Assembly (NCBI RefSeq): GCF_015209595.1
Contig: NZ_JADEYS010000008.1
Coordinates: 1-64,000 of the forward strand
Direction: 5' to 3'
Source of the DNA: Pontibacterium sinense
Lineage (GTDB): Bacteria > Pseudomonadota > Gammaproteobacteria > Pseudomonadales > Balneatricaceae
DNA: 64,000 nucleotides
Below are positions 1 to 64,000 of this stretch, piece by piece. The notes beneath the pieces were generated by a model that saw only the letters and a program-made list of their open reading frames with translations, was not told the origin of the DNA and made no database searches. How positions within the stretch are numbered: position 1 is the stretch's first letter; the number at the start of each line of letters is the position of its first letter. The position numbers and the translations under genes were made by a program.

Positions 1-78
1 GTTGCTTGTCCATACTGCCTATCCTTAGCCATTGCTGGCTCAATAATAGGCAGTTACACAGTTTTATCTACAGTCTCT

Positions 79-390
79 TCAGACCCGATCTGACAGTTTC
101 CGACCAATCAGGATTGTGACTGTCAGGTCAAAAACAGTTCAGCTTCTTCTCCTGCCAGACCGTTTTCCCATCAAGCATTGTTTCCTTCGGTGCTTTGTCA
201 CAGCACTCCCATCCCTAATGGGTACGTTCATTGTTGAATAATCGATCTATATATCCAGACCTTTCTGAAGTTCATCGATGCTTTCATATAGTTTTACGGA
301 AAGTCGATCTGATCAAACTCCTACACAATCGTCTTGTCGAAGCGTTCACTGATTCTGTTGGTTTTCGTATGCCTATGTCGAGATATGGTG
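79..390 (-). mobile_element. Degenerate 3' end of an IS481-type insertion sequence (left, inverted copy)
   Basis: Read on the minus strand, this stretch is a diverged copy of the sequence at 1582-1923. It contains the same terminal block (CTGTCAGATCGGGTCTGAA at its outer end) and the same degraded 3' coding end of an integrase-core transposase. It is full of stops and small indels, so no protein can be made. The similarity is clear from 79 to about 345 and fades toward 390, where sequence upstream of the IS256-type transposase begins. Together with the right copy it forms an inverted pair. The IS481 assignment comes from the better preserved right copy. Confidence 0.7.
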
Positions 391-479
391 ATTTCTGGTG
401 TACGGGGAAAGACGGAGAGGATGGCATATCCTGTTGATTGATATCGCCAGATCAACAACCAACAGAAGAGTGATACGCC

Positions 480-1581
480 ATGACGAAGTTTACCCTGACA
501 GCAGCCTCACAACCAGATTACAGTGCTATCGATCCGCTTTTCGAATTGCTCCGCTCGGGAGCGCGTCAATTGATTGCCCAAGCGGTCGAAGCGGAGTTAC
601 AGGCCCTACTCGACCAGCATGCCAATGTGCGACTATCCGATGGTCGACAGGCGGTGGTCCGCAACGATCACTTACCAGAGCGGACAGTACAAACTGGCAT
701 CGGGGATGTTGAGGTCAAAGTACCTAAAGTGCGCGATCGTAGTGGTCAGGAATCAGGTTCAACAGCAATCTTCTGCCTCCTTATCTCAAGCGAGCGCGCA
801 GTATTGAAGAGTTACTTCCCTGGTTGTACCTGAAGGGTATCTCCACTGGTGACTTTCAGGAATCACTGGTGACGTTACTAGGTGATCAAGCCAAGGGGCT
901 ATCGGCCAATACAATATCACGACTCAAGAGCCAGTGGCTGGAAGAGCCATAGTCAATGGCGATGCCGCTATCTGATTGCAGAACGCTACGTCTACTGGTG
1001 GACTGATGGGATTTACAGCAATGTGCGCATGGATGACCGGCTCTGTTTGTAGGTGATTATTGGCGTGACAGAACAGGGGCGAAAAGTGTTGGTGACCGTT
1101 GAAAATGGCTACCGTGAGTCGACGGCGAGCTGGGAAGAGTTGTTGTTAGGTCTGCGTGAACGCGGCCTTGAAACATACCCAAAGTTGGCGGTGGGTGATG
1201 GTGCTCTGGGATTTTGGAATGCAATGGCGAAGACGTATCCTTCAAGTCGTCACCAGCGATGCTGGGTGCACAAGACGGCGAATGTGTTGAATAAACTCCC
1301 CAAGTCTATACAGCCAAAGGTCAAGGAGGCGCTGCATGACATCTGGATGGCAGCCACGCGGGACGAAGCACATGGGGCTTTTGATCGAGCCTTGGTAAGG
1401 TTCAACCCTAAAGACGCCAAGGCCATGGAGTGCCTGGCCAAAGACCGGGACGAGTTGCTAGCGTTCTACGACTTTCCCGCGGAGCATTGGGCGCATATTC
1501 GAACGACCAATCCGATCAAATCGACCTTCGCGACAGTCCGCTTACGCACGAAACGATCCCGTAACTTCGGTTCTCGGGAGG
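480..1581 (+). pseudogene. IS256-type (mutator family) transposase, broken and truncated
   Basis: The N-terminal part from the ATG at 480 reads as an IS256-family transposase: helical start, then an EAELQALLDQH block and a GIGDVEVKVPKVRDRSG block. A frameshift near 755 moves the reading to another frame, where LLPWLYLKGISTGDFQESL follows. A further disruption lies near 950, and an in-frame TAG sits at about 1050. The rest (1053-1581) is open and carries VGDGALGFWNA, the RCWVHKTANVLNKLP motif and RTTNPIKSTFATVR. The family normally has Glu where this copy has Lys (codon 1518-1520), so a catalytic DDE residue is lost as well. The C-terminus after NFGSRE is replaced by the IS481-type fragment. 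This is an inactive relic. Confidence 0.85.
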
Positions 1582-1923
1582 CTACATCTGGCGATTAATG
1601 ATATTGATCACACCAAGACCAAGGTGAAGTCACCCCTGACTAATGGCATCTGCGAGCGCTTTCATAAGACGATTTTGCAGGAGTTTTACCAGGTAACTTT
1701 CCGTAAGAAACTCTATGGAAGCATCGACGAACTCCAGAAAGATCTGGATATATGGATCGAATATTAAAACAATGAACGTATTCATCGGGGAAAAGTGTGC
1801 TGCGGAAGAACGCCGAATGAGACATTACTTGATGGGAAATCGGTCTGGCTGGAGAAGAAGCTGAACTGATTTTGACCTGACAGTCACACCCTGTGAGTCG
1901 GTAACTGTCAGATCGGGTCTGAA
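1582..1923 (+). mobile_element. 3' end of an IS481-type insertion sequence (right copy)
   Basis: The frame starting around 1582 reads LAINDIDHTKTKVKSPLTNG, then ICERFHKTILQEFYQ and FRKKLYGSIDELQKDLDIW. This is typical of the end of the integrase core of IS481-family transposases. An in-frame TAA (about 1765) stands where a Tyr is usual before NNERIH, so this copy is dead too. The element ends with CTGTCAGATCGGGTCTGAA (1905-1923), whose reverse complement begins the left copy at 79. The 5' part of the transposase is absent; the fragment abuts the IS256-type relic directly, so the junction arose by insertion plus deletion. Confidence 0.75.
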
Positions 1924-1941
1924 TTAGTTCAATAAATCATT

Positions 1942-2179
1942 CTATAGGGCTCGGAGCGTTAGTTGCTGCTCTATAAGAGCCTTATAAGCGCCGATATGTT
2001 CCACACCATACAGCCCTGCATTTAAATCATGGATGTCCTGCTGAGCCAATATCCCCAATCTCAATAGTTGTTCCACCGTGGTATCCAATCCCTGTACCAC
2101 CTCTTCGAGGAACTCATCCGCTTTTGAGTAGCTGGGCTGCGATTCAGCAGGTGTGCGATCTGAATGCGTATTCAGTTAG
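1942..2179 (-). pseudogene. Unrecognised coding remnant
   Basis: The minus strand is open for about 78 codons ending at a TAG (complement of 1942-1944). The composition looks protein-like: acidic and leucine-rich, with pieces such as EEVVQGLDTTVEQLL and AQQDIHDLNAGLYGVEH. A TAA lies just upstream and there is no ATG or convincing ribosome binding site. The best reading is the surviving 3' end of a gene cut by the neighbouring insertion sequences. I do not recognise the family. Confidence 0.3.
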
Positions 2180-2660
2180 ACGCCAATGGAAATCCGATAC
2201 CTGCTGAAGTCTAACAGCAAGTATTCTGGTGTTTTACCAAAGTATCCAGATCAAAGTAGCCCTAGGCGTCATTAGCGATATTGCCTATCCCCTACCAATA
2301 CTCGACACTACCATTCAAAAAAAACGGCGGGAAGCCGGTGACGTGTGCTCAGGGATGTGAGCAAGCCTCTAGTACTGTTTTCTCACATCATCTAATAAAT
2401 ATATCAGTCCCGTTTTTTCATTTTCTAGAGGTGGATAGGTTTGCATTTTCTTCGTGATTTATTTCCAAGCGTATCTGATATGAATTATCAGATGCATGGG
2501 GTGGAGTTTAAGTGGTAATCCTCCCATGGTTAACTGACGCCAAAAGTAAAGATTGAGCCACTTGATGGACTGCCAGATGAGTCTCAGTCAGTCGACCGTG
2601 AGATATCAGTCTGCACTGAAAGCGGTGTGAATGCCGATGGGATAAGATGATGCGCTATTG
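2180..2660. other. Relic intergenic sequence, no gene recognised
   Basis: About 480 bases without a supported reading frame on either strand. Base composition is patchy, with an AT-rich block around 2390-2480. Short stretches could be decayed coding sequence, such as the frame around 2555-2627, but they cannot be assigned. It fits the general decay between the insertion-sequence relics and the toxin-antitoxin pair. Confidence 0.5.
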
Positions 2661-2662
2661 AC

Positions 2663-2717
2663 TGTACAGGAATTTGCACATAAAATTGTTGTACAAGTTT
2701 TTGTACGGTCATATGAG
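2663..2717 (+). promoter_or_regulatory. yefM-yoeB promoter and autoregulatory operator
   Basis: TGTACA occurs at 2663-2668 and 2690-2695, the latter inside TTGTACAA. A TGTACG variant follows at 2702-2707, exactly 12 bp centre to centre from the second core. Paired long and short palindromes with TGTACA cores 12 bp apart are the known E. coli YefM-YoeB operator geometry. A promoter overlaps: -35 TTGTAC (2689-2694), 17-bp spacer, -10 TATGAG (2712-2717). Binding of the antitoxin or complex would block RNA polymerase. The assignment of promoter boxes is inference. Confidence 0.65.
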
Positions 2718-2826
2718 ATCTTAGGTTGTCCTTGCGTTAACTAGTCTTAGTTAACCGCTTATCTCGCTAATAAGTGTGGGCGGCAATGCGAAAATGGAAA
2801 ACTTGGTAAATTCGGGGAAAAATCTA

Positions 2827-3090
2827 GTGAACGTCATTTCATATAGTGATGCCCGTGCCAGCCTTAAGGCGGTAATGGATACTGTATGTGATTCGCATGA
2901 AGCTGCAGTGGTAACCCGGCAGAAGGGTGATGATGTTGTGATGCTCTCGAAAGAAGATTACGACAGCATTATGGAAACCCTCTATCTGCTGAAAAGCCCT
3001 GCGAATGCGGGTCGCCTGATGGAATCTGTTGCACGTATTAAGGCGGGTCAGGCTACAGAACGAGATCTGATCGAGGATGATTCAGAGTAA
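2827..3090 (+). CDS. yefM: YefM-type antitoxin of the Phd/YefM family
   Basis: This antitoxin neutralises the YoeB ribosome-dependent mRNA interferase encoded just downstream and represses the operon. From the GTG at 2827 the protein has 87 residues and begins VNVISYSDARASLKAVMD, matching the usual MNVISYSDAR start of the family. It then shows the DNA-binding N-terminal domain with GDDVVMLSKEDYDSIMET and the acidic, toxin-binding C-terminal tail. A GGGGA sequence lies about 6 bp upstream. Longer in-frame starts exist (GTG 2776, ATG 2794), but they add residues the family does not have. The stop overlaps the start of yoeB by 14 bp, indicating translational coupling. Confidence 0.88.
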   Translation: MNVISYSDARASLKAVMDTVCDSHEAAVVTRQKGDDVVMLSKEDYDSIMETLYLLKSPANAGRLMESVARIKAGQATERDLIEDDSE

Positions 3091-3352
3091 ATTATTAGTT
3101 TTACAGTGGGATGATCATGCTTGGGAGGATTACCTCTACTGGCAGAAAACTGATAAGAAAACGTTAAAACGTATTAACGAGCTTATCAAAAGTACACGCC
3201 GAGGGCCTTTCGAGGGGTTAGGTAAACCCGAAGCTTTAAAGGGAGATCTCTCCGGCTTCTGGTCCCGCCGCATCGACCGAGAACATCGTATGGTATACAC
3301 GGTGCAAGACGGAGTGCTGATTATAGCGGCATGCCGTTATCACTATTCGTAA
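3077..3352 (+). CDS. yoeB: YoeB toxin, ribosome-dependent mRNA endonuclease
   Basis: YoeB belongs to the RelE/ParE superfamily and cleaves mRNA in the ribosomal A site, halting translation. The 91-residue product has the family layout: a DDHAWEDYLYWQ N-terminus, then RGPFEGLGKPEAL, SRRIDREHRMVY and the CRYHY end. The Glu in EGLGKPE, the Arg in DREHR and the His in RYHY correspond to the catalytic Glu46, Arg65 and His83 of E. coli YoeB, so the toxin looks active. It overlaps the antitoxin gene and is followed by a terminator. Its position beside insertion-sequence relics suggests acquisition on mobile DNA. Confidence 0.92.
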   Translation: MIQSKLLVLQWDDHAWEDYLYWQKTDKKTLKRINELIKSTRRGPFEGLGKPEALKGDLSGFWSRRIDREHRMVYTVQDGVLIIAACRYHYS

Positions 3353-3359
3353 TAACCAG

Positions 3360-3384
3360 AAGGGGCTTAGGCCCCTTTATTTTG
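3360..3384 (+). terminator. Rho-independent terminator after yoeB
   Basis: AGGGGC (3361-3366), a TTAG loop and GCCCCT (3371-3376) form a GC-rich hairpin, followed by TTATTTTG. It begins 8 bases after the yoeB stop and closes the toxin-antitoxin operon. Confidence 0.75.
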
Positions 3385-3690
3385 TTCCTGCACCGAATCT
3401 AAAAGGTCATGCCGAGCGGCTGTTTTTATTTTCTATCGATCCTTTCAACGCTTTTCCATGTCGCGTATTTACGCACTAAAATTACCGGTCAAACGCCTAG
3501 GTACGTTCTGTGTTTGAAGGCTTATGCTTTCTCTAAAACTCTCCGATTTCAATGCATAGAGCACATTAGAGAGCACGATCGATCAATACATCCAAAAAGC
3601 ATCATGTTCATTGATCTGGTCGCTGTCTTTTTCTACGACGAAAGGCTATAAAGCAGCCCTGAATACGTAGCCACCTTAATGGAGTTGAAA
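3385..3690. other. Upstream region of the CoA-transferase gene, no gene seen
   Basis: About 300 bases between the yoeB terminator and the next gene. An open frame of 80 codons (3409-3651) exists but looks non-coding: no ribosome binding site, and a Cys/Phe/Arg-rich translation resembling no family. The region probably holds the promoter for the gene at 3691; no boxes stand out. Confidence 0.4.
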
Positions 3691-4986
3691 ATGTCCCCCC
3701 GAATTGCCTGTAGTCCAGAAGATGCTGTTTCCTCAATCAAAGATGATGAAGCGATCTGGACGCACAACATGGCTGCAACACCTGTGGTATTGCTGAAAGG
3801 CTTGGCTAAGCACGCGCTGTCGCGTCGCAATCTGACCTTGATGCAATTGCATACTGAAGGTGAGGGGGCCGAGCTGATGGTATCTCCTGAGTTACGTGGT
3901 CACCTTCGTTGTCGCTGCTATTTTGTTAGTGCTGCGACACGTAAAGCGGTCCAGCGGGGGGATGCTGATTATGTTCCGATGTTATTGGCGGAAATTCCAA
4001 AGCTGATTCGCCGCGGTGAGCAGCGGGTTGATACCGCGATCATTCAGGTGAGTCCGCCAGATGCACACGGTAACTGTTCGCTCGGTATCTCGGTTGAAGC
4101 AACTCATGCGGCGTTGGAGAAAGCGGGTAAAATTATTGCCCATATCAACCCGAATATGCCGCGTACTCACGGTGATGGCATCGTCGCTTACAAAGACTTT
4201 CATACCGTGTACGAAGAAGCAGCTCCGCTGAGTTGCCACGAACCGGCAGCGCAAAGCGAGATTTATAAAGCGATTGGCCAGCATGTGGCTGATCTCGTGC
4301 AGGACCGCGACTGTATCCAGACCGGTATTGGCGCGATCCCTGATGCGGTACTCGCGTGTCTGGGTGATCGAAAGGATCTGGGTGTTCACACCGAAATGTT
4401 TTCAGATGGTGTGCTGCCCTTGGTTGAAAAGGGTGTGATTACCGGTGCGTATAAGAAGAACCATGCGGGCAAGATTGTCACTAGTTTTGTTGTGGGCAGC
4501 CAGAAACTGTATGACTTCGTAGATGACAACCCGATTGTCCAGTTTTTGGATACCGAGTATGTAAACGATATGCGCAGCATCCAGCGTAACCCACAAGCGA
4601 TGTCGATTAACAGTGCACTTCAGGTGGATCTGACCGGTCAGGTTTCAGCCGATTCGATGGGAACGAAAATCTTCTCGGGTTTCGGCGGTCAGATCGATTT
4701 CGTTCGTGGTGCGTCTTTGTCTGAAGGTGGTCGTGGTGTGATTGCGCTGCCATCCACTGCAGCAGGTGGCACGATCTCGCGTATCGTAACGACACTGAAC
4801 GATGGTGCAGGCGTGGTGACCACCCGTGCACACGTACACTACGTTGCGACTGAATACGGTATTGTGAGTCTGCGTGGGCGCAGCCTGCGTGAACGTTCAC
4901 GTGATTTGATCGAGATTGCGCATCCGGACTTCCGTGAAGCGCTAAATCGCGAAGCATTTGATAAGTTGCGCCTGAGCTTTAACTGA
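3691..4986 (+). CDS. Acetyl-CoA hydrolase/transferase family protein
   Basis: A class I CoA-transferase related to acetyl-CoA hydrolase, succinate:acetate CoA-transferase and 4-hydroxybutyrate CoA-transferase. It would move CoA between short-chain acids in the cytoplasm. The 431-residue chain has the paired domains of the family. The TGIGAIPDAVLACL segment and HTEMFSDG carry the expected catalytic glutamate (about residue 235), which forms the glutamyl-CoA intermediate; GFGGQIDFVRGA and VHYVATEYGI lie in the C-terminal half. I chose the ATG at 3691 because GGAG sits 6 bp upstream; an ATG at 3679 is also possible. It stands alone between the toxin-antitoxin pair and a secreted-protein gene. 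The acyl substrate cannot be told from sequence. Confidence 0.85.
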   Translation: MSPRIACSPEDAVSSIKDDEAIWTHNMAATPVVLLKGLAKHALSRRNLTLMQLHTEGEGAELMVSPELRGHLRCRCYFVSAATRKAVQRGDADYVPMLLAEIPKLIRRGEQRVDTAIIQVSPPDAHGNCSLGISVEATHAALEKAGKIIAHINPNMPRTHGDGIVAYKDFHTVYEEAAPLSCHEPAAQSEIYKAIGQHVADLVQDRDCIQTGIGAIPDAVLACLGDRKDLGVHTEMFSDGVLPLVEKGVITGAYKKNHAGKIVTSFVVGSQKLYDFVDDNPIVQFLDTEYVNDMRSIQRNPQAMSINSALQVDLTGQVSADSMGTKIFSGFGGQIDFVRGASLSEGGRGVIALPSTAAGGTISRIVTTLNDGAGVVTTRAHVHYVATEYGIVSLRGRSLRERSRDLIEIAHPDFREALNREAFDKLRLSFN

Positions 4987-5162
4987 TCGCAGCGAACGCC
5001 CCTGATAGCTAAGACTATTGGGGGCCGTTATCCCACTGCAGTGAATTGGATGCGTCCTGCATCCTGCGCATAAACACCCTCAGACTCCGTTCCCGAACTT
5101 TTCTTTTCCGATAAAGCCTAACCTTAAACACAGCATGCATTTTTATAGATGTGAGCATCGTT

Positions 5163-5591
5163 ATGGGTGTGACTAAGTGGTTTATCGGCGTTTTGCTTTT
5201 GCTCTTTTCTGTGGCGTTGGCGCAGGGTGGAGAACGTCGCCCTCTGCTTGAAGTACAGAGGGATGATGTGGCACGGATCTACAATGTACGTGTGGAGCAG
5301 AGGAATGATGATCGCTGGCAATTACGCGGCCGTGTGACCCGCACCTTAAGGGATACCAAGGTGCCACAGGGGCAGATTGTTACGGTGGTCTATAACAAGA
5401 AGGGAAAATCACTGTACACACTAACCTCTGATTACAAACCCGGGTTTGTGCATCGGAAGAAGAAACGCGCGTCCTATTTTACGGTTCGATTTCCCGACAA
5501 GCTGGATCTGAAAAACAGCCGGATTCGTGTCTATTACCTCGGAGATGACGGCGGTGCCAAAAGCACTACATTAAAGAGGGATTATCCTTGA
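5163..5591 (+). CDS. Secreted hypothetical protein
   Basis: An exported protein of about 142 residues that I do not recognise. It begins with a clear signal peptide: Lys near the start, then the hydrophobic stretch WFIGVLLLLFSVALAQ, with probable cleavage after ALA. The mature part is basic and beta-rich, with LLEVQRDDVARIYNVRVE, a WQLRGRVTRTL segment and a Lys/Arg cluster (HRKKKRAS). It resembles a small periplasmic single-domain protein. The ATG at 5163 is preferred; a GTG at 5151 is in frame. Its last 26 bases overlap the end of the LysR gene on the other strand. Confidence 0.65.
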   Translation: MGVTKWFIGVLLLLFSVALAQGGERRPLLEVQRDDVARIYNVRVEQRNDDRWQLRGRVTRTLRDTKVPQGQIVTVVYNKKGKSLYTLTSDYKPGFVHRKKKRASYFTVRFPDKLDLKNSRIRVYYLGDDGGAKSTTLKRDYP

Positions 5592-6477
5592 GACGTGCCG
5601 CCATTAAATCGATAAACGCCCGCACTTTTGCCGACGAGTGACGCCCCTCGCGATGGACGATATGGATCGGTTCGGGTGGTGGTTCGTATTCGGGCAAGAT
5701 GATCTGCAAACGTCCTTCAGACAGCATGCCGGCGACTTGATATGACAAGACGCGGGTCAGGCCAAATCCGCTGGCCGCGGCTTCGATCGCGGCGTCGTTG
5801 GTGGTGACTTTGAGTTTGGGTCGCACCTGAACCTGAAGCTCTTTCTGAGCGTGGTGAAAGCGCCAGTTACCCGATGCGGTTTCTGACATAGTGCCAGCCT
5901 GTGAAGTCACGATCCGATGATGAATCAGTTCCTGGGGGTGTTTCGGTGTCCCTTCCAGAAACAAATAGCTGGGAGATGCGACCAGCACTTTACGGACAGA
6001 TCCGACCCGCAGTGCCCGCATAGTTGAATCGGGCAGAGCTCCTATTCTCACGCCAACATCCAGCCCTTCTTCCATGAGATTCACCACGCGATCCAGCAAC
6101 AGTGCGTCCACTTCCATCTCTGGATACCGGTTTAGGTATTCCAGTACACCGGGCATGACATGCAGACGTCCGAACATCACCGGCGCTGTAATCGATAGAT
6201 GACCACGCGGTTCGGCGTTGATCCCTGCGGCAGCATCATCAGCGGCTTCTACTTCGGCAAGAATCCGACGACAATCCTCCAGATACCGTTGTCCCGCTTC
6301 AGTCACACGTACATAACGGGTCGTGCGATTGAGCAGCTTCACACCCAGTGAATCTTCCAGTGCTGCAACGACACGGGTGACGGCTGGTGGCGATATCTTT
6401 AAACGACGGGCCGCCGCAGCAAAACCTTCCCCTTCGGCAACAGCGACGAAGACCTGCATCTGGCGAAAACGATCCAT
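5566..6477 (-). CDS. LysR-family transcriptional regulator
   Basis: A 303-residue LysR-type regulator. The winged helix-turn-helix is at residues 1-60 (FVAVAEGEGFAAAARRLKIS, then PPAVTRVVAALEDSLGVKLL), followed by the NRTTRYVRVTEAG wing. The effector-binding domain covers about residues 90-295; it begins GHLSITAPVMFGR, typical of the large CrgA/DsdC-like group. The gene is transcribed away from the PNPOx/ferredoxin-reductase fusion at 6634, with a 156-bp shared promoter region, so that neighbour is the likely target. ATTCCAT (6483-6489) and ATGGAAT (6534-6540) in this region could be operator halves, but they are far apart. Confidence 0.9.
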   Translation of the reverse strand: MDRFRQMQVFVAVAEGEGFAAAARRLKISPPAVTRVVAALEDSLGVKLLNRTTRYVRVTEAGQRYLEDCRRILAEVEAADDAAAGINAEPRGHLSITAPVMFGRLHVMPGVLEYLNRYPEMEVDALLLDRVVNLMEEGLDVGVRIGALPDSTMRALRVGSVRKVLVASPSYLFLEGTPKHPQELIHHRIVTSQAGTMSETASGNWRFHHAQKELQVQVRPKLKVTTNDAAIEAAASGFGLTRVLSYQVAGMLSEGRLQIILPEYEPPPEPIHIVHREGRHSSAKVRAFIDLMAARLKDNPSLM

Positions 6478-6633
6478 TCATTATTCCATATTTAGTAATA
6501 ATTAATTTCAATTTTAGGTGATTCTTGCGCTGAATGGAATTTGGCATAGTGGTTACAGACGCAGGGGAATGAACGCGATTTCCCGCTTAGTTACCGATGG
6601 TGAACCGGCCGTCAGCAGAGTGAGGATTGATCG

Positions 6634-8202
6634 ATGGGACATAAATTTGCAGAGATCGCATTTACGCCGATTATTCGCGAACTTCAGGTCGAGTTAGGTA
6701 GCCGTACCTTCTATGCCGAGATGGATCGAGGGGCGGACTATAACCATCAGCTGACAGCGCGTGAAGCTCAGTTCATTGCTGCCCGTGACAGCTTTTATAT
6801 GGCCAGTGTGACCGAAACAGGCTGGCCCTATATTCAGCACCGTGGCGGCTTACCCGGGTTTATGAAAGTACTGGATGAGGGCCGGATTGGGTTTGCTGAC
6901 TATAGCGGTAACCGACAGTACGTCAGCACCGGCAATTTTAGCCATGACAGTCGAGTTGCCCTGTTCTTTATGGATTATCCCAACCGACGTCGGCTGAAAA
7001 TGCTGGGACGGGTCACGGTCGTATCACCGGAGGATCAGGATACGCTCGCCCAACTCGCCGATTATAACTATCCAGCTCAGATCGAACGTGGCTTTGTGAT
7101 TGATGTGGAAGCCTTTGACTGGAACTGTCCGCAACATATTACCCAGCGATATACAGCTGAAAATGTGGAAGCGTTGTTTAAACCGCTGAAAGAGGAAAAT
7201 CAGCGTCTGCGGGCGAGTCAGTCAATTCAGGCCTGCAGGGTGATCGGTGAAGGCGCTCTGGAAGTGGTCATCAGTGGTATCCGTCAGCTCACACCCCGAA
7301 TCAGAGAATACGAACTGCGTGACCCCCAAGGTCGCCAGTTGCCTGAATTTGAAGCTGGTGCTCACCTTACCGTACCGGTGACACAGGAGAACGGAGCGCT
7401 GGATACCCGTCACTATTCGATTACCTCGGACCCGCAACAGCGCAGTTACTATCAGATTGCGGTCCTGCGGGAAGATCAAGGGCAGGGCGGCAGCTTGGCG
7501 GTGCATTCTGGTTACCAGCTTGGAAACACTCTGCGCATTGAGCCACCGAAAAATCACTTTGCCCTGCATGATGATCATCGTCCCGCAGTGCTGATCGCAG
7601 GGGGCATTGGAATCACCCCCATCCACGCGATGATCCATTCACTGAGTAGCCGCAATACCCCGTGGCATCTGCATTATGCAGGCCGAAGTCTCAGAGAGAT
7701 GGCATATAGCGAACCACTTCAGGCATGGGGTGAGCAGGTGACTTTTTATCCCGCTGATGAACAGCAACGCTTGTCTGCGGAGCAGGTTTTACATAATGCC
7801 ACTGACGATACGGTGTTTTATGTGTGTGGGCCGTCCCGCCTGATTGATTCAGTTATCGCGAACGCAGATGAGCTGGGTATTGATCCGCAGCGAATCCGGT
7901 TTGAGCGTTTCTCTGCCGGGGAGATCTCTAATACGCACGCCATTGAGATCACGTTAAGCCGCAGCGGCAAAGTCATCGAAGTGAGTCCAGAGGAAACTGT
8001 TCTGGATGCCATGCTGAATGCCGGAATTGATGCACCGTTCAGTTGTAAAAGTGGTGCCTGTAAAACCTGTGCCGTGGAGATCTTAAAAGGCGAGGCGGAG
8101 CACCATGATTCAGTCCTGAGTGAAGAGGAACGGAGTGAGCAGAACCTGTTTTGCCCCTGTGTCTCACGTGCGAAGACGAACAATCTGACCTTGGACATCT
8201 AA
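6634..8202 (+). CDS. PNPOx-like flavin domain fused to ferredoxin reductase and 2Fe-2S ferredoxin
   Basis: A 522-residue multidomain redox protein. Residues about 1-200 form a pyridoxamine-phosphate-oxidase-like split-barrel, likely flavin binding (TEAGWPYIQHRGG-type block, read here as TETGWPYIQHRGG). Residues about 210-420 are an FNR-type reductase: an FAD site at RHYSITSDP, a nucleotide-binding stretch LIAGGIGITPIHAM, and YVCGPSRLID. The C-terminus is a plant-type [2Fe-2S] ferredoxin with CKSGACKTC and a distant LFCPC. Electrons would pass from NAD(P)H through FAD to the iron-sulfur centre and possibly to the N-terminal domain. The substrate is unknown. It has a divergent LysR upstream and a GST downstream beyond a repeat array. 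Confidence 0.85.
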   Translation: MGHKFAEIAFTPIIRELQVELGSRTFYAEMDRGADYNHQLTAREAQFIAARDSFYMASVTETGWPYIQHRGGLPGFMKVLDEGRIGFADYSGNRQYVSTGNFSHDSRVALFFMDYPNRRRLKMLGRVTVVSPEDQDTLAQLADYNYPAQIERGFVIDVEAFDWNCPQHITQRYTAENVEALFKPLKEENQRLRASQSIQACRVIGEGALEVVISGIRQLTPRIREYELRDPQGRQLPEFEAGAHLTVPVTQENGALDTRHYSITSDPQQRSYYQIAVLREDQGQGGSLAVHSGYQLGNTLRIEPPKNHFALHDDHRPAVLIAGGIGITPIHAMIHSLSSRNTPWHLHYAGRSLREMAYSEPLQAWGEQVTFYPADEQQRLSAEQVLHNATDDTVFYVCGPSRLIDSVIANADELGIDPQRIRFERFSAGEISNTHAIEITLSRSGKVIEVSPEETVLDAMLNAGIDAPFSCKSGACKTCAVEILKGEAEHHDSVLSEEERSEQNLFCPCVSRAKTNNLTLDI

Positions 8203-8220
8203 GACACGATCAATATAGAG

Positions 8221-8772
8221 GTGATCTTGCTCCCACGGTCCGAGTGGGCATGAAGACAGTACTGAATAACATCACAGACACACATTATGCGGCGATATAA
8301 ACCACCGTATGGGTTCCCACGGAGGACCATGGGAACCAGGGGCAGATATTACATGTCGTTCCCACGCTCCGCGTGGGCATGAAGACAGTACTGAATAACA
8401 TAATAGACACACAGTATGCGGCGATATAAACCACCGTATGGGTTCCCACGGAGGACCATGGGAACCAGGATCAGATGTTACATCTCGTTTCCACACTCCG
8501 CGTGGGTATGAAGACAATACTGAATAACATCACAGACACACATTATGCGGCGATATAAACCACCGTATGGGTTCCCACGGAGGACCATGGGAACCAGGGG
8601 CAAATGTTACATCTCGTTCCCACACTCCGCGTGGGTATGAAGATAATACTGAATAACATCACAGACACACATTATGCGGCGATATAAACCACCGTATGGG
8701 TTCCCACGAGGACCATGGGAACCAGGGACAAATGTTACATCTCGTTCCCACGCTCCTGCGTGGGAATGCAGA
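8221..8772. repeat. Tandem array of a 129-bp unit rich in palindromes
   Basis: Four complete units start at about 8229, 8358, 8487 and 8616; a partial fifth starts at 8744. The spacing is exactly 129, 129, 129 and 128 bp. Each unit contains two hairpins. One is a short CCCACGCTCCGCGTGGG type, with sequence changes between copies. The other is GGTTCCCA, a 10-base loop and TGGGAACC, at 8312-8337 in the first unit. Between them the sequence (TGAAGACAGTACTGAATAAC and onwards) is nearly constant. Reading frames inside the array only reflect the period and are not genes. Similar CGTTCCCACGC/GCGTGGGAA palindromes are scattered in many proteobacterial genomes, so amplification of an intergenic palindromic element is likely. 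Confidence 0.92.
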
Positions 8773-8888
8773 CGGTTCCAATGTTCACGGATGTCAGAGC
8801 TTAGATTCTGTGCATCTACACGGGCTTGAATAATCAACCCCGCCCCATAACCACCAACTTTTGGTAAAAGCAATTTGGAGAACCTGTT

Positions 8889-9512
8889 ATGACAACCCGT
8901 AAACTGCACCGTCATGTACTGTCGGGCCATGCCCATCGTGCTGAACTGTTTCTTTCTCTGCTGGGCCTGGAAGCGGAAATGATCGATGTCGATCTGATGA
9001 ATGGTGCTCATAAAGAGCCAGAGTTTCTGGAGATGAATATCTTTGGACAGATTCCGGTGCTGGAAGATGGCGATACGGTGATCTCTGATGCCAACGCGAT
9101 TCTGGTGTATCTGGCACAGAAATACGACGGCAGTGGACGCTGGTATCCAACGGATGCAGAGACCGCTGCAGCCGTTCAGCGTTTTCTGTCGGTTGCAGCA
9201 GGGCAGGTCGCCAGTGGCCCGGCATCTGCGCGTTTAGTGAATGTATTTGGTGCAACGCTGGATCACGACCGTGCGATCTCGATTGCCCATGCGATCCTGA
9301 CGATTCTGGATCAACACCTTGAGGGACGAGACTGGCTGGCGGGTGATGGGGCAACCATTGCGGATATTGCTAATTACTCCTACATCGCACATGCACCGGA
9401 AGGTGATGTTTCTCTGGAGCCCTATGCCAGTGTCCGCAGCTGGTTAGCGCGTATTGAGGCACTGCCCGGGTTTGTTGCCATGCCGGTATCTGCGGCGGGC
9501 CTCAATGCCTGA
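8889..9512 (+). CDS. Glutathione S-transferase family protein
   Basis: A 207-residue cytosolic GST. The N-terminal thioredoxin-like domain (residues 1-80) has HVLSGHAHRAELFLSLLGLE, the cis-Pro loop GQIPVLEDGD and the glutathione-contacting ISDANAILVYLA. The helical C-terminal domain carries WLAGDGATIADIANYSYI, the conserved N-capping box region. A Ser near the N-terminus (LSGHAHR) would be the likely activating residue. The substrate is unknown. It follows the palindromic repeat array and the ferredoxin-reductase fusion on the same strand, so it may share a detoxification role with them. Confidence 0.88.
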   Translation: MTTRKLHRHVLSGHAHRAELFLSLLGLEAEMIDVDLMNGAHKEPEFLEMNIFGQIPVLEDGDTVISDANAILVYLAQKYDGSGRWYPTDAETAAAVQRFLSVAAGQVASGPASARLVNVFGATLDHDRAISIAHAILTILDQHLEGRDWLAGDGATIADIANYSYIAHAPEGDVSLEPYASVRSWLARIEALPGFVAMPVSAAGLNA

Positions 9513-9737
9513 TCATTATTTAATACGATTGGTAACAGCGTAGAGGCCATCATCTGCACTGTTACACTTAAATGAAATTTATAAGGGTAAACCCTTGGTT
9601 TTTCTTGATGTCCCTTGCGTTCTGAGACAGACTAGCTGAATCAGAAAGTGTGTGGCTGGAGCTTGCTTATCGTATCCATCGGATACGTCATTCCCGTCGC
9701 AACAGAAATAAAGCGTTAGAGCGTTAAGGGGCAGAAT

Positions 9738-11159
9738 ATGTTTATCAACGGTGAATGGATCAAATCCGACAACACCTTCGCAGTGTTTAATCCGGCCAAT
9801 GGTGAAGAGATTGGACAGGTGACAGATGGCAACCGTGAGGATGCCAAGCGGGCCATTGATGCCGCACAGGCTGCGTTACCCACCTGGTCTGCACTGACGG
9901 TGTACCAGCGTTCGGATTACCTGCGCCGCGCCTACGAGCTGATGATTGAGCGTAAAGCGGACCTTGCCGCACTGATGACCAAAGAGCAGGGCAAGCCGAT
10001 TAAAGCGGCGATGGCAGAAGTACAGTACGGTGCGGATTACCTACTGTGGTTTGCCGAAGAGGTCAAACGTAGTTACGGTGAAACCATTCCTTCTGCACGC
10101 TCCGATCAACGCTTTCTGGTGCATCGTCAACCGTTGGGTGTTGTCGCTGCCGTGACCCCCTGGAACTACCCTGTGTCGATGATCACCCGTAAAGTTGCGC
10201 CAGCCATTGCCGCGGGATGCACGATTGTGCTGAAACCGGCTGAGGCGACACCGCTATGCGCAATCGCAATCTTTGAAATTCTGCAGGAAGTGGGCGTGCC
10301 AGCCGGTGTGATCAATCTGGTGACTAGCAATACACCGGGACCGATTGGGGAAGAGTTCTGCACCAATCCGGTGGTCAAAAAGCTGACCTTTACTGGCTCC
10401 ACTGCAGTGGGTAAAAAACTGGCGCAGGATGCCGCACCGCAACTGAAACGTGTGTCCATGGAGTTAGGAGGGCACGCGCCGTTTATCGTCTTTGATGATG
10501 CCGATCCGATCCATGCGGCGAAAGGCGCAGCACTGGTGAAATTCCTCAACACCGGACAAGCTTGTATCAGCCCTAACCGTATCTTTGTACAGCGTTCCAT
10601 TATCGAGCCGTTCCTGGCTGAGTTCGAAAACCGTATCGCCAAAATGCGTGCCGGGAGTGGCACCGAACAAGGCGTGAATATTGGCCCATTGGTGAATGAA
10701 GCGGCGGTGAATAAGGTAAATAATCAGGTCGTTGATGCAATGGAGAAAGGTGCCAAACTGCATGCCGGGGGTAAAGTGCTTACCGAAGGAGGATTAGAAA
10801 AAGGTAACTTCTATGCTCCAACACTGCTGAGTGGTATCACTGAAGAGATGCTGATCTACCGTGAAGAGACCTTCGGTCCGGTGGCTGCGGTGATTCCGTT
10901 TGATACACAGGAAGAGGTTCTGGAAAAAGCCAACGATACCAATTACGGCTTAGCCGCGTATGTGTATACCCAGAATATGTCCCGTGCGATGCGCATGTTT
11001 GAAGGCCTACACTTTGGCATGGTGGGCATTAACGATATCAATCCAACCAGTGCTGCGGCACCGTTTGGCGGGATGAAAGAGAGTGGGCTTGGTCGTGAAG
11101 GTGCGCGTGAAGGCCTGATGGAATATTACGAAACGAAGTTGGCGGGTATTTCGATTTAG
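9738..11159 (+). CDS. NAD(P)-dependent aldehyde dehydrogenase, succinate-semialdehyde dehydrogenase type
   Basis: A 473-residue aldehyde dehydrogenase closest in feel to the GabD/Sad group, which oxidises succinate semialdehyde and related aldehydes to acids. Visible motifs: TPWNYPVSMITRKVAPA (cofactor region), TFTGSTAVGK, the general base Glu242 in SMELGGHAP, the nucleophile Cys276 in NTGQACISPNR, and EETFGPVAAVIPF. AAAPFGGMKESGLGREG closes the C-terminus. Ribosome binding site AAGGGG lies just upstream. It stands alone between the GST and a signalling gene, so the exact aldehyde is inference. Confidence 0.88.
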   Translation: MFINGEWIKSDNTFAVFNPANGEEIGQVTDGNREDAKRAIDAAQAALPTWSALTVYQRSDYLRRAYELMIERKADLAALMTKEQGKPIKAAMAEVQYGADYLLWFAEEVKRSYGETIPSARSDQRFLVHRQPLGVVAAVTPWNYPVSMITRKVAPAIAAGCTIVLKPAEATPLCAIAIFEILQEVGVPAGVINLVTSNTPGPIGEEFCTNPVVKKLTFTGSTAVGKKLAQDAAPQLKRVSMELGGHAPFIVFDDADPIHAAKGAALVKFLNTGQACISPNRIFVQRSIIEPFLAEFENRIAKMRAGSGTEQGVNIGPLVNEAAVNKVNNQVVDAMEKGAKLHAGGKVLTEGGLEKGNFYAPTLLSGITEEMLIYREETFGPVAAVIPFDTQEEVLEKANDTNYGLAAYVYTQNMSRAMRMFEGLHFGMVGINDINPTSAAAPFGGMKESGLGREGAREGLMEYYETKLAGISI

Positions 11160-11651
11160 TCCAGACTGAAGACCAAACCGTAACTATTTAGCAGGTACTT
11201 CAGGTGCCTGCTAAATGTGGTATCTGGAAGGTGATTCATTCACCTTCTATATCGTATTTTATTGTATGAGATACGTATCAGATATTGGTTTAAACCCCAC
11301 CGATTCCCCCCCGACAACCTATCTATTTAGGGGCATGCACGCTTAGGTGTCCATCTGATTTGTTATAAGGCAAGGGATTTATAGCTATTTCAGTTCTTAA
11401 TAAGCGCCCCTTTTGGATGTCTGTCCCATACCCTTTCGGGGGCATTTATTGCGCCGATTTGTGAAAAAACCTTGTGAGACAACCCCTTAAAAAACCCTGT
11501 ATTAAACAGGTGTTTTGACGCCGGTATTGCTGAGCCAGATCAACGGGTTTAATGATTTAACCTATTGAATTTAATAGATTGATCATGCAGTATCGAGCTT
11601 ACATTCTCCCTGGAATATGTGCTGGTTTGTTAAACCGCTTTCAGGTGCAGA
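11160..11651. other. 492-bp intergenic region with a possible terminator hairpin
   Basis: No gene is seen. TTAGCAGG at 11190-11198 pairs with CCTGCTAA at 11208-11216 around TACTTCAGGTG; this could terminate the aldehyde dehydrogenase transcript, though no T-run follows. The rest, AT-rich toward 11550, likely contains the promoter of the downstream GGDEF-EAL gene. I saw no recognisable c-di-GMP riboswitch. Confidence 0.4.
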
Positions 11652-14312
11652 ATGCCCGTCGTCCGTTGGTGGAGTTTGCACTTGAGTAGTAACAAGGCAA
11701 TACCCGGTGTATCAACAAAAAACAGCGTTATTCAATCCCTATTGCTTCCGGTTGGGGCTATCTTCTTTATCTCTGTTCTGGTGGTGGGTTACCTCTGGAC
11801 CAGCAGTGAGTTTAGAAAGCTGGATGAGGAGAATCAGCGCTATGAATTGGAATACCTCGAAAATCAGAAAGTCGTGCTGCGCGCAGAGGTTCAGCGCGTC
11901 AAATCACTGCTGCTGCGTGAAAAAGCGAATGCCGAGTCGCAGCTCAAAAGCTCGCTGAAAGAGCGTATTGATGATGCGTATCTGATCGCCTCCAGTATTT
12001 ATGAGCGTAGTAAAAACCGTTATTCAGATGATGTGATTCAGCACATGATCATCGCTGCGCTGCAAGATATGCGTTTGAAAGATGACGGTTATTACTTCAT
12101 TACCACGCTGGACGGTGAGATGAAACTCTACCCACCTGATGATTCTGTTATTGGCCGCAGTGCAAGGGATGCGTTTAATGCCAACGGTGGTGATGTCGTG
12201 TTTCGAATGGGTGAACTGGCTAAACAGCAAAAAGAAGGGTTTATCAGTTATCCGTGGGCGCGCGCCGGTTACGTTGGAGAGGAACACCGTAAATTCAGTT
12301 ACATCAAGCGCTTTAAACCTTACGACTGGGTCATTGGAACGGGCGCATATCTCGATAACTTTGAGGAAGAGATCAAGCATCAGATCTTCAGGAAAGTTTC
12401 TGAAATCAGTTACGGTACCCGAGAAGAAGGTTACTTCTTTATCAACTCCTATGACGGTGATCTGTTCGTGACCAACGGACAGTATTTTGCGGGTAAGAAA
12501 AATATCTGGGATGTCGAAGACGCGCGAGGCCAGAAAGTGGTGCAGGCAAACGCTGCGCTGGCGAAGGAGAATCCAGAGGGTGGATTCAGCACGTATTTCT
12601 GGAAAAAGAACACCGATGAAGTTGCCGAAAAAATATCTTACGTACTGGGGATGGATGAGTGGGGAATCTTTATCGGTTCCGGGGCTTATCTTGATACGGT
12701 GCGTAATGAGCTTAAACGTCGCGAATCGCTATTAGCGGAACAGGTGAAAGTTCGTATCTACAGCGCCGCATCAGTATTAGGGATTGCGCTGTTGGTGGTG
12801 CTGGCTGCGATGTGGCTGATAGGCCATCGTTTGGCGCGTAATATTCGTCTGATTCAGTGCAGCTTTGAACATTCCGCCACCAGTCGCCAGCATATTGATA
12901 TTGAAGATGTGTACTTTGATGAGTTTCGCTCATTGGCGGCCAGTGCGAACGACATGATCGATGGCCTGAACCAACAGGCAGAAGAGCTGAGACATCGGGT
13001 ATTACACGACCAGCTGACATCGTTACCCAATCGATTGCAGGGCGCGAGCCACCTGAATCAGATGATCGAGCGCTCCATTAATACTCAGGCCGTTGTCGCG
13101 CTGCTGTTTATTGATCTGGATAATTTTAAAGAGATCAACGACACCTTAGGGCACTCTGCGGGTGACGAGCTGCTACAGAAAGTGTCACTGCGTCTGCAAC
13201 GAGTGGTGCGTGAGGAAGATATCGTTGCGCGTTTGGGTGGAGATGAGTTTACGGTGATTACCGGTTTGCTGAACGAGCGAGCTGACGCTGCGGTGATCGC
13301 GGATAAGTTGCTCAGCGCTTTCCAAAAACCGTTCTCAATTGAAAGTACAGAACTGCATGTGACAGCCAGTATCGGTATTAGCATGTTCCCGGATGATGGC
13401 TTGGACGCTGAAATCTTGCTGCGAAATGCAGATTCTGCCATGTATGAGGCCAAGCGGGATGGCCGCAACGGTTTCCGTTTTTATACCCCGGATATGACGG
13501 TTGAAGTTCGTCAGCGGGTGATGATGATGGATGAGTTACGTGAAGCCATCGAGAAGCAACAGTTCTTGCTGCACTTTCAGCCTCAAGTATGCCTGACGAC
13601 GGGCGAAGTGATTGGCGCTGAGGCGCTGGTACGCTGGATGCATCCAGAGAAAGGGCTGATTCCTCCGAATGACTTTATTCCTTATGCGGAGTCGAGCGGC
13701 CAGATCGCTCAGATCGGGGAATGGGTACTCATGGAAGCTTGTACCAAAATGTCGGAGTGGCGGGCTCAGGGCTACAATCTACGTAAAGTGGCGGTCAACA
13801 TCTCCAACCAGCAATTGCGGCGTAAATCACTGGTGATGCTGGTTAAGCAGGCGCTTGCTGACACGAAGTGTCAGCCCGAGACGTTAGAGCTGGAGATTAC
13901 GGAAAGCACCTTGATGCAGAATCCGGAAGATATGGTCGAAGAGCTGGTGCAGTTGAAGGCACTTGGCGTCAGTCTGGCGATTGATGATTTTGGTACGGGC
14001 TACTCATCATTGAGCTATCTGAAGCAGTTACCGATCAACAAGCTGAAGATAGACCGGTCGTTTGTGCGTGATCTGGATGTGGATGAAAACGATCGGGCGA
14101 TTACCCGTGCGATTATCGCCTTGGGCAAAAGTTTGAATCTGACCGTGATTGCGGAAGGCGTAGAGTACGCATCACAGGTTTCGTTTCTGGCGTCTGAACA
14201 GTGTGAGCAGATTCAGGGCTATTTATACAGTAAGCCGCTGCCAGAAGAGGCGTTCCTTGCATACCTGAAAGAGCACAAATCCCGTCGGGAGGAGATGGCA
14301 GAGTGGATCTGA
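11652..14312 (+). CDS. Membrane-bound GGDEF-EAL protein with double Cache sensor
   Basis: An 886-residue inner-membrane protein acting on the second messenger c-di-GMP. A membrane segment near residues 28-50 is followed by a periplasmic region with two related Cache-type modules: DDGYYFITTLDGEMKLYPP with YDWVIGTGAYLD, then EEGYFFINSYDGDLFVTNG with EWGIFIGSGAYLD. A second membrane segment lies at about 375-395. The GGDEF motif is intact (residues 529-533, RLGGDEF), and an RxxD inhibitory site (REED) sits five residues before it. The EAL domain is intact too (EAL at 657-659; DDFGTGYSS near 778). Both cyclase and phosphodiesterase activity are possible; the net direction cannot be told. The ligand of the Cache pair is unknown. 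Confidence 0.93.
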   Translation: MPVVRWWSLHLSSNKAIPGVSTKNSVIQSLLLPVGAIFFISVLVVGYLWTSSEFRKLDEENQRYELEYLENQKVVLRAEVQRVKSLLLREKANAESQLKSSLKERIDDAYLIASSIYERSKNRYSDDVIQHMIIAALQDMRLKDDGYYFITTLDGEMKLYPPDDSVIGRSARDAFNANGGDVVFRMGELAKQQKEGFISYPWARAGYVGEEHRKFSYIKRFKPYDWVIGTGAYLDNFEEEIKHQIFRKVSEISYGTREEGYFFINSYDGDLFVTNGQYFAGKKNIWDVEDARGQKVVQANAALAKENPEGGFSTYFWKKNTDEVAEKISYVLGMDEWGIFIGSGAYLDTVRNELKRRESLLAEQVKVRIYSAASVLGIALLVVLAAMWLIGHRLARNIRLIQCSFEHSATSRQHIDIEDVYFDEFRSLAASANDMIDGLNQQAEELRHRVLHDQLTSLPNRLQGASHLNQMIERSINTQAVVALLFIDLDNFKEINDTLGHSAGDELLQKVSLRLQRVVREEDIVARLGGDEFTVITGLLNERADAAVIADKLLSAFQKPFSIESTELHVTASIGISMFPDDGLDAEILLRNADSAMYEAKRDGRNGFRFYTPDMTVEVRQRVMMMDELREAIEKQQFLLHFQPQVCLTTGEVIGAEALVRWMHPEKGLIPPNDFIPYAESSGQIAQIGEWVLMEACTKMSEWRAQGYNLRKVAVNISNQQLRRKSLVMLVKQALADTKCQPETLELEITESTLMQNPEDMVEELVQLKALGVSLAIDDFGTGYSSLSYLKQLPINKLKIDRSFVRDLDVDENDRAITRAIIALGKSLNLTVIAEGVEYASQVSFLASEQCEQIQGYLYSKPLPEEAFLAYLKEHKSRREEMAEWI

Positions 14313-14339
14313 CCCTCTGCCATGGTTGGCGGTGACGAC

Positions 14340-14714
14340 TTAGATCTCGTCGCTGCCATCAATCCAATGCAGTGCTTGCAGAAACTGTGAGCCGGTAAAG
14401 TGACGTGTCTCACCACTGACGATCAGATCGCCGATTTTGGCGAGCCAGTTGATCCAGTCCGCATCACCGACGACCGCCAGGCGGATGAAGTCATTTCGAT
14501 GAGCCATACCAAACTTTGCATCTTCCCATAACGCAGCTGCTTCAAATCCGGTAAAACCGTGATCCAGATACAACAGTACGCGTACCTTCTGGTGAGCTTC
14601 GACTTTCTCTTCCACCATCGGAATGAAGATGTCCTGATAATCCTTCGCTGTCAGTGTATCGGTGGCCTGAACAACGATAAGATCACCTGCGGTTTCCGGT
14701 AAAACGTAAAGCAT
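14340..14714 (-). CDS. SpoIIAA-like (STAS superfamily) protein
   Basis: A 124-residue cytoplasmic protein of the SpoIIAA-like group (DUF3478). It shows the alternating strand-helix pattern LIVVQATDTLTAKDYQDIF, KVRVLLYLDHGFTGFEAAA and FIRLAVVGDADWINWLAKI. The family binds nonpolar ligands or membranes in structural studies, but its role is unclear. The start at 14714 (MLYVLPETAG) is preferred because AGAAGGT lies upstream; a longer in-frame start at 14759 lacks one. It converges with the GGDEF-EAL gene, leaving only 27 bases between stops. Confidence 0.75.
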   Translation of the reverse strand: MLYVLPETAGDLIVVQATDTLTAKDYQDIFIPMVEEKVEAHQKVRVLLYLDHGFTGFEAAALWEDAKFGMAHRNDFIRLAVVGDADWINWLAKIGDLIVSGETRHFTGSQFLQALHWIDGSDEI

Positions 14715-14867
14715 GGCTATGACCTTCTGTAAGTCTGTTTGGGCGGGGATTATACGCACTAATCTAATGATAGACAGTGATCGAACGTCCTATGCAGATG
14801 CTTTTATTTAACGTCTAGAGCCTGGCTCTGGTATAGTGCTTCACCTGATTATTAACGGGTCCCATCG

Positions 14868-15341
14868 ATGAATTACATTCCTTTTTCTGAGTACAAAAAA
14901 GCCTGGATTTTCCGTCACCGCGATCTGCCGGTGAGTGCTGAAGATCTGGAACAGATCAAACCGATGACGGAAAAGCGTTCCGCTGAAGTTTGGGCTCAGA
15001 ATGTCAGCCGAGAAAGCACCCACTACAGTTACTTTTGCAAAGATGACTGGGCTGGCAAGGGGAATACCTGGACTGAGAGTGCTAGTTGGCAAGGGGCGTG
15101 GGATCGCGAAGATCCATCTCTGCCGGAAGAACTGGCCGCGTTTATCGAGTGGGATGACAATACGGTTGTTTACTTCTGCTACTCCAGCGAACATGTGATT
15201 CAAACCACATGGGCGGTGTTTAAGCGTAGCTGGAAGAACTTCCTGTTTATGGATGATGGTCCGCTGCTGATCGGTCGTAAGCGTAAAGAGGTTGCGCAGT
15301 TTTTTGAGAACGGTCAGTTCAAGCTGGGTTGTCGACCTTAA
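14868..15341 (+). CDS. DUF2947 family protein
   Basis: A 157-residue protein of the DUF2947 family, which is found mainly in marine gammaproteobacteria and has no known function. It is rich in aromatic residues, with blocks SEYKKAWIFRHRDLPVSAED, YFCKDDWAGKGNTW and IEWDDNTVVYFCYSSEHVI. No signal peptide or membrane segment is visible, so it is probably cytoplasmic. Its start at 14868 gives the usual family length. A TATAGT box at 14832-14837 could be its -10 promoter element. The 3' end converges with the next LysR gene. Confidence 0.75.
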   Translation: MNYIPFSEYKKAWIFRHRDLPVSAEDLEQIKPMTEKRSAEVWAQNVSRESTHYSYFCKDDWAGKGNTWTESASWQGAWDREDPSLPEELAAFIEWDDNTVVYFCYSSEHVIQTTWAVFKRSWKNFLFMDDGPLLIGRKRKEVAQFFENGQFKLGCRP

Positions 15342-15369
15342 CCGCTCTGTTGTTTATTCCGCAGGGCTA

Positions 15370-16266
15370 TTATCCCTCCGGAAAGTGTTGCGCGACTGTC
15401 GAACGGATAAGTTCTCCCAGATGGCGGGTCGCGCGCCCTGCATAATCTCCCTGACTGTATACCAGATACAGTTGCACCCGGCGCTCCGAACCTTCCAACA
15501 TTGGCAGCGGTTTTAAGTGGCCTTGCTCCAGTTCCTCTCTGATCTTAACCTCTGGAAACCACGCATAACCGAGACCTTTGCAAGCGGCTTGAATCGACGT
15601 GCTCTGATTGCTGAGCGTCAGGCGTTGCTGAGAACCCAGCCACCCGGAGTCGGCACGCTGACTGCCCGAGTCCCGAACCACGAGCTGACAGTGTTGCCGC
15701 AGATCTTGATAGGTCAGTGAGCGGTTCAATTGGTGCAATGGGTAATCAGGATGGGCAACCGCAATAAACCGGATCAGTAATAGTGGATCGGCTAAAAAGC
15801 CGGGGGGGACGCTACCGGTGATGCCCAGATTAACTTCGCGTTTGACCAACGCCTCATAAGTACCGCTGAGCACAGTTTCCTGCATATCCACCCGTGTATG
15901 GGGGGCATCCTGACTGAATGTGGATAACGCATCCAGCAACAGCCAGGGTGGAAACAGGGTATCCACGGCAATATTGAGTTCCGCTTCCCACTCCTGCCCG
16001 AACTGCGCAGCCAATGCTTCGATCTGCTGTGCCTCGTGAACCAGTGTTTTGGCTCGCTGCAACAGGATCTGCCCGGCCGGGGTTAATTCGGCTTTGCGTC
16101 CCTGAATTGCCAGTACCGGGATCCCCAGACTGCTTTCCAGCTTCTGAATCGCATAACTTACCGCCGACTGGCTTTTGTTCAGAGCTTCTGCCGCCTGAGC
16201 ATAACCACCGTGTTCAACTACTGCGATCAGCGCCTGCCACTGCTCTAGTGAAACTTGTGTTTTCAT
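15370..16266 (-). CDS. LysR-family regulator, likely of the azoR operon
   Basis: A LysR-type regulator of 298 residues from the ATG at 16266 (MKTQVSLEQWQALIAVVEHG). The helix-turn-helix reads YAQAAEALNKSQSAVSYAIQ, then KLESSLGIPVL. The effector domain begins near ELNIAVDTLFPPW. A longer in-frame start at 16329 is possible but would extend the protein beyond the family N-terminus. The gene diverges from azoR with about 120 bp between starts, so control of the azoR-hydroquinone reductase-pirin set is the likely job. Redox or quinone sensing is inference from the neighbours. Confidence 0.88.
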   Translation of the reverse strand: MKTQVSLEQWQALIAVVEHGGYAQAAEALNKSQSAVSYAIQKLESSLGIPVLAIQGRKAELTPAGQILLQRAKTLVHEAQQIEALAAQFGQEWEAELNIAVDTLFPPWLLLDALSTFSQDAPHTRVDMQETVLSGTYEALVKREVNLGITGSVPPGFLADPLLLIRFIAVAHPDYPLHQLNRSLTYQDLRQHCQLVVRDSGSQRADSGWLGSQQRLTLSNQSTSIQAACKGLGYAWFPEVKIREELEQGHLKPLPMLEGSERRVQLYLVYSQGDYAGRATRHLGELIRSTVAQHFPEG

Positions 16267-16389
16267 AAATATATCTAAAAAACTGATAATAATGCGTATA
16301 TTTTCGCTGTTTTTAATCGGGTAAATCAATAGGAAAATAGCTTCATCAACTTATGAACACCGCGACATAACAGCATTCAGGAGTCATCC

Positions 16390-16992
16390 ATGAGCAAATT
16401 ACTACATATCAAAGCAAGCGTATTCGGAGATAACGGTCAGTCTAATCAGCTTGCGACTCGCTATATCGATCAGTGGCAGCAGAAGTTGCTTGGCAACGAA
16501 GTTGTCGTACGTGATTTGGTGGCTGATGCCGTACCGCATCTGGACGGTGAAGTGGTTGGCGCATTTTTTACCCCGGAAGAGCAGCGTAGCGAACAGCAAA
16601 ATACGATCGTCGCGTTTTCCGACACGCTGATTCAGGAGATCCGTGACGCTGACGAAATCGTGCTGGGATTGCCGCTGTATAACTTTGGTGTGCCTTCGCA
16701 GATGAAAGCGTATTTCGACCATCTGGCACGTGCTGGTGTGACCTTTACATACACTGACACAGGTCCGGTCGGTCTGATCGACGATAAACCGGTACGTGTA
16801 TTTGCGACCCGTGGTGGTTTGTACAAAGACACCGGGATGGATCATCAGGTGCCGTTCCTGAAACAGTTCCTCGGTTTTATCGGTCTGAATAACGTAGAGG
16901 TGATCTACGCCGAAGGCTTGAGCATGGACGGCGTTAAAGAGGAAGCACTGGCTAAAGCGCGTGGTGAAGTGGATCAGCTGATCTCAGCTTAA
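16390..16992 (+). CDS. azoR: FMN-dependent NADH:quinone/azo oxidoreductase
   Basis: A 200-residue AzoR (AcpD) type flavodoxin-fold enzyme that reduces quinones and azo compounds by two-electron transfer from NADH, avoiding semiquinones. It begins SKLLHIKASVFGDNGQSNQL, the usual FMN-phosphate loop. PLYNFGVPSQMKAYFDHLAR contacts the flavin, and VFATRGGLYKD lies near the active site. A GGAG-type ribosome binding site precedes the ATG. It is the first gene of a tight group with the glutathionyl-hydroquinone reductase (47-bp gap) and the pirin (15-bp gap); together they suit disposal of quinones. Confidence 0.92.
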   Translation: MSKLLHIKASVFGDNGQSNQLATRYIDQWQQKLLGNEVVVRDLVADAVPHLDGEVVGAFFTPEEQRSEQQNTIVAFSDTLIQEIRDADEIVLGLPLYNFGVPSQMKAYFDHLARAGVTFTYTDTGPVGLIDDKPVRVFATRGGLYKDTGMDHQVPFLKQFLGFIGLNNVEVIYAEGLSMDGVKEEALAKARGEVDQLISA

Positions 16993-17039
16993 TCGCGCAC
17001 TCAACCGATCCGGATAAACATCAAGGCAAGAGGTGAAAC

Positions 17040-18029
17040 ATGGGCTTATTGGTAGACGGTCAGTGGCATGACCAGTGGTATGACACCAAAGACAGCGGCG
17101 GAAAATTTGTCCGTAGCGAATCGCAGTTTCGCAGCTGGATTACCGCGGATGGCAGTGCAGGTCCCAGTGGCGACGCTGGATTTCAGGCGGAAGCTGGACG
17201 CTACCACCTCTATGTTTCACTCGCCTGCCCGTGGGCACACCGTACGTTGGTCATGCGCAGCTTAAAGGGTTTAGAGAACGTGATCAGCGTCAGCGTGGTG
17301 GATGCGTTGATGATGGAACAGGGCTGGACCTTGGGTATCGATCAGGAGGGTATGCCACAGGGTACGGGTGATGATCTCTACGGCTTTAACTATCTGCATC
17401 AGATTTACACCCAGGCTGAGTCTCACTACAGCGGTCGCGTCACCGTGCCGGTACTCTGGGACAAACAGCGTCAGACCATTGTGAACAATGAGTCGTCTGA
17501 AATCATTCGTATGCTCAGCAGTGCCTTCGATGACGTGGGGGCAACGCCGGGGGATTATTATCCTGAGTCACTGCGCACAGAGATCGATGCGGTGAATAGC
17601 TGGGTCTACAGCGATGTGAACAACGGTGTTTACCGCGCAGGCTTTGCCACCACTCAGCCAGCCTACGACGAAGCGGTGAATGATCTGTTTCTGGCACTAG
17701 AGCGGCTGGAAGACCGTCTGACAACACAACGTTATCTGGTGGGCGATCAAGTCACCGAAGCGGACATTCGATTATTCACAACACTGGTACGTTTTGATCC
17801 GGTCTATGTGAGCCATTTTAAATGTGATCGTAAGCGCATTGCTGATTATCCCGCATTGAGTGGTTACCTACGTGAGCTGTATCAACTGCCCGGTGTGGCT
17901 GACAGCACCGATATGGATCACATCAAACATCACTACTTCGGCAGTCACCGGATGATCAATCCAACGGGCATCGTGCCTGTCGGTCCAGAATTTGACCTGT
18001 GGGCACTCCATGGTCGTGAGCAGATCTAA
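17040..18029 (+). CDS. yqjG: Glutathionyl-hydroquinone reductase (Xi-class GST, YqjG/PcpF type)
   Basis: A 329-residue Xi-class glutathione transferase that reduces glutathionyl-hydroquinones to hydroquinones, releasing oxidised glutathione. The catalytic cysteine is Cys63 in LACPWAHRTLVMR, the same residue number as in E. coli YqjG. RVTVPVLWDKQ and NNESSEIIRML form the glutathione site. The helical C-terminal domain has YLVGDQVTEADIRLFTTLVR and ends with the family-typical HYFGSHRMINPTGIVPVGP. It sits between azoR and the pirin gene and would recycle glutathione adducts of quinones that azoR does not reach. Confidence 0.92.
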   Translation: MGLLVDGQWHDQWYDTKDSGGKFVRSESQFRSWITADGSAGPSGDAGFQAEAGRYHLYVSLACPWAHRTLVMRSLKGLENVISVSVVDALMMEQGWTLGIDQEGMPQGTGDDLYGFNYLHQIYTQAESHYSGRVTVPVLWDKQRQTIVNNESSEIIRMLSSAFDDVGATPGDYYPESLRTEIDAVNSWVYSDVNNGVYRAGFATTQPAYDEAVNDLFLALERLEDRLTTQRYLVGDQVTEADIRLFTTLVRFDPVYVSHFKCDRKRIADYPALSGYLRELYQLPGVADSTDMDHIKHHYFGSHRMINPTGIVPVGPEFDLWALHGREQI

Positions 18030-18044
18030 GGCGGAGATAACACC

Positions 18045-18893
18045 ATGACAACTAGAACCATTCAACAGATTATCCCGGCGATTGATACCAGTGACGGTGC
18101 GGGCGTACAGCTGAAACGCAGCGTGGGACAGCGCCAGAGTGTGCGGGTTGATCCGTTCCTGATGCTGGATGCGTTTAACTCAGACAATGCCGATGATTAT
18201 ATCGCGGGTTTTCCAGCCCATCCGCATCGAGGGTTTGAAACCGTAACCTATATGCTCAACGGCAGCATGATTCACCGCGACCATATGGGCAATGAAGGTG
18301 AGCTAAATCCGGGTGGTGTGCAGTGGATGACCGCCGGCCGAGGGGTGATTCATGAAGAACGGCCGCAACGGAGTGAAGGCCTGATGCGTGGTTTTCAGCT
18401 GTGGGTTAACTTGCCTGCCAGCGAGAAAATGAAACCTGCCCATTATCAGAATATCGAACCAGAACAGGTGCCGGATGTGCAGCTGTCATCCGGTGGGCGA
18501 GTGCGCGTGATCGCGGGGCAGTTGGCGCTTGAGGATCACACGGTGACAGGGCCGGTGACGGGTGTGGTTGCGGAGCCGATGTATCTTGACGTGCGTCTTC
18601 AGGCGGGTGAGGTGTTCAGCCATTCGGTACCGGAAAGTCACAATCTGTTTATCTATCCATATGAGGGAACGTTGACGGTAGATGGTCGATCAATCTCTAC
18701 CGATCAGGCAGTCATACTACATAACGGCGATCAGGTTAAAGTCACGGCGGGGCAGTCAGGTACATCGTTCCTGTTATTGGCCGGTAAACCGATCAATGAA
18801 CCCATTGCCCAGTATGGACCGTTTGTAATGAACACAATGGAAGAGATTGATCAGGCGTTAGAGGATTATCGTGAAGGTCGCTTAACGGATTAA
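18045..18893 (+). CDS. Pirin family protein
   Basis: A 282-residue bicupin of the pirin family. The N-terminal cupin carries the metal ligands in FPAHPHRGFETVTYML and HRDHMGNEGELNPGGVQWMTAGRGVIHEE-type blocks (here HRDHMGNEGELN, then GGVQWMTAGRGVIHEE). LWVNLPASEKM and the second cupin follow. Bacterial pirins such as YhhW act as metal-dependent quercetin dioxygenases; others regulate enzymes by binding. The gene is 15 bp behind the hydroquinone reductase and thus the third member of the quinone-related operon, which favours an oxidative role on aromatic substrates. Confidence 0.9.
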   Translation: MTTRTIQQIIPAIDTSDGAGVQLKRSVGQRQSVRVDPFLMLDAFNSDNADDYIAGFPAHPHRGFETVTYMLNGSMIHRDHMGNEGELNPGGVQWMTAGRGVIHEERPQRSEGLMRGFQLWVNLPASEKMKPAHYQNIEPEQVPDVQLSSGGRVRVIAGQLALEDHTVTGPVTGVVAEPMYLDVRLQAGEVFSHSVPESHNLFIYPYEGTLTVDGRSISTDQAVILHNGDQVKVTAGQSGTSFLLLAGKPINEPIAQYGPFVMNTMEEIDQALEDYREGRLTD

Positions 18894-19066
18894 TAGCGAT
18901 CTGAGGAATAATTTTCAGGAAGATATCAGAGATTGGAATCCAGCTGATCCACACTTATCTATTGCTGTATTCGATATACATCAATAAATGAGTGTGTTTA
19001 CGAACGGGCCTTCCCATCGGGTGCTATGATCATGGCTCCTATCTGTCGACGAGTTCTGTGATCTCC

Positions 19067-19309
19067 ATGAGGAAAAAAGGCTTCCTACAAAAAACCGCTC
19101 TGATATCGGGAATTATCAGCGAGGCTATTGCGGTACTCTGTGTGATCATGTTGATCATTAAATCGCGGGAACTGGGTATGGAGGACGTGATTTCAGCCAG
19201 CTATATGGCGTCCGCCTTCTTCTTTCTAACCTGCGGTTTTGTACTTATTATGATCGGTCGGGCCGATCTGCCGGATTTCAGCTTTGATCGTTCGTCAGAG
19301 GATAAGTAG
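19067..19309 (+). CDS. Small two-helix membrane protein
   Basis: An 80-residue hypothetical protein. From the ATG at 19067 it has a basic start (MRKKGFLQK), a first membrane helix (ISEAIAVLCVIMLII), a short loop, and a second helix (MASAFFFLTCGFVLIMIG) before an acidic tail. I do not recognise the family. The longer reading frame from 18992 is not supported by any ribosome binding site. It lies alone between the pirin gene and the TRAP operon. Confidence 0.5.
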   Translation: MRKKGFLQKTALISGIISEAIAVLCVIMLIIKSRELGMEDVISASYMASAFFFLTCGFVLIMIGRADLPDFSFDRSSEDK

Positions 19310-19496
19310 CGTCATTCGCCAGGCGATGCTTTGGGGAATTAAAGATCAGTCAGACTCCTCTATCGCACATCAATGATCTGACTTGGCGGCGTCTAAGCGC
19401 TATTCATGAAGCCTGTGTTTAGTGTGTTGCTGTAAGTATTGATTGAGCGGATTATCCGCAAGGCGTCTAACGGATTAAGTACTTATTAAAAGGATC

Positions 19497-19526
19497 ACCC
19501 CGTTCAAGGTTTGTTGAACAGGGTGG
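19497..19526. terminator. Hairpin downstream of the TRAP operon
   Basis: ACCCCGTTCAA (from 19497) and TTGAACAGGGT face each other around GGTTTG. The hairpin lies 23 bases beyond the dctM stop on the minus strand. A strong T-run is not evident, so it may be a processing or partial terminator structure. Confidence 0.4.
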
Positions 19527-19548
19527 CCTAAGCAGTTTGGTTTGTTGG

Positions 19549-20853
19549 CTATTCAATACCCATCAACAGGCGTGGCAGGAATAAAGCAAGGTCAGGTATA
19601 AAGGTCACTGCTAGTACAACCGGCAGATGGCCTAAACAGATAAATCGCAATGTCGGTTTGAGGTATTCGTTGAACTGCGCATTGCCCACCGAGCCCGCCA
19701 TATACAATAAGGGGGCACAAGGTGGCGTAATGTTACCCAACCCCAGATTAGTCCCCACGATGGCAGCAAAATGGATAGGGTGAACGCCCAGATCCATGGC
19801 GACAGGCAGCAAAATAATGGATGCCAGAATACTGCCGGACACGTCATCTACCAGCATACCAATCAGGATCAGTAGCAGGTTGATCAGTAGCAGGATCACA
19901 ATCTTGTTGTCTGACAAGCTGATCAAAAAATCTGACAGCTGTTGCGGAACTTGCTCCATGATCATGACCCGACTCATCACGAAGAGGAAAAAGATCATCG
20001 CGATAATAGAGCCCGTACTTACAGCGCCACGAATAATCGCAGTCATGGCGGTCTGTAGATTTAAACCTCGGTAGATCAGAAAACCCACCGGAAGGGTGTA
20101 CGCCAGCGCAACGGCTGCGGCTTCTGTCGGGGTGAAAATACCGCCATAGATACCGCCAAGCATGATCACTGGCATCAATATCGCCCAGCTAGCCTCTTTA
20201 CTGGCCTTGGCGATAACCCGACTCCGTTCCGGCAAAGAGATCTTCTCTTCCACCTGCACGTTATCTGATTTACGTAGATAGATGTAATTGATCAGACAGT
20301 AGATCAGTGCAATGACAATGCCCGGAATAATGGTGGACAGGAAGGCCGCCGCAACCGAGAGTCCCCCGGTGAGTGCGAAGATGATCATCGGAATACTGGG
20401 AGGAATCAGCAGCGCAAGGACTGAAGAACATCCCACCAGTGCCGAGGCGTACCCGCGTGGATATCCTTGATCCACCATCTTAGGAATCATGATTGAACCA
20501 ATTGCAGCAATCGCGGAGGCACCTGATCCCGCAATCGCACCGAACAAGGCACAGGTGACTATCGTTACTGATCCCAGTCCACCGCGAATAGGGCCGACAA
20601 AGGCATTCACAAATTGCACTAAGCGATCAGATATTCCGCTGGCGCCCATCAATGCCCCGGCAATGATAAACAGAGGCAGGGATAGGAGTGTAAAACTGCC
20701 AAGTTGCCAGAATGCGTGAGGAATCAGGTAGCTCATACTTTTGCCGGTGAACAGAGCAAAACCAATCGCACCCACACCAAATACGTATGCCACCGGCATG
20801 CCTACCAGCAAGAGGATAACAATCAGCAGCATAATTAAGGCTAAGGTTGTCAT
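19549..20853 (-). CDS. dctM: TRAP transporter large permease subunit DctM
   Basis: A 434-residue inner-membrane protein with about 12 hydrophobic segments, the large (12TM) permease of a tripartite ATP-independent periplasmic transporter. It uses the sodium or proton gradient to import the solute delivered by DctP. The family signatures include LSLPLFIIAGALMGASGISD near residue 55, GSGASAIAAIGSIMIPKM, and the TNLGLGNITPPCAPLLYMAG segment near the C-terminus. The start overlaps the stop of dctQ by 4 bp (ATGA), so the two are translationally coupled. The substrate is unknown. Confidence 0.95.
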   Translation of the reverse strand: MTTLALIMLLIVILLLVGMPVAYVFGVGAIGFALFTGKSMSYLIPHAFWQLGSFTLLSLPLFIIAGALMGASGISDRLVQFVNAFVGPIRGGLGSVTIVTCALFGAIAGSGASAIAAIGSIMIPKMVDQGYPRGYASALVGCSSVLALLIPPSIPMIIFALTGGLSVAAAFLSTIIPGIVIALIYCLINYIYLRKSDNVQVEEKISLPERSRVIAKASKEASWAILMPVIMLGGIYGGIFTPTEAAAVALAYTLPVGFLIYRGLNLQTAMTAIIRGAVSTGSIIAMIFFLFVMSRVMIMEQVPQQLSDFLISLSDNKIVILLLINLLLILIGMLVDDVSGSILASIILLPVAMDLGVHPIHFAAIVGTNLGLGNITPPCAPLLYMAGSVGNAQFNEYLKPTLRFICLGHLPVVLAVTFIPDLALFLPRLLMGIE

Positions 20854-21395
20854 CGGGAAACCTCCTCCAGTACCGCATCTTTAGAGTGTGGTGATTTGTT
20901 GTCGTAGATGGTGTACGAGTTTTTGTGGATAAACAGGTCGCGTAATTTATAGATCGCCATCAGGGTGAAACCGGCAATCGCTGAATAGACCCATAATGCA
21001 GTGGGCCAGCTTAAGTTGGTGCTGACCCGGTTGATTTTCATAACGAAAAACAGGTACTTAAAGGCGTAGTATCCGAAGAAACAGATCACCAGCAGGCCAA
21101 CCAGATCATTGAATCCTTTGATCAATGCGCGGGTTCGAGTACTGAGATTGAGCAGGTCAAGGATGCCGCCTGTGAGGTGGCCCCGTTCTCGGGTCACAAC
21201 CACCATGGCGATAAAGTAGAGCCAGAGCCCGACTAAAATGCTGAGCTCTTCAATGGCGGGGAAGGATTGGTCCATGACGTAGCGCAGGAACACGGCAGCA
21301 GCCATCATGGTGGTTAAAAACAGGGTCAGGAAGACTAAGCAGAATCGGCAGGCAACAGCGAGATAATGATCAGCCCGTTCGAAGAACATTTTCAT
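20850..21395 (-). CDS. dctQ: TRAP transporter small permease subunit DctQ
   Basis: A 181-residue protein with four membrane helices, the small permease of the TRAP system that pairs with DctM. Helix one is YLAVACRFCLVFLTLFLTTM; QSFPAIEELSILVGLWLYF is the family hallmark. The ATG at 21395 (MKMFFERAD) has GGGAG 8 bp upstream and is preferred to an in-frame start at 21437. It sits 68 bp after dctP and overlaps dctM by 4 bp. Confidence 0.92.
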   Translation of the reverse strand: MKMFFERADHYLAVACRFCLVFLTLFLTTMMAAAVFLRYVMDQSFPAIEELSILVGLWLYFIAMVVVTRERGHLTGGILDLLNLSTRTRALIKGFNDLVGLLVICFFGYYAFKYLFFVMKINRVSTNLSWPTALWVYSAIAGFTLMAIYKLRDLFIHKNSYTIYDNKSPHSKDAVLEEVSR

Positions 21396-21463
21396 AGGGG
21401 ATCTCCCGGTATGAAAGAAAAGGCCAGAGGGGGACAAACACTGGCCTTTTGATGAGCTAATGA

Positions 21464-22489
21464 TCAGTGTGCAGTTGCAGTGCGAATTCGATCAACCAGC
21501 GGTTTTCCAACGGTTGACTCGATCCAGGTCCATTCCTTGTCACGGATGATCTGGCCCATTTTTGCGTTCTGCTCAGGGGTCAGTTCAACAACATCAATAC
21601 CGAACGCTTTGATATCTGCGATCAGACCTTCGCTGATCGATTCCGCTTCTTTCCATGCCCACTTAGAGGCATCATCCGCTGACGCTTGCAGGGCTTTTTG
21701 CTCTGAGGCATCTAAACTGTTCCACCAGTCCATATTGACAACAAATGCACCTTGCTCGAAGAAATCACGCGAGAACACATAGGTTTCCAGCACGTCACGC
21801 ATCTGCCATATTTCAGAAGGCGGTCCAAAGGTGCGGCCATCAACGGACCCCAGTTGCAAAGCGGTGTAAAGCTCCGAGAATGGCATCGGCACCGGATTAA
21901 ATCCAAGGTATTCAAAGCGTTTGATGGCGATTTGAGTGGGTGGTACCCGCACTTTGATACCGGCGGCATCTTCTGGGAAGTTGACCGGTACTTTGCCTTC
22001 TCCTTTACGGATTGCGATGCCCGCGAAATCGACTGGCAGAATCGCCAGCAGCTTCATATTCAGACCGGCATAAATCTCTTCATAGGTGCTTACTAATGAA
22101 CCGCCCGGGCCATATACCCGAGTGGCTTCTTCCCAGTTACTGGCGACCAAACCCAAGGATGCGATATTCAGGCGTGGATCGAAATCGGTCGCCGGAAACG
22201 TCATCGTCATGCCAATTTCACCGGCAATCGTTTGTTCGAACTGAGAGGTCCAATCACCAAGGTCCCCACCGGGATGGTACTTCACATCAAAGGCACCGGG
22301 CGCTTTCTGTTCTAGTGCCGCCAGAAACTGATCTGCAATCGGGTTGAAGATATGTTCTTTCGACATCGCATGGGCGAACACCACTTCTTCCGCAGCCTGT
22401 GTGACAGGTGCGGTCAGCATAGATGCGGTCATGGTTAACGCAGTAGCAATTCCCAGTGCAGGTTTCTTGAAAGATAACTGTTTGAGCAT
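21464..22489 (-). CDS. dctP: TRAP transporter solute-binding protein DctP
   Basis: A 341-residue periplasmic solute receptor. It has a signal peptide (MLKQLSFKKPALGIATALTM onward, cut after TQA) and then the DctP fold: EVVFAHAMSKEHIFNPIADQ, DVKYHPGGDLGDWTSQFEQ, and KVRVPPTQIAIKRFEYLGFN followed by the PVPMPFSELYTALQLGSVDG stretch. The Arg in VRVPPT is the usual carboxylate-binding position, which suggests an organic acid ligand. It is the first gene of the leftward operon, diverging from the catabolic genes at 22781. Confidence 0.94.
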   Translation of the reverse strand: MLKQLSFKKPALGIATALTMTASMLTAPVTQAAEEVVFAHAMSKEHIFNPIADQFLAALEQKAPGAFDVKYHPGGDLGDWTSQFEQTIAGEIGMTMTFPATDFDPRLNIASLGLVASNWEEATRVYGPGGSLVSTYEEIYAGLNMKLLAILPVDFAGIAIRKGEGKVPVNFPEDAAGIKVRVPPTQIAIKRFEYLGFNPVPMPFSELYTALQLGSVDGRTFGPPSEIWQMRDVLETYVFSRDFFEQGAFVVNMDWWNSLDASEQKALQASADDASKWAWKEAESISEGLIADIKAFGIDVVELTPEQNAKMGQIIRDKEWTWIESTVGKPLVDRIRTATAH

Positions 22490-22588
22490 GTTTGTAACTC
22501 CGTCTTATTTTTGTTTTTTGAACAACATCTGATCAGTCATTCTGGTTTCGAGCATATCCACTTCTTCGTTGCTAGAAATGTTTTTGTT

Positions 22589-22642
22589 GTTGCCTTAAAG
22601 GCAACGAAATTCATGCTTAGTGTTTTTGTTGTGCTCATGAAT
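22589..22642. promoter_or_regulatory. Perfect palindrome and second dyad in the divergent promoter region
   Basis: GTTGCCTTAAAGGCAAC (22589-22605) is a perfect 8+1+8 palindrome. Just beyond it, ATTCATG (22609-22615) and CATGAAT (22636-22642) form a second inverted repeat with a 20-base gap. Both lie between the dctP start (22489) and the next start (22781). They are candidate operator sites for the control of both arms of the locus, possibly by the LysR at 28219. The binding protein is inference. Confidence 0.5.
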
Positions 22643-22780
22643 CGAGTTCGATCCAAATGTGAGGAGACGGCTTTGCGTTGCTTTAATTAGAACGATAAAG
22701 CTCTTTCCGCGTACTTCTTCATAACGAATTTATTGCCCAGAATGTGACCAATGCTGAATACAAAAACAAAAGAGGTAGCT

Positions 22781-23665
22781 ATGTCTCAGAAAACAGTTGG
22801 CGTCATAGGTCTGGGTAGCATGGGGAACGGTATGGCCTGTTCTCTATTGCGCGAGGGCTTTCATGTGCTGGGTACAGATGTCGGCGAAGCGCAACGTCAG
22901 GCTGCAGCCGCTGCAGGCGTAACCATTGTCCAGAACATTCAGACACTCTGTGCAGAGGCGGATCTGATTATTCTCTCCCTGCCAATGGCCAAACACGTAC
23001 AGCAGGTCGTTAAAGGTGAAGGCGGGATTCTGGAACATGCTCGTCCGAATACGTTGATTATTGATACATCCACATCAGAACCGGATGTGACGCGTGCATT
23101 AGCCGCTGAATTAAAAGAAGCAGGACACCAGCTACTGGATTGCCCTGTGAGTGGCGGTCCTGCAGGCGCTGCGACCGGCACGATGGTGATGGTTGTTGGC
23201 GGTGAAGTCTCTGCACTGGAGCGAGCGCAAGAGTGTCTCGATGCCTTGAGTACGAAGGTCGTTCATCTGGGTGAATCCGGCAATGGACATGTTGCTAAGT
23301 TAATCAACAATTTGTTGTGTGCCGCACATTTGTTGACCACGGCTGAAGCGGTGGCTCTGGGTAAAAAAGCGGGGCTTGATCCTGCTGCGTTGATCGAAGG
23401 CTTGAATGCAGGTTCAGGCCGCAGTGCGATCAGTGAGGTCAATTTCCCGCGCTGGGTGTTGAATGAAGGTTTTGATTCCGGTTTTACGATGCAGCTCATG
23501 CGTAAAGATGTACGTCTTGCGAAACAACTTATTCAAGACACTGGATTGAATCTTCCTATGGCGGACCACGTTGCGTTTGCCTGGGCTGCGAGCGAAGAAA
23601 ATATCGCTGACCATAATGACTTTAACTGCATTATTAAAAACACCGCACTGGGAGAAAGCGTATGA
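22781..23665 (+). CDS. 3-hydroxyisobutyrate dehydrogenase family oxidoreductase
   Basis: A 294-residue beta-hydroxyacid dehydrogenase, the family of 3-hydroxyisobutyrate dehydrogenase and tartronate semialdehyde reductase. It shows the Rossmann start VGVIGLGSMGNGMACSLL, the substrate loop DCPVSGGPAGAATGTM, and the catalytic lysine in GNGHVAKLINNLL. It interconverts a beta-hydroxy acid and the semialdehyde with NAD(P). The ATG at 22781 follows AGAGGTAG; the in-frame ATG at 22751 does not. Its stop overlaps the start of the aldehyde dehydrogenase by 4 bp, so the two probably act on successive steps: hydroxy acid to semialdehyde to acid. Confidence 0.9.
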   Translation: MSQKTVGVIGLGSMGNGMACSLLREGFHVLGTDVGEAQRQAAAAAGVTIVQNIQTLCAEADLIILSLPMAKHVQQVVKGEGGILEHARPNTLIIDTSTSEPDVTRALAAELKEAGHQLLDCPVSGGPAGAATGTMVMVVGGEVSALERAQECLDALSTKVVHLGESGNGHVAKLINNLLCAAHLLTTAEAVALGKKAGLDPAALIEGLNAGSGRSAISEVNFPRWVLNEGFDSGFTMQLMRKDVRLAKQLIQDTGLNLPMADHVAFAWAASEENIADHNDFNCIIKNTALGESV

Positions 23666-25200
23666 GTTTCGTCGTCGAGAACAACGGTGAACAGCACATA
23701 GAAGTACTGCTGAATGCACTCCTGGGCAGTGCCGAATTTGGTAGCTGGGTGGGTGGCGAACAGGTCTTAGGGGAAGGAGAGGAGATCCAACTGATCAACC
23801 CTGCGACCGGAGCCGCGTTTATGACCTACCGTGATGCTGGTGAGTCTGTTGTGTCTGCTGCGGCCGATGCCGCCGTTCAGGCGCAGAAAACCTGGTGGGC
23901 GATGAGCGCAAGTGCACGTGGCCGTTTGATGTGGCAGTGCGCTGAGAAGATTAAAGAAAGCGCTGAGCAACTGGCGCAGCTGGAATCGGTGTCTGCGGGT
24001 AAGCCGATCCGGGATTGTCGTGTTGAAGTGGCGAAAGTGTCGGAGATGTTCGAATACTACGCGGGCTGGTGCGACAAAATGACAGGCGAGGTGATTCCTG
24101 TTCCTACGAGCCATATGAATTATACGCGCCATGAGCCTTACGGTGTGGTGACACAGGTAACACCTTGGAATGCGCCGGTATTTACCTGTGGCTGGCAGAT
24201 TGCTCCGGCAATTTGTGCGGGTAACGGTGTATTGCTGAAGCCGTCTGAACTGACGCCTCTCAGTTCCACTGCGCTGGTTAAGCTGGTGGAAGAAGCGGGT
24301 ATCCCTAAAGGCCTGATCAATGTGATCAATGGTCTTGGGCATACCACGGGCGCTGCGGCCATTGCTAACCCGGCCACCAAGAAGGTTGTCTTTGTCGGGT
24401 CTCCTAAAACCGGAGGCATTATCGCCGCCGCTGCTGCTCAGCGTGTCATCCCGTGTGTTCTGGAGCTGGGTGGCAAGTCTGCAAATATCGTGTTTAACGA
24501 TGCGGATATTGATCGTGCAGTGGTCGGGGCGCAGGCCGCTGTATTTGCAGCGGCGGGTCAGAGCTGTGTGTCAGGCTCTCGACTGTTGGTACACCAGGAT
24601 GTATATGGCGAAGTTGTAGAGCGTCTTGCGTCAGCGACGAGCAAAATTCCAGTGGGCTTGCCGTGGCATGAAACGACGATGGTTGGGCCGATCAACAACG
24701 AAGCTCAGTATAACCATGTGCGTGGTCTCGTTGCCGACGGTATTGCTGAAGGTGCCGTTGTCGCCAGTGGTGGCAGTCCAGCAGAGGTCGATGGCGGTGA
24801 AGAGGGTTACTTCTATCGTCCGACCGTATTGGCAGATGTGAACAACACTATGCGCGTTGCTCAGGAAGAGATCTTTGGTCCTGTGGTGTCAGTGATCCCT
24901 TTCTCCGATGAAGACGAGGCTATTGCGATCGCAAATGACAGTCGCTTTGGTCTGGCAGGAGCCGTTTGGACTGCGGATGTCGGACGTGCCCACCGTATGG
25001 CGGCGCAGGTTAACGCCGGTACGTTCTGGGTGAACAGCTATAAAGCGATCAACGTGATGTCTCCATTTGGTGGGTTTGACGAGAGCGGTTATGGCCGATC
25101 CAGCGGTTACGAAGGGTTGCTGGAGTACACCCAGACCAAGAGTGTATGGATCGAAACGGCCCGTAACGCTGCGATTCAGTTTGGTTACTCCATCGAGTAA
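23662..25200 (+). CDS. Aldehyde dehydrogenase, betaine-aldehyde dehydrogenase type
   Basis: A 512-residue NAD-dependent aldehyde dehydrogenase. The proton-abstracting Glu268 lies in LELGGKSANIVF and the nucleophile Cys302 in AAAGQSCVSGSR; these numbers coincide with the canonical ones. TQVTPWNAPVFTCGWQIAPA, VFVGSPKTGG and EEIFGPVVSVIPF are the other hallmarks. It differs from the usual FTGS loop by FVGSPKTGG. It is coupled by a 4-bp overlap to the hydroxyacid dehydrogenase and probably oxidises the semialdehyde made there. The true substrate is open. Confidence 0.9.
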   Translation: MSFVVENNGEQHIEVLLNALLGSAEFGSWVGGEQVLGEGEEIQLINPATGAAFMTYRDAGESVVSAAADAAVQAQKTWWAMSASARGRLMWQCAEKIKESAEQLAQLESVSAGKPIRDCRVEVAKVSEMFEYYAGWCDKMTGEVIPVPTSHMNYTRHEPYGVVTQVTPWNAPVFTCGWQIAPAICAGNGVLLKPSELTPLSSTALVKLVEEAGIPKGLINVINGLGHTTGAAAIANPATKKVVFVGSPKTGGIIAAAAAQRVIPCVLELGGKSANIVFNDADIDRAVVGAQAAVFAAAGQSCVSGSRLLVHQDVYGEVVERLASATSKIPVGLPWHETTMVGPINNEAQYNHVRGLVADGIAEGAVVASGGSPAEVDGGEEGYFYRPTVLADVNNTMRVAQEEIFGPVVSVIPFSDEDEAIAIANDSRFGLAGAVWTADVGRAHRMAAQVNAGTFWVNSYKAINVMSPFGGFDESGYGRSSGYEGLLEYTQTKSVWIETARNAAIQFGYSIE

Positions 25201-25259
25201 TGAGTTTTACCTTGAAACACCCCCCGACACCTCACGGCTCAAGAGGTAAGGCTTCCGTT

Positions 25260-25291
25260 CCTCTCTTCTCTGAAGAGGGGGCGGCTTTTTT
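25260..25291 (+). terminator. Hairpin with T-run between the aldehyde dehydrogenase and the acetyltransferase
   Basis: CTCTTC (from about 25264) and GAAGAG around TCT form a stem, extended by CCT/GGG-type pairs, followed by GCGGCTTTTTT. It may attenuate rather than end transcription, since the next gene begins only 17 bases later with a strong ribosome binding site. Confidence 0.45.
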
Positions 25292-25307
25292 AGCGGAGGA
25301 TAGATAG

Positions 25308-26069
25308 ATGACTGAGTTTCATCGTGAAATAGATGTTGAAAACTTATGGCCGATTATCTGGCAGGAAGCACGTACGGCCGCCGATGAGTTCCCGTTGCTG
25401 GCCGATTTCTACATCCGAAATTTACTTGATCACACCTGCTTTGGTGAAGCATTGGCCTACATTCTGGCCGAAAAGCTGGCGGATACGCCTGAACATGTAA
25501 ACCACTGGCAGTGTTATCTGCAAGGGGTATTGAAGAAAGATCCTGCGATTGAACAGGCCGCATTAAAAGACCTGCTGTGTCAGTTACAAAGCAATGCTTC
25601 TATCAAGGATCACTACACGCCGGTTTTGTATTTTGGCGGTTATCAGGCACTGCAATGTTACCGGTTCGCTCACTATTTCTGGATGAGCGATCAGCGTCCA
25701 GTGGCCAATTTCATTCAGGGCAAAGTGGTGTCTGCATTCGGTGTGGATATCCATCCGGCAGCCAAAATTGGCGCTGGGATTTTTCTGGATCATGCCGTGG
25801 GGATTGTGATTGGTGAAACCGCGGTTGTTGAAGATGATGTCACCCTGTTTCAGAGCGTGACCCTTGGTGGAACAGGCAAAGGTGAAGGTGACCGGCACCC
25901 GAAAGTACGAAAAGGTGCCTTTATCGGATCGGGTGCGGTGATCTTCGGCAATATCGAAATTGGAGAGGGCGCGAAGATTGCGGGTGGTGCGGTGGTTGTA
26001 AAACCGGTCGCTCCCCAAACCACGGTCGCTGGCCCGCTGGCGACGGCTCTCAATCAGCGCGTTGCGTGA
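25308..26069 (+). CDS. CysE-like serine O-acetyltransferase
   Basis: A 253-residue left-handed beta-helix acetyltransferase of the CysE type. The N-terminal helical part (residues 1-140, ENLWPIIWQEARTAADEFPL) precedes hexapeptide repeats with IHPAAKIGAGIFLDHAVG, IVIGETAVVEDDVTLFQSVT, and LGGTGKGEGDRHPKVRKGA. These match CysE, including the substrate loop with Asp and His (FLDHAVG) and GDRHP. Cytoplasmic; transfers acetyl from acetyl-CoA to serine or a similar hydroxy compound. GGAGG lies 8 bp upstream. Placement inside a catabolic locus, rather than near cysteine genes, raises the option of a different acceptor or of a dedicated cysteine supply. Confidence 0.85.
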   Translation: MTEFHREIDVENLWPIIWQEARTAADEFPLLADFYIRNLLDHTCFGEALAYILAEKLADTPEHVNHWQCYLQGVLKKDPAIEQAALKDLLCQLQSNASIKDHYTPVLYFGGYQALQCYRFAHYFWMSDQRPVANFIQGKVVSAFGVDIHPAAKIGAGIFLDHAVGIVIGETAVVEDDVTLFQSVTLGGTGKGEGDRHPKVRKGAFIGSGAVIFGNIEIGEGAKIAGGAVVVKPVAPQTTVAGPLATALNQRVA

Positions 26070-26089
26070 AAAGTTTAGGTACACATGTT

Positions 26090-26974
26090 ATGACTACAAA
26101 CCATTTGGGCATCGATCATCCCCTTGTTGCTGTGCGTGATATGGATAAAGCGTGTGAGGATTTTGCGCGCTTGGGTTTTTTTATCAATCCACGGCACCAT
26201 CATCCATGGGGAACCGACAATCATCTGTTGATGTTCCCGGAAAACTTCATTGAACTGATCAGTATTTATGACGACAGCAAACTAGACCTGACCAACGAAA
26301 AAGGGTTTGCGTTCGGGCGCTTCATTAGCGACTCCATCGAACGAAAAGAAGGCATCTCTCTTGTGGCGCTACATAGCGAGGATGCGCGTAAAGATCATCA
26401 GTTGATGGAGCAGCGATCCGTTGCCAATCAAGGTATCGTTGATTTTCGTCGGATCGCTCATCGCCCTGATGGCAGTGAAGAGGAGGCTGTGGTTTCGTTG
26501 GTGATGTTGATCAACGATGAGCATCCATCCATTTCGCATTTTTTCTGTCATCAACATAAGCCTCATCTCGTATGGGTAGAGGATTGGATGACTCACCCCA
26601 ACGGCGCGAATGCCATCACAGCGGTGAGTTATGTCGCTGAAGATCCGGCTGAGCTGGTTGAACGTTTTGCCGGGATCTATGGACAAGAAGCGATAACGGT
26701 TGGGGCGGGTTACCTTAAAGCTCAGACAGATCGCGGTATTTTTGAAGTGCTAAGCCCTGCTCGTGCCCAGACACGCTTTACAGGTGTTGATGTGCCGGTG
26801 ACACACAATCAGTTGCCGAGTGGGGTAGCTATCCGGGTGAGTACCTGTTCTATTGAGCAAGCGAAATCACATCTGGATACCCAGAACGTGGATTATGTCG
26901 AAACAACAGACGGTGGTCTGCGTATTCCTGCGTACTATGCGGGTAACACTATTATAGAAATTTATCCGGCGTAA
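26090..26974 (+). CDS. VOC superfamily (Glyoxalase_3-like) protein
   Basis: A 294-residue protein of the vicinal oxygen chelate superfamily. The first module is recognisable at GIDHPLVAVRDMDKACEDFA, with RHHHPWGTDNHLLMFPENF-type ligands (His in GTDNH, Glu in FIELISIYD). A second module begins near ITAVSYVAEDPAELVE and ends with AGNTIIEIYP. VOC proteins bind a divalent metal and act as isomerases, dioxygenases or lyases. The ATG at 26090 is chosen; an in-frame GTG at 26066 overlaps the previous stop. It lies between the acetyltransferase and the M20 gene. Its reaction is unknown. Confidence 0.8.
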   Translation: MTTNHLGIDHPLVAVRDMDKACEDFARLGFFINPRHHHPWGTDNHLLMFPENFIELISIYDDSKLDLTNEKGFAFGRFISDSIERKEGISLVALHSEDARKDHQLMEQRSVANQGIVDFRRIAHRPDGSEEEAVVSLVMLINDEHPSISHFFCHQHKPHLVWVEDWMTHPNGANAITAVSYVAEDPAELVERFAGIYGQEAITVGAGYLKAQTDRGIFEVLSPARAQTRFTGVDVPVTHNQLPSGVAIRVSTCSIEQAKSHLDTQNVDYVETTDGGLRIPAYYAGNTIIEIYPA

Positions 26975-26997
26975 TAGCGGGAACAAAGAGTGACACA

Positions 26998-28176
26998 ATG
27001 ACGGAACTAATCCGACAGGAAGGCGAGTTACATCAGGCTATGCGTCGCTGGCGGCGTGATCTGCATGCGCATCCTGAAACTGCATTTGAAGAACACCGCA
27101 CGGCGGCTGTGGTAGCCGAACTGCTGGAAAGCTTTGGTTTGAACGTTGATCGCGGTATGGCCACGACGGGTGTTGTCGCTACCTTGCAGGGAAATCAGCC
27201 AGGAAGCGGCAGTATAGGGTTGCGAGCGGATATGGACGCTCTCAATCTACAGGAACTCAACACCTTTACCCATTGCTCAACACATGATGGAAAAATGCAT
27301 GGTTGTGGCCATGACGGTCATACTGCCATGTTGTTGGGGGCGGCAAAATACTTGTCAGAACATCGTGATTTCTCGGGTAGCGTGGTATTTATCTTTCAGC
27401 CTGCCGAAGAGGGTGAAGCCGGAGCCCGGGTGATGTGTGAAGAGGGGCTGTTCGAGCGGTTCCCGGTAGATGCAGTGTATGGCATGCACAACTGGCCGGG
27501 TTTAGAGGCGGGTCAGTTTGCCGTACATCAAGGGCCGGTGATGGCGGCGATGGATGTGTTTGATATCCAGATCACCGGTAAAGGCTGCCATGGCGGAATG
27601 CCTCATATGGGGATCGATCCGGTGGTGGTGGCTGGTCAGTTGATCAGTTCACTGCAAAGTATTGTTGGACGCACGCTGAGCCCATTGGAGTCCGGTGTGG
27701 TGAGCGTGACTCAGATGCACGGTGGGGATGCCTATAATGTGGTGCCCGATAGCGTCACATTGTCCGGAACCTGCCGTACATTCACCTCAGAGGTCCAGTC
27801 GCAGATCGAAACGCGTATACGTCATCACGTTGAGAATATTTGCCGGGCGTATGGCGCCGAGGGTGAATTGGATTATCGCTCCATCTACCCGTCTACGGTA
27901 AATGTCCCGGAGCATGCTTCTATTTGTGCGGAGGTTTCAGCTTCTCTGGTGGGTGAGGAGGCTGTGCAATTGAATTTACCGCCGAGTATGGGGGCGGAGG
28001 ATTTTGCCTTTATGCTGAAAGAGAGACCTGGAGCCTATATCTGGATTGGCAACGGTACCAGTGAGGGTGGCCGGGGTTTGCACAATCCCTATTATGATTT
28101 CAACGACGATATATTGCCGTTAGGCGCGAGTTATTGGGTGACTTTGGTACAGTCACAGTTGCCTCTTAACGATTAG
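26998..28176 (+). CDS. M20 family amidohydrolase (hippurate/N-acyl amino acid hydrolase type)
   Basis: A 392-residue metal-dependent deacylase of the M20D group, which removes acyl groups from N-acyl amino acids. Metal and catalytic motifs are intact: GLRADMDAL, MHGCGHDGHTAMLLGAA, QPAEEGEAGARVM, YGMHNWPGL and MGAEDFAFML. The lid domain lies between about residues 185 and 300 (GKGCHGGMPHMGIDPVVVAG). It follows the VOC gene by 23 bp on the same strand and precedes the LysR. It would release an amino acid from a conjugate imported by the TRAP system; this pairing is inference. Confidence 0.9.
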   Translation: MTELIRQEGELHQAMRRWRRDLHAHPETAFEEHRTAAVVAELLESFGLNVDRGMATTGVVATLQGNQPGSGSIGLRADMDALNLQELNTFTHCSTHDGKMHGCGHDGHTAMLLGAAKYLSEHRDFSGSVVFIFQPAEEGEAGARVMCEEGLFERFPVDAVYGMHNWPGLEAGQFAVHQGPVMAAMDVFDIQITGKGCHGGMPHMGIDPVVVAGQLISSLQSIVGRTLSPLESGVVSVTQMHGGDAYNVVPDSVTLSGTCRTFTSEVQSQIETRIRHHVENICRAYGAEGELDYRSIYPSTVNVPEHASICAEVSASLVGEEAVQLNLPPSMGAEDFAFMLKERPGAYIWIGNGTSEGGRGLHNPYYDFNDDILPLGASYWVTLVQSQLPLND

Positions 28177-28218
28177 AGCTTAGCGCTTAGAATATGGCGG
28201 CAGAAGGTTTGAATTGCG

Positions 28219-29148
28219 ATGAAAGACATTAACGAAAAGAGAGTTGCCTACCTCTATGAGGCTGTCACGATGGGCTCGGTTCGAGCGGCGGCAGATAAAC
28301 TCAACGTCGCACCTTCTGCTGTCAGTCGACAGATCGCCCTGCTTGAAGAAGAGTTGGCCGCGATACTCATCGAGCGCCATCGTAAGGGGGTAACGCCGAC
28401 CGAAGCCGGTGATATTCTGCTGCGTTACTACCGGGAATCGCTCTCCTGTGAGGAAGAATGCATCGCCAAGCTTCAAGCATTGCAGGGGCTGCAACGGGGA
28501 CATATCAAGCTGGCCGTGGGTGAAGGTTTTGTCGGAGATCTGATGTCAGGGCCGCTGCCTGAGTTTAATCGCCTCTATCCATCGTTAACACTGTCCATCA
28601 ACATGGGGGGATCCAACGAAGTGATCCGTTTGGTGGAGCAGGATGAAGCACATATAGGGTTATTATTTCACCCCACCAATCACCCCAATATTCGCTCGCA
28701 AGTGGTTAGCTGCCAACCGATTTGTGTCATTGTCCCACCCGAACACCCGCTGGTTGTGCTGGATGGCGCGGTGTCACTGGAGTCTCTGTTAGAATATCCA
28801 GTCGCTTTGCCGGAAAGTCACTTTGGGGTGCGTCAGCTGTTAGCGATGGCTGAATTTCAGGATCGTGTACGTTTTAAGCCGATGCTGACAACTGATTCAA
28901 TTGCCGTACTCAAACACTTTGTGCGCTCCAATATGGGAATTACCTTTCTGCCTGAGTTTGTTGTCTCGCGAGAGATTGAAGATGGTCAGGTGGTGGCTAT
29001 CCCGGTGGATCATCCTATTCTGGCCAGTGGAGAAGCTCACATGATAACGCGGTTGGGTCGTCAGCTGCCTGAGGGGGCACACCGCTTATTACAGCATCTG
29101 ATGTCCTGGATGCGTGCGTTTAAGAACTACTCTCCTGACGATAAATGA
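28219..29148 (+). CDS. LysR-family regulator, likely of the TRAP-linked locus
   Basis: A 309-residue LysR-type regulator. The DNA-binding domain has EAVTMGSVRAAADKLNVAPS and AVSRQIALLEEEL, then ERHRKGVTPTEAG. The effector domain starts at GHIKLAVGEGFVGDLMSG and ends near residue 300. It closes the rightward gene set, 42 bp after the M20 gene, so it is co-transcribed or nearly so. Control of the divergent promoter at 22490-22780 is the natural guess. Confidence 0.88.
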   Translation: MKDINEKRVAYLYEAVTMGSVRAAADKLNVAPSAVSRQIALLEEELAAILIERHRKGVTPTEAGDILLRYYRESLSCEEECIAKLQALQGLQRGHIKLAVGEGFVGDLMSGPLPEFNRLYPSLTLSINMGGSNEVIRLVEQDEAHIGLLFHPTNHPNIRSQVVSCQPICVIVPPEHPLVVLDGAVSLESLLEYPVALPESHFGVRQLLAMAEFQDRVRFKPMLTTDSIAVLKHFVRSNMGITFLPEFVVSREIEDGQVVAIPVDHPILASGEAHMITRLGRQLPEGAHRLLQHLMSWMRAFKNYSPDDK

Positions 29149-29208
29149 ATTTTTGGGGCGTGCAGGGTTATTTTAGTTGAGTCGAGATCCTGGGTATGAC
29201 CGGATTAT

Positions 29209-29766
29209 CTAAACTCCAAACTTATCCCGCTGAAGCGCCAGCTTCATCAATCCCGCAACACTCAGCGAATCCGTAATTTCGCCATCCAGGACCATCTGAA
29301 TCGCATCGTCTAACCGTAAGCGGCGGATGGTAATGTCTTCCGTATCTTCGTGTTCGTGATCTTCTTGTCGTAGACCTTTGGCGACAAACAGGTAGGCAAT
29401 TTCGTTACACACGGAATTTGAAGGGTGCATCGTCAGCAGAGGTTGGTAATGCTCAGCGATAAGACCGGTCTCTTCCTTAAGCTCACGCCGCGCACAGTCT
29501 AGTGGATCTTCTCCAAGCGGGCTGCCACCTTCAGGAATCTCCCATGAGTATTCATTGAGCGCATAGCGCCACTGACCGACCAGCCACGTATAACCTTCGT
29601 CATCAACCGGGATCACTCCCACCGCTTCGTTCTTGAACGTGACAACGCCGTATATCCCGTTGCCGCCCGCCGGATTAACCACCTGATGCTCACAGACATT
29701 GATCCACGGATTATCGTACTGGTCTTCCTGACTCAACGTTTTCCACGGGTTTTTATAATCGTTCAT
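29209..29766 (-). CDS. NUDIX hydrolase, ADP-ribose pyrophosphatase-like
   Basis: A 185-residue NUDIX hydrolase that would cleave a nucleoside diphosphate derivative, most likely ADP-ribose or a sugar nucleotide. The Nudix box GX5EX7REUXEEXGU is complete (GSPLGEDPLDCARRELKEET, then GL). It is preceded by SWEIPEGG and followed by MHPSNSVCNEIAYLFVAKGL, as in the NudF group. The ATG at 29766 (MNDYKNPWK) is best placed, 6 bp after AAAGGGA. It converges with the LysR gene and stands alone. Confidence 0.88.
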   Translation of the reverse strand: MNDYKNPWKTLSQEDQYDNPWINVCEHQVVNPAGGNGIYGVVTFKNEAVGVIPVDDEGYTWLVGQWRYALNEYSWEIPEGGSPLGEDPLDCARRELKEETGLIAEHYQPLLTMHPSNSVCNEIAYLFVAKGLRQEDHEHEDTEDITIRRLRLDDAIQMVLDGEITDSLSVAGLMKLALQRDKFGV

Positions 29767-30156
29767 TGGCATTCCCTTTAACAATGGTCTGGGTAACGGA
29801 AGTGATGGGATTTTGCGTTATTTTTTGGATGTAGATTTTGGCACGCTGAGCCTTATGTGTAGACATTCTCGCATAGAGATTCATGAAATATTCAGACGAT
29901 TAGGACAATAGTGAAAAATAGAAGATCAAAGAGGCCGTGAATAGATAGTTGCTTGTTCACGTATATCTATTCGCGTATCAGGCAGGTTATCTCACTGAAA
30001 TATAAAGCGTATCGATGGTTATACACAGTATCTGATCAAAAAATAGGTCGTGATAACGCATTGAGTATCCCTGCTTTGTATCCGTGTATTGTCAAAAAAG
30101 TACAAGGTAAACAGCAAGATAGTTCCATTGTTTACAATCGGCAGTTGCTAAACCTA

Positions 30157-30197
30157 AGGGACCAGCGAATAAGTACGAAACGACTTCGCTGGTCCCT
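30157..30197 (+). repeat. 13-bp inverted repeat upstream of the PilZ gene
   Basis: AGGGACCAGCGAA (30157-30169) and its exact reverse complement TTCGCTGGTCCCT (30185-30197) flank a 15-base spacer. As RNA this is a very stable hairpin; as DNA it could be an operator or a terminator for a short upstream transcript. It ends 51 bases before the PilZ start. No T-run follows. Confidence 0.75.
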
Positions 30198-30247
30198 AAA
30201 GCCTACAAGAAACCGCCTGGTTGTAGATATGGGCTGGAGTGAATGTG

Positions 30248-30940
30248 ATGGAACAGATCAACGAAAGCTCGGTTCATCACTTGCCAAGATTAAGCGCAGG
30301 GATAGTTGTGCAAGTACTCTCACGGGATGGAAAGCTAAAATTTCTCTCACCACTGGTTGAAGCGGTGGGCGATGTGCTGGTTGTGGATCGTTTACCCAGT
30401 GTGTCTGATATGCCGGAAGATCAGAGTAGTCCGAGGGATATTGCGGCCTTACGCAATACTTACTTCAAATTTAACCAAACGCTGCTGATCCGCACCATTG
30501 ATCGCGGAGTGGTGTATTCCTGCGAAACCCGAGTGCTGGAAGTGTCAGAACAGCGTGCCCGGTTACAGGTGTACACGGCGCCACGGGAGATCTACCGTCA
30601 GTATCAGCGTCATGAACACCGTTTCAGCTGTGCTCTTTGTGCGTATTTACACGGTCACTGTGCCAGTGCAGATGGCAAGATTTCAGACATCAGTTCCTGC
30701 GGTTGCCAGCTAACGTTATCCGATGACACGACCATTGCAGAAGTCCGTGACCTGCAGATACATGATAAGCCGTTGAATTTCGAAGTACTGTTTCCTCATG
30801 ATGACTCCTATCGCCAACTGCAGGGTAAGGTTGTATCGCTGATCAATGATGATGAGCACCATCAGGTCCGGGTTGGTGTGGAGTTCAGGTCGGGTGCGGA
30901 ATCTGTCGCTGAGTATATCAACCTGTTGCGCCTGTACTGA
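30248..30940 (+). CDS. PilZ domain protein, YcgR-like
   Basis: A 230-residue cytoplasmic protein that probably binds c-di-GMP. The N-terminal half (to about residue 115) resembles a YcgR-N flagellar-brake fold: GIVVQVLSRDGKLKFLSPL and FKFNQTLLIRTIDRGVVYSC. The C-terminal PilZ domain has both c-di-GMP-binding signatures, RHEHR followed by DISSCG (RxxxR and DxSxxG). It may act as a motility or surface-adhesion effector of the GGDEF-EAL protein in this window or others. The ATG at 30248 lies 8 bp after GGAG; a GTG at 30239 is in frame. Upstream lies a strong inverted repeat. Confidence 0.8.
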   Translation: MEQINESSVHHLPRLSAGIVVQVLSRDGKLKFLSPLVEAVGDVLVVDRLPSVSDMPEDQSSPRDIAALRNTYFKFNQTLLIRTIDRGVVYSCETRVLEVSEQRARLQVYTAPREIYRQYQRHEHRFSCALCAYLHGHCASADGKISDISSCGCQLTLSDDTTIAEVRDLQIHDKPLNFEVLFPHDDSYRQLQGKVVSLINDDEHHQVRVGVEFRSGAESVAEYINLLRLY

Positions 30941-31122
30941 TACTGTTCCATTCCCGTCGTTATCTGTGGTCTTCTGTCATGACCTGTTCCCAAGCGGGCA
31001 CAGGTCGTCAAGCCGTTGTAAACTAAACTGAATAGACATATTCGCGGTAAATCCCGTTGATCTTTATCTGCGTATAAATCGTCAGAAAGATCTTTGGACG
31101 GGTGTTAAAGGACAGGAAGTAT

Positions 31123-32916
31123 ATGGCGCAGGACCGGGTAGAACATTACAGCTGGCGTTACATTTTTGATGTAGCGCTGGAGCATAAACGACAGTTAGTA
31201 CTGGCAAATCTGATCGCACTGGTGGCGACAGTGGCTTCAGTACCGTTGCCGTTATTAATGCCGTTGCTGGTGGATGAGGTATTGCTGGATCAGCCGGGTG
31301 TTATCGTTGAAACGATCAACCCGATGGTACCGGATAGCTGGCATGGGCCCGCGTTATATATCGGTGGGGTGCTGCTGATTACAGTGATTCTGCGCAGTAT
31401 CGCATTGGTGCTCAATGTCTGGCAGGCGCGACAGTTCACCCATATTTCCAAAGATGTCATTTTTCGTATGCGCAGTGGTTTGTTGGAGCGCTTAAAGCGG
31501 ATCTCGATGGCGGAGTACGAAACACTGGGCAGTGGCGCTGTGGCGTCTCACTTTGTTACTGATTTGGATACGGTAGACCGCTTTGTCGGCAGCTCGGTGA
31601 GCCGTCTGCTGGTCGCGGTACTGTCGATTTTGGGCACTGCGGTAATCCTGCTTTGGATGCACTGGCAATTGGCGCTGTTTATCTTGTTTCTTAATCCGGT
31701 GGTGATTTATGTCACGATGGTGATTGGTAAAAAAGTTAAGCATCTGAAAAAGGACGAGAACCAAGCCTTTGAAGTGTTCCAGGGCGCATTAACCGAAACA
31801 CTGGATGCCATTCACCAGATCCGCGCAGCCAACCGTGAGAAGCATTACCTCAGCCGGCTGGTTGATGAAGCCCGCCATGTGCGTGACCGTTCGACCGCGT
31901 TCGAGTGGAAAAGTGATGCCGCCACACGTTTCAGCTTTGTGGTTTTTTTGGTTGGTTTCGACCTGTTTCGTGCATTATCCATGCTGATGGTGGTTTTTTC
32001 CGGTCTCACTATCGGTGAGATGATGGCGGTATTTGGTTACCTCTGGTTCATGATGGGACCGGTTCAGGAGGTACTTGGCATTCAGTACTCTTTCTATGGC
32101 GCGCGTGCGGCACTGAGTCGTATTAATCGTCTGCTGGACCTGAAAGAGGAGCCGTATTTCGAAGAGCAGGTTAATCCGTTTGTGGGTAAGCGAACCGTCT
32201 CGTTGCAGATGGAAAATGTGCATTTTGGCTACTACCCGGATCAGGAAGTTCTGAAGGGGATTACACTGGATATTGAGGCCGGTCAGAAAATTGCCCTGGT
32301 AGGGGCGAGCGGGGGCGGTAAGTCCACACTGGTACAAGTTCTACTGGGTTTATATCCCGCCCAGCAGGGGAGGGTGTTATTTGATGGTGTACCGGTAGAA
32401 AAGATCGGTCTGGAGCGTGTTCGCGAACACCTTGCAACGGTATTGCAACAGCCCGCGTTGTTTAATGGCACCGTTCGAAGCAACCTTATGATGGGCAGGG
32501 ACTACAGCGATCATCAATTGTGGCATGCGTTGAAAGTCGCGCAATTGGATAGCTTTGTTGCAGAACAAGAAGCAGGATTGGAAACCCGTGTTGGTCGACA
32601 GGGGATTCGGCTGTCCGGTGGTCAGCGTCAACGTTTGGCAATCGCCCGCATGGTTCTGTCCGACCCTAAAGTGGTGATACTGGATGAGGCGACTTCGGCA
32701 CTGGATACCGAAACCGAGTTCGCGTTGCATCAGGCGCTACAAACCTTCTTGCAGGGACGCACCACCATCATCGTTGCCCACCGCCTGAGTGCGGTTAAAC
32801 AGGCAGACCATGTTTACGTTTTCGAAGACGGCCAGATAGCTGAGCAGGGCGGTCACGAAGAGTTATTGGATATGGACGGCTTATATGCACGACTGTATGG
32901 GGAACATCAGCACTAA
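31123..32916 (+). CDS. ABC exporter, fused permease and ATPase (MsbA-like)
   Basis: A 597-residue half-transporter of the ABC-B exporter type that works as a homodimer in the inner membrane. Six membrane helices cover about residues 15-310. The ATPase carries Walker A GASGGGKST, Q-loop LQQPALFNG, signature LSGGQRQRLAIARM, Walker B VVILDEATSALD and the switch His in IVAHRLS. The ATG at 31123 follows AGGAAG. It is 30 bp upstream of a cardiolipin-synthase-like gene, which hints at a lipid or lipid-like cargo. This is inference. Confidence 0.9.
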   Translation: MAQDRVEHYSWRYIFDVALEHKRQLVLANLIALVATVASVPLPLLMPLLVDEVLLDQPGVIVETINPMVPDSWHGPALYIGGVLLITVILRSIALVLNVWQARQFTHISKDVIFRMRSGLLERLKRISMAEYETLGSGAVASHFVTDLDTVDRFVGSSVSRLLVAVLSILGTAVILLWMHWQLALFILFLNPVVIYVTMVIGKKVKHLKKDENQAFEVFQGALTETLDAIHQIRAANREKHYLSRLVDEARHVRDRSTAFEWKSDAATRFSFVVFLVGFDLFRALSMLMVVFSGLTIGEMMAVFGYLWFMMGPVQEVLGIQYSFYGARAALSRINRLLDLKEEPYFEEQVNPFVGKRTVSLQMENVHFGYYPDQEVLKGITLDIEAGQKIALVGASGGGKSTLVQVLLGLYPAQQGRVLFDGVPVEKIGLERVREHLATVLQQPALFNGTVRSNLMMGRDYSDHQLWHALKVAQLDSFVAEQEAGLETRVGRQGIRLSGGQRQRLAIARMVLSDPKVVILDEATSALDTETEFALHQALQTFLQGRTTIIVAHRLSAVKQADHVYVFEDGQIAEQGGHEELLDMDGLYARLYGEHQH

Positions 32917-32946
32917 GTGATGTCTCTCCCGGATTAAAGAGAGATT

Positions 32947-34065
32947 ATGCGAAAACGTTTTCAGTGGCGTGAGGGGAACCAGATCGATCTGATGGTCGAT
33001 GGGGAAGTCTTTTTCCCAGTGATGCTGGAAGAGATGCGAAAAGCACGCCACAGTTTGCTGCTGGAGTTCTATTTGGTGGCATCGGGTACCATCACCACCC
33101 GCTTTATTGAGGAGATGATTGCCGCGGTCAAACGTGGTGTGATGGTGCGGATGATCATCGATGGCTTCGGGGCCCTCAAATTTAATCAGAACGACCGTAA
33201 GCGCCTGCAATCCGAAGGCGTGCAGATCATCGTGTATAACCCTCTGCATGCCACTAAGCTGACCCGCAACTTTGCCCGCGATCACCGGAAATTGCTGATT
33301 GTGGACCAGCAGGTCGCGTTTGTGGGGGGGACAGGCTTAAGTGATGTGTATTGGTTGTCAGATGCGAAAGGCAGCCCGTGGCATGAATTGATGAGCCGGG
33401 TGGAAGGCCCGGCAGTGGTGGATTTGCTCAACGTATATAATGCGTTGTGGGAGCGTTGCTCCTATCAAAAGCTGCCATCGGCACCGGAAACGATGCCTCC
33501 GGTGGGTGATACTAAGGTACGTGTGACCACCATACAGGGCATGTATCAGCAAGATATCAAAGTCAGCTTTCTGCATCGGGTCAATCGTGCCCAGACACGT
33601 GTCTGGTTGATGACCGCTTACTTTCTGCCATCGTTTTCTGTGCGCAGTGCTCTGCGTCGCGCGGCACGTCGCGGTGTTGATGTACGGCTGGTTATCGCCG
33701 GTCCTTATACCGATCAACCTTGGGTATTTCACGCGTCAAAGCGTTATTATCGCGCACTACTTAAGGCTGGGGTTAGAATATACGAATATCAGCCGCGTTT
33801 TTTGCATGCGAAAGCGGCGGTTGTTGATGACTGGAGCAGTGTGGGCTCCTGCAATCTGGATCATTGGAACTTACGCTGGAACTTAGAAGCTAATATAGAG
33901 GTCGAAGATTCGGCCTTTGTGGTACAAGTCGGGCAGGTATTGCGGGATGATATGCATCACTGTTACGAAGTGACGTACGACGCATGGTCAAAGCGTCCCT
34001 GGCATCAGAAAATGCATGAATATGTCTGGGCATGGCTGGCGAAGCTGGCGCTGAAAATTCGTTAA
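32947..34065 (+). CDS. Phospholipase D family protein, cardiolipin synthase B-like
   Basis: A 372-residue phospholipase D superfamily protein with two HKD motifs. The first is in ARDHRKLLIVDQQVAFVGG, the second in RFLHAKAAVVDDWSSVGSCN with LDHWNLRWNLEANIEV after it. This arrangement matches ClsB-type cardiolipin synthases, which condense phosphatidylglycerol at the inner membrane. There is no N-terminal membrane anchor, as in ClsB. It follows the ABC exporter by 30 bp and precedes a lipoprotein gene by 13 bp, so the three could form an envelope-lipid operon. Confidence 0.88.
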   Translation: MRKRFQWREGNQIDLMVDGEVFFPVMLEEMRKARHSLLLEFYLVASGTITTRFIEEMIAAVKRGVMVRMIIDGFGALKFNQNDRKRLQSEGVQIIVYNPLHATKLTRNFARDHRKLLIVDQQVAFVGGTGLSDVYWLSDAKGSPWHELMSRVEGPAVVDLLNVYNALWERCSYQKLPSAPETMPPVGDTKVRVTTIQGMYQQDIKVSFLHRVNRAQTRVWLMTAYFLPSFSVRSALRRAARRGVDVRLVIAGPYTDQPWVFHASKRYYRALLKAGVRIYEYQPRFLHAKAAVVDDWSSVGSCNLDHWNLRWNLEANIEVEDSAFVVQVGQVLRDDMHHCYEVTYDAWSKRPWHQKMHEYVWAWLAKLALKIR

Positions 34066-34078
34066 TGAGGAATTGGGT

Positions 34079-34543
34079 ATGAAAAAGATAGGTGTATTGC
34101 TTTCCGCAGTACTAAGCGTGTCATTGCTGGCCGGTTGTGCAAATGATCTTAGCGGCAGCACCTATTCCCGTGATGACGCGCGTAAAGTGCAATATGTCCG
34201 TTACGGAACGGTTGAGTCGATGACTCCCGTAGTGATTGAAGGTCGTACAGATGGACCGATTGGTAGCGCAGCAGGCGCTATCGTGGGGGGCATTGCCGGT
34301 AGCACGATTGGTGGTGGCAGAGGCAGTAATATTTCTGCAGTTATTGGTGCTGTCGCAGGCGGGATCGTCGGCAATAAGATCGAAGAATCCGCAACTCGTG
34401 CGCAAGGACAGGAGCTGACCATTCAGATGGAATCCGGTGAAATCATCTCCGTGGTTCAGGAAGTGAGCAACAAGGAGTTTTTCCGTCCGGGTGATCAGGT
34501 ACGGGTGTTAGATCGTAACGGTACGGTGCGTGTTGTCTATTGA
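34079..34543 (+). CDS. Outer-membrane glycine-zipper lipoprotein, SlyB-like
   Basis: A 154-residue lipoprotein. The signal peptide ends in the lipobox LLAGC (Cys20) and is followed by Ala-Asn, which favours outer-membrane sorting. A glycine-zipper double helix spans about residues 60-105 (GSAAGAIVGGIAGSTIGGG and VIGAVAGGIVGNKIEE). The end holds the SlyB-like beta part: LTIQMESGEIISVVQE and FRPGDQVRVLDRNGTVRVVY. SlyB-type proteins help keep outer-membrane integrity. The ATG at 34079 follows AGGA. It is the third gene after the exporter and the PLD protein and is followed by a strong terminator. Confidence 0.9.
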   Translation: MKKIGVLLSAVLSVSLLAGCANDLSGSTYSRDDARKVQYVRYGTVESMTPVVIEGRTDGPIGSAAGAIVGGIAGSTIGGGRGSNISAVIGAVAGGIVGNKIEESATRAQGQELTIQMESGEIISVVQEVSNKEFFRPGDQVRVLDRNGTVRVVY

Positions 34544-34573
34544 GGCGCACATTCGTCGATAACGTTGAGACAT

Positions 34574-34606
34574 AAAAAAGGCCCGCTGCGTAGCGGGCCT
34601 TTTTTA
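34574..34606. terminator. Strong rho-independent terminator, likely bidirectional
   Basis: AAAAAAGGCCCGCT, a GCGT loop and AGCGGGCCTTTTTT form a long perfect stem with T-runs on both strands. It ends the ABC-PLD-lipoprotein group on the plus strand and the YecA/YgfB gene on the minus strand. Confidence 0.9.
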
Positions 34607-34626
34607 TGTTTGATGCGCGTTGATAT

Positions 34627-35214
34627 TTACTTCTTCGGCGCGTGGAACAGCAGGTAAAGATCAATCAGCAGATCAGGGATCTGGCCCGCCATCTCTTCAC
34701 TCAGTTTGGCGTCTTTGCGCATAGTCGCCATATCTTTGTCTTCCAGAAACAGCTCGGAAGCAACCATCATCGGCAGCATCAGCTCGGCAACGGTCTCTTC
34801 AGCCTGATGACCAAACCACGCTTCTTCATTCATGAAAACACCTTCCATGAAGGCCTGTGACCACCATGTCAGGCTGGCGATCTCTTCATCTTCTTCCGGC
34901 ACCAGCGTCAGTTCGCACGGCAGATCAATCTCCTGATCGCTGTACAGGTTGCTGTTGATCATCTGGTACAGACGACGCAGCATTTCCATAATGCGGTCAT
35001 GTTGATCCTGAGAGTTCCACAGTGGCTCGCCGTCAAATACCAGCTCGCTCCACTCCTGCTCGGTAACTGCTTTTGGGCTGATGTTGCAGGCCGTGAACAG
35101 ACCATGTACGCCGACCAGATCCAGAGAATCTTCAGAAACAGCATCGGAATAGAGGAAGTCCTCCAGTTCGTCCAGTTCAGCGTCGGACAGTTCAGCGTGA
35201 GTCAGTGCGTTCAT
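34627..35214 (-). CDS. UPF0149 YecA/YgfB family protein
   Basis: A 195-residue acidic, helical protein of the YecA/YgfB family. The core motifs are SDAELDELEDFLYS, LDLVGVHGLFTACNISPK, and ASLTWWSQAFMEGVF. Some relatives carry a C-terminal SEC-C zinc tail; this one does not. Function is not well settled; YgfB in Pseudomonas modulates transcription-factor activity. It diverges from recQ with 141 bp between starts and ends at the shared terminator. Confidence 0.85.
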   Translation of the reverse strand: MNALTHAELSDAELDELEDFLYSDAVSEDSLDLVGVHGLFTACNISPKAVTEQEWSELVFDGEPLWNSQDQHDRIMEMLRRLYQMINSNLYSDQEIDLPCELTLVPEEDEEIASLTWWSQAFMEGVFMNEEAWFGHQAEETVAELMLPMMVASELFLEDKDMATMRKDAKLSEEMAGQIPDLLIDLYLLFHAPKK

Positions 35215-35355
35215 TGCAACATCCCGTCAGGTGATTAACAGGTGGGATTCTAGCGGGAAAACCTCGGAATAGCAGCTTTATTTGGATAAATAAAACTGTG
35301 TTCTGACTCTAATCACGGATGACAGCGAAGCGTGCTTCACGGATAATGCCGCCCC

Positions 35356-37476
35356 ATGATGGAAAGGGCACAGCAACTTCTGCAAGACGTATTTGGCTAT
35401 GAGCAGTTTCGCACCCCGCAAGCAGAGGTGATCGAAACCCTGCTTAATGGGCAGGATTCGCTCGTGGTTATGCCAACGGGCGGCGGTAAATCGCTGTGTT
35501 ATCAACTGCCTGCGCTGATCCGGCCGGGTGTAGCGGTGATCGTCTCACCGCTGATCGCATTGATGCAGGATCAGGTCTCGGCGTTGTCCCAGTGGGGTAT
35601 CCGTGCGTGTTGCCTCAACTCCTCCCTCGATTACTCGGTGATTGCCGAGACCGAGCACCAACTGCGTGCCGGTGGGATGGATCTGCTCTATATTGCGCCT
35701 GAACGTTTGCTACAGGCACGGACACTGGATCTGTTGTCCGAGTGTCAGATCGCCCTGTTTGCCATTGATGAAGCCCACTGTGTCTCCCAGTGGGGGCATG
35801 ATTTCCGCCCGGAATACCTGCAGCTGTTTAAACTGCGGGAACGATTCCCCGGTGTGCCGCGTATTGCACTGACTGCTACTGCCGATGAGCGTACCCGGCA
35901 GGAAATTATCAACCGTCTTGAGTTGACCGATGCTGAGCGCTTTGTGCGCGGCTTTGACCGACCGAATATTCGTTATCGCATTGGCCAGAAAGATCGCGCC
36001 AAAGAGCAACTGCTGAAATTCCTTAAAGATGAACACCCGAAAGATGCGGGGGTGGTGTATTGCCTGTCCCGTAAACGGGTGGAGGAAACCGCCGAGTGGT
36101 TGTGTGAAAAAGGCTATGACGCTTTGCCTTACCATGCGGGTTTGTCGCCTGATCTGCGTAACCATAATCAGCACCGCTTCCTGACGGAAGAGGGAGTAAT
36201 TATGGTCGCGACCGTTGCCTTCGGTATGGGGATTGATAAACCCAACGTACGCTTTGTTGCTCACCTGGATCTGCCAAAAAGTGTGGAAGCCTACTATCAG
36301 GAAACCGGTCGTGCCGGGCGTGATGGTCAGCCTGCCGATGCCTGGATGGTGTATGGATTGCAGGATGTGATCTTTCTGCGCCAGATGCTGGCGGGATCAC
36401 AAGCCAGTGATATGCATAAGCAGGTTGAACGGCAGAAACTGGAGGCGATGCTGGGATTGTGCGAAATCACCAGTTGTCGCCGTCAGGCACTGTTGGCGTA
36501 CTTTGGTGAAAACGAACATGCTGCGTGTGGCAACTGCGATACCTGTCTGGAGCCGGTGCCGGTCTGGGATGGTACGGAAGCGGCGCGCAAAGCATTGTCT
36601 GCGGTCTTCCGCACTGGGCAGCGCTACGGTGTGACTTATGTGATCGAAACCTTAATCGGTAACCGTCCTGAACGGGTGGTACAGCTGGGTCACGATAAGT
36701 TGACTACGTTTGGTATCGGCAAAGAGCTGGATAAAAAACAGTGGCGATCCGTGTTCCGCCAACTTGTCGCGCGTGGTTACCTGAGTGTGGATGCGGAAGG
36801 CCACGGTGTACTACAGCTGACCGAGAAGTGTCGCCCGGTACTAAAAGGCGCAGAATCCCTGGAACTGCGTAAAGACCAGCGTAAACAAACGCAATATCGC
36901 CGTAGTCAGGTGCCGCAGAATAAGCTGGAAGCGGAAGATTTTGCGCTCTGGAACGCACTGAAAGCGAAACGCAAAGAGCTGGCCGACGAAAATGGTGTGC
37001 CGCCGTACGTGATTTTCCACGACGCAACGTTGATGGAAATGGTGATGTACCGTCCGCTCAGCCATGATCAGTTCAAGCGTCTGAATGGTGTGGGGCAGCG
37101 GAAACTGGATCTTTACGGTAATCAGTTTATTAGTGTGATCGAAGAGCATGAAACCGCTGATGAGGCTGATCTGGATTCGCAGGTTGAGCAATCGATCATG
37201 CTGTTCCGCAGTGGCATGACCACCGATCAGGTGGCGTTGCAGCAAAAGCTATCTGCCAAAGTAATCTATAACCATCTGGCCCACGGTATCAGCCACGGTC
37301 AGCTTGAGATGAATGATGTGGTTGAGCTGCCAGACGCTGAAGTGCGTCATATCGAGCAGGTTATCCATGAATGCCAGCGCGAATACGGTAATGCGTTAAA
37401 GCCGGTCTTTGATGCACTGGCGGGCGCCTATGAGATGGGTGTACTGCGTTGCGTGAAAGCGGGTCTGCAACTTTGA
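35356..37476 (+). CDS. recQ: ATP-dependent DNA helicase RecQ
   Basis: A 706-residue 3'-5' superfamily 2 helicase of the RecF pathway. Walker [22 protein letters not shown] box in [18 protein letters not shown], and the motif [12 protein letters not shown] are intact. The RecQ zinc site uses the Cys residues in CEITSCRRQ and CGNCDTC. The winged helix and an HRDC domain ([35 protein letters not shown]) follow. A C-terminal extension of about 90 residues ([20 protein letters not shown]) is present, as in longer RecQ forms with an extra helix-turn-helix. ATG at 35356 or 35359 is equally possible. Confidence 0.95.
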
Positions 37477-37486
37477 TCTCTGACCG

Positions 37487-37918
37487 ATGATGGAGCTGGG
37501 CGCTGAAGCGACTCTGCTGGGATTGTTTATCAGTGGTTTAGTCTCTGCCACGCTACTGCCCGGTGGCTCAGAAGCCCTGTTCAGTTACATGCTCTATCAA
37601 GGTCAGTTTGCGGAATTTCCTCTGTTTATTGCGGTCACATCCGGTAATGCATTGGGTGGCATGATTACCTTCCTGATGGGTTGGTGGTTGGCGACCCGTT
37701 ATCCCCTTAAAACCTTTGATAAACCCCAGCATCTGCGTGCTCAACGTTGGTTGGAACAATGGGGTCCTCTGGCATTGCTGCTATCCTGGCTACCGTTGGT
37801 GGGTGATCCTCTGTGTTTTATTGCCGGTTGGCTGCGTGGCCGGTTCTGGTTGTCTATGCTTATGATTTTATTGGGTAAGGCCGCTCGCTATCTGGTATTA
37901 ATTGCCGTGGTGGGCTAA
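37487..37918 (+). CDS. VTT/DedA-like membrane protein, YqaA family
   Basis: A 143-residue integral inner-membrane protein of the YqaA branch of the VTT (SNARE-associated) family. Hallmarks: SATLLPGGSEALFSYMLYQG near the N-terminus, GNALGGMITFLMGWWLA, and WLPLVGDPLCFIAGWLRG with the conserved GDPL. Larger VTT relatives act in lipid flipping and membrane homeostasis; the YqaA branch has no firm function. It begins 10 bp after the recQ stop and may be co-transcribed. Confidence 0.82.
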   Translation: MMELGAEATLLGLFISGLVSATLLPGGSEALFSYMLYQGQFAEFPLFIAVTSGNALGGMITFLMGWWLATRYPLKTFDKPQHLRAQRWLEQWGPLALLLSWLPLVGDPLCFIAGWLRGRFWLSMLMILLGKAARYLVLIAVVG

Positions 37919-37972
37919 TACTGACTAAGGTGCTTGAGTAAGTCCCTTCGCGCTGACACGGATGATGCCTCT

Positions 37973-38758
37973 ATGATGAACAGCGATACCTTCCGTAAGC
38001 TTCGTATTACCATTTTGCTCCTACTGTTGCTGGGGATCTCCCTCAATACATGGCTTTCCATTGTCCGGGTAACGGATTGGGAAGAGCCGCTTTGGGTGGT
38101 GATTTACCCCATCAATGCGGATGACCGTATCGATACCCGTCAGTATATTTCTGCGTTGAGCGAAGAGCACTTCGAGGATATGGAGGTCTTTATGCAGCGC
38201 GAAGCTAAGCGGTATGGCATTCAGATCGATCAGCCATTGGAAGTGAAACTGGCACCGTTGGTTCGGTCACACCCCCCGGCCGTACCGGAAAATCCCAGTC
38301 TGTTAATGAATGTGCTCTGGAGTCTGAAGATGCGCTTCTGGTCATGGCAGAACGATAACTGGGAGGGGCCTGAGCCGGACATTCGCATCTATATGCGCCT
38401 GTTTTCGCCGGCGAATCGTAATATTTTAGAGCATTCGCTGGGTTTGCAGAAAGGCATGATTGGTTTAGTCAACGGTTTTGCCAGTGTGGACTATCAGGGG
38501 CGCAATAATATGGTGGCGATCCACGAACTAATGCACACATTAGGAGCCACGGATAAATATGATATGAAAACCAGTTTACCGCTTTGGCCAGAGGGTTATG
38601 CAGCCCCTCATCAGGAGCCTTTGATACCACAGAAAGCCGCTGAAGTGATGGGCGGGCGTATGATGGTGAGAGGAGGTATTGCTCTGATGCCCAATAGCCT
38701 GAAGCAGGTGATCGTGGGCCCTCAGACTGCGCACGAGATTAATTGGCGTAATCGCTAA
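37973..38758 (+). CDS. Membrane-anchored protein with a metzincin-like zinc motif
   Basis: A protein of about 261 residues that I cannot place in a named family. An N-terminal hydrophobic stretch (LRITILLLLLLGISLNTWLS) looks like a signal anchor or uncleaved signal. The zinc-protease motif is clear: HELMHTLGATDKYD, with His184, Glu185, His188 and Asp194, i.e. HExxHxxGxxD. Before it come PLWVVIYPINADDRIDTRQY and a region with many acidic and aromatic residues. A periplasmic metallopeptidase is a fair guess but unproven. The start is uncertain: ATG 37973 or 37976, or a TTG at 37934. It follows the VTT gene on the same strand. Confidence 0.65.
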   Translation: MMNSDTFRKLRITILLLLLLGISLNTWLSIVRVTDWEEPLWVVIYPINADDRIDTRQYISALSEEHFEDMEVFMQREAKRYGIQIDQPLEVKLAPLVRSHPPAVPENPSLLMNVLWSLKMRFWSWQNDNWEGPEPDIRIYMRLFSPANRNILEHSLGLQKGMIGLVNGFASVDYQGRNNMVAIHELMHTLGATDKYDMKTSLPLWPEGYAAPHQEPLIPQKAAEVMGGRMMVRGGIALMPNSLKQVIVGPQTAHEINWRNR

Positions 38759-38768
38759 CCCGTTCCTA

Positions 38769-40565
38769 TTACAGTGTCTTTGTCTCAAGGAGACGAGGGC
38801 ATTGTATAAACACATGTTTTGGACATTCATTGCACCGTTCAGTGTGTTGTTCGACTTGCTCAACCAGTGTTTCCAGTGCGATATCTACGGTGGGGAAAAA
38901 CGCGTCCTGGCCGATTTTTTCCAGATAACCGTTAGCTTTAAGCTCATCCAGGACATAGTTTTTTAACGAGCAAAAGCTGAGCTGATAACCTGCCTTTTTG
39001 AGCCGCTCCGACTCCTGCAATAACATCTCCGCACCCGATACGTCGATAAAGTTGATGCCGGTACAGTGAATCAGTATCTGTTTGCTCTGTGGATAGGTGA
39101 GCGGAAGCTGGTGGATACTGCGCTGAATGTGATCCACCGCGCCAAAGAAAATTGAACCATCGATACGCAGAATTTTAATACCCGGGCAGGATGCCAGTTT
39201 GAAACGTTTAATCGCACGCAGTTCGGTGCCATAGGCAAATGACAGTGGGGCGACTTCGGTCAATTTAGGGCGTGATGTACGTTTTAAGTACAACACCAGT
39301 GATACCAGTACGCCCAGATAGATGGCGAATTCCAACTCCAAAAACAGGGTTGAGAGGAAGGTAATCAGCAGAATGGCGGCTTCCTGTTTACTGCTCTGCA
39401 AAATCTGTGCGATGTGATGGCTGTCGATCAGATTCCAGGAGATCAGCAGGATAGCACCTGCCATCGCAGGCATCGGCAGATAGGCGGTAATATCGGGTAG
39501 CAGCAGTAAAATGAGCACCAGTATTGCTGCCGCTGAAATTCCCGCAAGCGGGGTTTGGGCACCGGAGTCGTAGTTCACGCCGCTGCGGGTGAAAGAACCC
39601 GAACCGGCGTAACACGAGAAGAAACTGCCAACGATATTCGATAAACCCTGGCCTAAAAATTCCTGATTACCTTCAATACGCTGCCCGGAACGGATCGCAA
39701 TGGCGCGGGCGATCGATACCGCTTCTACCAGTCCTAAAATGGCGACAGCAATCGCTCCGGGCAGCAGGGCGCTGATGGTATCGATAGACAGGTCAGGCAG
39801 TGCAAACTGAGGTAGGGTGCCCGGCAGTGCGCCCACTAAAGGTACGTTGTGCTGGTCTCCCTGAAGCAACCAGCATAAAAAACTGCCAGCAGCCATCCCA
39901 ACCAGCATCGCCGGAATTTTGGGGTTAATTATTCGGACACACTGGATGGTTAGAATTGTGGCCAGTGCAATCCCCAGAGAATAGAGATTCGTCGTATTCA
40001 ACTGGCTGATCAGGGTATGCCAGGTGTCCACAAACGATGAGCCAGAGTCGATTTGAATCCCCAATATGTATTTCATCTGGCTGGTTGCAATCAGGATGGC
40101 GGCACCTGCAGTAAAGCCAATGACGACAGTATGAGAGATAAAGTTAACCAGCGTCCCCATACGTGCGAGCCCCAGCCCAAGCTGAATCAAGCCCGCCAGC
40201 AAGGTTAAGGTCATCACTGCCGGGATAAAGGCGTGGGTGTCGGGTGGAATGACACTGCTGACAACACTGAGTACTACAATGGAAATCGCCGCGGTCGGCC
40301 CTGAAATCAGGTGCAGTGAAGAGCCAAACAATCCGGCAATAACCGGTGTGATAATGGCGGTGTAGAGGCCGTACTCGGGGGGCAAGCCGGCAATCAGCGC
40401 GTAGGCAACACCTTGAGGAAGCACAACAATTGCGCCAGTCAGGCCGGCCATTAAATCTGCTTTTATTGTGTGAGGTGTCAGCTCTTGTCCCCAGATCAGA
40501 AAGGGCATCCATGCACGTAAAAAGCTAAGTACGTGTCTGGTCTGCTGAGTCTCTTCTTGCTGCAT
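38769..40565 (-). CDS. SulP family anion transporter with STAS domain
   Basis: A 598-residue inner-membrane anion carrier of the SLC26/SulP family. Fourteen or so membrane segments occupy residues 20-430. The family motif region is LPQGVAYALIAGLPPEYGLY, and GNQEFLGQGLSNIVGSFFSC lies near the centre. The C-terminal STAS domain starts around residue 450 (GIKILRIDGSIFFGAVDHIQ, LIHCTGINFIDVSGAEMLL). A Cys/His-rich tail (HTERCNECPKHVF) follows. Substrates in this family are sulfate, bicarbonate or dicarboxylates; which applies is unknown. Confidence 0.92.
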   Translation of the reverse strand: MQQEETQQTRHVLSFLRAWMPFLIWGQELTPHTIKADLMAGLTGAIVVLPQGVAYALIAGLPPEYGLYTAIITPVIAGLFGSSLHLISGPTAAISIVVLSVVSSVIPPDTHAFIPAVMTLTLLAGLIQLGLGLARMGTLVNFISHTVVIGFTAGAAILIATSQMKYILGIQIDSGSSFVDTWHTLISQLNTTNLYSLGIALATILTIQCVRIINPKIPAMLVGMAAGSFLCWLLQGDQHNVPLVGALPGTLPQFALPDLSIDTISALLPGAIAVAILGLVEAVSIARAIAIRSGQRIEGNQEFLGQGLSNIVGSFFSCYAGSGSFTRSGVNYDSGAQTPLAGISAAAILVLILLLLPDITAYLPMPAMAGAILLISWNLIDSHHIAQILQSSKQEAAILLITFLSTLFLELEFAIYLGVLVSLVLYLKRTSRPKLTEVAPLSFAYGTELRAIKRFKLASCPGIKILRIDGSIFFGAVDHIQRSIHQLPLTYPQSKQILIHCTGINFIDVSGAEMLLQESERLKKAGYQLSFCSLKNYVLDELKANGYLEKIGQDAFFPTVDIALETLVEQVEQHTERCNECPKHVFIQCPRLLETKTL

Positions 40566-40710
40566 GTGGGGTGTCCTGAGATGGGTGCTGATTTAATTCG
40601 GAGGAGAATAGAGCTCTGGGCGCCAGAGATAATATCAGGTTAACCGGAATAGCGGGTAGAGTGGTTAAAAAACACTCAATACTTTCGTCGCTGGAAGCGC
40701 GGAACTGCGC

Positions 40711-40716
40711 TATAAT
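40711..40716 (+). promoter_or_regulatory. -10 box of the ttcA promoter
   Basis: A perfect TATAAT at 40711-40716 lies in GCGCTATAATCCGCGCC, a sequence environment common for strong housekeeping promoters in gammaproteobacteria. No good -35 box is seen at the right spacing. Initiation near 40723 would give a short leader of about 35 bases before the ttcA start. Confidence 0.5.
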
Positions 40717-40757
40717 CCGCGCCTTCTAAATTGTTGAATGTTCCCGAATTCCAGACC

Positions 40758-41672
40758 ATGACTGAATCCGCCGCTGTAGAATCACCTGAAAAGAAAATTA
40801 AAGTCCGCACGAACAAGCTGCAGAAACGTCTGCGCCGTGAAGTGGGCCGTGCTATCGAAGACTTCAATATGATTGAAGATGGCGACAAGGTGATGGTATG
40901 CCTGTCCGGCGGTAAAGACTCCTATGCCATGCTGGATATCCTGCTGAACCTGCAGAAAAGTGCGCCGATTCATTTTGATATTGTGGCGGTGAACCTGGAT
41001 CAGAAGCAGCCGGGTTTCCCTGAACATATCCTGCCGGAATACCTGGAATCGATCGGTGTGGAGTTCCACATCGTTGAGCGCGATACCTATTCCATCGTGA
41101 AAGAAGTGGTGCCGGAAGGTAAAACCACCTGCGCGCTTTGCTCCCGTTTACGTCGTGGTACGCTCTATGGTTTTGCTGAAGAAATTGGTGCGACGAAGAT
41201 CGCGCTGGGCCATCACCGTGACGACATTCTGGAAACCTTCTTCCTGAACATGTTCTACGGCGGAAAACTGAAGTCGATGCCACCTAAGCTGGTATCCGAT
41301 GACGGCAAAAACATGGTGATTCGCCCACTGGCCTATGCCCGTGAGAAAGATATTGCTGAGTATGGTGACCTGAAGCAGTTCCCGATCATTCCGTGCAACC
41401 TGTGTGGTTCGCAGGAAAACCTGCAGCGTCAGGTGATCAAAGAGATGCTGAACGGTTGGGATAAGTCTAATCCGGGTCGCATCGAAACCATGTTCCGTTC
41501 GCTGCAAAACGTAGTGCCTTCCCATCTGGCCGATACAAATCTGTTCAACTTCAAAGAACTGCAGAAGGGTTACGCGCATGGTATCGCCGGTGATAGTGTG
41601 ACTAATCACTTCGATCCTGAGCAGCCGCAGGCGGAAAAGATGCCAGAGATGATTGATATCCTGGCACTGTAA
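40758..41672 (+). CDS. ttcA: tRNA 2-thiocytidine-32 biosynthesis protein TtcA
   Basis: A 304-residue PP-loop ATPase that thiolates C32 of some tRNAs, using a [4Fe-4S] cluster. The PP-loop motif is [13 protein letters not shown]. The cluster ligands are the Cys residues of [16 protein letters not shown] and, further on, [31 protein letters not shown] is the other family block. The ATG at 40758 (MTESAAVE) fits the family; an in-frame TTG at 40731 would add ten residues. The gene is transcribed away from the SulP gene. Confidence 0.95.
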
Positions 41673-41726
41673 TACCCGTTTCCTACCTCCCTCTTAAGGA
41701 AACGGATTTCAACGAGGTAGTACGTT

Positions 41727-42905
41727 GTGAACATGAACGTTGTTCTGCTATCCCTGTGTCAAGCATTACTGACCACAGGGAACATCCTGTTAGTGTCTGT
41801 CACGGCTTTGATTGGCCGTGATATGGCGCCAAGTGCGGCACTCATCACCTTGCCGGTTGCGATGCAGTTTGTTGGTCTGATGGCTGCGACCATTCCTGCA
41901 TCGCTGGTGATGAAGCGAATCGGACGTAAGAACGGTTTCTATCTCGGTACCACCATCGGAATTGCGGGTGCGTTCACCTGTATCTTCGCCTTAGATGGCA
42001 ATCAGTTTGATCTCTTCTGTTTGGGTACCTTCCTACTGGGTATCGGTATCGGGTTTGGCACCTTGTATCGCTTTGCCGCCGTCGAAGTCTGTGCTCCCGA
42101 TCAGAAGAACCGCGCGATCTCCATGGTCATGGCCGGTGGTGTATTGGCGGCGGTCGCCGGACCTGCACTGGCGGTATCCAGTCAGGGCTGGGTCGAAGAC
42201 ATCCCGTTTCAGGGCGCGTTTATCGGTCTGTTAGGGTTGTACATCATTGCGTTGCTCTTACTCAGCCTGATCCGTATTCCGCCAGTGAGTGCCGATGAAC
42301 ATCACGGTGAGGCGCGTCCGATCGCTGAGATCATCAGCCAGCCCAACTTTATCGGTGCTGTTGTTGCCGCAATGGTGGGCTATGCAGTGATGAACCTGCT
42401 GATGACCGCCACGCCGCTGGCTATGCAGCGCTGTGGTTATAGTTTTGGTTCGGTTGCCAACGTAATCGAATGGCACGTTTTAGGTATGTTTTTACCCTCG
42501 TTTTTTACTGGATCACTCGTTAATCGTTTTGGCATTAAACCGATGATCTATAGCGGTGCCGTGCTGATTATGGGTTGTATCGCGATTAATATGACAGGCA
42601 CCAGTGAATGGCATTTCTTTGCGGCGTTGTTGCTGTTGGGTGTGGGCTGGAACTTCATGTTTATTCCGGCAACCCAGTTGCTGACAGGCACCTATAAACC
42701 GGCTGAGAAAGCCAAATCACAGGCCGCCAATGAGTTTCTGGTGTTTGGTGTTGTAACGTTATCCGCGTTGACATCCGGCTGGCTGGAAGACGCTTTGGGT
42801 TGGTTTACGATGAACTGGATGATGTTGCCAGTAGTACTCTGGGCCGTGGCTGTGGTGTACTTAATGGATAAGAAAGCGAAAGCAACCGTTTCCGCGGTCA
42901 GCTAA
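41727..42905 (+). CDS. MFS transporter
   Basis: A 392-residue major facilitator superfamily permease with 12 predicted membrane helices. The motif-A-like loop lies at KRIGRKNGFYLGTT between helices 2 and 3. FLLGIGIGFGTLYRFAAVEV is helix 4, and GVGWNFMFIPATQLLTGTYK lies late in the second half. The cargo cannot be told. The GTG at 41727 is favoured because GAGGT lies 8 bp upstream; the ATG at 41733 is more distant. It lies between ttcA and the GFA gene on the same strand, 24 bp ahead of the latter. Confidence 0.85.
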   Translation: MNMNVVLLSLCQALLTTGNILLVSVTALIGRDMAPSAALITLPVAMQFVGLMAATIPASLVMKRIGRKNGFYLGTTIGIAGAFTCIFALDGNQFDLFCLGTFLLGIGIGFGTLYRFAAVEVCAPDQKNRAISMVMAGGVLAAVAGPALAVSSQGWVEDIPFQGAFIGLLGLYIIALLLLSLIRIPPVSADEHHGEARPIAEIISQPNFIGAVVAAMVGYAVMNLLMTATPLAMQRCGYSFGSVANVIEWHVLGMFLPSFFTGSLVNRFGIKPMIYSGAVLIMGCIAINMTGTSEWHFFAALLLLGVGWNFMFIPATQLLTGTYKPAEKAKSQAANEFLVFGVVTLSALTSGWLEDALGWFTMNWMMLPVVLWAVAVVYLMDKKAKATVSAVS

Positions 42906-42929
42906 GCGCGGGGTGAGAGGGAGAACAAC

Positions 42930-43334
42930 ATGGCTAAAATTACCGGCAGCTGTTTGTGCGGCAAAGTTAAGTTTCACTGTGAGAATCAATTCACTCAGTT
43001 TCACTTGTGTCATTGTGAGCTCTGTCAGAAAGTCACTGGCAGTGCGCATGCATCCAATCTATTCACAGTGCATGACAATATCATCTGGCTGCGTGGGTAT
43101 GCGTTCGTAAAGCGCTTTGATGTACCGGGGTGCTCAATGGCCCATGCATTTTGCGTCGAGTGTGGGTCTGCCATGCCGCGTCTGTCAGGAAAAGAGAAGT
43201 TGTTGGTTGTACCGGCGGGAAGTTTGGATAGTCAGGCTAACATCGCACCGCAGAGTAATATCTGCTGGGATGAACGCGCTAAATGGTATGACGATGCATT
43301 GAATGCACCTCACATTGACGGTGTACCCGAATAG
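42930..43334 (+). CDS. GFA (CENP-V) family zinc-binding protein
   Basis: A 134-residue small protein of the glutathione-dependent formaldehyde-activating/CENP-V family. Zinc ligands are in SCLCGKVKFHC, FHLCHCELCQKVTGS and FCVECGSAMPRL. Most members have no proven formaldehyde activity and are named only by similarity. GGGAG lies ahead of the ATG. The gene follows the MFS gene closely and precedes the Nmad3 gene by 40 bp. Confidence 0.88.
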   Translation: MAKITGSCLCGKVKFHCENQFTQFHLCHCELCQKVTGSAHASNLFTVHDNIIWLRGYAFVKRFDVPGCSMAHAFCVECGSAMPRLSGKEKLLVVPAGSLDSQANIAPQSNICWDERAKWYDDALNAPHIDGVPE

Positions 43335-43374
43335 CGTTCCAATTCACCACTCTTCGTTAAAGCTCTGAAGTGTC

Positions 43375-44223
43375 ATGAAGTTAATCCTAAGCCGTAAAGG
43401 CACCGACTCCAGTGCAGGTGGGCTCCCCAGTCCTATCCTGCCTGATGGTCGTTTGCTCTCGTTACCCATTCCCCAGGATGACGCGACCACTCAATACTCC
43501 CATCTCATAGCGGGTAAGCAGAGTCTGTCCAGTCTGATTAAGCAGCTCGGCGGTAAACAGTGGCGCAGCGGCTGTCATCTGGACCCGGATATCGATCCAT
43601 CCTTAATTGTTGATACGGAGAGCTGGTTGCCCGCGTTTGGTCAGTTTGGCTCAGCCCAGCGACACCTGGAGCACGAAGGCGTGGGTGTCGGGGATCTATT
43701 TCTGTTCTTCGGTTGGTATCGACAGACTGAACGGGTGAAAGGCCGGATGCAGTTCGTTAAAGGTGCCCCAGATATTCACCTGATCCATGGCTGGATGCAG
43801 GTCGGTGAGATTATTCATCCCTCCCCGGAGGTGCTTGAGCAGTATCCGCTGTTGGCTAATCATCCCCATATGCAAAAGGATTACGCCTTCAACACCCTCT
43901 ACCTGCCGTCACCTCAGCTGTCCATTGCCGGTGAGGTGCTGCAACACGCGGGGTATGGGATGTTTCCAGCGTATGACGAGCAGCTGCAACTCACCACCCC
44001 GGGCGAAAATCGCACCCAGTGGACGCTGCCGGATGTCTTCTATCCCGATGATTTTGCTGACGGGCTGAGTTATCACCGCCAACCTTGGCGCTGGAATCGG
44101 CGAGAGCATGACGTGCAATTGAAGGCTGCGGCCCGTGGGCAGGAGTTTGTATTGGATCTGGACAAGCAGCCTGCGGTGAATGACTGGCTCAGCCAGTTGT
44201 TTCTATCCATTGAAAGGCGCTAA
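43375..44223 (+). CDS. Nmad3 (nucleotide modification associated domain 3) protein
   Basis: A 282-residue protein matching Nmad3. The start MKLILSRKGTDSSAGGLPSP and then ILPDGRLLSLPIPQDD are the family signature. GVGVGDLFLFFGWYRQTE, IHGWMQVGEIIHP, HPHMQKDYAFNTLYLPSPQL and WTLPDVFYPDDF are further conserved blocks. The domain was defined by comparative genomics as linked to nucleic-acid base modification, mostly in phages and bacteria. No enzyme activity is established. No modification genes, restriction enzymes or phage genes are visible nearby. The neighbours are MFS and GFA genes upstream, small unknown ORFs downstream and recC further on. Confidence 0.78.
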   Translation: MKLILSRKGTDSSAGGLPSPILPDGRLLSLPIPQDDATTQYSHLIAGKQSLSSLIKQLGGKQWRSGCHLDPDIDPSLIVDTESWLPAFGQFGSAQRHLEHEGVGVGDLFLFFGWYRQTERVKGRMQFVKGAPDIHLIHGWMQVGEIIHPSPEVLEQYPLLANHPHMQKDYAFNTLYLPSPQLSIAGEVLQHAGYGMFPAYDEQLQLTTPGENRTQWTLPDVFYPDDFADGLSYHRQPWRWNRREHDVQLKAAARGQEFVLDLDKQPAVNDWLSQLFLSIERR

Positions 44224-44284
44224 ATTAGACTTGACCCCATCCACCCCATCTCGTCATCATTAGCGCCTAATTTTAGGGGGATGC

Positions 44285-44503
44285 ATGAAAAGTTACCTAT
44301 TTGCGACTGAGAACGAACGTGGCGGTGTAATCCTCTGTGATATCGATACGCTGGAAGAGGCGGTTGAATATCTGCAACAACGCTTTGATGGTGTTGTGCG
44401 GGTTGAGCAGGGCCGCAGTTACTGGTGTATCAAAGAAGGCTTCGCTGAGCTACCTCCCGCACAAGATGCGACCAATGCGCCACCTACCGGAACGACGCCT
44501 TAG
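44285..44503 (+). CDS. Small hypothetical protein
   Basis: A 72-residue protein without signal peptide. It has a strand-helix pattern (KSYLFATENERGGVILCDID, TLEEAVEYLQQRFDGVVRVE) and a Pro/Thr-rich tail. GGGGG lies 5 bp upstream of the ATG. I do not recognise it. It ends tail to tail with the minus-strand gene at 44500. Confidence 0.55.
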   Translation: MKSYLFATENERGGVILCDIDTLEEAVEYLQQRFDGVVRVEQGRSYWCIKEGFAELPPAQDATNAPPTGTTP

Positions 44504-44712
44504 TTGTTCTTTCCCCGGCCGGATGTTGTCTTGTCGGTAATACCGCTTTTAAAGCGGTACGGCTCCACGTAAACCGCTTCATCTGTCGACTCAACGAATC
44601 CAATGTATGCGGGAATCCCATCAGTTGATTGCCGCTGACTATCTTTATTAGCAGGGATGCGCCAGTCATCGCTGTGGGTGCAATCAATCACTTCAACACA
44701 CTGAATTTTCAT
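44500..44712 (-). CDS. Small hypothetical protein
   Basis: A 70-residue basic protein from the ATG at 44712 (MKIQCVEVIDCTHSDDW). It contains IPAYIGFVESTDEAVYVEPY and a Lys/Arg/Thr-rich end. No family is recognised and no membrane segment is seen. It overlaps the previous gene by 4 bases at the stops and diverges from recC with 190 bp between starts. Confidence 0.45.
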   Translation of the reverse strand: MKIQCVEVIDCTHSDDWRIPANKDSQRQSTDGIPAYIGFVESTDEAVYVEPYRFKSGITDKTTSGRGKNN

Positions 44713-44901
44713 CACTCATCTTACGGCTCTGTTTAAATTGCCGGTGCAATATTTCACAGCACCAAGACAGTTGTATGACAGTGTCGGTGAATGGTGGGAT
44801 AAGGTAATCTAAACAGCATCTTATCGAATCCATCTCGTACAACAGACGCACGTTGAAAACCGTGGCGGTGATGCCTAAAGCGGTCTGATCAGGAATAGGA
44901 C

Positions 44902-47900
44902 ATGTTTCGCATATATCACTCGAATGCACTGGATGTGCTTAAGGATCTGCTGGTTGAGCTGATCCGGCTGGACCCGCTGACCGATCCGTTTGCACAGGAA
45001 ACTATTCTGGTGCAAAGCCCGGGTATGGCACAGTGGCTGAAGCTGGAACTGGCACAAGCGCAGGGCATTGCCGCGAGCGTTGATTTTCCGCTACCGGCGT
45101 CCTTCCTCTGGAAGAGTTTTTCTGAGGTATTGGAGGGGGTGCCTGAACGTTCGGCGTTTAATAAAGAGGCGATGACCTGGAAGTTGATGGAGCTGCTGCC
45201 TTCTGAGTTAGACCAGCCGGAATTCAGTGATCTGCAACGTTATCTGGCGGCGGATCAGGGGAACTTTAAGCTCTACCAGTTGTGCGGCAAAATCGCTGAT
45301 ACGTTTGACCAATATTTGGTGTATCGCCCGGATTGGATAGCGGACTGGGAGCAGGGTGGTCAGCTGGCCGCTGAGACCCAGCCATGGCAACCGGTGCTGT
45401 GGCGTGCGCTGGTAGAACGGACACGTGATTCTGGCCAGGCTCATTGGCATCGTGCCAATATGTTCTCTGAATTTGTCTCGGCATTAGGCAGAGCCCGTGG
45501 TCAGGCGGGGTTACCCACGCGGTTGTTTGTCTTTGGTATCTCCGCGTTACCGCAAAACTACCTTGAAGCCCTGAATGCGATGGGGCAAAAGATCGATGTA
45601 CACCTGATGGTTACCAACCCATGTCGTTACTACTGGGGTGAGATTCTGGATCAGGGGCAGATCGCCCGTCTTAACCGCAGCTGGTTTGATAAGCCGGGTA
45701 CAGATCTGGGCAACTACTTCGAGCATGGTAATCCTCTACTGGCATCGATGGGCAAGCTGGGTCGTGATTATCTGGTGCAGTTGCAAGAGCTTAAAGCACC
45801 GGAGATTGAAGCGTTTGCCGATATCGACCGTGACAGTCTGTTGCACCAGATGCAGGCGGATATTCTGGATCTGGATGATCGGGCACGTTTCCCAACTCAG
45901 CCGGATGGTTTCCAGCAGAGTGTTCATAAAACGCCAATCAATGCAGACGATACTTCGATTCAGTTGCATGGTTGTCATAGCCCAATGCGGGAAGTGGAGG
46001 TGCTACACGATCAGCTGCTGGCGATGTTTCAGGCTCAACCTGAGTTGTCGCCACGTGATGTGATTGTGATGATGCCGGATGTGGCAACCTACGCACCCTA
46101 CGTGGATGCGATATTTGGCAATGCGCCGCCGGATCGTTATATCCCGTTCTCTATTTCTGACCGTTCTGCACAGCAGGAAAACCCGCTGTTGCAGAGCTTC
46201 CTGCGTTTCATCGCACTGGCGAATAGCCGTCTGACCGTCTCTGAAGTACTGGAATTATTGGAAGTCCCCGCCGTGATGCGTTGCTTCGGGCTTGATCAGG
46301 AGGGTTTTCACCGGATTCGTCACTGGGTGGCAGAGGTGAACATCCGCTGGGGATTGGACAGCAATCAACGCAGCCAATGGGATCTGCCGGAGTTTGAGCA
46401 GAACAGCTGGCAGTTTGGTTTGCAGCGTATGCTGGCCGGTTACGCATTGGGTGACAGTGACGACCTCTGGTCGGGTATCGCACCCTATGGTGAGGTCGAG
46501 GGGCTGGAAGCCGATCTGCTGGGTAAACTGGCGGATTTTGTTGATCTGCTTGGCTTTTGTACCGAACGTTTTAAGGGTGAACAGACACCTGAGAGCTGGA
46601 TTGAGCTGATCAATGAGCTGCTGGTACGCAGCTATCAGCCGGATGAATTAGATGAAGTCGCGTTGGATCAGGTGCGTAAGGTACTGGCCCAGCTGCAGGA
46701 ACAGATTAGCGATGCGGGATGGAGCGCGCCCCTATCGATTGAGGTGTTGTGTGATTACCTAAACAACGGCTTAGACAGCGCCCGGTCCAGTCAGCGGTTT
46801 ATGGTGGGGGCGGTGAACTTTTGTACCTTGATGCCGATGCGCTCGATTCCATTCAACGTGGTTTGCCTGCTGGGTATGAACGATGGCGATTACCCCCGCA
46901 CTATGCCGCCGATTGGCTTTGATCTGATGGCCGATCAGGTACGCCGGGGGGATCGTTCCCGCCGTGATGATGACCGTTATCTGTTCCTTGAAGCGGTGCT
47001 TTCAGCGCGGGAAAAGCTCTATGTCAGCTATGTTGCCCGCTCAATTCATGACAACACGGAAAAAGTGCCGTCTGTTCTGGTGAGTGAGCTGGTGGAGTAT
47101 CTGGCGCAGGCCTATGTGATGCCGCATAACGTTGATCTGGATATGGACAGCAGCGCCGAAGCGCTGAAAACCGCGCTTTTGACCGAGCATCCGTTGGCAC
47201 CGTTCAGTCGTGACTATTTTAGTGTGGATTCGGATTACTTCAGTTATGCCTCTGAATGGCTGGTGGCGGCTGCCGCTGAGCAGCAAACCCCGGCGAGTTT
47301 TGTATCTGCACCCTTGGAATCAGATACGCCGACTGAGTTGGAATTGTCTGATCTGCTGCGTTTCTTCCGTAATCCGAGTCGCTATTTTTTCACCCAGCGC
47401 TTAAAAGTGCACTTTGAAACCCGTGAATCAGGTGCCGAAGATGATGAGCCGTTTAAGGTGGAAGGGCTGGATGATTACCAGCTGAAACAGCGGTATCTGG
47501 CAACGGCGCTGGCCGGTGAGTCTCTGGATCAGGTGGATGCCTGGATTCAGGCGGAAGGGCTGCTGCCGGTCGGGCAGAGTGGTTATCAAAGCTTGAACAA
47601 GGTACGTAAAGATTGTTCAGAGCTGGCGGAGAAACTGGAACCGCTGATGACGGAAACGGCGCGTCGCCGCGAGATCCGCATCAAGTTCCCGAATTTAACC
47701 AAACTACGGCTGACCGGATGGCAAGACGGTTGGCACGGTTCCACACTGCTGCGCTATCGTCCGGCGCAAGTGCAGGGTTACGATCGTTTGTTTGGCTGGA
47801 TCGAACATCTGTGTGCCTGCGCCTGTTTTGGCGATACGCAGGCCACCATTCATCGAGGATTGTCGGCACAGCTGACCTTTCATCCGCTGAGTCGTGATGA

Positions 47901-48198
47901 GGCCACGCAAAAGCTGGAAGTGTTAGTAAATCTGTATCTGGAAGGTCTGCAACGCCCTCTGGCGTTTGAGCCGGGTGTCGGCTGGGCGTATCTGTCGGTG
48001 CTGGAGAAAGGTGAAGACCGGGCGCGAGTTGCCGCGCAGACCCGTTTTGAAGGTGGTTTTAACAGCTACGGAGCGATTGAAGATCCGTACCTGCGCCGGG
48101 TTTATCCACAATACAGCGCATTTGAGCCGGGTTTAGTGCCGCTGACGGAGCAGGTGTTAGCCCCGATGCTGCCGTGGCTGGAAGAAGGTAAGGAGTAA
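44902..48198 (+). CDS. recC: Exodeoxyribonuclease V subunit gamma, RecC
   Basis: A 1098-residue RecC, the Chi-scanning subunit of the RecBCD helicase-nuclease that processes double-strand ends. It starts MFRIYHSNALDVLKDLL and has ETILVQSPGMAQWLKLELAQ with GIAASVDFPLPASFLW after it. DRYIPFSISDRSAQQENPL and FCTLMPMRSIPFNVVCLLGM with NDGDYPR are also present. All are characteristic RecC segments, and the length is as usual. It heads the recC-recB-recD operon, 7 bp before recB. There is no ptrA between recC and recB, unlike in E. coli. Confidence 0.97.
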   Translation: MFRIYHSNALDVLKDLLVELIRLDPLTDPFAQETILVQSPGMAQWLKLELAQAQGIAASVDFPLPASFLWKSFSEVLEGVPERSAFNKEAMTWKLMELLPSELDQPEFSDLQRYLAADQGNFKLYQLCGKIADTFDQYLVYRPDWIADWEQGGQLAAETQPWQPVLWRALVERTRDSGQAHWHRANMFSEFVSALGRARGQAGLPTRLFVFGISALPQNYLEALNAMGQKIDVHLMVTNPCRYYWGEILDQGQIARLNRSWFDKPGTDLGNYFEHGNPLLASMGKLGRDYLVQLQELKAPEIEAFADIDRDSLLHQMQADILDLDDRARFPTQPDGFQQSVHKTPINADDTSIQLHGCHSPMREVEVLHDQLLAMFQAQPELSPRDVIVMMPDVATYAPYVDAIFGNAPPDRYIPFSISDRSAQQENPLLQSFLRFIALANSRLTVSEVLELLEVPAVMRCFGLDQEGFHRIRHWVAEVNIRWGLDSNQRSQWDLPEFEQNSWQFGLQRMLAGYALGDSDDLWSGIAPYGEVEGLEADLLGKLADFVDLLGFCTERFKGEQTPESWIELINELLVRSYQPDELDEVALDQVRKVLAQLQEQISDAGWSAPLSIEVLCDYLNNGLDSARSSQRFMVGAVNFCTLMPMRSIPFNVVCLLGMNDGDYPRTMPPIGFDLMADQVRRGDRSRRDDDRYLFLEAVLSAREKLYVSYVARSIHDNTEKVPSVLVSELVEYLAQAYVMPHNVDLDMDSSAEALKTALLTEHPLAPFSRDYFSVDSDYFSYASEWLVAAAAEQQTPASFVSAPLESDTPTELELSDLLRFFRNPSRYFFTQRLKVHFETRESGAEDDEPFKVEGLDDYQLKQRYLATALAGESLDQVDAWIQAEGLLPVGQSGYQSLNKVRKDCSELAEKLEPLMTETARRREIRIKFPNLTKLRLTGWQDGWHGSTLLRYRPAQVQGYDRLFGWIEHLCACACFGDTQATIHRGLSAQLTFHPLSRDEATQKLEVLVNLYLEGLQRPLAFEPGVGWAYLSVLEKGEDRARVAAQTRFEGGFNSYGAIEDPYLRRVYPQYSAFEPGLVPLTEQVLAPMLPWLEEGKE

Positions 48199-48205
48199 GG
48201 CAAGG

Positions 48206-51200
48206 ATGAGTGATCTGATTCCACTACAACCGCTGACATTCCCTTTGCACGGTGTGCGCCTGATTGAGGCGAGTGCTGGTACCGGGAAAACATACACCAT
48301 TACAGCGCTCTATCTGCGTTTACTGCTGGGACATGGTGATCAAGGCCCTGTACGCCCATTGGGGCCTGATCAAATTCTGGTGGTGACTTTTACCGAAGCC
48401 GCAACCGAAGAGTTGCGCGACCGCATCCGTGTGCGTATCGCCGAAGCCCGTCAGGCCTTTATGCTGGCGCTGAACTGGCAGGAAGTAAAAGATCTGTTCT
48501 TGAGTCAGCTGATTGAAGCGATTGAGGATAAAGAGGCTGCGGTGAAGCTGCTGGAGCAAGCCGCCCAGCAGATGGATGAAGCCGCGATCTTCACCATTCA
48601 CGGCTTCTGTCAGCGGATGCTTAAACGCCATGCCTTTGAAAGCGGTGCGCTGTTTGAGACCGAGTTGACCCAAGACTCCCAGCGTTTGTTGCATCAGGCG
48701 GTGATGGACTTCTGGCGTAACGAGATCTATCGCATGGAGGCCGGTATCGCCTCGGCCGTGCTGCATTTGTGGAAAACGCCGGTGGATCTGGGTAAAGATC
48801 TAAACGGGTTCTGGAACTCACCGGAACTGCGTTTGCAGCCGGATCTGTCGGAGCAAAATCTGACCGAGCTGTTTACGCAGTTCCAGAGTCTGTTACAACG
48901 CTTTAAGGCGCTCTGGTTGTCACAAGGCGGGGACCTGGAAGCATTGATCCGCGATTCGGGTGTCAGTAAACAAAGCTATCGTAAAAATCTGCTGCCGAAC
49001 TGGTTGGCTAAAATCGGTGAGTTTTGTGAAACCGACAGTTCGGTGCTGGATAAAAAGCTGGTCGGAGTGCTGGAGCGTTTTCAGCAATCACGATTGCATG
49101 AAAAATCGCCCAAAGGTAATCCGCCAGAGCATGAGTTGTTCCGCCTGACCGAAGAGCTGTTGGAAGCGCGGGTGCCTGTGCGTGAAATTATGCTGGCCCG
49201 AGCATTTCGTGATGTACGTCAGCGCTTTAATCAGCACAAAGCGCAGCACAATTTGCTCACATTTGATGACCTGTTGATCAACCTGGATCGTTCTCTGAGT
49301 CAGGATCAATCCGGATTATTGGCCTCGGCTATTCGCACGCAGTTCCCACTGGCGCTGATCGATGAGTTTCAGGATACCGACCCGATGCAGTATCGCATCT
49401 TCAGTCAGATATACGCCGCAGTACCGGATGAGGAAGCGCAGGCGCCGGGGCTGGTGATGATCGGTGATCCTAAGCAGGCGATCTATGCCTTCCGTGGCGC
49501 GGATATCTTTACCTATATCCGTGCGCGGCGTCAGGTAGATGCACCCTATACGCTGGATACCAACTGGCGCTCGACGTCACGGATGGTGGAGTCCGTTAAC
49601 CGGATTTTTGAAACGGCACAGGCGCCGTTTATCTACGAGCAGGATATTAAGTTCCAATCGGTGAAGGCGGGCGGTAAATCCGATAAGAAACCCCTTCAGA
49701 TGGGTGGGAAAGCGCTGCCCGCGATGACGTTCTGGTATCAGGACGATGACGCACCGATCAATCGCAATACCTACTTCACCCGCTTCGCCCGCTCGACCGC
49801 AGTGGAGATCGAACGTCTGCTGGCTGGTGATACCTCGATGGGTGATCAGCCGCTGGCGGCGGGAGATATCGCGGTGCTGGTGCGTGATCGTTATGAAGCC
49901 GATGCGATCCGCACGGCGCTGACAGAATTTCAGCGACCTTGTGTGTACCTGAGTAATCGCGAAAGTGTATTTGCCACACAAGAAGCTCTCGATATGTTGT
50001 TGCTACTGCAGGCGGTGCAGGAGCCAAACAACGAACGTTTTGTCCGCGCGGCGTTGGCGACGTCCGTATTGCAGCTGGATGTCGAGGCTCTGGATCGCCT
50101 CAACCATGACGAGCGCGCATGGGAAGCGGCGGTGGCGGAATTTACGGAATACCAGCAGGTGTGGTTGCGGTTAGGTGTGTTGCCGATGCTGCACCGCTTA
50201 CTGCAACGGCGCAAGCTCTCTGAATTGATGCTCTCCCGTGCAGATGGCGAGCGGCGTCTAACCGACCTGCTGCATCTGGGTGAGCTGTTGCAAACCGCAA
50301 GTACAGAAGTTGAAGGCACTGCGGGTCTGTTGCGTTGGTATGCGGAGAAGCTGAACAGCCCCAACGGTAGCTCGGAAGATCAGCAGTTGCGTTTGGAGAG
50401 TGATCGTAATCTGGTGACATTAGTTACGATCCATAAATCCAAAGGTCTGGAATATCCCGTTGTCTTCCTGCCATTTCCCTGTGCGATGAAAGAGAGCAAG
50501 CAGGCTCTTTACCACGACGACAGTGGTGAAACCGTGGTGGACTTACAGGCCTCGGACGAGGCGATGGCAAAAGCGGATGAAGAGCGCCTGGCGGAAGATC
50601 TGCGCTTGCTTTATGTCGCCCTGACCCGTTCGGTGTACGCCTGCTATATGGGTGTAGCGGACGTGAAAGTGGGCCAGAAAAAAGATCAGTTACGCCGCAC
50701 CGCACTGGGTTATCTGTTGTTGCAGGAAGAGCGTGAGTTGGATGAGGCGATGGCCGGTATACCAGCGCTTTCAGCAGCGATTACCGTATTGGAACCGCCG
50801 CAAAGTGCCCCTCAGATCGATCTGTTTGCCGCAGAACCTGAAGCCAAACCGGAGCTGCAGGTCCGCACCTTTAAAGGCCGGATTAAACGTGACTGGCGGG
50901 TGACCAGTTACTCGGCACTGAGCAGTCATGGCAGCGGTTATCAACTGCCGGAGTTGCCGGGTTTGGATCTGGAGGTGGCAGGTGAAGAAGCGGAGGTCGC
51001 TGAGCCGGAACAGACGATCTTCAGTTTTCCCAAAGGGGCTCGTGCCGGTACGTTCTTGCACGCCGTGTTTGAGGATCTGGACTTCCCTACGGCAGGCGGA
51101 CCGGAGCTGGATGAGTATCTGCAAGAGCGCCTGACGCTGGAAGGTTATGAAACCGACTGGACACCGGTACTGAACTCACTCGTGGCAGATGTACTGGACA

Positions 51201-51730
51201 GTGATCTGGACGGTCAGGGGCTACGGATGCGAGATCTCACCGCGCAGGACAAACTGGTGGAGATGGAATTTATGTTGCCAGTGAGTGGTCTGGACTGCGG
51301 TGCACTTAATCAATTGGTACGCGCAGAAGATAATCTGTCAGCGCAGGCAGGGCTGCTCTCCTTTGATCAGGTGAACGGGATGTTAAAAGGCTTTATCGAC
51401 TTGGTATTCCGCCATGAAGGCCGGTATTACGTGCTCGATTACAAATCCAATTATCTCGGCGGCACACATGATGCGTATACCCAAGAGGCGATGGCGGGTG
51501 CGATGATTGACCACCGCTATGATCTTCAATACCAGCTTTATACGCTGGCGCTACACCGTCTGTTGCAGAGCCGGATACCGGATTATAACTACGAAGAACA
51601 TATGGGCGGTGTTTTCTATCTCTTCCTGCGAGGGATGGGGCAGGGGGATCATGGTGTTTTCCATTGCCGTCCTGATGCGGGCTTTATCGAGCAGCTGGAT
51701 CAACAGTTCCGAGCAGGAGAAACCGCATGA
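48206..51730 (+). CDS. recB: Exodeoxyribonuclease V subunit beta, RecB
   Basis: A 1174-residue RecB: a 3'-5' superfamily 1 helicase with a C-terminal nuclease. Walker A is in EASAGTGKTYTITALYLRLL; other helicase motifs are LLTFDDLL, LIDEFQDTDPMQYRIF, GDPKQAIYAFRGADIFTY and VTIHKSKGLEYPVVFLPFP. The nuclease site is intact: IDLVFRHEGRYYVLDYKSNY carries the Asp and Lys ligands. The start at 48206 lies just after recC; the stop overlaps recD by 4 bp. Confidence 0.97.
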   Translation: MSDLIPLQPLTFPLHGVRLIEASAGTGKTYTITALYLRLLLGHGDQGPVRPLGPDQILVVTFTEAATEELRDRIRVRIAEARQAFMLALNWQEVKDLFLSQLIEAIEDKEAAVKLLEQAAQQMDEAAIFTIHGFCQRMLKRHAFESGALFETELTQDSQRLLHQAVMDFWRNEIYRMEAGIASAVLHLWKTPVDLGKDLNGFWNSPELRLQPDLSEQNLTELFTQFQSLLQRFKALWLSQGGDLEALIRDSGVSKQSYRKNLLPNWLAKIGEFCETDSSVLDKKLVGVLERFQQSRLHEKSPKGNPPEHELFRLTEELLEARVPVREIMLARAFRDVRQRFNQHKAQHNLLTFDDLLINLDRSLSQDQSGLLASAIRTQFPLALIDEFQDTDPMQYRIFSQIYAAVPDEEAQAPGLVMIGDPKQAIYAFRGADIFTYIRARRQVDAPYTLDTNWRSTSRMVESVNRIFETAQAPFIYEQDIKFQSVKAGGKSDKKPLQMGGKALPAMTFWYQDDDAPINRNTYFTRFARSTAVEIERLLAGDTSMGDQPLAAGDIAVLVRDRYEADAIRTALTEFQRPCVYLSNRESVFATQEALDMLLLLQAVQEPNNERFVRAALATSVLQLDVEALDRLNHDERAWEAAVAEFTEYQQVWLRLGVLPMLHRLLQRRKLSELMLSRADGERRLTDLLHLGELLQTASTEVEGTAGLLRWYAEKLNSPNGSSEDQQLRLESDRNLVTLVTIHKSKGLEYPVVFLPFPCAMKESKQALYHDDSGETVVDLQASDEAMAKADEERLAEDLRLLYVALTRSVYACYMGVADVKVGQKKDQLRRTALGYLLLQEERELDEAMAGIPALSAAITVLEPPQSAPQIDLFAAEPEAKPELQVRTFKGRIKRDWRVTSYSALSSHGSGYQLPELPGLDLEVAGEEAEVAEPEQTIFSFPKGARAGTFLHAVFEDLDFPTAGGPELDEYLQERLTLEGYETDWTPVLNSLVADVLDSDLDGQGLRMRDLTAQDKLVEMEFMLPVSGLDCGALNQLVRAEDNLSAQAGLLSFDQVNGMLKGFIDLVFRHEGRYYVLDYKSNYLGGTHDAYTQEAMAGAMIDHRYDLQYQLYTLALHRLLQSRIPDYNYEEHMGGVFYLFLRGMGQGDHGVFHCRPDAGFIEQLDQQFRAGETA

Positions 51731-53541
51731 GTGAATTATTGTCGGTCCTCCGTAGCCGGGTTGATGCCGGTGAACTGCGCCCGCTGGATTATCAGTTTGG
51801 TCGTTTTTTGCAACAGAAAGGTGCACCTGATCTGGCGGTTCTTGCGGGTACGTTGGTCAGCGCTGAACTGGCGCAGGGCAATGTGTGTCTGGTGTTGTCC
51901 CGGTTGCCAGAGTTGTCGCCTGAGCTGAAGCAGCTGACAGTGCAGTTGGGACTATCAACGCTGGGCCTGCATGCGCAGATCATCGGTGACGGCTCTGAAA
52001 CAACGCCACTGGTGTTAAACGGTGACCGCCTCTATCTGCACCGTTATTGGTCGTATGAGGTGATGATTGCCGCCAGTTTACATACCCGGGCGGCACGCTC
52101 GGATGTGGATCTTGAGACACTCAGGTCCGGTCTGAATAAATTGTTCGGTCGTCAATCCGGTGAACCGGACTGGCAGAAAGTGGCAGCAGCCATTGCTGCT
52201 CAGCGACGTTTTTCAGTGATTTCCGGTGGACCAGGAACGGGTAAAACCACCACTGTGACCAAACTGCTCGCGCTGATCTGTGAGCAGAGCCTGCAACTGG
52301 GACGTGAACCGGTGATTAAATTGGCTGCGCCAACCGGTAAAGCCGCCGCACGCCTGTCTGAATCGATTGCCGGTGCGGTGAGCAAACTGCCGTTGTCGGT
52401 TGAGCAGCGCGCTTCAATTCCGGCGGACGCGAGTACCCTGCATCGGTTACTCGGTGTTATACCAAACAGCCATAGCTTCCGTCATAACGCCGAGAATCCC
52501 TTACATCTCGATCTGCTGGTGGTGGATGAGGCATCGATGATCGATCTGCCGATGATGGCGCGGTTGCTGGATGCTTTACCGGACAGTGCCCGGTTAATCC
52601 TGATCGGAGATCGGGATCAGCTGGCGTCGGTTGAAGCGGGCAGTGTCTTGGGTGATATCTGTCGTTGGCCGGGTGAGGTGGGGTATTCGGTGGAGCAGGC
52701 GAAAATATTGTCAGCGCTGTGCGATATCAGTGCTGCAGATATTTCTCAGAATTACCCGTCCCCCTTAGCAGATTCTGTGGCGTTACTACGTAAAAGTTAC
52801 AGATTTCATGATCAGAGCGGTATTGGGCATCTGGCACGCGCCGTTAATACCGGAGATGTGGCGCGTTTTACGCAAGTTCTGAAAAGCGCCAATTACGGTG
52901 ATATCGAGCTCAATCCACTGACCAGTGAAGGTTATGCTGCACTGATTGCCCGAGCGGTGGATGGCTATAGTCATTACCTGCGCTGTGTGGATGACAACGC
53001 TGCGCCGGAGCATATTCTGGCTCAGTTCAACCGCTTACAGCTACTTTGTGCACTGCGGGAAGGGCCCTACGGTGTGGCGGGGCTAAACGAAACGATTCGT
53101 AGTGCATTAGCGAAACGTCGGCTGGTGTCCAGCGAAGGCCAGTGGTTTAGCGGTCGCCCGGTGATTATCACCCGCAATGATTCTGTGATGGAGTTATATA
53201 ACGGTGATATCGGTATCACGCTGCCTGACGAAGACGGCAATCTTCGGGTTTGGTTTGAACAGTCAGGTCGGATGCGTGCGGTGTTGCCCAGCCGGTTACC
53301 TGAACACGAAACCGTGTTTGCGATGACGGTACATAAAAGTCAGGGATCAGAGTTTGAGCAGGTACTGTTGTTACTGCCGCCAGATGACAGCCCGGTACTG
53401 ACCCGTGAGTTGCTCTATACAGGGATTACACGTGCTAAACAGTCGTTGGCATTGTACGGGACAGACCGGGTGTTCAGGCAAGCGACGTTGCGGCCTACCG
53501 AACGTAACGGTGGTTTGGCTGATCGATTATGGCAGATGTAA
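51727..53541 (+). CDS. recD: Exodeoxyribonuclease V subunit alpha, RecD
   Basis: A 604-residue RecD, the fast 5'-3' helicase of RecBCD. Walker A is GGPGTGKTTTVTKLL. Other motifs are LAAPTGKAAARLSESI, LLVVDEASMIDLPMMARLLD, LIGDRDQLASVEAGSVLGDI, and near the C-terminus AMTVHKSQGSEFEQVLLLLP with LYTGITRAKQSLALYG. It completes the operon and is followed by a hairpin terminator at 53563. Confidence 0.97.
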   Translation: MSELLSVLRSRVDAGELRPLDYQFGRFLQQKGAPDLAVLAGTLVSAELAQGNVCLVLSRLPELSPELKQLTVQLGLSTLGLHAQIIGDGSETTPLVLNGDRLYLHRYWSYEVMIAASLHTRAARSDVDLETLRSGLNKLFGRQSGEPDWQKVAAAIAAQRRFSVISGGPGTGKTTTVTKLLALICEQSLQLGREPVIKLAAPTGKAAARLSESIAGAVSKLPLSVEQRASIPADASTLHRLLGVIPNSHSFRHNAENPLHLDLLVVDEASMIDLPMMARLLDALPDSARLILIGDRDQLASVEAGSVLGDICRWPGEVGYSVEQAKILSALCDISAADISQNYPSPLADSVALLRKSYRFHDQSGIGHLARAVNTGDVARFTQVLKSANYGDIELNPLTSEGYAALIARAVDGYSHYLRCVDDNAAPEHILAQFNRLQLLCALREGPYGVAGLNETIRSALAKRRLVSSEGQWFSGRPVIITRNDSVMELYNGDIGITLPDEDGNLRVWFEQSGRMRAVLPSRLPEHETVFAMTVHKSQGSEFEQVLLLLPPDDSPVLTRELLYTGITRAKQSLALYGTDRVFRQATLRPTERNGGLADRLWQM

Positions 53542-53562
53542 AACCAACCGCTTAGAACGCAA

Positions 53563-53585
53563 ATAGGGAGCCAATGGCTCCCTAT
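53563..53585. terminator. Terminator between recD and the 43-residue gene
   Basis: ATAGGGAGCC, an AAT loop and GGCTCCCTAT form a perfect 10-bp stem just after recD. T-runs are weak. It lies between convergent genes and may serve both. Confidence 0.7.
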
Positions 53586-53624
53586 TATCGATCATATGTT
53601 AATAATCAGATCTGGTTCAGAATC

Positions 53625-53756
53625 CTAGCGACGGCGACGTTGCTGCTCTTCTTCCGTGCGTATACGGATGGGTTTCAGCTCTTTCTGAGCAGGTTTGCTC
53701 ATCTTGAACATGATATAACCGGCAGCCAGGGCCAGCAAAGTTGTAAAAATCAGCAT
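53625..53756 (-). CDS. Small membrane peptide of 43 residues
   Basis: On the minus strand an ATG (complement 53754-53756) has GGAG 6 bp upstream and opens a 43-residue frame: LIFTTLLALAAGYIMF as a single membrane helix, then KMSKPAQKELKPIRIRTEEE and a C-terminal run of QQRRRR. The layout (one helix, then a strongly basic cytoplasmic tail) and the good ribosome binding site argue that it is real. The function is unknown. It lies downstream of the glutaredoxin gene. Confidence 0.6.
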   Translation of the reverse strand: MLIFTTLLALAAGYIMFKMSKPAQKELKPIRIRTEEEQQRRRR

Positions 53757-53845
53757 ATGTCGCTCCTAGTGCCGGTGCATACCGGTCGTCAGATTCGGCA
53801 TCGACGGTCAGCGCGGGTAGCGCTCCTCAGACACGATACTACTGA

Positions 53846-54088
53846 TTATAGACCCTGTTGACCAACGTATTGTTCAAATTCGGTGAATCCACCGATGTGC
53901 TCCTGTCCAACAAAGATCTGCGGCACTGTTTCTACCGGTTTACCCACGGTTTTTTCAAGATCGGCTTTGCTGATATTCTCTGCGTGGATATCGATATAGC
54001 GGAAGCTCAGCTCTTTGATTTCACACAGCTGCTTAGCACGAGTACAAAAACCACAACCCGGACGGCCAAAAATAGTAACGCGTTTCAT
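53846..54088 (-). CDS. Glutaredoxin, GrxA-like with CGFC active site
   Basis: An 80-residue glutaredoxin that reduces disulfides or glutathione mixed disulfides in the cytoplasm. The fold is complete: VTIFGRPGCGFCTRAKQLCE, the cis-Pro loop GKPVETVPQIFVGQEHIGGF, and EFEQYV. It resembles E. coli GrxA in VETVPQIFVGQEHIGG. The active site is CGFC rather than the usual CPYC. Two cysteines are present, so it can act as a dithiol enzyme. An 89-bp gap separates it from the small membrane peptide downstream. Confidence 0.9.
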   Translation of the reverse strand: MKRVTIFGRPGCGFCTRAKQLCEIKELSFRYIDIHAENISKADLEKTVGKPVETVPQIFVGQEHIGGFTEFEQYVGQQGL

Positions 54089-54106
54089 GATGTTGCTGTC
54101 TCCTGA

Positions 54107-54714
54107 TCAAAATTCCATGAGTGCATTACAACATGCAGGGCAGGACGGCGACCAATTGGATCTGTTTATTCCGTTCATTTACTCCCGCTATGGAACGCAA
54201 TAGGTCAATTCAAGATTCTCTCGCGCAACTCAGAAATTTTTCATTAGGTAGAAAGTTATCAAAGGTTGTTTTTTTTTATGTGCAGCGCAGCGTTAACCCG
54301 TTGTTTCTGGGGTGTCCATGCTTTTCCCCAAAGCCTGTGGATAAACCTGTCGACAAGATTTGGGCAAACTTCTCAGCGAGCAGTAATACGGGCACTTCAT
54401 TTGAATTGGTTAAAAAATGTACAGATATCTAACTGTATGATTTGTAATGTCAAACGCCGTTATTCAATTAAATATTGCAACGTTATAAGACAATAACGTG
54501 AATGAAAAAAAATCATGTTGATAGCGAATATAGGTGAGCAAACTATTTTTGAGGCTTGTAGCAGAAGAAGGCTTATGGCAGCCCGGACGCATTCAAGTGG
54601 GTTTGGTGACGAGGTTGAGAAGAGAAGGGGGAGGGGCTATTGCTATGACACAAAGATCAAACGGGCTTACCCCCAGTGGGGTTAGGCCCGTTCATAGTAA
54701 TAAGAGAATGACTG
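54107..54714. other. 608-bp AT-rich intergenic region with a DnaA-box-like site
   Basis: No gene is supported on either strand; an open frame at 54121-54432 has no ribosome binding site and an unlikely translation. TGTGGATAA at 54336-54344 matches the DnaA box TTATCCACA on the other strand. The segment around it (CCTGTGGATAAACCTGTCGA) is followed by AT-rich sequence to about 54500. It may contain a small RNA or a regulatory DnaA site; neither is shown. Confidence 0.4.
54660..54692 (-). terminator. Terminator downstream of the SH3 gene
   Basis: AACGGGCTTACCCC and GGGGTTAGGCCCGTT form a long stem with one mismatch around a short loop. It lies 23 bases beyond the stop of the minus-strand SH3 gene. 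On that strand it is followed by TTTGATC, a weak T-run. Confidence 0.65.
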
Positions 54715-55281
54715 TTACCAGGTGGAAGCCGGTTTACGACGACCGGTGAAGGAACGTACCAACAGACCCAGAATCACACCACCCAACGCGATCAGACCGC
54801 CATGAGTGAACCAACGCATCAGGTTGCTTTCATCCATAGTTTCAATCTGGAAGCTAAGCGTCTTAATTTCAGTCTTCAAAGAGCTCACTTCATCCGCCAG
54901 CGTTTCACGTTCATTGCGAATCGAACTCAGCTCTGCTTGCAGCTCGTTGATCACTTCACTCTGCTCTGAAACTTTACTGCGGCTGTTCTTAAGATCACTT
55001 TCTAATACGGGCAGACGGGCGCTCATGCTAGGGCCGGTGCCTACATTATTAGGTGCAACCCAACCTACTTTCCCTTTCGGGGTACGGATCTGAACGTATT
55101 TTGTGCCCTTGTCCCGCTTCAGGATTTTGACCGGTGCGCCACTTTGAACCCGACCTGTAATTTTGTATTTGTTGCTCGGACCGCTGTGATAGAAGACATA
55201 CACATCATCAGCGATATGCCCTGTTTGAGCCTGAACCTGTAAGGAAAGAGTAAAAAATAGAAATATGAGTATTTTTTTCAT
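54715..55281 (-). CDS. TIGR04211 family SH3 domain envelope protein
   Basis: A 188-residue protein from the ATG at 55281. The signal peptide (MKKILIFLFFTLSLQVQAQ) is followed by a bacterial SH3 domain: VYVFYHSGPSNKYKITGRVQ, GAPVKILKRDKGTKYVQIRT and GKVGWVAPN. A coiled coil (LPVLESDLKNSRSKVSEQSE onward) comes next, and a C-terminal membrane helix (GLIALGGVILGLLVRSF) closes with basic residues. This is the standard layout of the YgiM-like family, an inner-membrane anchored periplasmic protein of unclear role. A longer start at 55338 is not supported. Confidence 0.85.
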   Translation of the reverse strand: MKKILIFLFFTLSLQVQAQTGHIADDVYVFYHSGPSNKYKITGRVQSGAPVKILKRDKGTKYVQIRTPKGKVGWVAPNNVGTGPSMSARLPVLESDLKNSRSKVSEQSEVINELQAELSSIRNERETLADEVSSLKTEIKTLSFQIETMDESNLMRWFTHGGLIALGGVILGLLVRSFTGRRKPASTW

Positions 55282-55594
55282 TAATGCCGTCACTAGTGTG
55301 AATTTGCCAATATTGTGAAGGGTCTGACTCCCTACCATCGACCCGATGTACCTACCCGTGGATCACTTCGACAGTAAAAAACTGAAAATGATCCGTGCGT
55401 ATTCTACAAACTTGTTCAATAATTTTCGATGAGTCTATTGCTGTCTATGCTTAGGATTTCTTGTAATAGATTCATCATACAGTCTGTATTCAGCAGAGAT
55501 ATGATAACAAATAAGCGTCTGCTTAACTGAGAATGGTTCTACGGGCAGAAGCTAACGGGTCTTCGGACCCATGATATCTGGATGGGGAAAATAC
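55282..55594. other. Divergent promoter region between the SH3 and mscS genes
   Basis: About 310 bases with no gene. It must carry promoters for two divergent genes. AT-rich stretches around 55380-55520 are the best candidates, but no clear box pair is assigned. Confidence 0.4.
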
Positions 55595-56407
55595 ATGGAA
55601 AACATGATCGACACCTACATATACCCTTGGGTGATCAATATCGCGCTCGCTTTAGCCGTCTTCGTGGTTGGTCGGTGGGTTGCTAAACAGTTAGTGAAAT
55701 TGATTACACGCGTGCTACGTCGTTCGAAAATGGACGATATGCTGGTGAACTTCATCACCTCTATTGCCAATATTCTTCTATTGCTGGTCGTTGTTGTGGC
55801 GGCCCTGGATCAACTGGGTGTTGATACGACCTCGCTGATTGCGTTGGTGGGTGCGGCGGGTTTAGCCGTAGGTCTGGCGCTGCAGGATTCGTTAAAGAAC
55901 TTTGCTGCGGGTGTGATGCTGATTGTCTTCCGACCGTTTCGTGAGGGGGATTTTGTTGAGGCGGCGGGTGTTTCCGGTATTGTCGAACACGTTTCGATCT
56001 TTAACACGGTGATGCGAACGCCTGATAATCGGGAAGTGATTGTGCCGAATGGTGGCATTTATAGCGGTGTAATCATCAACTACTCTGCGCGTGATACCCG
56101 TCGTGTGGATATGGTGTTCGGCATTGGTTACGACGATGATCTGAAACGCGCCAAGGCGATTTTGGAAGAGATTATCGGCAATGATGACCGTATTCTTAAA
56201 GATCCTGCCGCTGTGGTCGCAGTGTCTGAGTTGGCGGATAGCAGCGTAAACTTCGTTGTACGTCCGTGGGTTAAGTCCGCTGATTATTGGGATGTGATGT
56301 GGGATACCACTGAAACAGTGAAATTGCGTTTTGATGCTGAAGGTATCAGCATCCCGTATCCGCAGATGGACGTTCATTTGCACAAGCAGGAAGCTGAGCA
56401 GGCGTAA
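55595..56407 (+). CDS. mscS: Small-conductance mechanosensitive channel MscS
   Basis: A 270-residue MscS family channel that opens under membrane tension and releases solutes in osmotic downshock. Three N-terminal helices (YPWVINIALALAVFVVGRWV, NILLLLVVVVAALDQLG, and TM3 with LVGAAGLAVGLALQDSLKNF) precede the beta domain (FREGDFVEAAGVSGIVEHVS, VPNGGIYSGVIINYSARDTR) and the C-terminal alpha-beta cage. TM3 has the Gly/Ala packing pattern and the length of E. coli MscS (286). The ATG at 55595 lies 7 bp after GGGG; an in-frame ATG at 55571 is possible. Confidence 0.93.
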   Translation: MENMIDTYIYPWVINIALALAVFVVGRWVAKQLVKLITRVLRRSKMDDMLVNFITSIANILLLLVVVVAALDQLGVDTTSLIALVGAAGLAVGLALQDSLKNFAAGVMLIVFRPFREGDFVEAAGVSGIVEHVSIFNTVMRTPDNREVIVPNGGIYSGVIINYSARDTRRVDMVFGIGYDDDLKRAKAILEEIIGNDDRILKDPAAVVAVSELADSSVNFVVRPWVKSADYWDVMWDTTETVKLRFDAEGISIPYPQMDVHLHKQEAEQA

Positions 56408-56436
56408 TCAATTCGCCTGCAAATAAGCTCCAACTC

Positions 56437-56461
56437 AAAAGGGCCTTATGGCCCTTTTTTA
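56437..56461. terminator. Bidirectional terminator between mscS and the Spy-like gene
   Basis: AAAAGGGCC, a TTAT loop and GGCCCTTTTTT form a tight hairpin with A- and T-runs, placed between convergent genes. Confidence 0.85.
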
Positions 56462-56466
56462 GTGCT

Positions 56467-56886
56467 TCATTCACCGCGATTTTTCATGTGTTCTCGTAGT
56501 TTGTCTTTGCGTTCCTGCTGAATCTTTCGGTACTCATTCATCTGTTTGTCGGTCAAAATAAGTTCCAGCTGTCCCTGCGTGTTTTTTCGCGATGCTTTCA
56601 GTTCACTAGCCAGTTTTCGTTTTTCGCGAAAGCTCAGTTTTTTGCGACTCTCTGGATCGAAGTTTTCCAGATCAATGCCGTGTTTTTTCAGTATCTCTTT
56701 TCGTGCGTTCGCACTTGTTTCCAGAATCGGAGTGATCTGCTGAGTTTGGGCATCACTGAGTGCTAACCGGTCCTTCAGCTCAGCGATCTGGTGCTCAATA
56801 TTTTTACCGCGCTCATCATTGGCTGATACGACTTGAACCGTTGTCAGGGTTAATGCCAAAACGATCATCAAACTCTTTAACATCAT
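56467..56886 (-). CDS. Spy/CpxP-like periplasmic protein
   Basis: A 139-residue periplasmic helical protein. The signal peptide is LMIVLALTLTTVQVVSA. The mature part is rich in Lys, Glu and Leu, with LKDRLALSDAQTQQITPILE, a basic stretch (SRKKLSFREKRKLASELKAS) and LELILTDKQMNEYRKIQQER. LTDKQ matches the LTxxQ motif of the Spy/CpxP fold; these proteins act as periplasmic chaperones or stress sensors. It is highly charged throughout. It ends at the terminator shared with mscS. Confidence 0.75.
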   Translation of the reverse strand: MMLKSLMIVLALTLTTVQVVSANDERGKNIEHQIAELKDRLALSDAQTQQITPILETSANARKEILKKHGIDLENFDPESRKKLSFREKRKLASELKASRKNTQGQLELILTDKQMNEYRKIQQERKDKLREHMKNRGE

Positions 56887-57019
56887 TGAACCTTCTGCTG
56901 ATTTGTTGCACTTATTATTCTAAGTGTGGATATGTCTAGGGTACGTATTGGCATGTAAATATGCGGGGTGAGATTGCAAAGATGTGTAAATGTATCCATA
57001 TGGTAAAGGAGGTACTGGC

Positions 57020-57427
57020 TTGAGAAGCGGACTGAGTAGGCTTGTAGTGCTGATCACCGTGGTATTTATCGGATGTATTGTCTGGGTGCTCTATCAGGCT
57101 GATATGGGAAAGGTACCGGCGATTTTTGATTGGGTACGGGGTCTGCCCAATGGAGATAAGTGGGGGCACTTTATGGTGTTTGGTGTTCTGACATTGTTAC
57201 TCAACGTCAGTCTGAAATTTCGCACCGTTCGTTTGGTATTTATGCCCGTATATTGGGGCACGCTCTGCGTGGCGCTGTTTTCGGTGGGAGAGGAGATCAG
57301 CCAGTATTTTATACCCAGTCGTAGATTTGACCTGCTGGATCTTCTGGCCGATGCAGGGGGGATCCTGACGTTTACCCTTATTACTTGGTGTCTGGCGTTC
57401 TGGCTTGGTAGGCATCCACCGAAATAA
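57020..57427 (+). CDS. VanZ-like family membrane protein
   Basis: A 135-residue protein with about four membrane helices (LVVLITVVFIGCIVWVLY, FMVFGVLTLLLNVSL, LVFMPVYWGTLCVALFSV, ILTFTLITWCLAFWL). The VanZ signature is seen in GDKWGHFMVFGVL and GEEISQYFIPSRRFDLLDLL with ADAGG. The start is most likely the TTG at 57020, because AAAGGAGG (57005-57012) sits 7 bp upstream; the ATG at 56990 lies ahead of it and lacks a site. The function of chromosomal VanZ-like proteins is unclear. It converges with the SLC5-like gene. Confidence 0.8.
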   Translation: MRSGLSRLVVLITVVFIGCIVWVLYQADMGKVPAIFDWVRGLPNGDKWGHFMVFGVLTLLLNVSLKFRTVRLVFMPVYWGTLCVALFSVGEEISQYFIPSRRFDLLDLLADAGGILTFTLITWCLAFWLGRHPPK

Positions 57428-57430
57428 TGT

Positions 57431-59623
57431 TTATATCTGCCCCAGTTTGTCATTTAGCTCACGCCGTAGGGCGTCATTTTCTTGTGTGGCTTTCTGTATC
57501 TCCATTCGATACTTAAAAATATCTTCGTAGCGCTCATCCAGTTTTTGTTCCAGTGAAGTGATCTCGCCATCTTTTTGTTGCAGTCGAATTTGTAGCTTAT
57601 CAATCTGCGCTTGCAGGTCCTCAATCAGACCAAAGCTTCCGGTATCAATGTCTTTGCTCGGCACGAGCTCAGGGGCCAGGCCGGGGCTCTGAAGTTCGCT
57701 GACGATATGGCTGAAGACGGCCTGTAGATCGGCAGCCTCTTTGTCTGAGTACCGAATACGGCTTTCCATTGCGCTGTGGGCGCCTGCGGAACCAATTGAA
57801 CCTGCGAGCACATGTTCCAGCATGCGATGGAATTCAACCAGTTCAATAATCGTGATGTGGGATTTATCAAGTACCTGAAGGTCGTCGGCTATGTTGTGTA
57901 CCTGCTCATTGGCTTTGTCTTCTGGCAGGTAGTTGGAAAGCAGTGTTTGTGCTTCTTCCAGCTTCGCGTTCAATACGATGTAGGCTTCTAAACCGGTTGG
58001 ACGTGCTTTGCGACTGGAGGACTTAGCGAGCATGGCACACATGAATTCGGTGGTGAAGTTACGCTCGGTTTTATGTGGCTGATACAGTAGTGAGAACAGG
58101 ACATAGGCGCCGATGTTCGCCAGCATGGACCAGAGCACTGCGTGGGTTACGGGGTGGAAACCATCTAAGCCAAATAATGCTTCAGGTCGCAGCATGGCAA
58201 CCCCAGAGGGGCCGTGTTCAAGCAGCGCCATATCAAACCAGCCATGTTTGGTCATGGTGGGGAGCACTAACGTATAGATCCAGACTGAGAAGCCTGCAAG
58301 CAATCCTAAAAATGCACCTGCGCTATTGGCTTTTTTCCAGAAGAGCCCGCCGAATGTGGCAGGGGCAAACTGGAGGATTGCGACAAAAGAGATCAGGCCA
58401 ATGGAGACCAGAATATACGAGTTAGCAAATTCCAGCGTGAACCAGTAGCTCCCCAGCAGGATCATCGCAACCAGTACCCAACGGACTTGTAGCAGGTATC
58501 CGCGTAGAAAAGTACATGAACCGGTGCGTTCGATCGCAGGCAGGACCAGGTGGTTTGAGGCCATTGTGGCTAACGTCATTGTGGTAATAATGATCATCCC
58601 GGTGGCGGCCGAGAATCCGCCGATAAAAGCGACTAGAGATAACAAATGATTGTCGGCCAGTTTGGGGAGGAGCAGCACGTAATAGTCTGCGAGATTACTA
58701 TCGATTCCCGACAACAAGCCCGCCGCTGCAATGGGTACAACAAACAGGTTGATCAGTATTATATAGAGCGGAAACAGCCACATCGCCGTACGAATATGTT
58801 TCTGATCGGTGTTTTCGACAACCGCGACATGAAACTGGCGTGGTAATAACTGTACGGCAACGAAGCTCAGAACAATGAGCGTTACCCACATGGAGCCCGC
58901 GTTGTCACTGGCACTAAAGCTGGTGACGTGGTCTAGCCCAGCAGCGCTGATACGTTGGCTGATGTCCTCAAAGCCGTCAAACATCATGTATGTGACGAAG
59001 ATCCCTACAGCCATAAAGCTAACGAGTTTCACCAGGCACTCTGCCACTAAGGCAAAGATCATCCCCTGGTGGCGTTCAGTCGGATCGAGGCGGCGTACAC
59101 CAAACAGTATGGTGAATGCGATCATGACTAATGTCACAAAGAGCCCAGACAGGCCCCAGTCCATCATCTCTGCACTGTCGTGAGTGATCAGGTTAAAGGA
59201 GCTGATCACCGCTTTTAGCTGCAACGCGATATACGGTACGATGCCAAGCAGGGCGATGATCGTTACCAGTGCGGCGATGCGTTGTGAGCGGTTATAACGG
59301 GTGGAGATAAAGTCGGCAATACTGGTAATACGGAAGGTTTCTTTTGCCTGAATCATCTTTCGCAGGGTGACGTGCCAGAAAAGAATGGCAATAAGGCTTC
59401 CCAGGTAGACACCCAGAAACATCATGCCTGAATTAGCTGCGAAACCTACGCTGCCATAGAAAGTCCATGATGTGTGATATACGGCAAGTGACAGCGCATA
59501 GACCCAAGGACTGCTGATCTGTTTTCCGGTCAGCTGGTTGCGTCTCTCGACCCACTGCGCGAGCGCAAACAGCAGGGCCATATAGATAGTCACAATTAAA
59601 ATGACGGCATACGGATTAAACAT
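57431..59623 (-). CDS. SLC5-type membrane sensor domain with STAC-like and coiled-coil tail, no kinase
   Basis: A 730-residue protein. About residues 1-520 hold thirteen membrane helices of the sodium/solute symporter (SLC5) fold: VYALSLAVYHTSWTFYGSVG, TFRITSIADFISTRYNRSQR, LLSLVAFIGGFSAATGMIII. This is the form used as the N-terminal sensor of CbrA-like histidine kinases rather than of PutP. After it comes a STAC-like helical segment (AYIVLNAKLEEAQTLLSNYL) and then a long coiled coil (LQAQIDKLQIRLQQKDGEIT). It stops at 57431 with no DHp or ATPase domain. It may be a transporter or a sensor that acts through a partner kinase not in this window. ATG 59623 follows AAGG; a TTG lies at 59629. Confidence 0.8.
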   Translation of the reverse strand: MFNPYAVILIVTIYMALLFALAQWVERRNQLTGKQISSPWVYALSLAVYHTSWTFYGSVGFAANSGMMFLGVYLGSLIAILFWHVTLRKMIQAKETFRITSIADFISTRYNRSQRIAALVTIIALLGIVPYIALQLKAVISSFNLITHDSAEMMDWGLSGLFVTLVMIAFTILFGVRRLDPTERHQGMIFALVAECLVKLVSFMAVGIFVTYMMFDGFEDISQRISAAGLDHVTSFSASDNAGSMWVTLIVLSFVAVQLLPRQFHVAVVENTDQKHIRTAMWLFPLYIILINLFVVPIAAAGLLSGIDSNLADYYVLLLPKLADNHLLSLVAFIGGFSAATGMIIITTMTLATMASNHLVLPAIERTGSCTFLRGYLLQVRWVLVAMILLGSYWFTLEFANSYILVSIGLISFVAILQFAPATFGGLFWKKANSAGAFLGLLAGFSVWIYTLVLPTMTKHGWFDMALLEHGPSGVAMLRPEALFGLDGFHPVTHAVLWSMLANIGAYVLFSLLYQPHKTERNFTTEFMCAMLAKSSSRKARPTGLEAYIVLNAKLEEAQTLLSNYLPEDKANEQVHNIADDLQVLDKSHITIIELVEFHRMLEHVLAGSIGSAGAHSAMESRIRYSDKEAADLQAVFSHIVSELQSPGLAPELVPSKDIDTGSFGLIEDLQAQIDKLQIRLQQKDGEITSLEQKLDERYEDIFKYRMEIQKATQENDALRRELNDKLGQI

Positions 59624-59893
59624 AGGCAACCTTACATCAGCGGGCCGGACGTTATCTTTATAGCTATAGCCTGATCTTGTTCTCTGGTCAAAGAATAGAT
59701 GGTCAAATAGCGTATAACTGTATGATTTTCGTACAGTGTTGACGGGGTTGGGTGATATAGAAGGGCTTACATGAAATGTTGGCGAGTTCGTAGCGTTGAG
59801 TGGAGCAGGACTTAAATTAAATGGTTATCAGAGGGGAAGGGTGGGAAGGTCAAATTTACTTGGTCGGCCGGAGAGACTGACTTGAGGTGACGC

Positions 59894-60199
59894 TCAGTGT
59901 TTTGTCTGAGCGTCGTGTTTGTCTTCATCCGTATGACCATGTTCACAACCACAACGGGGAGGTACCGGATCCATACCGCCGTCACTGTAGGGGTGGCAAC
60001 GCAGAATACGACGTATACCCAGATAACCGCCTTTCAGAATGCCGTGAGTTTCGATGGCTTCAATCATGTAGTGGGAGCAACTTGGATAGAAACGACAGTT
60101 GCTGCCCAGCATGGGGCTGATCAGATACTGATAACCACGGATGGGCAGGATCAGGAGTTTTTGCAGGCCCCATTTGAGCCGGTGGATAAGTTGAGACAT
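59894..60199 (-). CDS. yidD: Membrane protein insertion efficiency factor YidD
   Basis: A 101-residue YidD from the ATG at 60199 ([12 protein letters not shown]). An amphipathic N-terminus precedes [20 protein letters not shown], then [20 protein letters not shown] and [17 protein letters not shown], the complete family signature. It aids YidC-dependent insertion of inner-membrane proteins. The His/Asp-rich end is a common variant. Elsewhere yidD lies between rnpA and yidC; here it is alone between the SLC5-like and phoH genes. Confidence 0.9.
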
Positions 60200-60665
60200 C
60201 GGTAGAGTATATCGCAATTGAGCGGTAGAAAAACTGCCGGACCGTCGTCCGGCATAAGTAAAGGGGAAGTCGTGAAAGCACATGTGTGCCACTCGGCTTC
60301 CGGAAGGAACTGGGGTTGAATTGTCAGGTACAGAGTGTGGAACATAAGAAATCTCAGACCCCGTTATACATCAACGGGGAACTTACAGAATCCATGACTG
60401 GGCATGTTAGAGAGGTAAGTTTGAATCTGAGGCGACGAATTTCAGCGTTTTATTTTTATTTCTGATTCAATGTCGCGTATGTGAATTTATTATTATTGTT
60501 TTGTTGCGGCGGATTATAGGGATAACTATCCGGAATGGAATATCTGGCGGTCAGATTATTTTTTGGCCGAGAGGTAAAAGTGCCGCAATGTCAGAGACAG
60601 TGCGGCACTCAAAGGTTTTTATACTTTAGTCGCGTCTATCGCGGCTGGTTACCTTTCGTTAACAA
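60200..60665. other. 466-bp intergenic region holding the phoH terminator
   Basis: No gene is supported. The region holds the hairpin at 60576-60608 near its right end and otherwise AT-rich sequence near 60440-60520, where a promoter for yidD could lie upstream of its start. Confidence 0.45.
60576..60608 (-). terminator. Terminator downstream of phoH
   Basis: GTGCCGCA (60580-60587) and TGCGGCAC (60601-60608) form a perfect stem. On the minus strand it is followed by TTTT (complement of 60576-60579). It lies 58 bases past the phoH stop. Confidence 0.75.
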
Positions 60666-62057
60666 TCAGAGATGCTCTTCTGCATATTCAGCCAGTTCTG
60701 AGCGGAAGATGCCTTCAAGATGGACATTGGCTGCGCCCGGATAATCTTTAAAGCGTTCGACGATATAGGTCAGACCTGAGGTTAGCGGCGTCAGGTAGTT
60801 AGAATCTATCTGTGCCAGATTACCAAGACAGATCATCTTGGAACCTTTACCACAGCGGGTGATGATCGTTTTCAGCTGAGACGGGGTCAGGTTCTGCGCT
60901 TCATCAATCAGCACAAGTGCATCCTGAATACTGCGTCCGCGGATAAAGTTCAGGGATTTGAACTGGATGTTGGCCTTTTCGATCGCGTATTTAACGCTGC
61001 TCTGTGGGCGTTCGTCCTGTTCATGCATCGCTTCAAGGTTATCGTGGATCGCACTCAACCAAGGCGTCATCTTCTCTTCTTCTGTACCCGGCAGGAAACC
61101 GATATCTTCCGCCACGGGTGGTGTAGAGCGGGTCACGATGATTTTGTTGAACTGTTTATCCTCAATCACCATCTCTAGTGCGCAGGCCAGCGCGACCAAC
61201 GTTTTACCAGAGCCTGCTGCACCGTTTAGTATCGCCAGATCAATGGATGGGTCGAGTACGGCCTGCATGGCAAAGGCCTGTTGAATGTTGATCGGTTCAA
61301 TGCCCCAGCAGTTCTGTTGCATGATCCGCTCGTGATTCAGGTCTTGCAGCGTGATGGTCTCTTCATCAACGCTGATCACCCGTGCTGCAAAGCCATCGGA
61401 TTCATCGTAGATATATTCTGCCGGATAGGTGTTGGGCAAAATGCTGCGATCAATCTGATGAAAGGTGTATTTACCTTCCTGATAGCTTTTCACATCAGTG
61501 ACATGCTCCCAGAAATTGCCTTCCATTTGGTAGTGCCCGGCAGGCAGCAACTCAATGTCGGAAACCAGCTGGTCGGTACGGTAGTCTTCAACCTTCAGTA
61601 GCCCGGCACCGAGCGCTTTCAGGCGCATGTTGATATCTTTGGTGACCAGAATAATCTCGCGATGCGGGTTCGTTGCCTGTAGGTGCAGCGCGCAGTTGAT
61701 AATCAAATTATCTTTATTGTGGTCGTTGGGCAAAAAGCCCTGACGCATTGTCAGCTCGTGATCAGGGAAAATGCTCAATTTTCCCAGTCGTGTGTCAACG
61801 CCGTTGAGTGCGTTTTGCTTAATCGGTACGCCTTTGGTGATTTGAGCCGAGGTGCTGGCTCCACTCAGAATATGATCAATTGCGCGAATGGCATGACGTG
61901 CTTCTGAGGACACGTTTTTCTTACGATCCTTGATGTCGTCCAGTTCCTCCAGAACGGTCATGGGAATGGCGATATCCTGCTCCTTGAACTCATACAGACA
62001 CTTAGGGTCATGAAGCAGTACGTTGGTATCCAGTATATAAAGCTTAGATGCTGTCAT
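60666..62057 (-). CDS. PIN-PhoH fusion protein (PhoH2/YlaK type ATPase)
   Basis: A 463-residue protein of the PhoH2 group: an N-terminal PIN-domain RNase (residues 1-130, LYILDTNVLLHDPKCLYEF) fused to a PhoH ATPase. The ATPase has Walker A GAAGSGKTLVALACALE, the TRSTPPVAEDIGFLPGTEEE block and Walker B ALVLIDEAQNLTPSQLK. PhoH2 proteins unwind and cleave RNA in mycobacteria. The acidic PIN residues (Asp8 and the Glu in EELDDIKD) are present. It stands alone, with the sirtuin gene diverging upstream. Confidence 0.9.
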   Translation of the reverse strand: MTASKLYILDTNVLLHDPKCLYEFKEQDIAIPMTVLEELDDIKDRKKNVSSEARHAIRAIDHILSGASTSAQITKGVPIKQNALNGVDTRLGKLSIFPDHELTMRQGFLPNDHNKDNLIINCALHLQATNPHREIILVTKDINMRLKALGAGLLKVEDYRTDQLVSDIELLPAGHYQMEGNFWEHVTDVKSYQEGKYTFHQIDRSILPNTYPAEYIYDESDGFAARVISVDEETITLQDLNHERIMQQNCWGIEPINIQQAFAMQAVLDPSIDLAILNGAAGSGKTLVALACALEMVIEDKQFNKIIVTRSTPPVAEDIGFLPGTEEEKMTPWLSAIHDNLEAMHEQDERPQSSVKYAIEKANIQFKSLNFIRGRSIQDALVLIDEAQNLTPSQLKTIITRCGKGSKMICLGNLAQIDSNYLTPLTSGLTYIVERFKDYPGAANVHLEGIFRSELAEYAEEHL

Positions 62058-62431
62058 GGCGGATTCCTTCTGACGCCGGGAGGCTGATTTCCTGAGAGTA
62101 AGAGGCGCGGGTAAACCAGCTACAGGCCCGGTAGAGGCTGCGAGGTCGGGTAGGGTGGTTCAGGTTACTGCATAACATCGTTGGGCATCATCCTCTGCTG
62201 CTGCGATGTTGATTTTTGGGCGTTGTCCCTGTGGTTAACGCCTGTTCCTGTTCCGGTGTTGCAGGTTAGCGATCTCATTAACAGGCTCATTCCTGTTGGA
62301 CCGAGTCGCCTTGTGAGTCAGGCAACCGATTGTACGGGTTCGTTTTTTTCGGTTACCTTGAATTCAAAGATAGTCTAGATATGTAAGCATTGCCGTATTG
62401 TGACAACAAGATTTTTTGGGGAGATTAAACG
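62058..62431. other. 374-bp divergent promoter region, no gene seen
   Basis: This stretch separates divergent phoH and sirtuin starts. GGGGAG at 62418-62423 is the ribosome binding site of the sirtuin gene. No clear promoter boxes or operator symmetry is assigned; a GTTCCTGTTCC repeat near 62242 is unremarkable. Confidence 0.4.
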
Positions 62432-63139
62432 ATGGGTGCGGAATCGATAGTGATCCTGACGGGGGCCGGTATTTCGGCTGAATCTGGCATTCGAACGTTT
62501 CGCGCTGCGGACGGTTTGTGGGAAGACCACCGGGTTGAGGATGTCGCCACGCCTGAAGCTTTTTTACGTGATCCGGAACTCGTTCACCGATTTTATAATG
62601 AACGCCGTCAGGGATTATTAGCACCGGAAATTCAGCCAAACCCTGCGCATTATGCACTCGCAGAGCTGGAGGCAAGGCATTCCGGCAGCGTACTTCTGGT
62701 AACCCAGAATATTGATAATCTGCATGAGCGGGCCGGTAGCCATAATCTGCTTCATATGCACGGCGAGTTACTGAATATGCGCTGTGGGCAGAGCGGTGAA
62801 GTCTCTTTCTTTGAGGGGGCAAGCTCGCCAGCGGATCTCTGTGATTGCTGCGGTGAAGCGGGGTTACTGCGCCCCGATATCGTTTGGTTTGGTGAGATGC
62901 CGATGCATATGGATCGGATCTATAGCGCGCTGGATAGCTGTGATCTGTTCCTGTCGATTGGTACGTCCGGGCATGTGTATCCGGCTGCTGGGTTTGTTGA
63001 GGTGGCGAACGCAGCAGGTGCACACACGGTGGAACTTAACCTGGAACCGTCGAGAGTGGAATCAGCCTTTGATGAGCATATATATGGGGCTGCGAGTGAA
63101 GTTTTGCCTACGTATATCACGCAGTTTTTAAAGGGTTAA
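62432..63139 (+). CDS. cobB: Class III sirtuin, NAD-dependent protein deacylase
   Basis: A 235-residue sirtuin that removes acyl groups from lysines using NAD. The NAD motif is [20 protein letters not shown]; the catalytic His is in [12 protein letters not shown] and [12 protein letters not shown] lies before it. Zinc ligands are the Cys of MRCGQ and of [18 protein letters not shown] holds the YxxR pair (Tyr and Arg) of class III enzymes, which prefer succinyl and malonyl lysines (SIRT5 and CobB type). The ATG at 62432 follows GGGGAG. It is the first gene to the right of phoH. Confidence 0.92.
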
Positions 63140-63316
63140 CTGGCTGAAAATTAACCGATTTTGGCAGGGTACTGGAAATAATCTATAGTGATTCTGTGAA
63201 CTTCATGGAAATGTCATTGGTCTGAAGTATGACAATAAATGAACATGAAGAGGCACAGGCCACCAGAGAAAAGGTGGCGCGATTGCTGTGTCTGACTGCC
63301 CAAGGAGGTGGATTAC

Positions 63317-64000
63317 ATGAACACAGAACAATTCGTTACCACCAGTGTTACGCCACTGGACAATCTAGATACCCTTTCCCCTTTTGAGGTCGCTAAGCTT
63401 CATGATGCCAGCCAAGGTGGTCTGTATAAGCTGTTTCGTCAGTGCAGTCTGGCGGTATTAAACTGCGGCAGCGAGCTCGATAGCACCAAGATGGTGCTGG
63501 AGAAATATCGTGATTTTGACATCAAGATCAGCCAGAAACATCGCGGTGTGCAGCTTGATCTGATTAACGCACCTGCCAGCGCATTTGTGGATGGTCAAAT
63601 TATTACCGGTATCCGTGAGCACCTGTTTTCAGTGTTGCGCGACTTGTTGTACGTGGGCGACGAACTGGATAAATGCTGTGCCGGACTCGATGAATCGGCG
63701 ACCACCAGTAATATGGTGTTCCATATTCTACGCCATGCGGAAACCATCCGACCGCACGTTAAGCCAAATCTGGTGGTGTGCTGGGGTGGACATTCGATCA
63801 GTCGTCATGAATACGAATACACCAAAAAAGTGGGTTACGAGCTGGGTCTGCGGGGTATGGATATCTGTACTGGCTGCGGACCGGGTGCGATGAAAGGCCC
63901 GATGAAGGGCGCTACGATTGCGCATGCCAAACAGCGTATTGATGATGGTCGTTATGTGGGTATCTCTGAGCCGGGCATCATTGCGGCAGAAAGCCCTAAC
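63317..64000 (+). CDS. ppnN: Pyrimidine/purine nucleotide 5'-monophosphate nucleosidase PpnN, 5' part
   Basis: The first 228 codons of PpnN (YgdH), a LOG-family enzyme that cleaves nucleoside monophosphates to base and ribose 5-phosphate and is stimulated by (p)ppGpp in E. coli. The N-terminal domain begins MNTEQFVTTSVTPLDNLDTL and the catalytic domain has VVCWGGHSISRHEYEYTKKV, then DICTGCGPGAMKGPMKGA and GISEPGIIAAESPN. The gene continues beyond the window with no stop. AAGGAGGTG (63302-63310) lies 6 bp ahead of the ATG at 63317. Confidence 0.93.
   Translation, partial: MNTEQFVTTSVTPLDNLDTLSPFEVAKLHDASQGGLYKLFRQCSLAVLNCGSELDSTKMVLEKYRDFDIKISQKHRGVQLDLINAPASAFVDGQIITGIREHLFSVLRDLLYVGDELDKCCAGLDESATTSNMVFHILRHAETIRPHVKPNLVVCWGGHSISRHEYEYTKKVGYELGLRGMDICTGCGPGAMKGPMKGATIAHAKQRIDDGRYVGISEPGIIAAESPN

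Follow-up and report, generated by a model that had tools for sequence, protein, structure and literature searches.

The 64,000-nucleotide stretch of Pontibacterium sinense DNA analysed here (the window) holds, at 43375..44223 on the forward strand, a gene for a 282-residue protein with an ATG start, and the question it raises is what an Nmad3 protein does where it stands by itself. The Nmad name originates from a genomic link to nucleic-acid modification systems. A reading made from the sequence alone had called the protein Nmad3, and the profile search bore this out: PF18754 (Nmad3) matched over its entire length (profile positions 1-247 of 247, 244.1 bits against a Pfam cut-off of 27, E 2.2e-72). 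Nmad3 was the only family matched in the Pfam scan, the EVE profile (PF01878) giving no match, and a single copy was found in the 4.64-Mb window genome. NCBIfam, PHROGs, PADLOC and the PDB gave no match to the sequence at the thresholds used. PDB relatives by sequence were rejected, the search returning nothing or presumed chance matches only (best E 0.017, an antibody chain). The copy in the related genome G004 differs by a dN of 0.031 and a dS of 0.30 (dN/dS about 0.10), and Nmad3 is therefore under selection; dN/dS against the G002 copy was 0.15, at a dS of 1.47 that is near saturation. The neighbouring MFS gene (dN 0.007, dS 0.42, dN/dS 0.017 against G004) and the GFA gene (dN/dS 0.024 against G004) gave lower ratios. 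The open reading frame is thus a real, intact gene of an unstudied family, under purifying selection that is less strict than that on the adjacent MFS gene.

Our literature search returned no tested function for PF18754 or for PF18753 (Nmad2) and no relevant paper naming either. Within the literature searched, the word Nmad3 occurred only in a mango study, where it presumably denotes something else, and no characterised member was found; in the main text of the EVE census (PMC7641849), as available, the word Nmad is absent. Phage Nmad5, compared here by name and description, shares the Nmad name; it is reported in thymidine-hypermodification cassettes (PMC9476957), and an Nmad5 mutation has been tied to escape from Tmn defence (PMC11846954).

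We compared the surroundings of Nmad3 at 106 loci, 101 of them distinct once five double fetches (L001, L012, L013, L014 and L100) were set aside. Nmad2 was the only neighbour cluster that combined a range of many phyla with a place immediately next to Nmad3 on the same strand. It lay directly beside Nmad3, on the same strand, at 17 of the 101 distinct loci, a fraction that is not a census, as the genome-contig part of the set comprises the best 80 of at least 295 relatives and some of the contigs are short. At 16 loci Nmad2 was upstream of Nmad3 and at L031 downstream, often with an overlap of a few bases. Sixteen of the 17 came from clustering, and all of these matched a profile built from 15 of them (the L058 partner matched PF18753 at 1.8e-51); the seventeenth, at L094, was added by Pfam as a weak match (27.3 bits against a cut-off of 26.1) that our own Nmad2 profile missed at 1e-4. 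Our own simple-scoring gene calls missed some Nmad2 genes that the neighbour clustering listed. L094 (7311-9550) is a viral contig with Nmad2-like, Nmad3 and DUF1643 genes in a row, and on a Burkholderia stagnalis plasmid (L157, 6968-8028) an Nmad2-like frame overlaps the 3' end of Nmad3. Several other neighbour clusters were discarded as partners: the two widest lay wholly on the opposite strand and were apparently mainly antisense frames, the MFS, ttcA and small-ORF clusters were shared only within the window's relatives, and the LysR, ABC and enoyl-CoA hydratase clusters were large families at scattered distances.

At 84 of the 101 distinct loci the stretch examined showed no Nmad2 next to Nmad3, and to stand alone is a common state of the gene. 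The window copy, which the sequence-only reading had described as stand-alone, does lack the companion of some of its relatives: no Nmad2 gene adjoins it, and a search of the whole window genome with PF18753 gave no match, whereas G054 and G062 were positive in the same search, the other 14 of the 16 further Nmad3 genomes searched being negative. On the best tree of Nmad3 (104 rows, 101 of them different, built by a quick method) the paired and solo states need at least 10 changes, against a mean of 16.0 in shuffles of which 0 of 500 were as low, and the starred branches alone force one change. The distribution suggests that the pair has likely been made or broken repeatedly. Nmad2 was found in 5 of 398 phylum-sample genomes, three of which (G162, G260 and G336) were not Nmad3-positive, and at L152, L153 and L154/L155 it had no Nmad3 within the stretch examined. 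Because Nmad2 also occurs where no Nmad3 is seen, neither protein depends strictly on being paired. At L152 (1462-2615, genome G336) Nmad2 directly follows, on the same strand, a ThsB-like TIR gene, and another frame (3-530) looks TIR-like by eye.

An AlphaFold model of Nmad3 was built from 10 sequences (pLDDT 87.9, pTM 0.89). Taking strands 2-7, 88-90, 108-121, 134-147, 174-178 and 258-261 and helices 51-57 and 92-100 as the core, the predicted order of elements fits the beta-alpha-beta-alpha-beta4 core described for EVE domains (PMC7641849), if the further elements (e.g. strands 19-21, 124-127, 194-196, 215-219 and 240-250 and helices 151-167 and 266-281) are treated as insertions or additions. 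In VIA-align, a DALI-like comparison, the best match was PH1033 (Z 6.9, 136 residues aligned, rmsd 4.1), and 29 of the first 32 rows were EVE, McrB-N, ASCH or YTH domains, including several that we take to be EVE, the exceptions being two DrmAB rows and 2kku; ASCH and YTH rows stood at Z 5.8 and below. The Nmad2 model (pLDDT 91.0) was closest to YTH (best Z 7.2), which filled ranks 1-34 and was followed by ASCH, McrB-N and EVE; these made up 48 of the 50 rows listed, and the other two were DrmAB. All Z values for both proteins were below 8, the range in which the tool warns of common arrangements. Foldseek searches of the PDB with the Nmad3 model gave nothing at E 1e-3 (best E 0.095); the top six ranks, none significant, were held by CXorf40A (ASCH), THYN1, McrB-N and PH1033, and lower ranks brought PUA-type chains together with unrelated chains, among them DNA polymerase gamma and PylRS. 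Against viral models, ASCH-domain proteins ranked first, fifth and fourteenth (best E 0.026, none significant), and the Nmad2 model had no significant Foldseek match.

Profile comparison pointed in the same direction, though not conclusively. Among 99 hhalign comparisons with Nmad3, EVE had the lowest E (0.026), followed by Nmad2 (0.032), and the best of 97 decoys reached 0.046; by raw score one decoy (22.2) exceeded both Nmad2 (22.1) and EVE (21.3). Column-permuted EVE alignments scored as high as EVE in 6 of 100 cases, and the sequence similarity to EVE is not significant; that between the Nmad2 and Nmad3 profiles was weak (P 0.021 in one comparison and 0.032 in another), with 0 of 100 permutations as high. 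Though each match is weak, the models of both proteins agree on one superfamily in two libraries, which makes a PUA-like fold persuasive. The reading of Nmad3 as a PUA-superfamily-like protein, closest in shape to EVE and with insertions, is therefore supported by the models, though not proven. This assignment was not found in the literature searched; it may be known to the authors who founded the Nmad families. The EVE domain (PF01878; THYN1, PH1033 and the VcaM4I EVE domain) shares its core order with the Nmad3 model and provides its best structural neighbours, but Nmad3 is about twice as long, with insertions, an SRKG-x-D motif in the first loop and additional HLDPD and HPH motifs; the ASCH and YTH domains likewise resemble the models, at moderate Z, without a sequence match. 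EVE itself was found in 15 of 57 relatives of the window genome and in 0 of 5 genomes of its genus. Residues 13-129 of chain A in 7s9v/7s9w, which lie N-terminally in DISARM DrmA, also matched both the Nmad2 and the Nmad3 model, at Z 5.7-5.8, and may hold a PUA-like domain.

We next consider the residues that the family keeps, measured over 81 non-redundant sequences; all positions given lie on the forward strand. The SRKG-x-D motif (codons 6-11, 43390..43407) follows strand 1 of the model (residues 2-7), and S6, R7, K8, G9 and D11 are invariant. The HLDPD motif (codons 68-72, 43576..43590), an insertion relative to EVE, is conserved at H68 (1.00), D70 (0.99), P71 (0.99) and D72 (0.93). A third segment, W..P..GQ..AQ.HL...GDLFLFF (codons 84-112, 43624..43710), spans helix 92-100 and the start of strand 108-121, and within it hhalign weakly pairs AQ.HL..GDLFLFF of Nmad3 with QARN..L..GD..FFY of EVE. 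Further downstream are the histidine at codon 135 (43777..43779; 0.99), the HPH motif (codons 163-165, 43861..43869; 1.00, 0.99 and 1.00) and the QE pair (codons 256-257, 44140..44145; 0.99 each), which the model places just ahead of strand 258-261. Among charged or polar positions, R7, K8, D11, H68, D70, D107, H135, H163, H165 and E257 are invariant or nearly so.

The VIA-align alignments of the Nmad3 model to PH1033 and to 2eve both begin at residues 1-2, and on this basis SRKG-x-D would sit where EVE domains hold a base-contacting loop; W84, GQ90 and AQ.HL98 would take the position of the EVE helix. An EVE domain binds a modified base by flipping it into a pocket, with Q10, T11, E15, P24, W82 and Y130 involved in VcaM4I (PMC7897488). 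As the predicted loop and helix of Nmad3 appear equivalent to parts of that pocket, we favour recognition of a modified base. Nmad3 would recognise one particular modified base in DNA or RNA, in a predicted pocket centred on the invariant SRKG-x-D loop and the W..GQ..AQ.HL helix. In paired lineages Nmad2, with its YTH-like model, lies beside Nmad3, and the two would for that reason probably share a nucleic-acid target or join in a complex. In the window's clade, Nmad3 would have been inserted upstream of recBCD, between the MFS gene and a small ORF, and selected as a solo reader, its purpose perhaps being to sense foreign modified DNA or to read an RNA mark. The window genome itself had no match to the DNA methylase families PF00145 and PF01555, for which 10 and 11 of 14 control genomes were positive, so a host DNA mark of those kinds is an unlikely target, and a foreign DNA base or an RNA base remains. 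We give about an even chance to this joint reading, in which Nmad3 of the window is a PUA-like solo protein recognising a modified base and Nmad2 is its co-acting partner elsewhere; that a modified base is bound, which base it is and what the cell gains are all extrapolated from the models. The nucleic-acid-modification role proposed from the sequence alone thus stays the leading guess, for which the models now give a structural reason, while the phage link that came with it was not supported, as described below.

Because many polar residues are invariant, the strongest competing reading is an enzyme of the same fold. Nmad3 would then be a hydrolase or nuclease on a PUA-like scaffold whose target, to be removed or cut at, is a modified base or a free modified nucleoside, with a putative, possibly metal-binding, site made of H68-x-D70-P-D72, H135, H163-P-H165, E257 and the SRKG-x-D loop. 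Over the 81 sequences, ten or more charged or histidine residues are invariant or nearly so, which would suit such a site, and PUA-like enzymes exist: the ASCH proteins YqfB and ZmASCH are reported to be an N4-acetylcytidine amidohydrolase (PMC6972931) and a ribonuclease (PMC5615036), respectively. In Hahella, a MazG-like gene lies 4 bp downstream of Nmad3. However, searches of Pfam, NCBIfam and PDB sequences showed no likeness to a known enzyme family, and we regard catalysis as possible rather than probable.

The spread of Nmad3 bears on its purpose. All 5 genomes of the window's genus that were examined carry it, as do 10 of 57 relatives, 9 of 398 phylum-sample genomes and 6 of 274 class-sample genomes (own genome included in the last three counts). 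Among at least 295 relatives in genome contigs, the 80 best stem from Gammaproteobacteria, Planctomycetota, Acidobacteriota, Poribacteria, Chlorobi, Cyanobacteria, Chloroflexi and further lineages, including one metagenome-assembled genome labelled Woesearchaeota, and lineage counts drawn from them are likewise no census; a DNA-level search of E. coli genomes gave no match. In the tree the Marinobacter copies form three separate clades, which is evidence for horizontal spread, the deeper forks that part them being unstarred; copies from Halomonas and its kin form two neighbouring clades, with Vreelandella apart. The family had been linked to phages, and this link was not borne out: no relative of the window protein was found in 50,697 phage records (tblastn, E 0.01), nor of the viral-contig copy L098 in the same number (E 1e-3), no PHROG matched, and the viral contigs of IMG/VR yielded 8 loci. 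Nmad3 is not a usual phage gene, and a phage origin of the window copy was rejected on the empty phage-record searches. Only 2 of 72,556 plasmids carry it, both very large.

Neighbour scans in other lineages were descriptive, covering proteins of 100-900 residues from which probable false frames were dropped by hand and of which the first 25 families were listed (80 of 82 listed proteins within 5 kb at paired loci; 136 of 149 within 3 kb at 28 hand-picked solo loci). At individual paired loci a TOTE primase-polymerase, GmrSD_N, PLD helicase or type II methylase gene is close by, and AAA_21 occurs in 4 of 80 neighbours of paired loci; paired loci also hold housekeeping genes. Around solo copies the neighbour families are mostly housekeeping (first 25 of 186 listed), and one solo Nmad3, at L018, adjoins a GmrSD_N gene; Halomonas elongata has a solo copy at L035. 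Some copies have DNA-repair or RNA-modification genes beside them, which look suggestive at most: in Onishia and Halomonas a DinG-like helicase, in Litchfieldella an AP-endonuclease-type gene that we take to be Nfo, and further a PolA-type gene, an RNA methyltransferase and DUF488. On two viral contigs (L095, 3320-5585, and L096) Nmad3 lies 125-150 bp after a ParB/N6_N4-methylase gene, identified by Pfam in L095 and by similarity in L096.

Such surroundings raise a rival on the level of purpose, namely that Nmad3 serves anti-phage defence, detecting hypermodified phage DNA either by itself or together with Nmad2. This reading overlaps both molecular readings, and its odds are not to be added to theirs. 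Consistent with it are the patchy spread in the phylum and class samples, the three Marinobacter clades, the defence-type neighbours at some paired loci, the ThsB-like TIR gene beside a lone Nmad2 and the appearance of an unspecified Nmad domain in the DefensePredictor list (predicted and unvalidated; PMC13092281). Solo copies, however, lie largely among housekeeping families, and all 5 genus genomes carry the gene. PADLOC at E 0.01 returned 0 families for the window Nmad3, the L058 Nmad2 and four window neighbours. Its models also hit near solo copies, with 64 families among 136 proteins compared with 55 among 80 at paired loci (a descriptive comparison in which one protein may match several models). 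We therefore hold a defence role as tentative.

The locus itself is largely as first described. Eight window proteins, from ttcA to recD, were scanned with profiles, and the rest of the window was covered at the level of its list of open reading frames. Upstream of Nmad3, all on the forward strand, lie ttcA (40731..41672), an MFS transporter gene (41727..42905; PF07690) and a GFA-family gene (42930..43334; PF04828). Downstream are an ORF of 72 residues (44285..44503) with no Pfam, NCBIfam or PADLOC match and then recC (44902..48198), recB (48206-51730) and recD (51727-53541), each an NCBIfam equivalog; recC starts 678 bp past the Nmad3 stop, in agreement with the roughly 680 bp given before. 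None of the eight products is a DNA methylase or phage protein, in agreement with the first description. The companion statement that no base-modifying enzyme is near fails for RNA, because ttcA, which ends 1.7 kb upstream in the same direction, encodes the tRNA 2-thiocytidine(32) synthetase (NCBIfam PRK10696.1 equivalog, 499.9 bits against a cut-off of 272; PF01171).

Synteny suggests how Nmad3 came to this place. The order ttcA-MFS-Nmad3 is common to the window genome (G000), G002, G003, G004 and G011; the GFA gene stands between MFS and Nmad3 only in G000 and G004 among 29 MFS loci compared, and the small ORF follows Nmad3 in G000, G002 and G004. In G014 and G018 (loci L128 and L136) MFS is followed by the small ORF and recC, and tblastn at E 1e-4 shows no intervening Nmad3, G018 carrying its Nmad3 elsewhere in the genome, and G019 has ttcA and MFS without Nmad3. 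Since two relatives keep that order without it, Nmad3 was probably inserted as a single gene between the MFS gene and the small ORF in the window's clade, loss in the others being the alternative, and its neighbours say little about its role. For the same reason a significance of the nearby recBCD genes is not supported, and functional coupling of Nmad3 with recBCD or MFS was rejected. In several related genomes the 72-residue ORF itself keeps its place, with MFS (or Nmad3) on one side and recC on the other. As for the modification link behind the family name, ttcA alone is nearby and is placed independently of Nmad3, and other lineages vary.

That Nmad3 works with its present neighbours, e.g. 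TtcA in tRNA thiolation or RecBCD, is accordingly very unlikely: ttcA and MFS do lie upstream in five genomes and the small ORF after Nmad3 in three, but Nmad3 is missing from this site in G014 and G018 and from beside ttcA and MFS in G019, lies elsewhere in G018 and on a different contig from MFS in G001, a member of the window's genus, is followed by a gene other than recC in G003, and has quite different neighbours in other lineages. Least probable of all is that the window gene is a decaying, functionless remnant of an Nmad2-Nmad3 pair, as the missing Nmad2 would allow, for its frame and motifs are intact, its dN/dS is about 0.10-0.15 and 5 of 5 genus genomes examined keep it.

Modified-base recognition by a PUA-like Nmad3 thus remains our preferred reading. 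A PUA-superfamily fold, if true, would give the mere label "nucleotide modification associated" the content of a binding hypothesis that can be tested. The recurrent Nmad2-Nmad3 pair is a natural two-gene cloning unit, and if the ligand were a phage-type or rare RNA base, Nmad3 could serve as a reader reagent. For the family as a whole, we put forward, as a speculation that we would more readily doubt than defend, that Nmad2 and Nmad3 form a two-protein modified-base module, one YTH-like and the other EVE-like, side by side in many phyla and one of them with an enzyme-like invariant site, such that one would read and the other act on the same mark, and that the solo Nmad3 of marine Gammaproteobacteria may have been turned to a purpose kept by the host.
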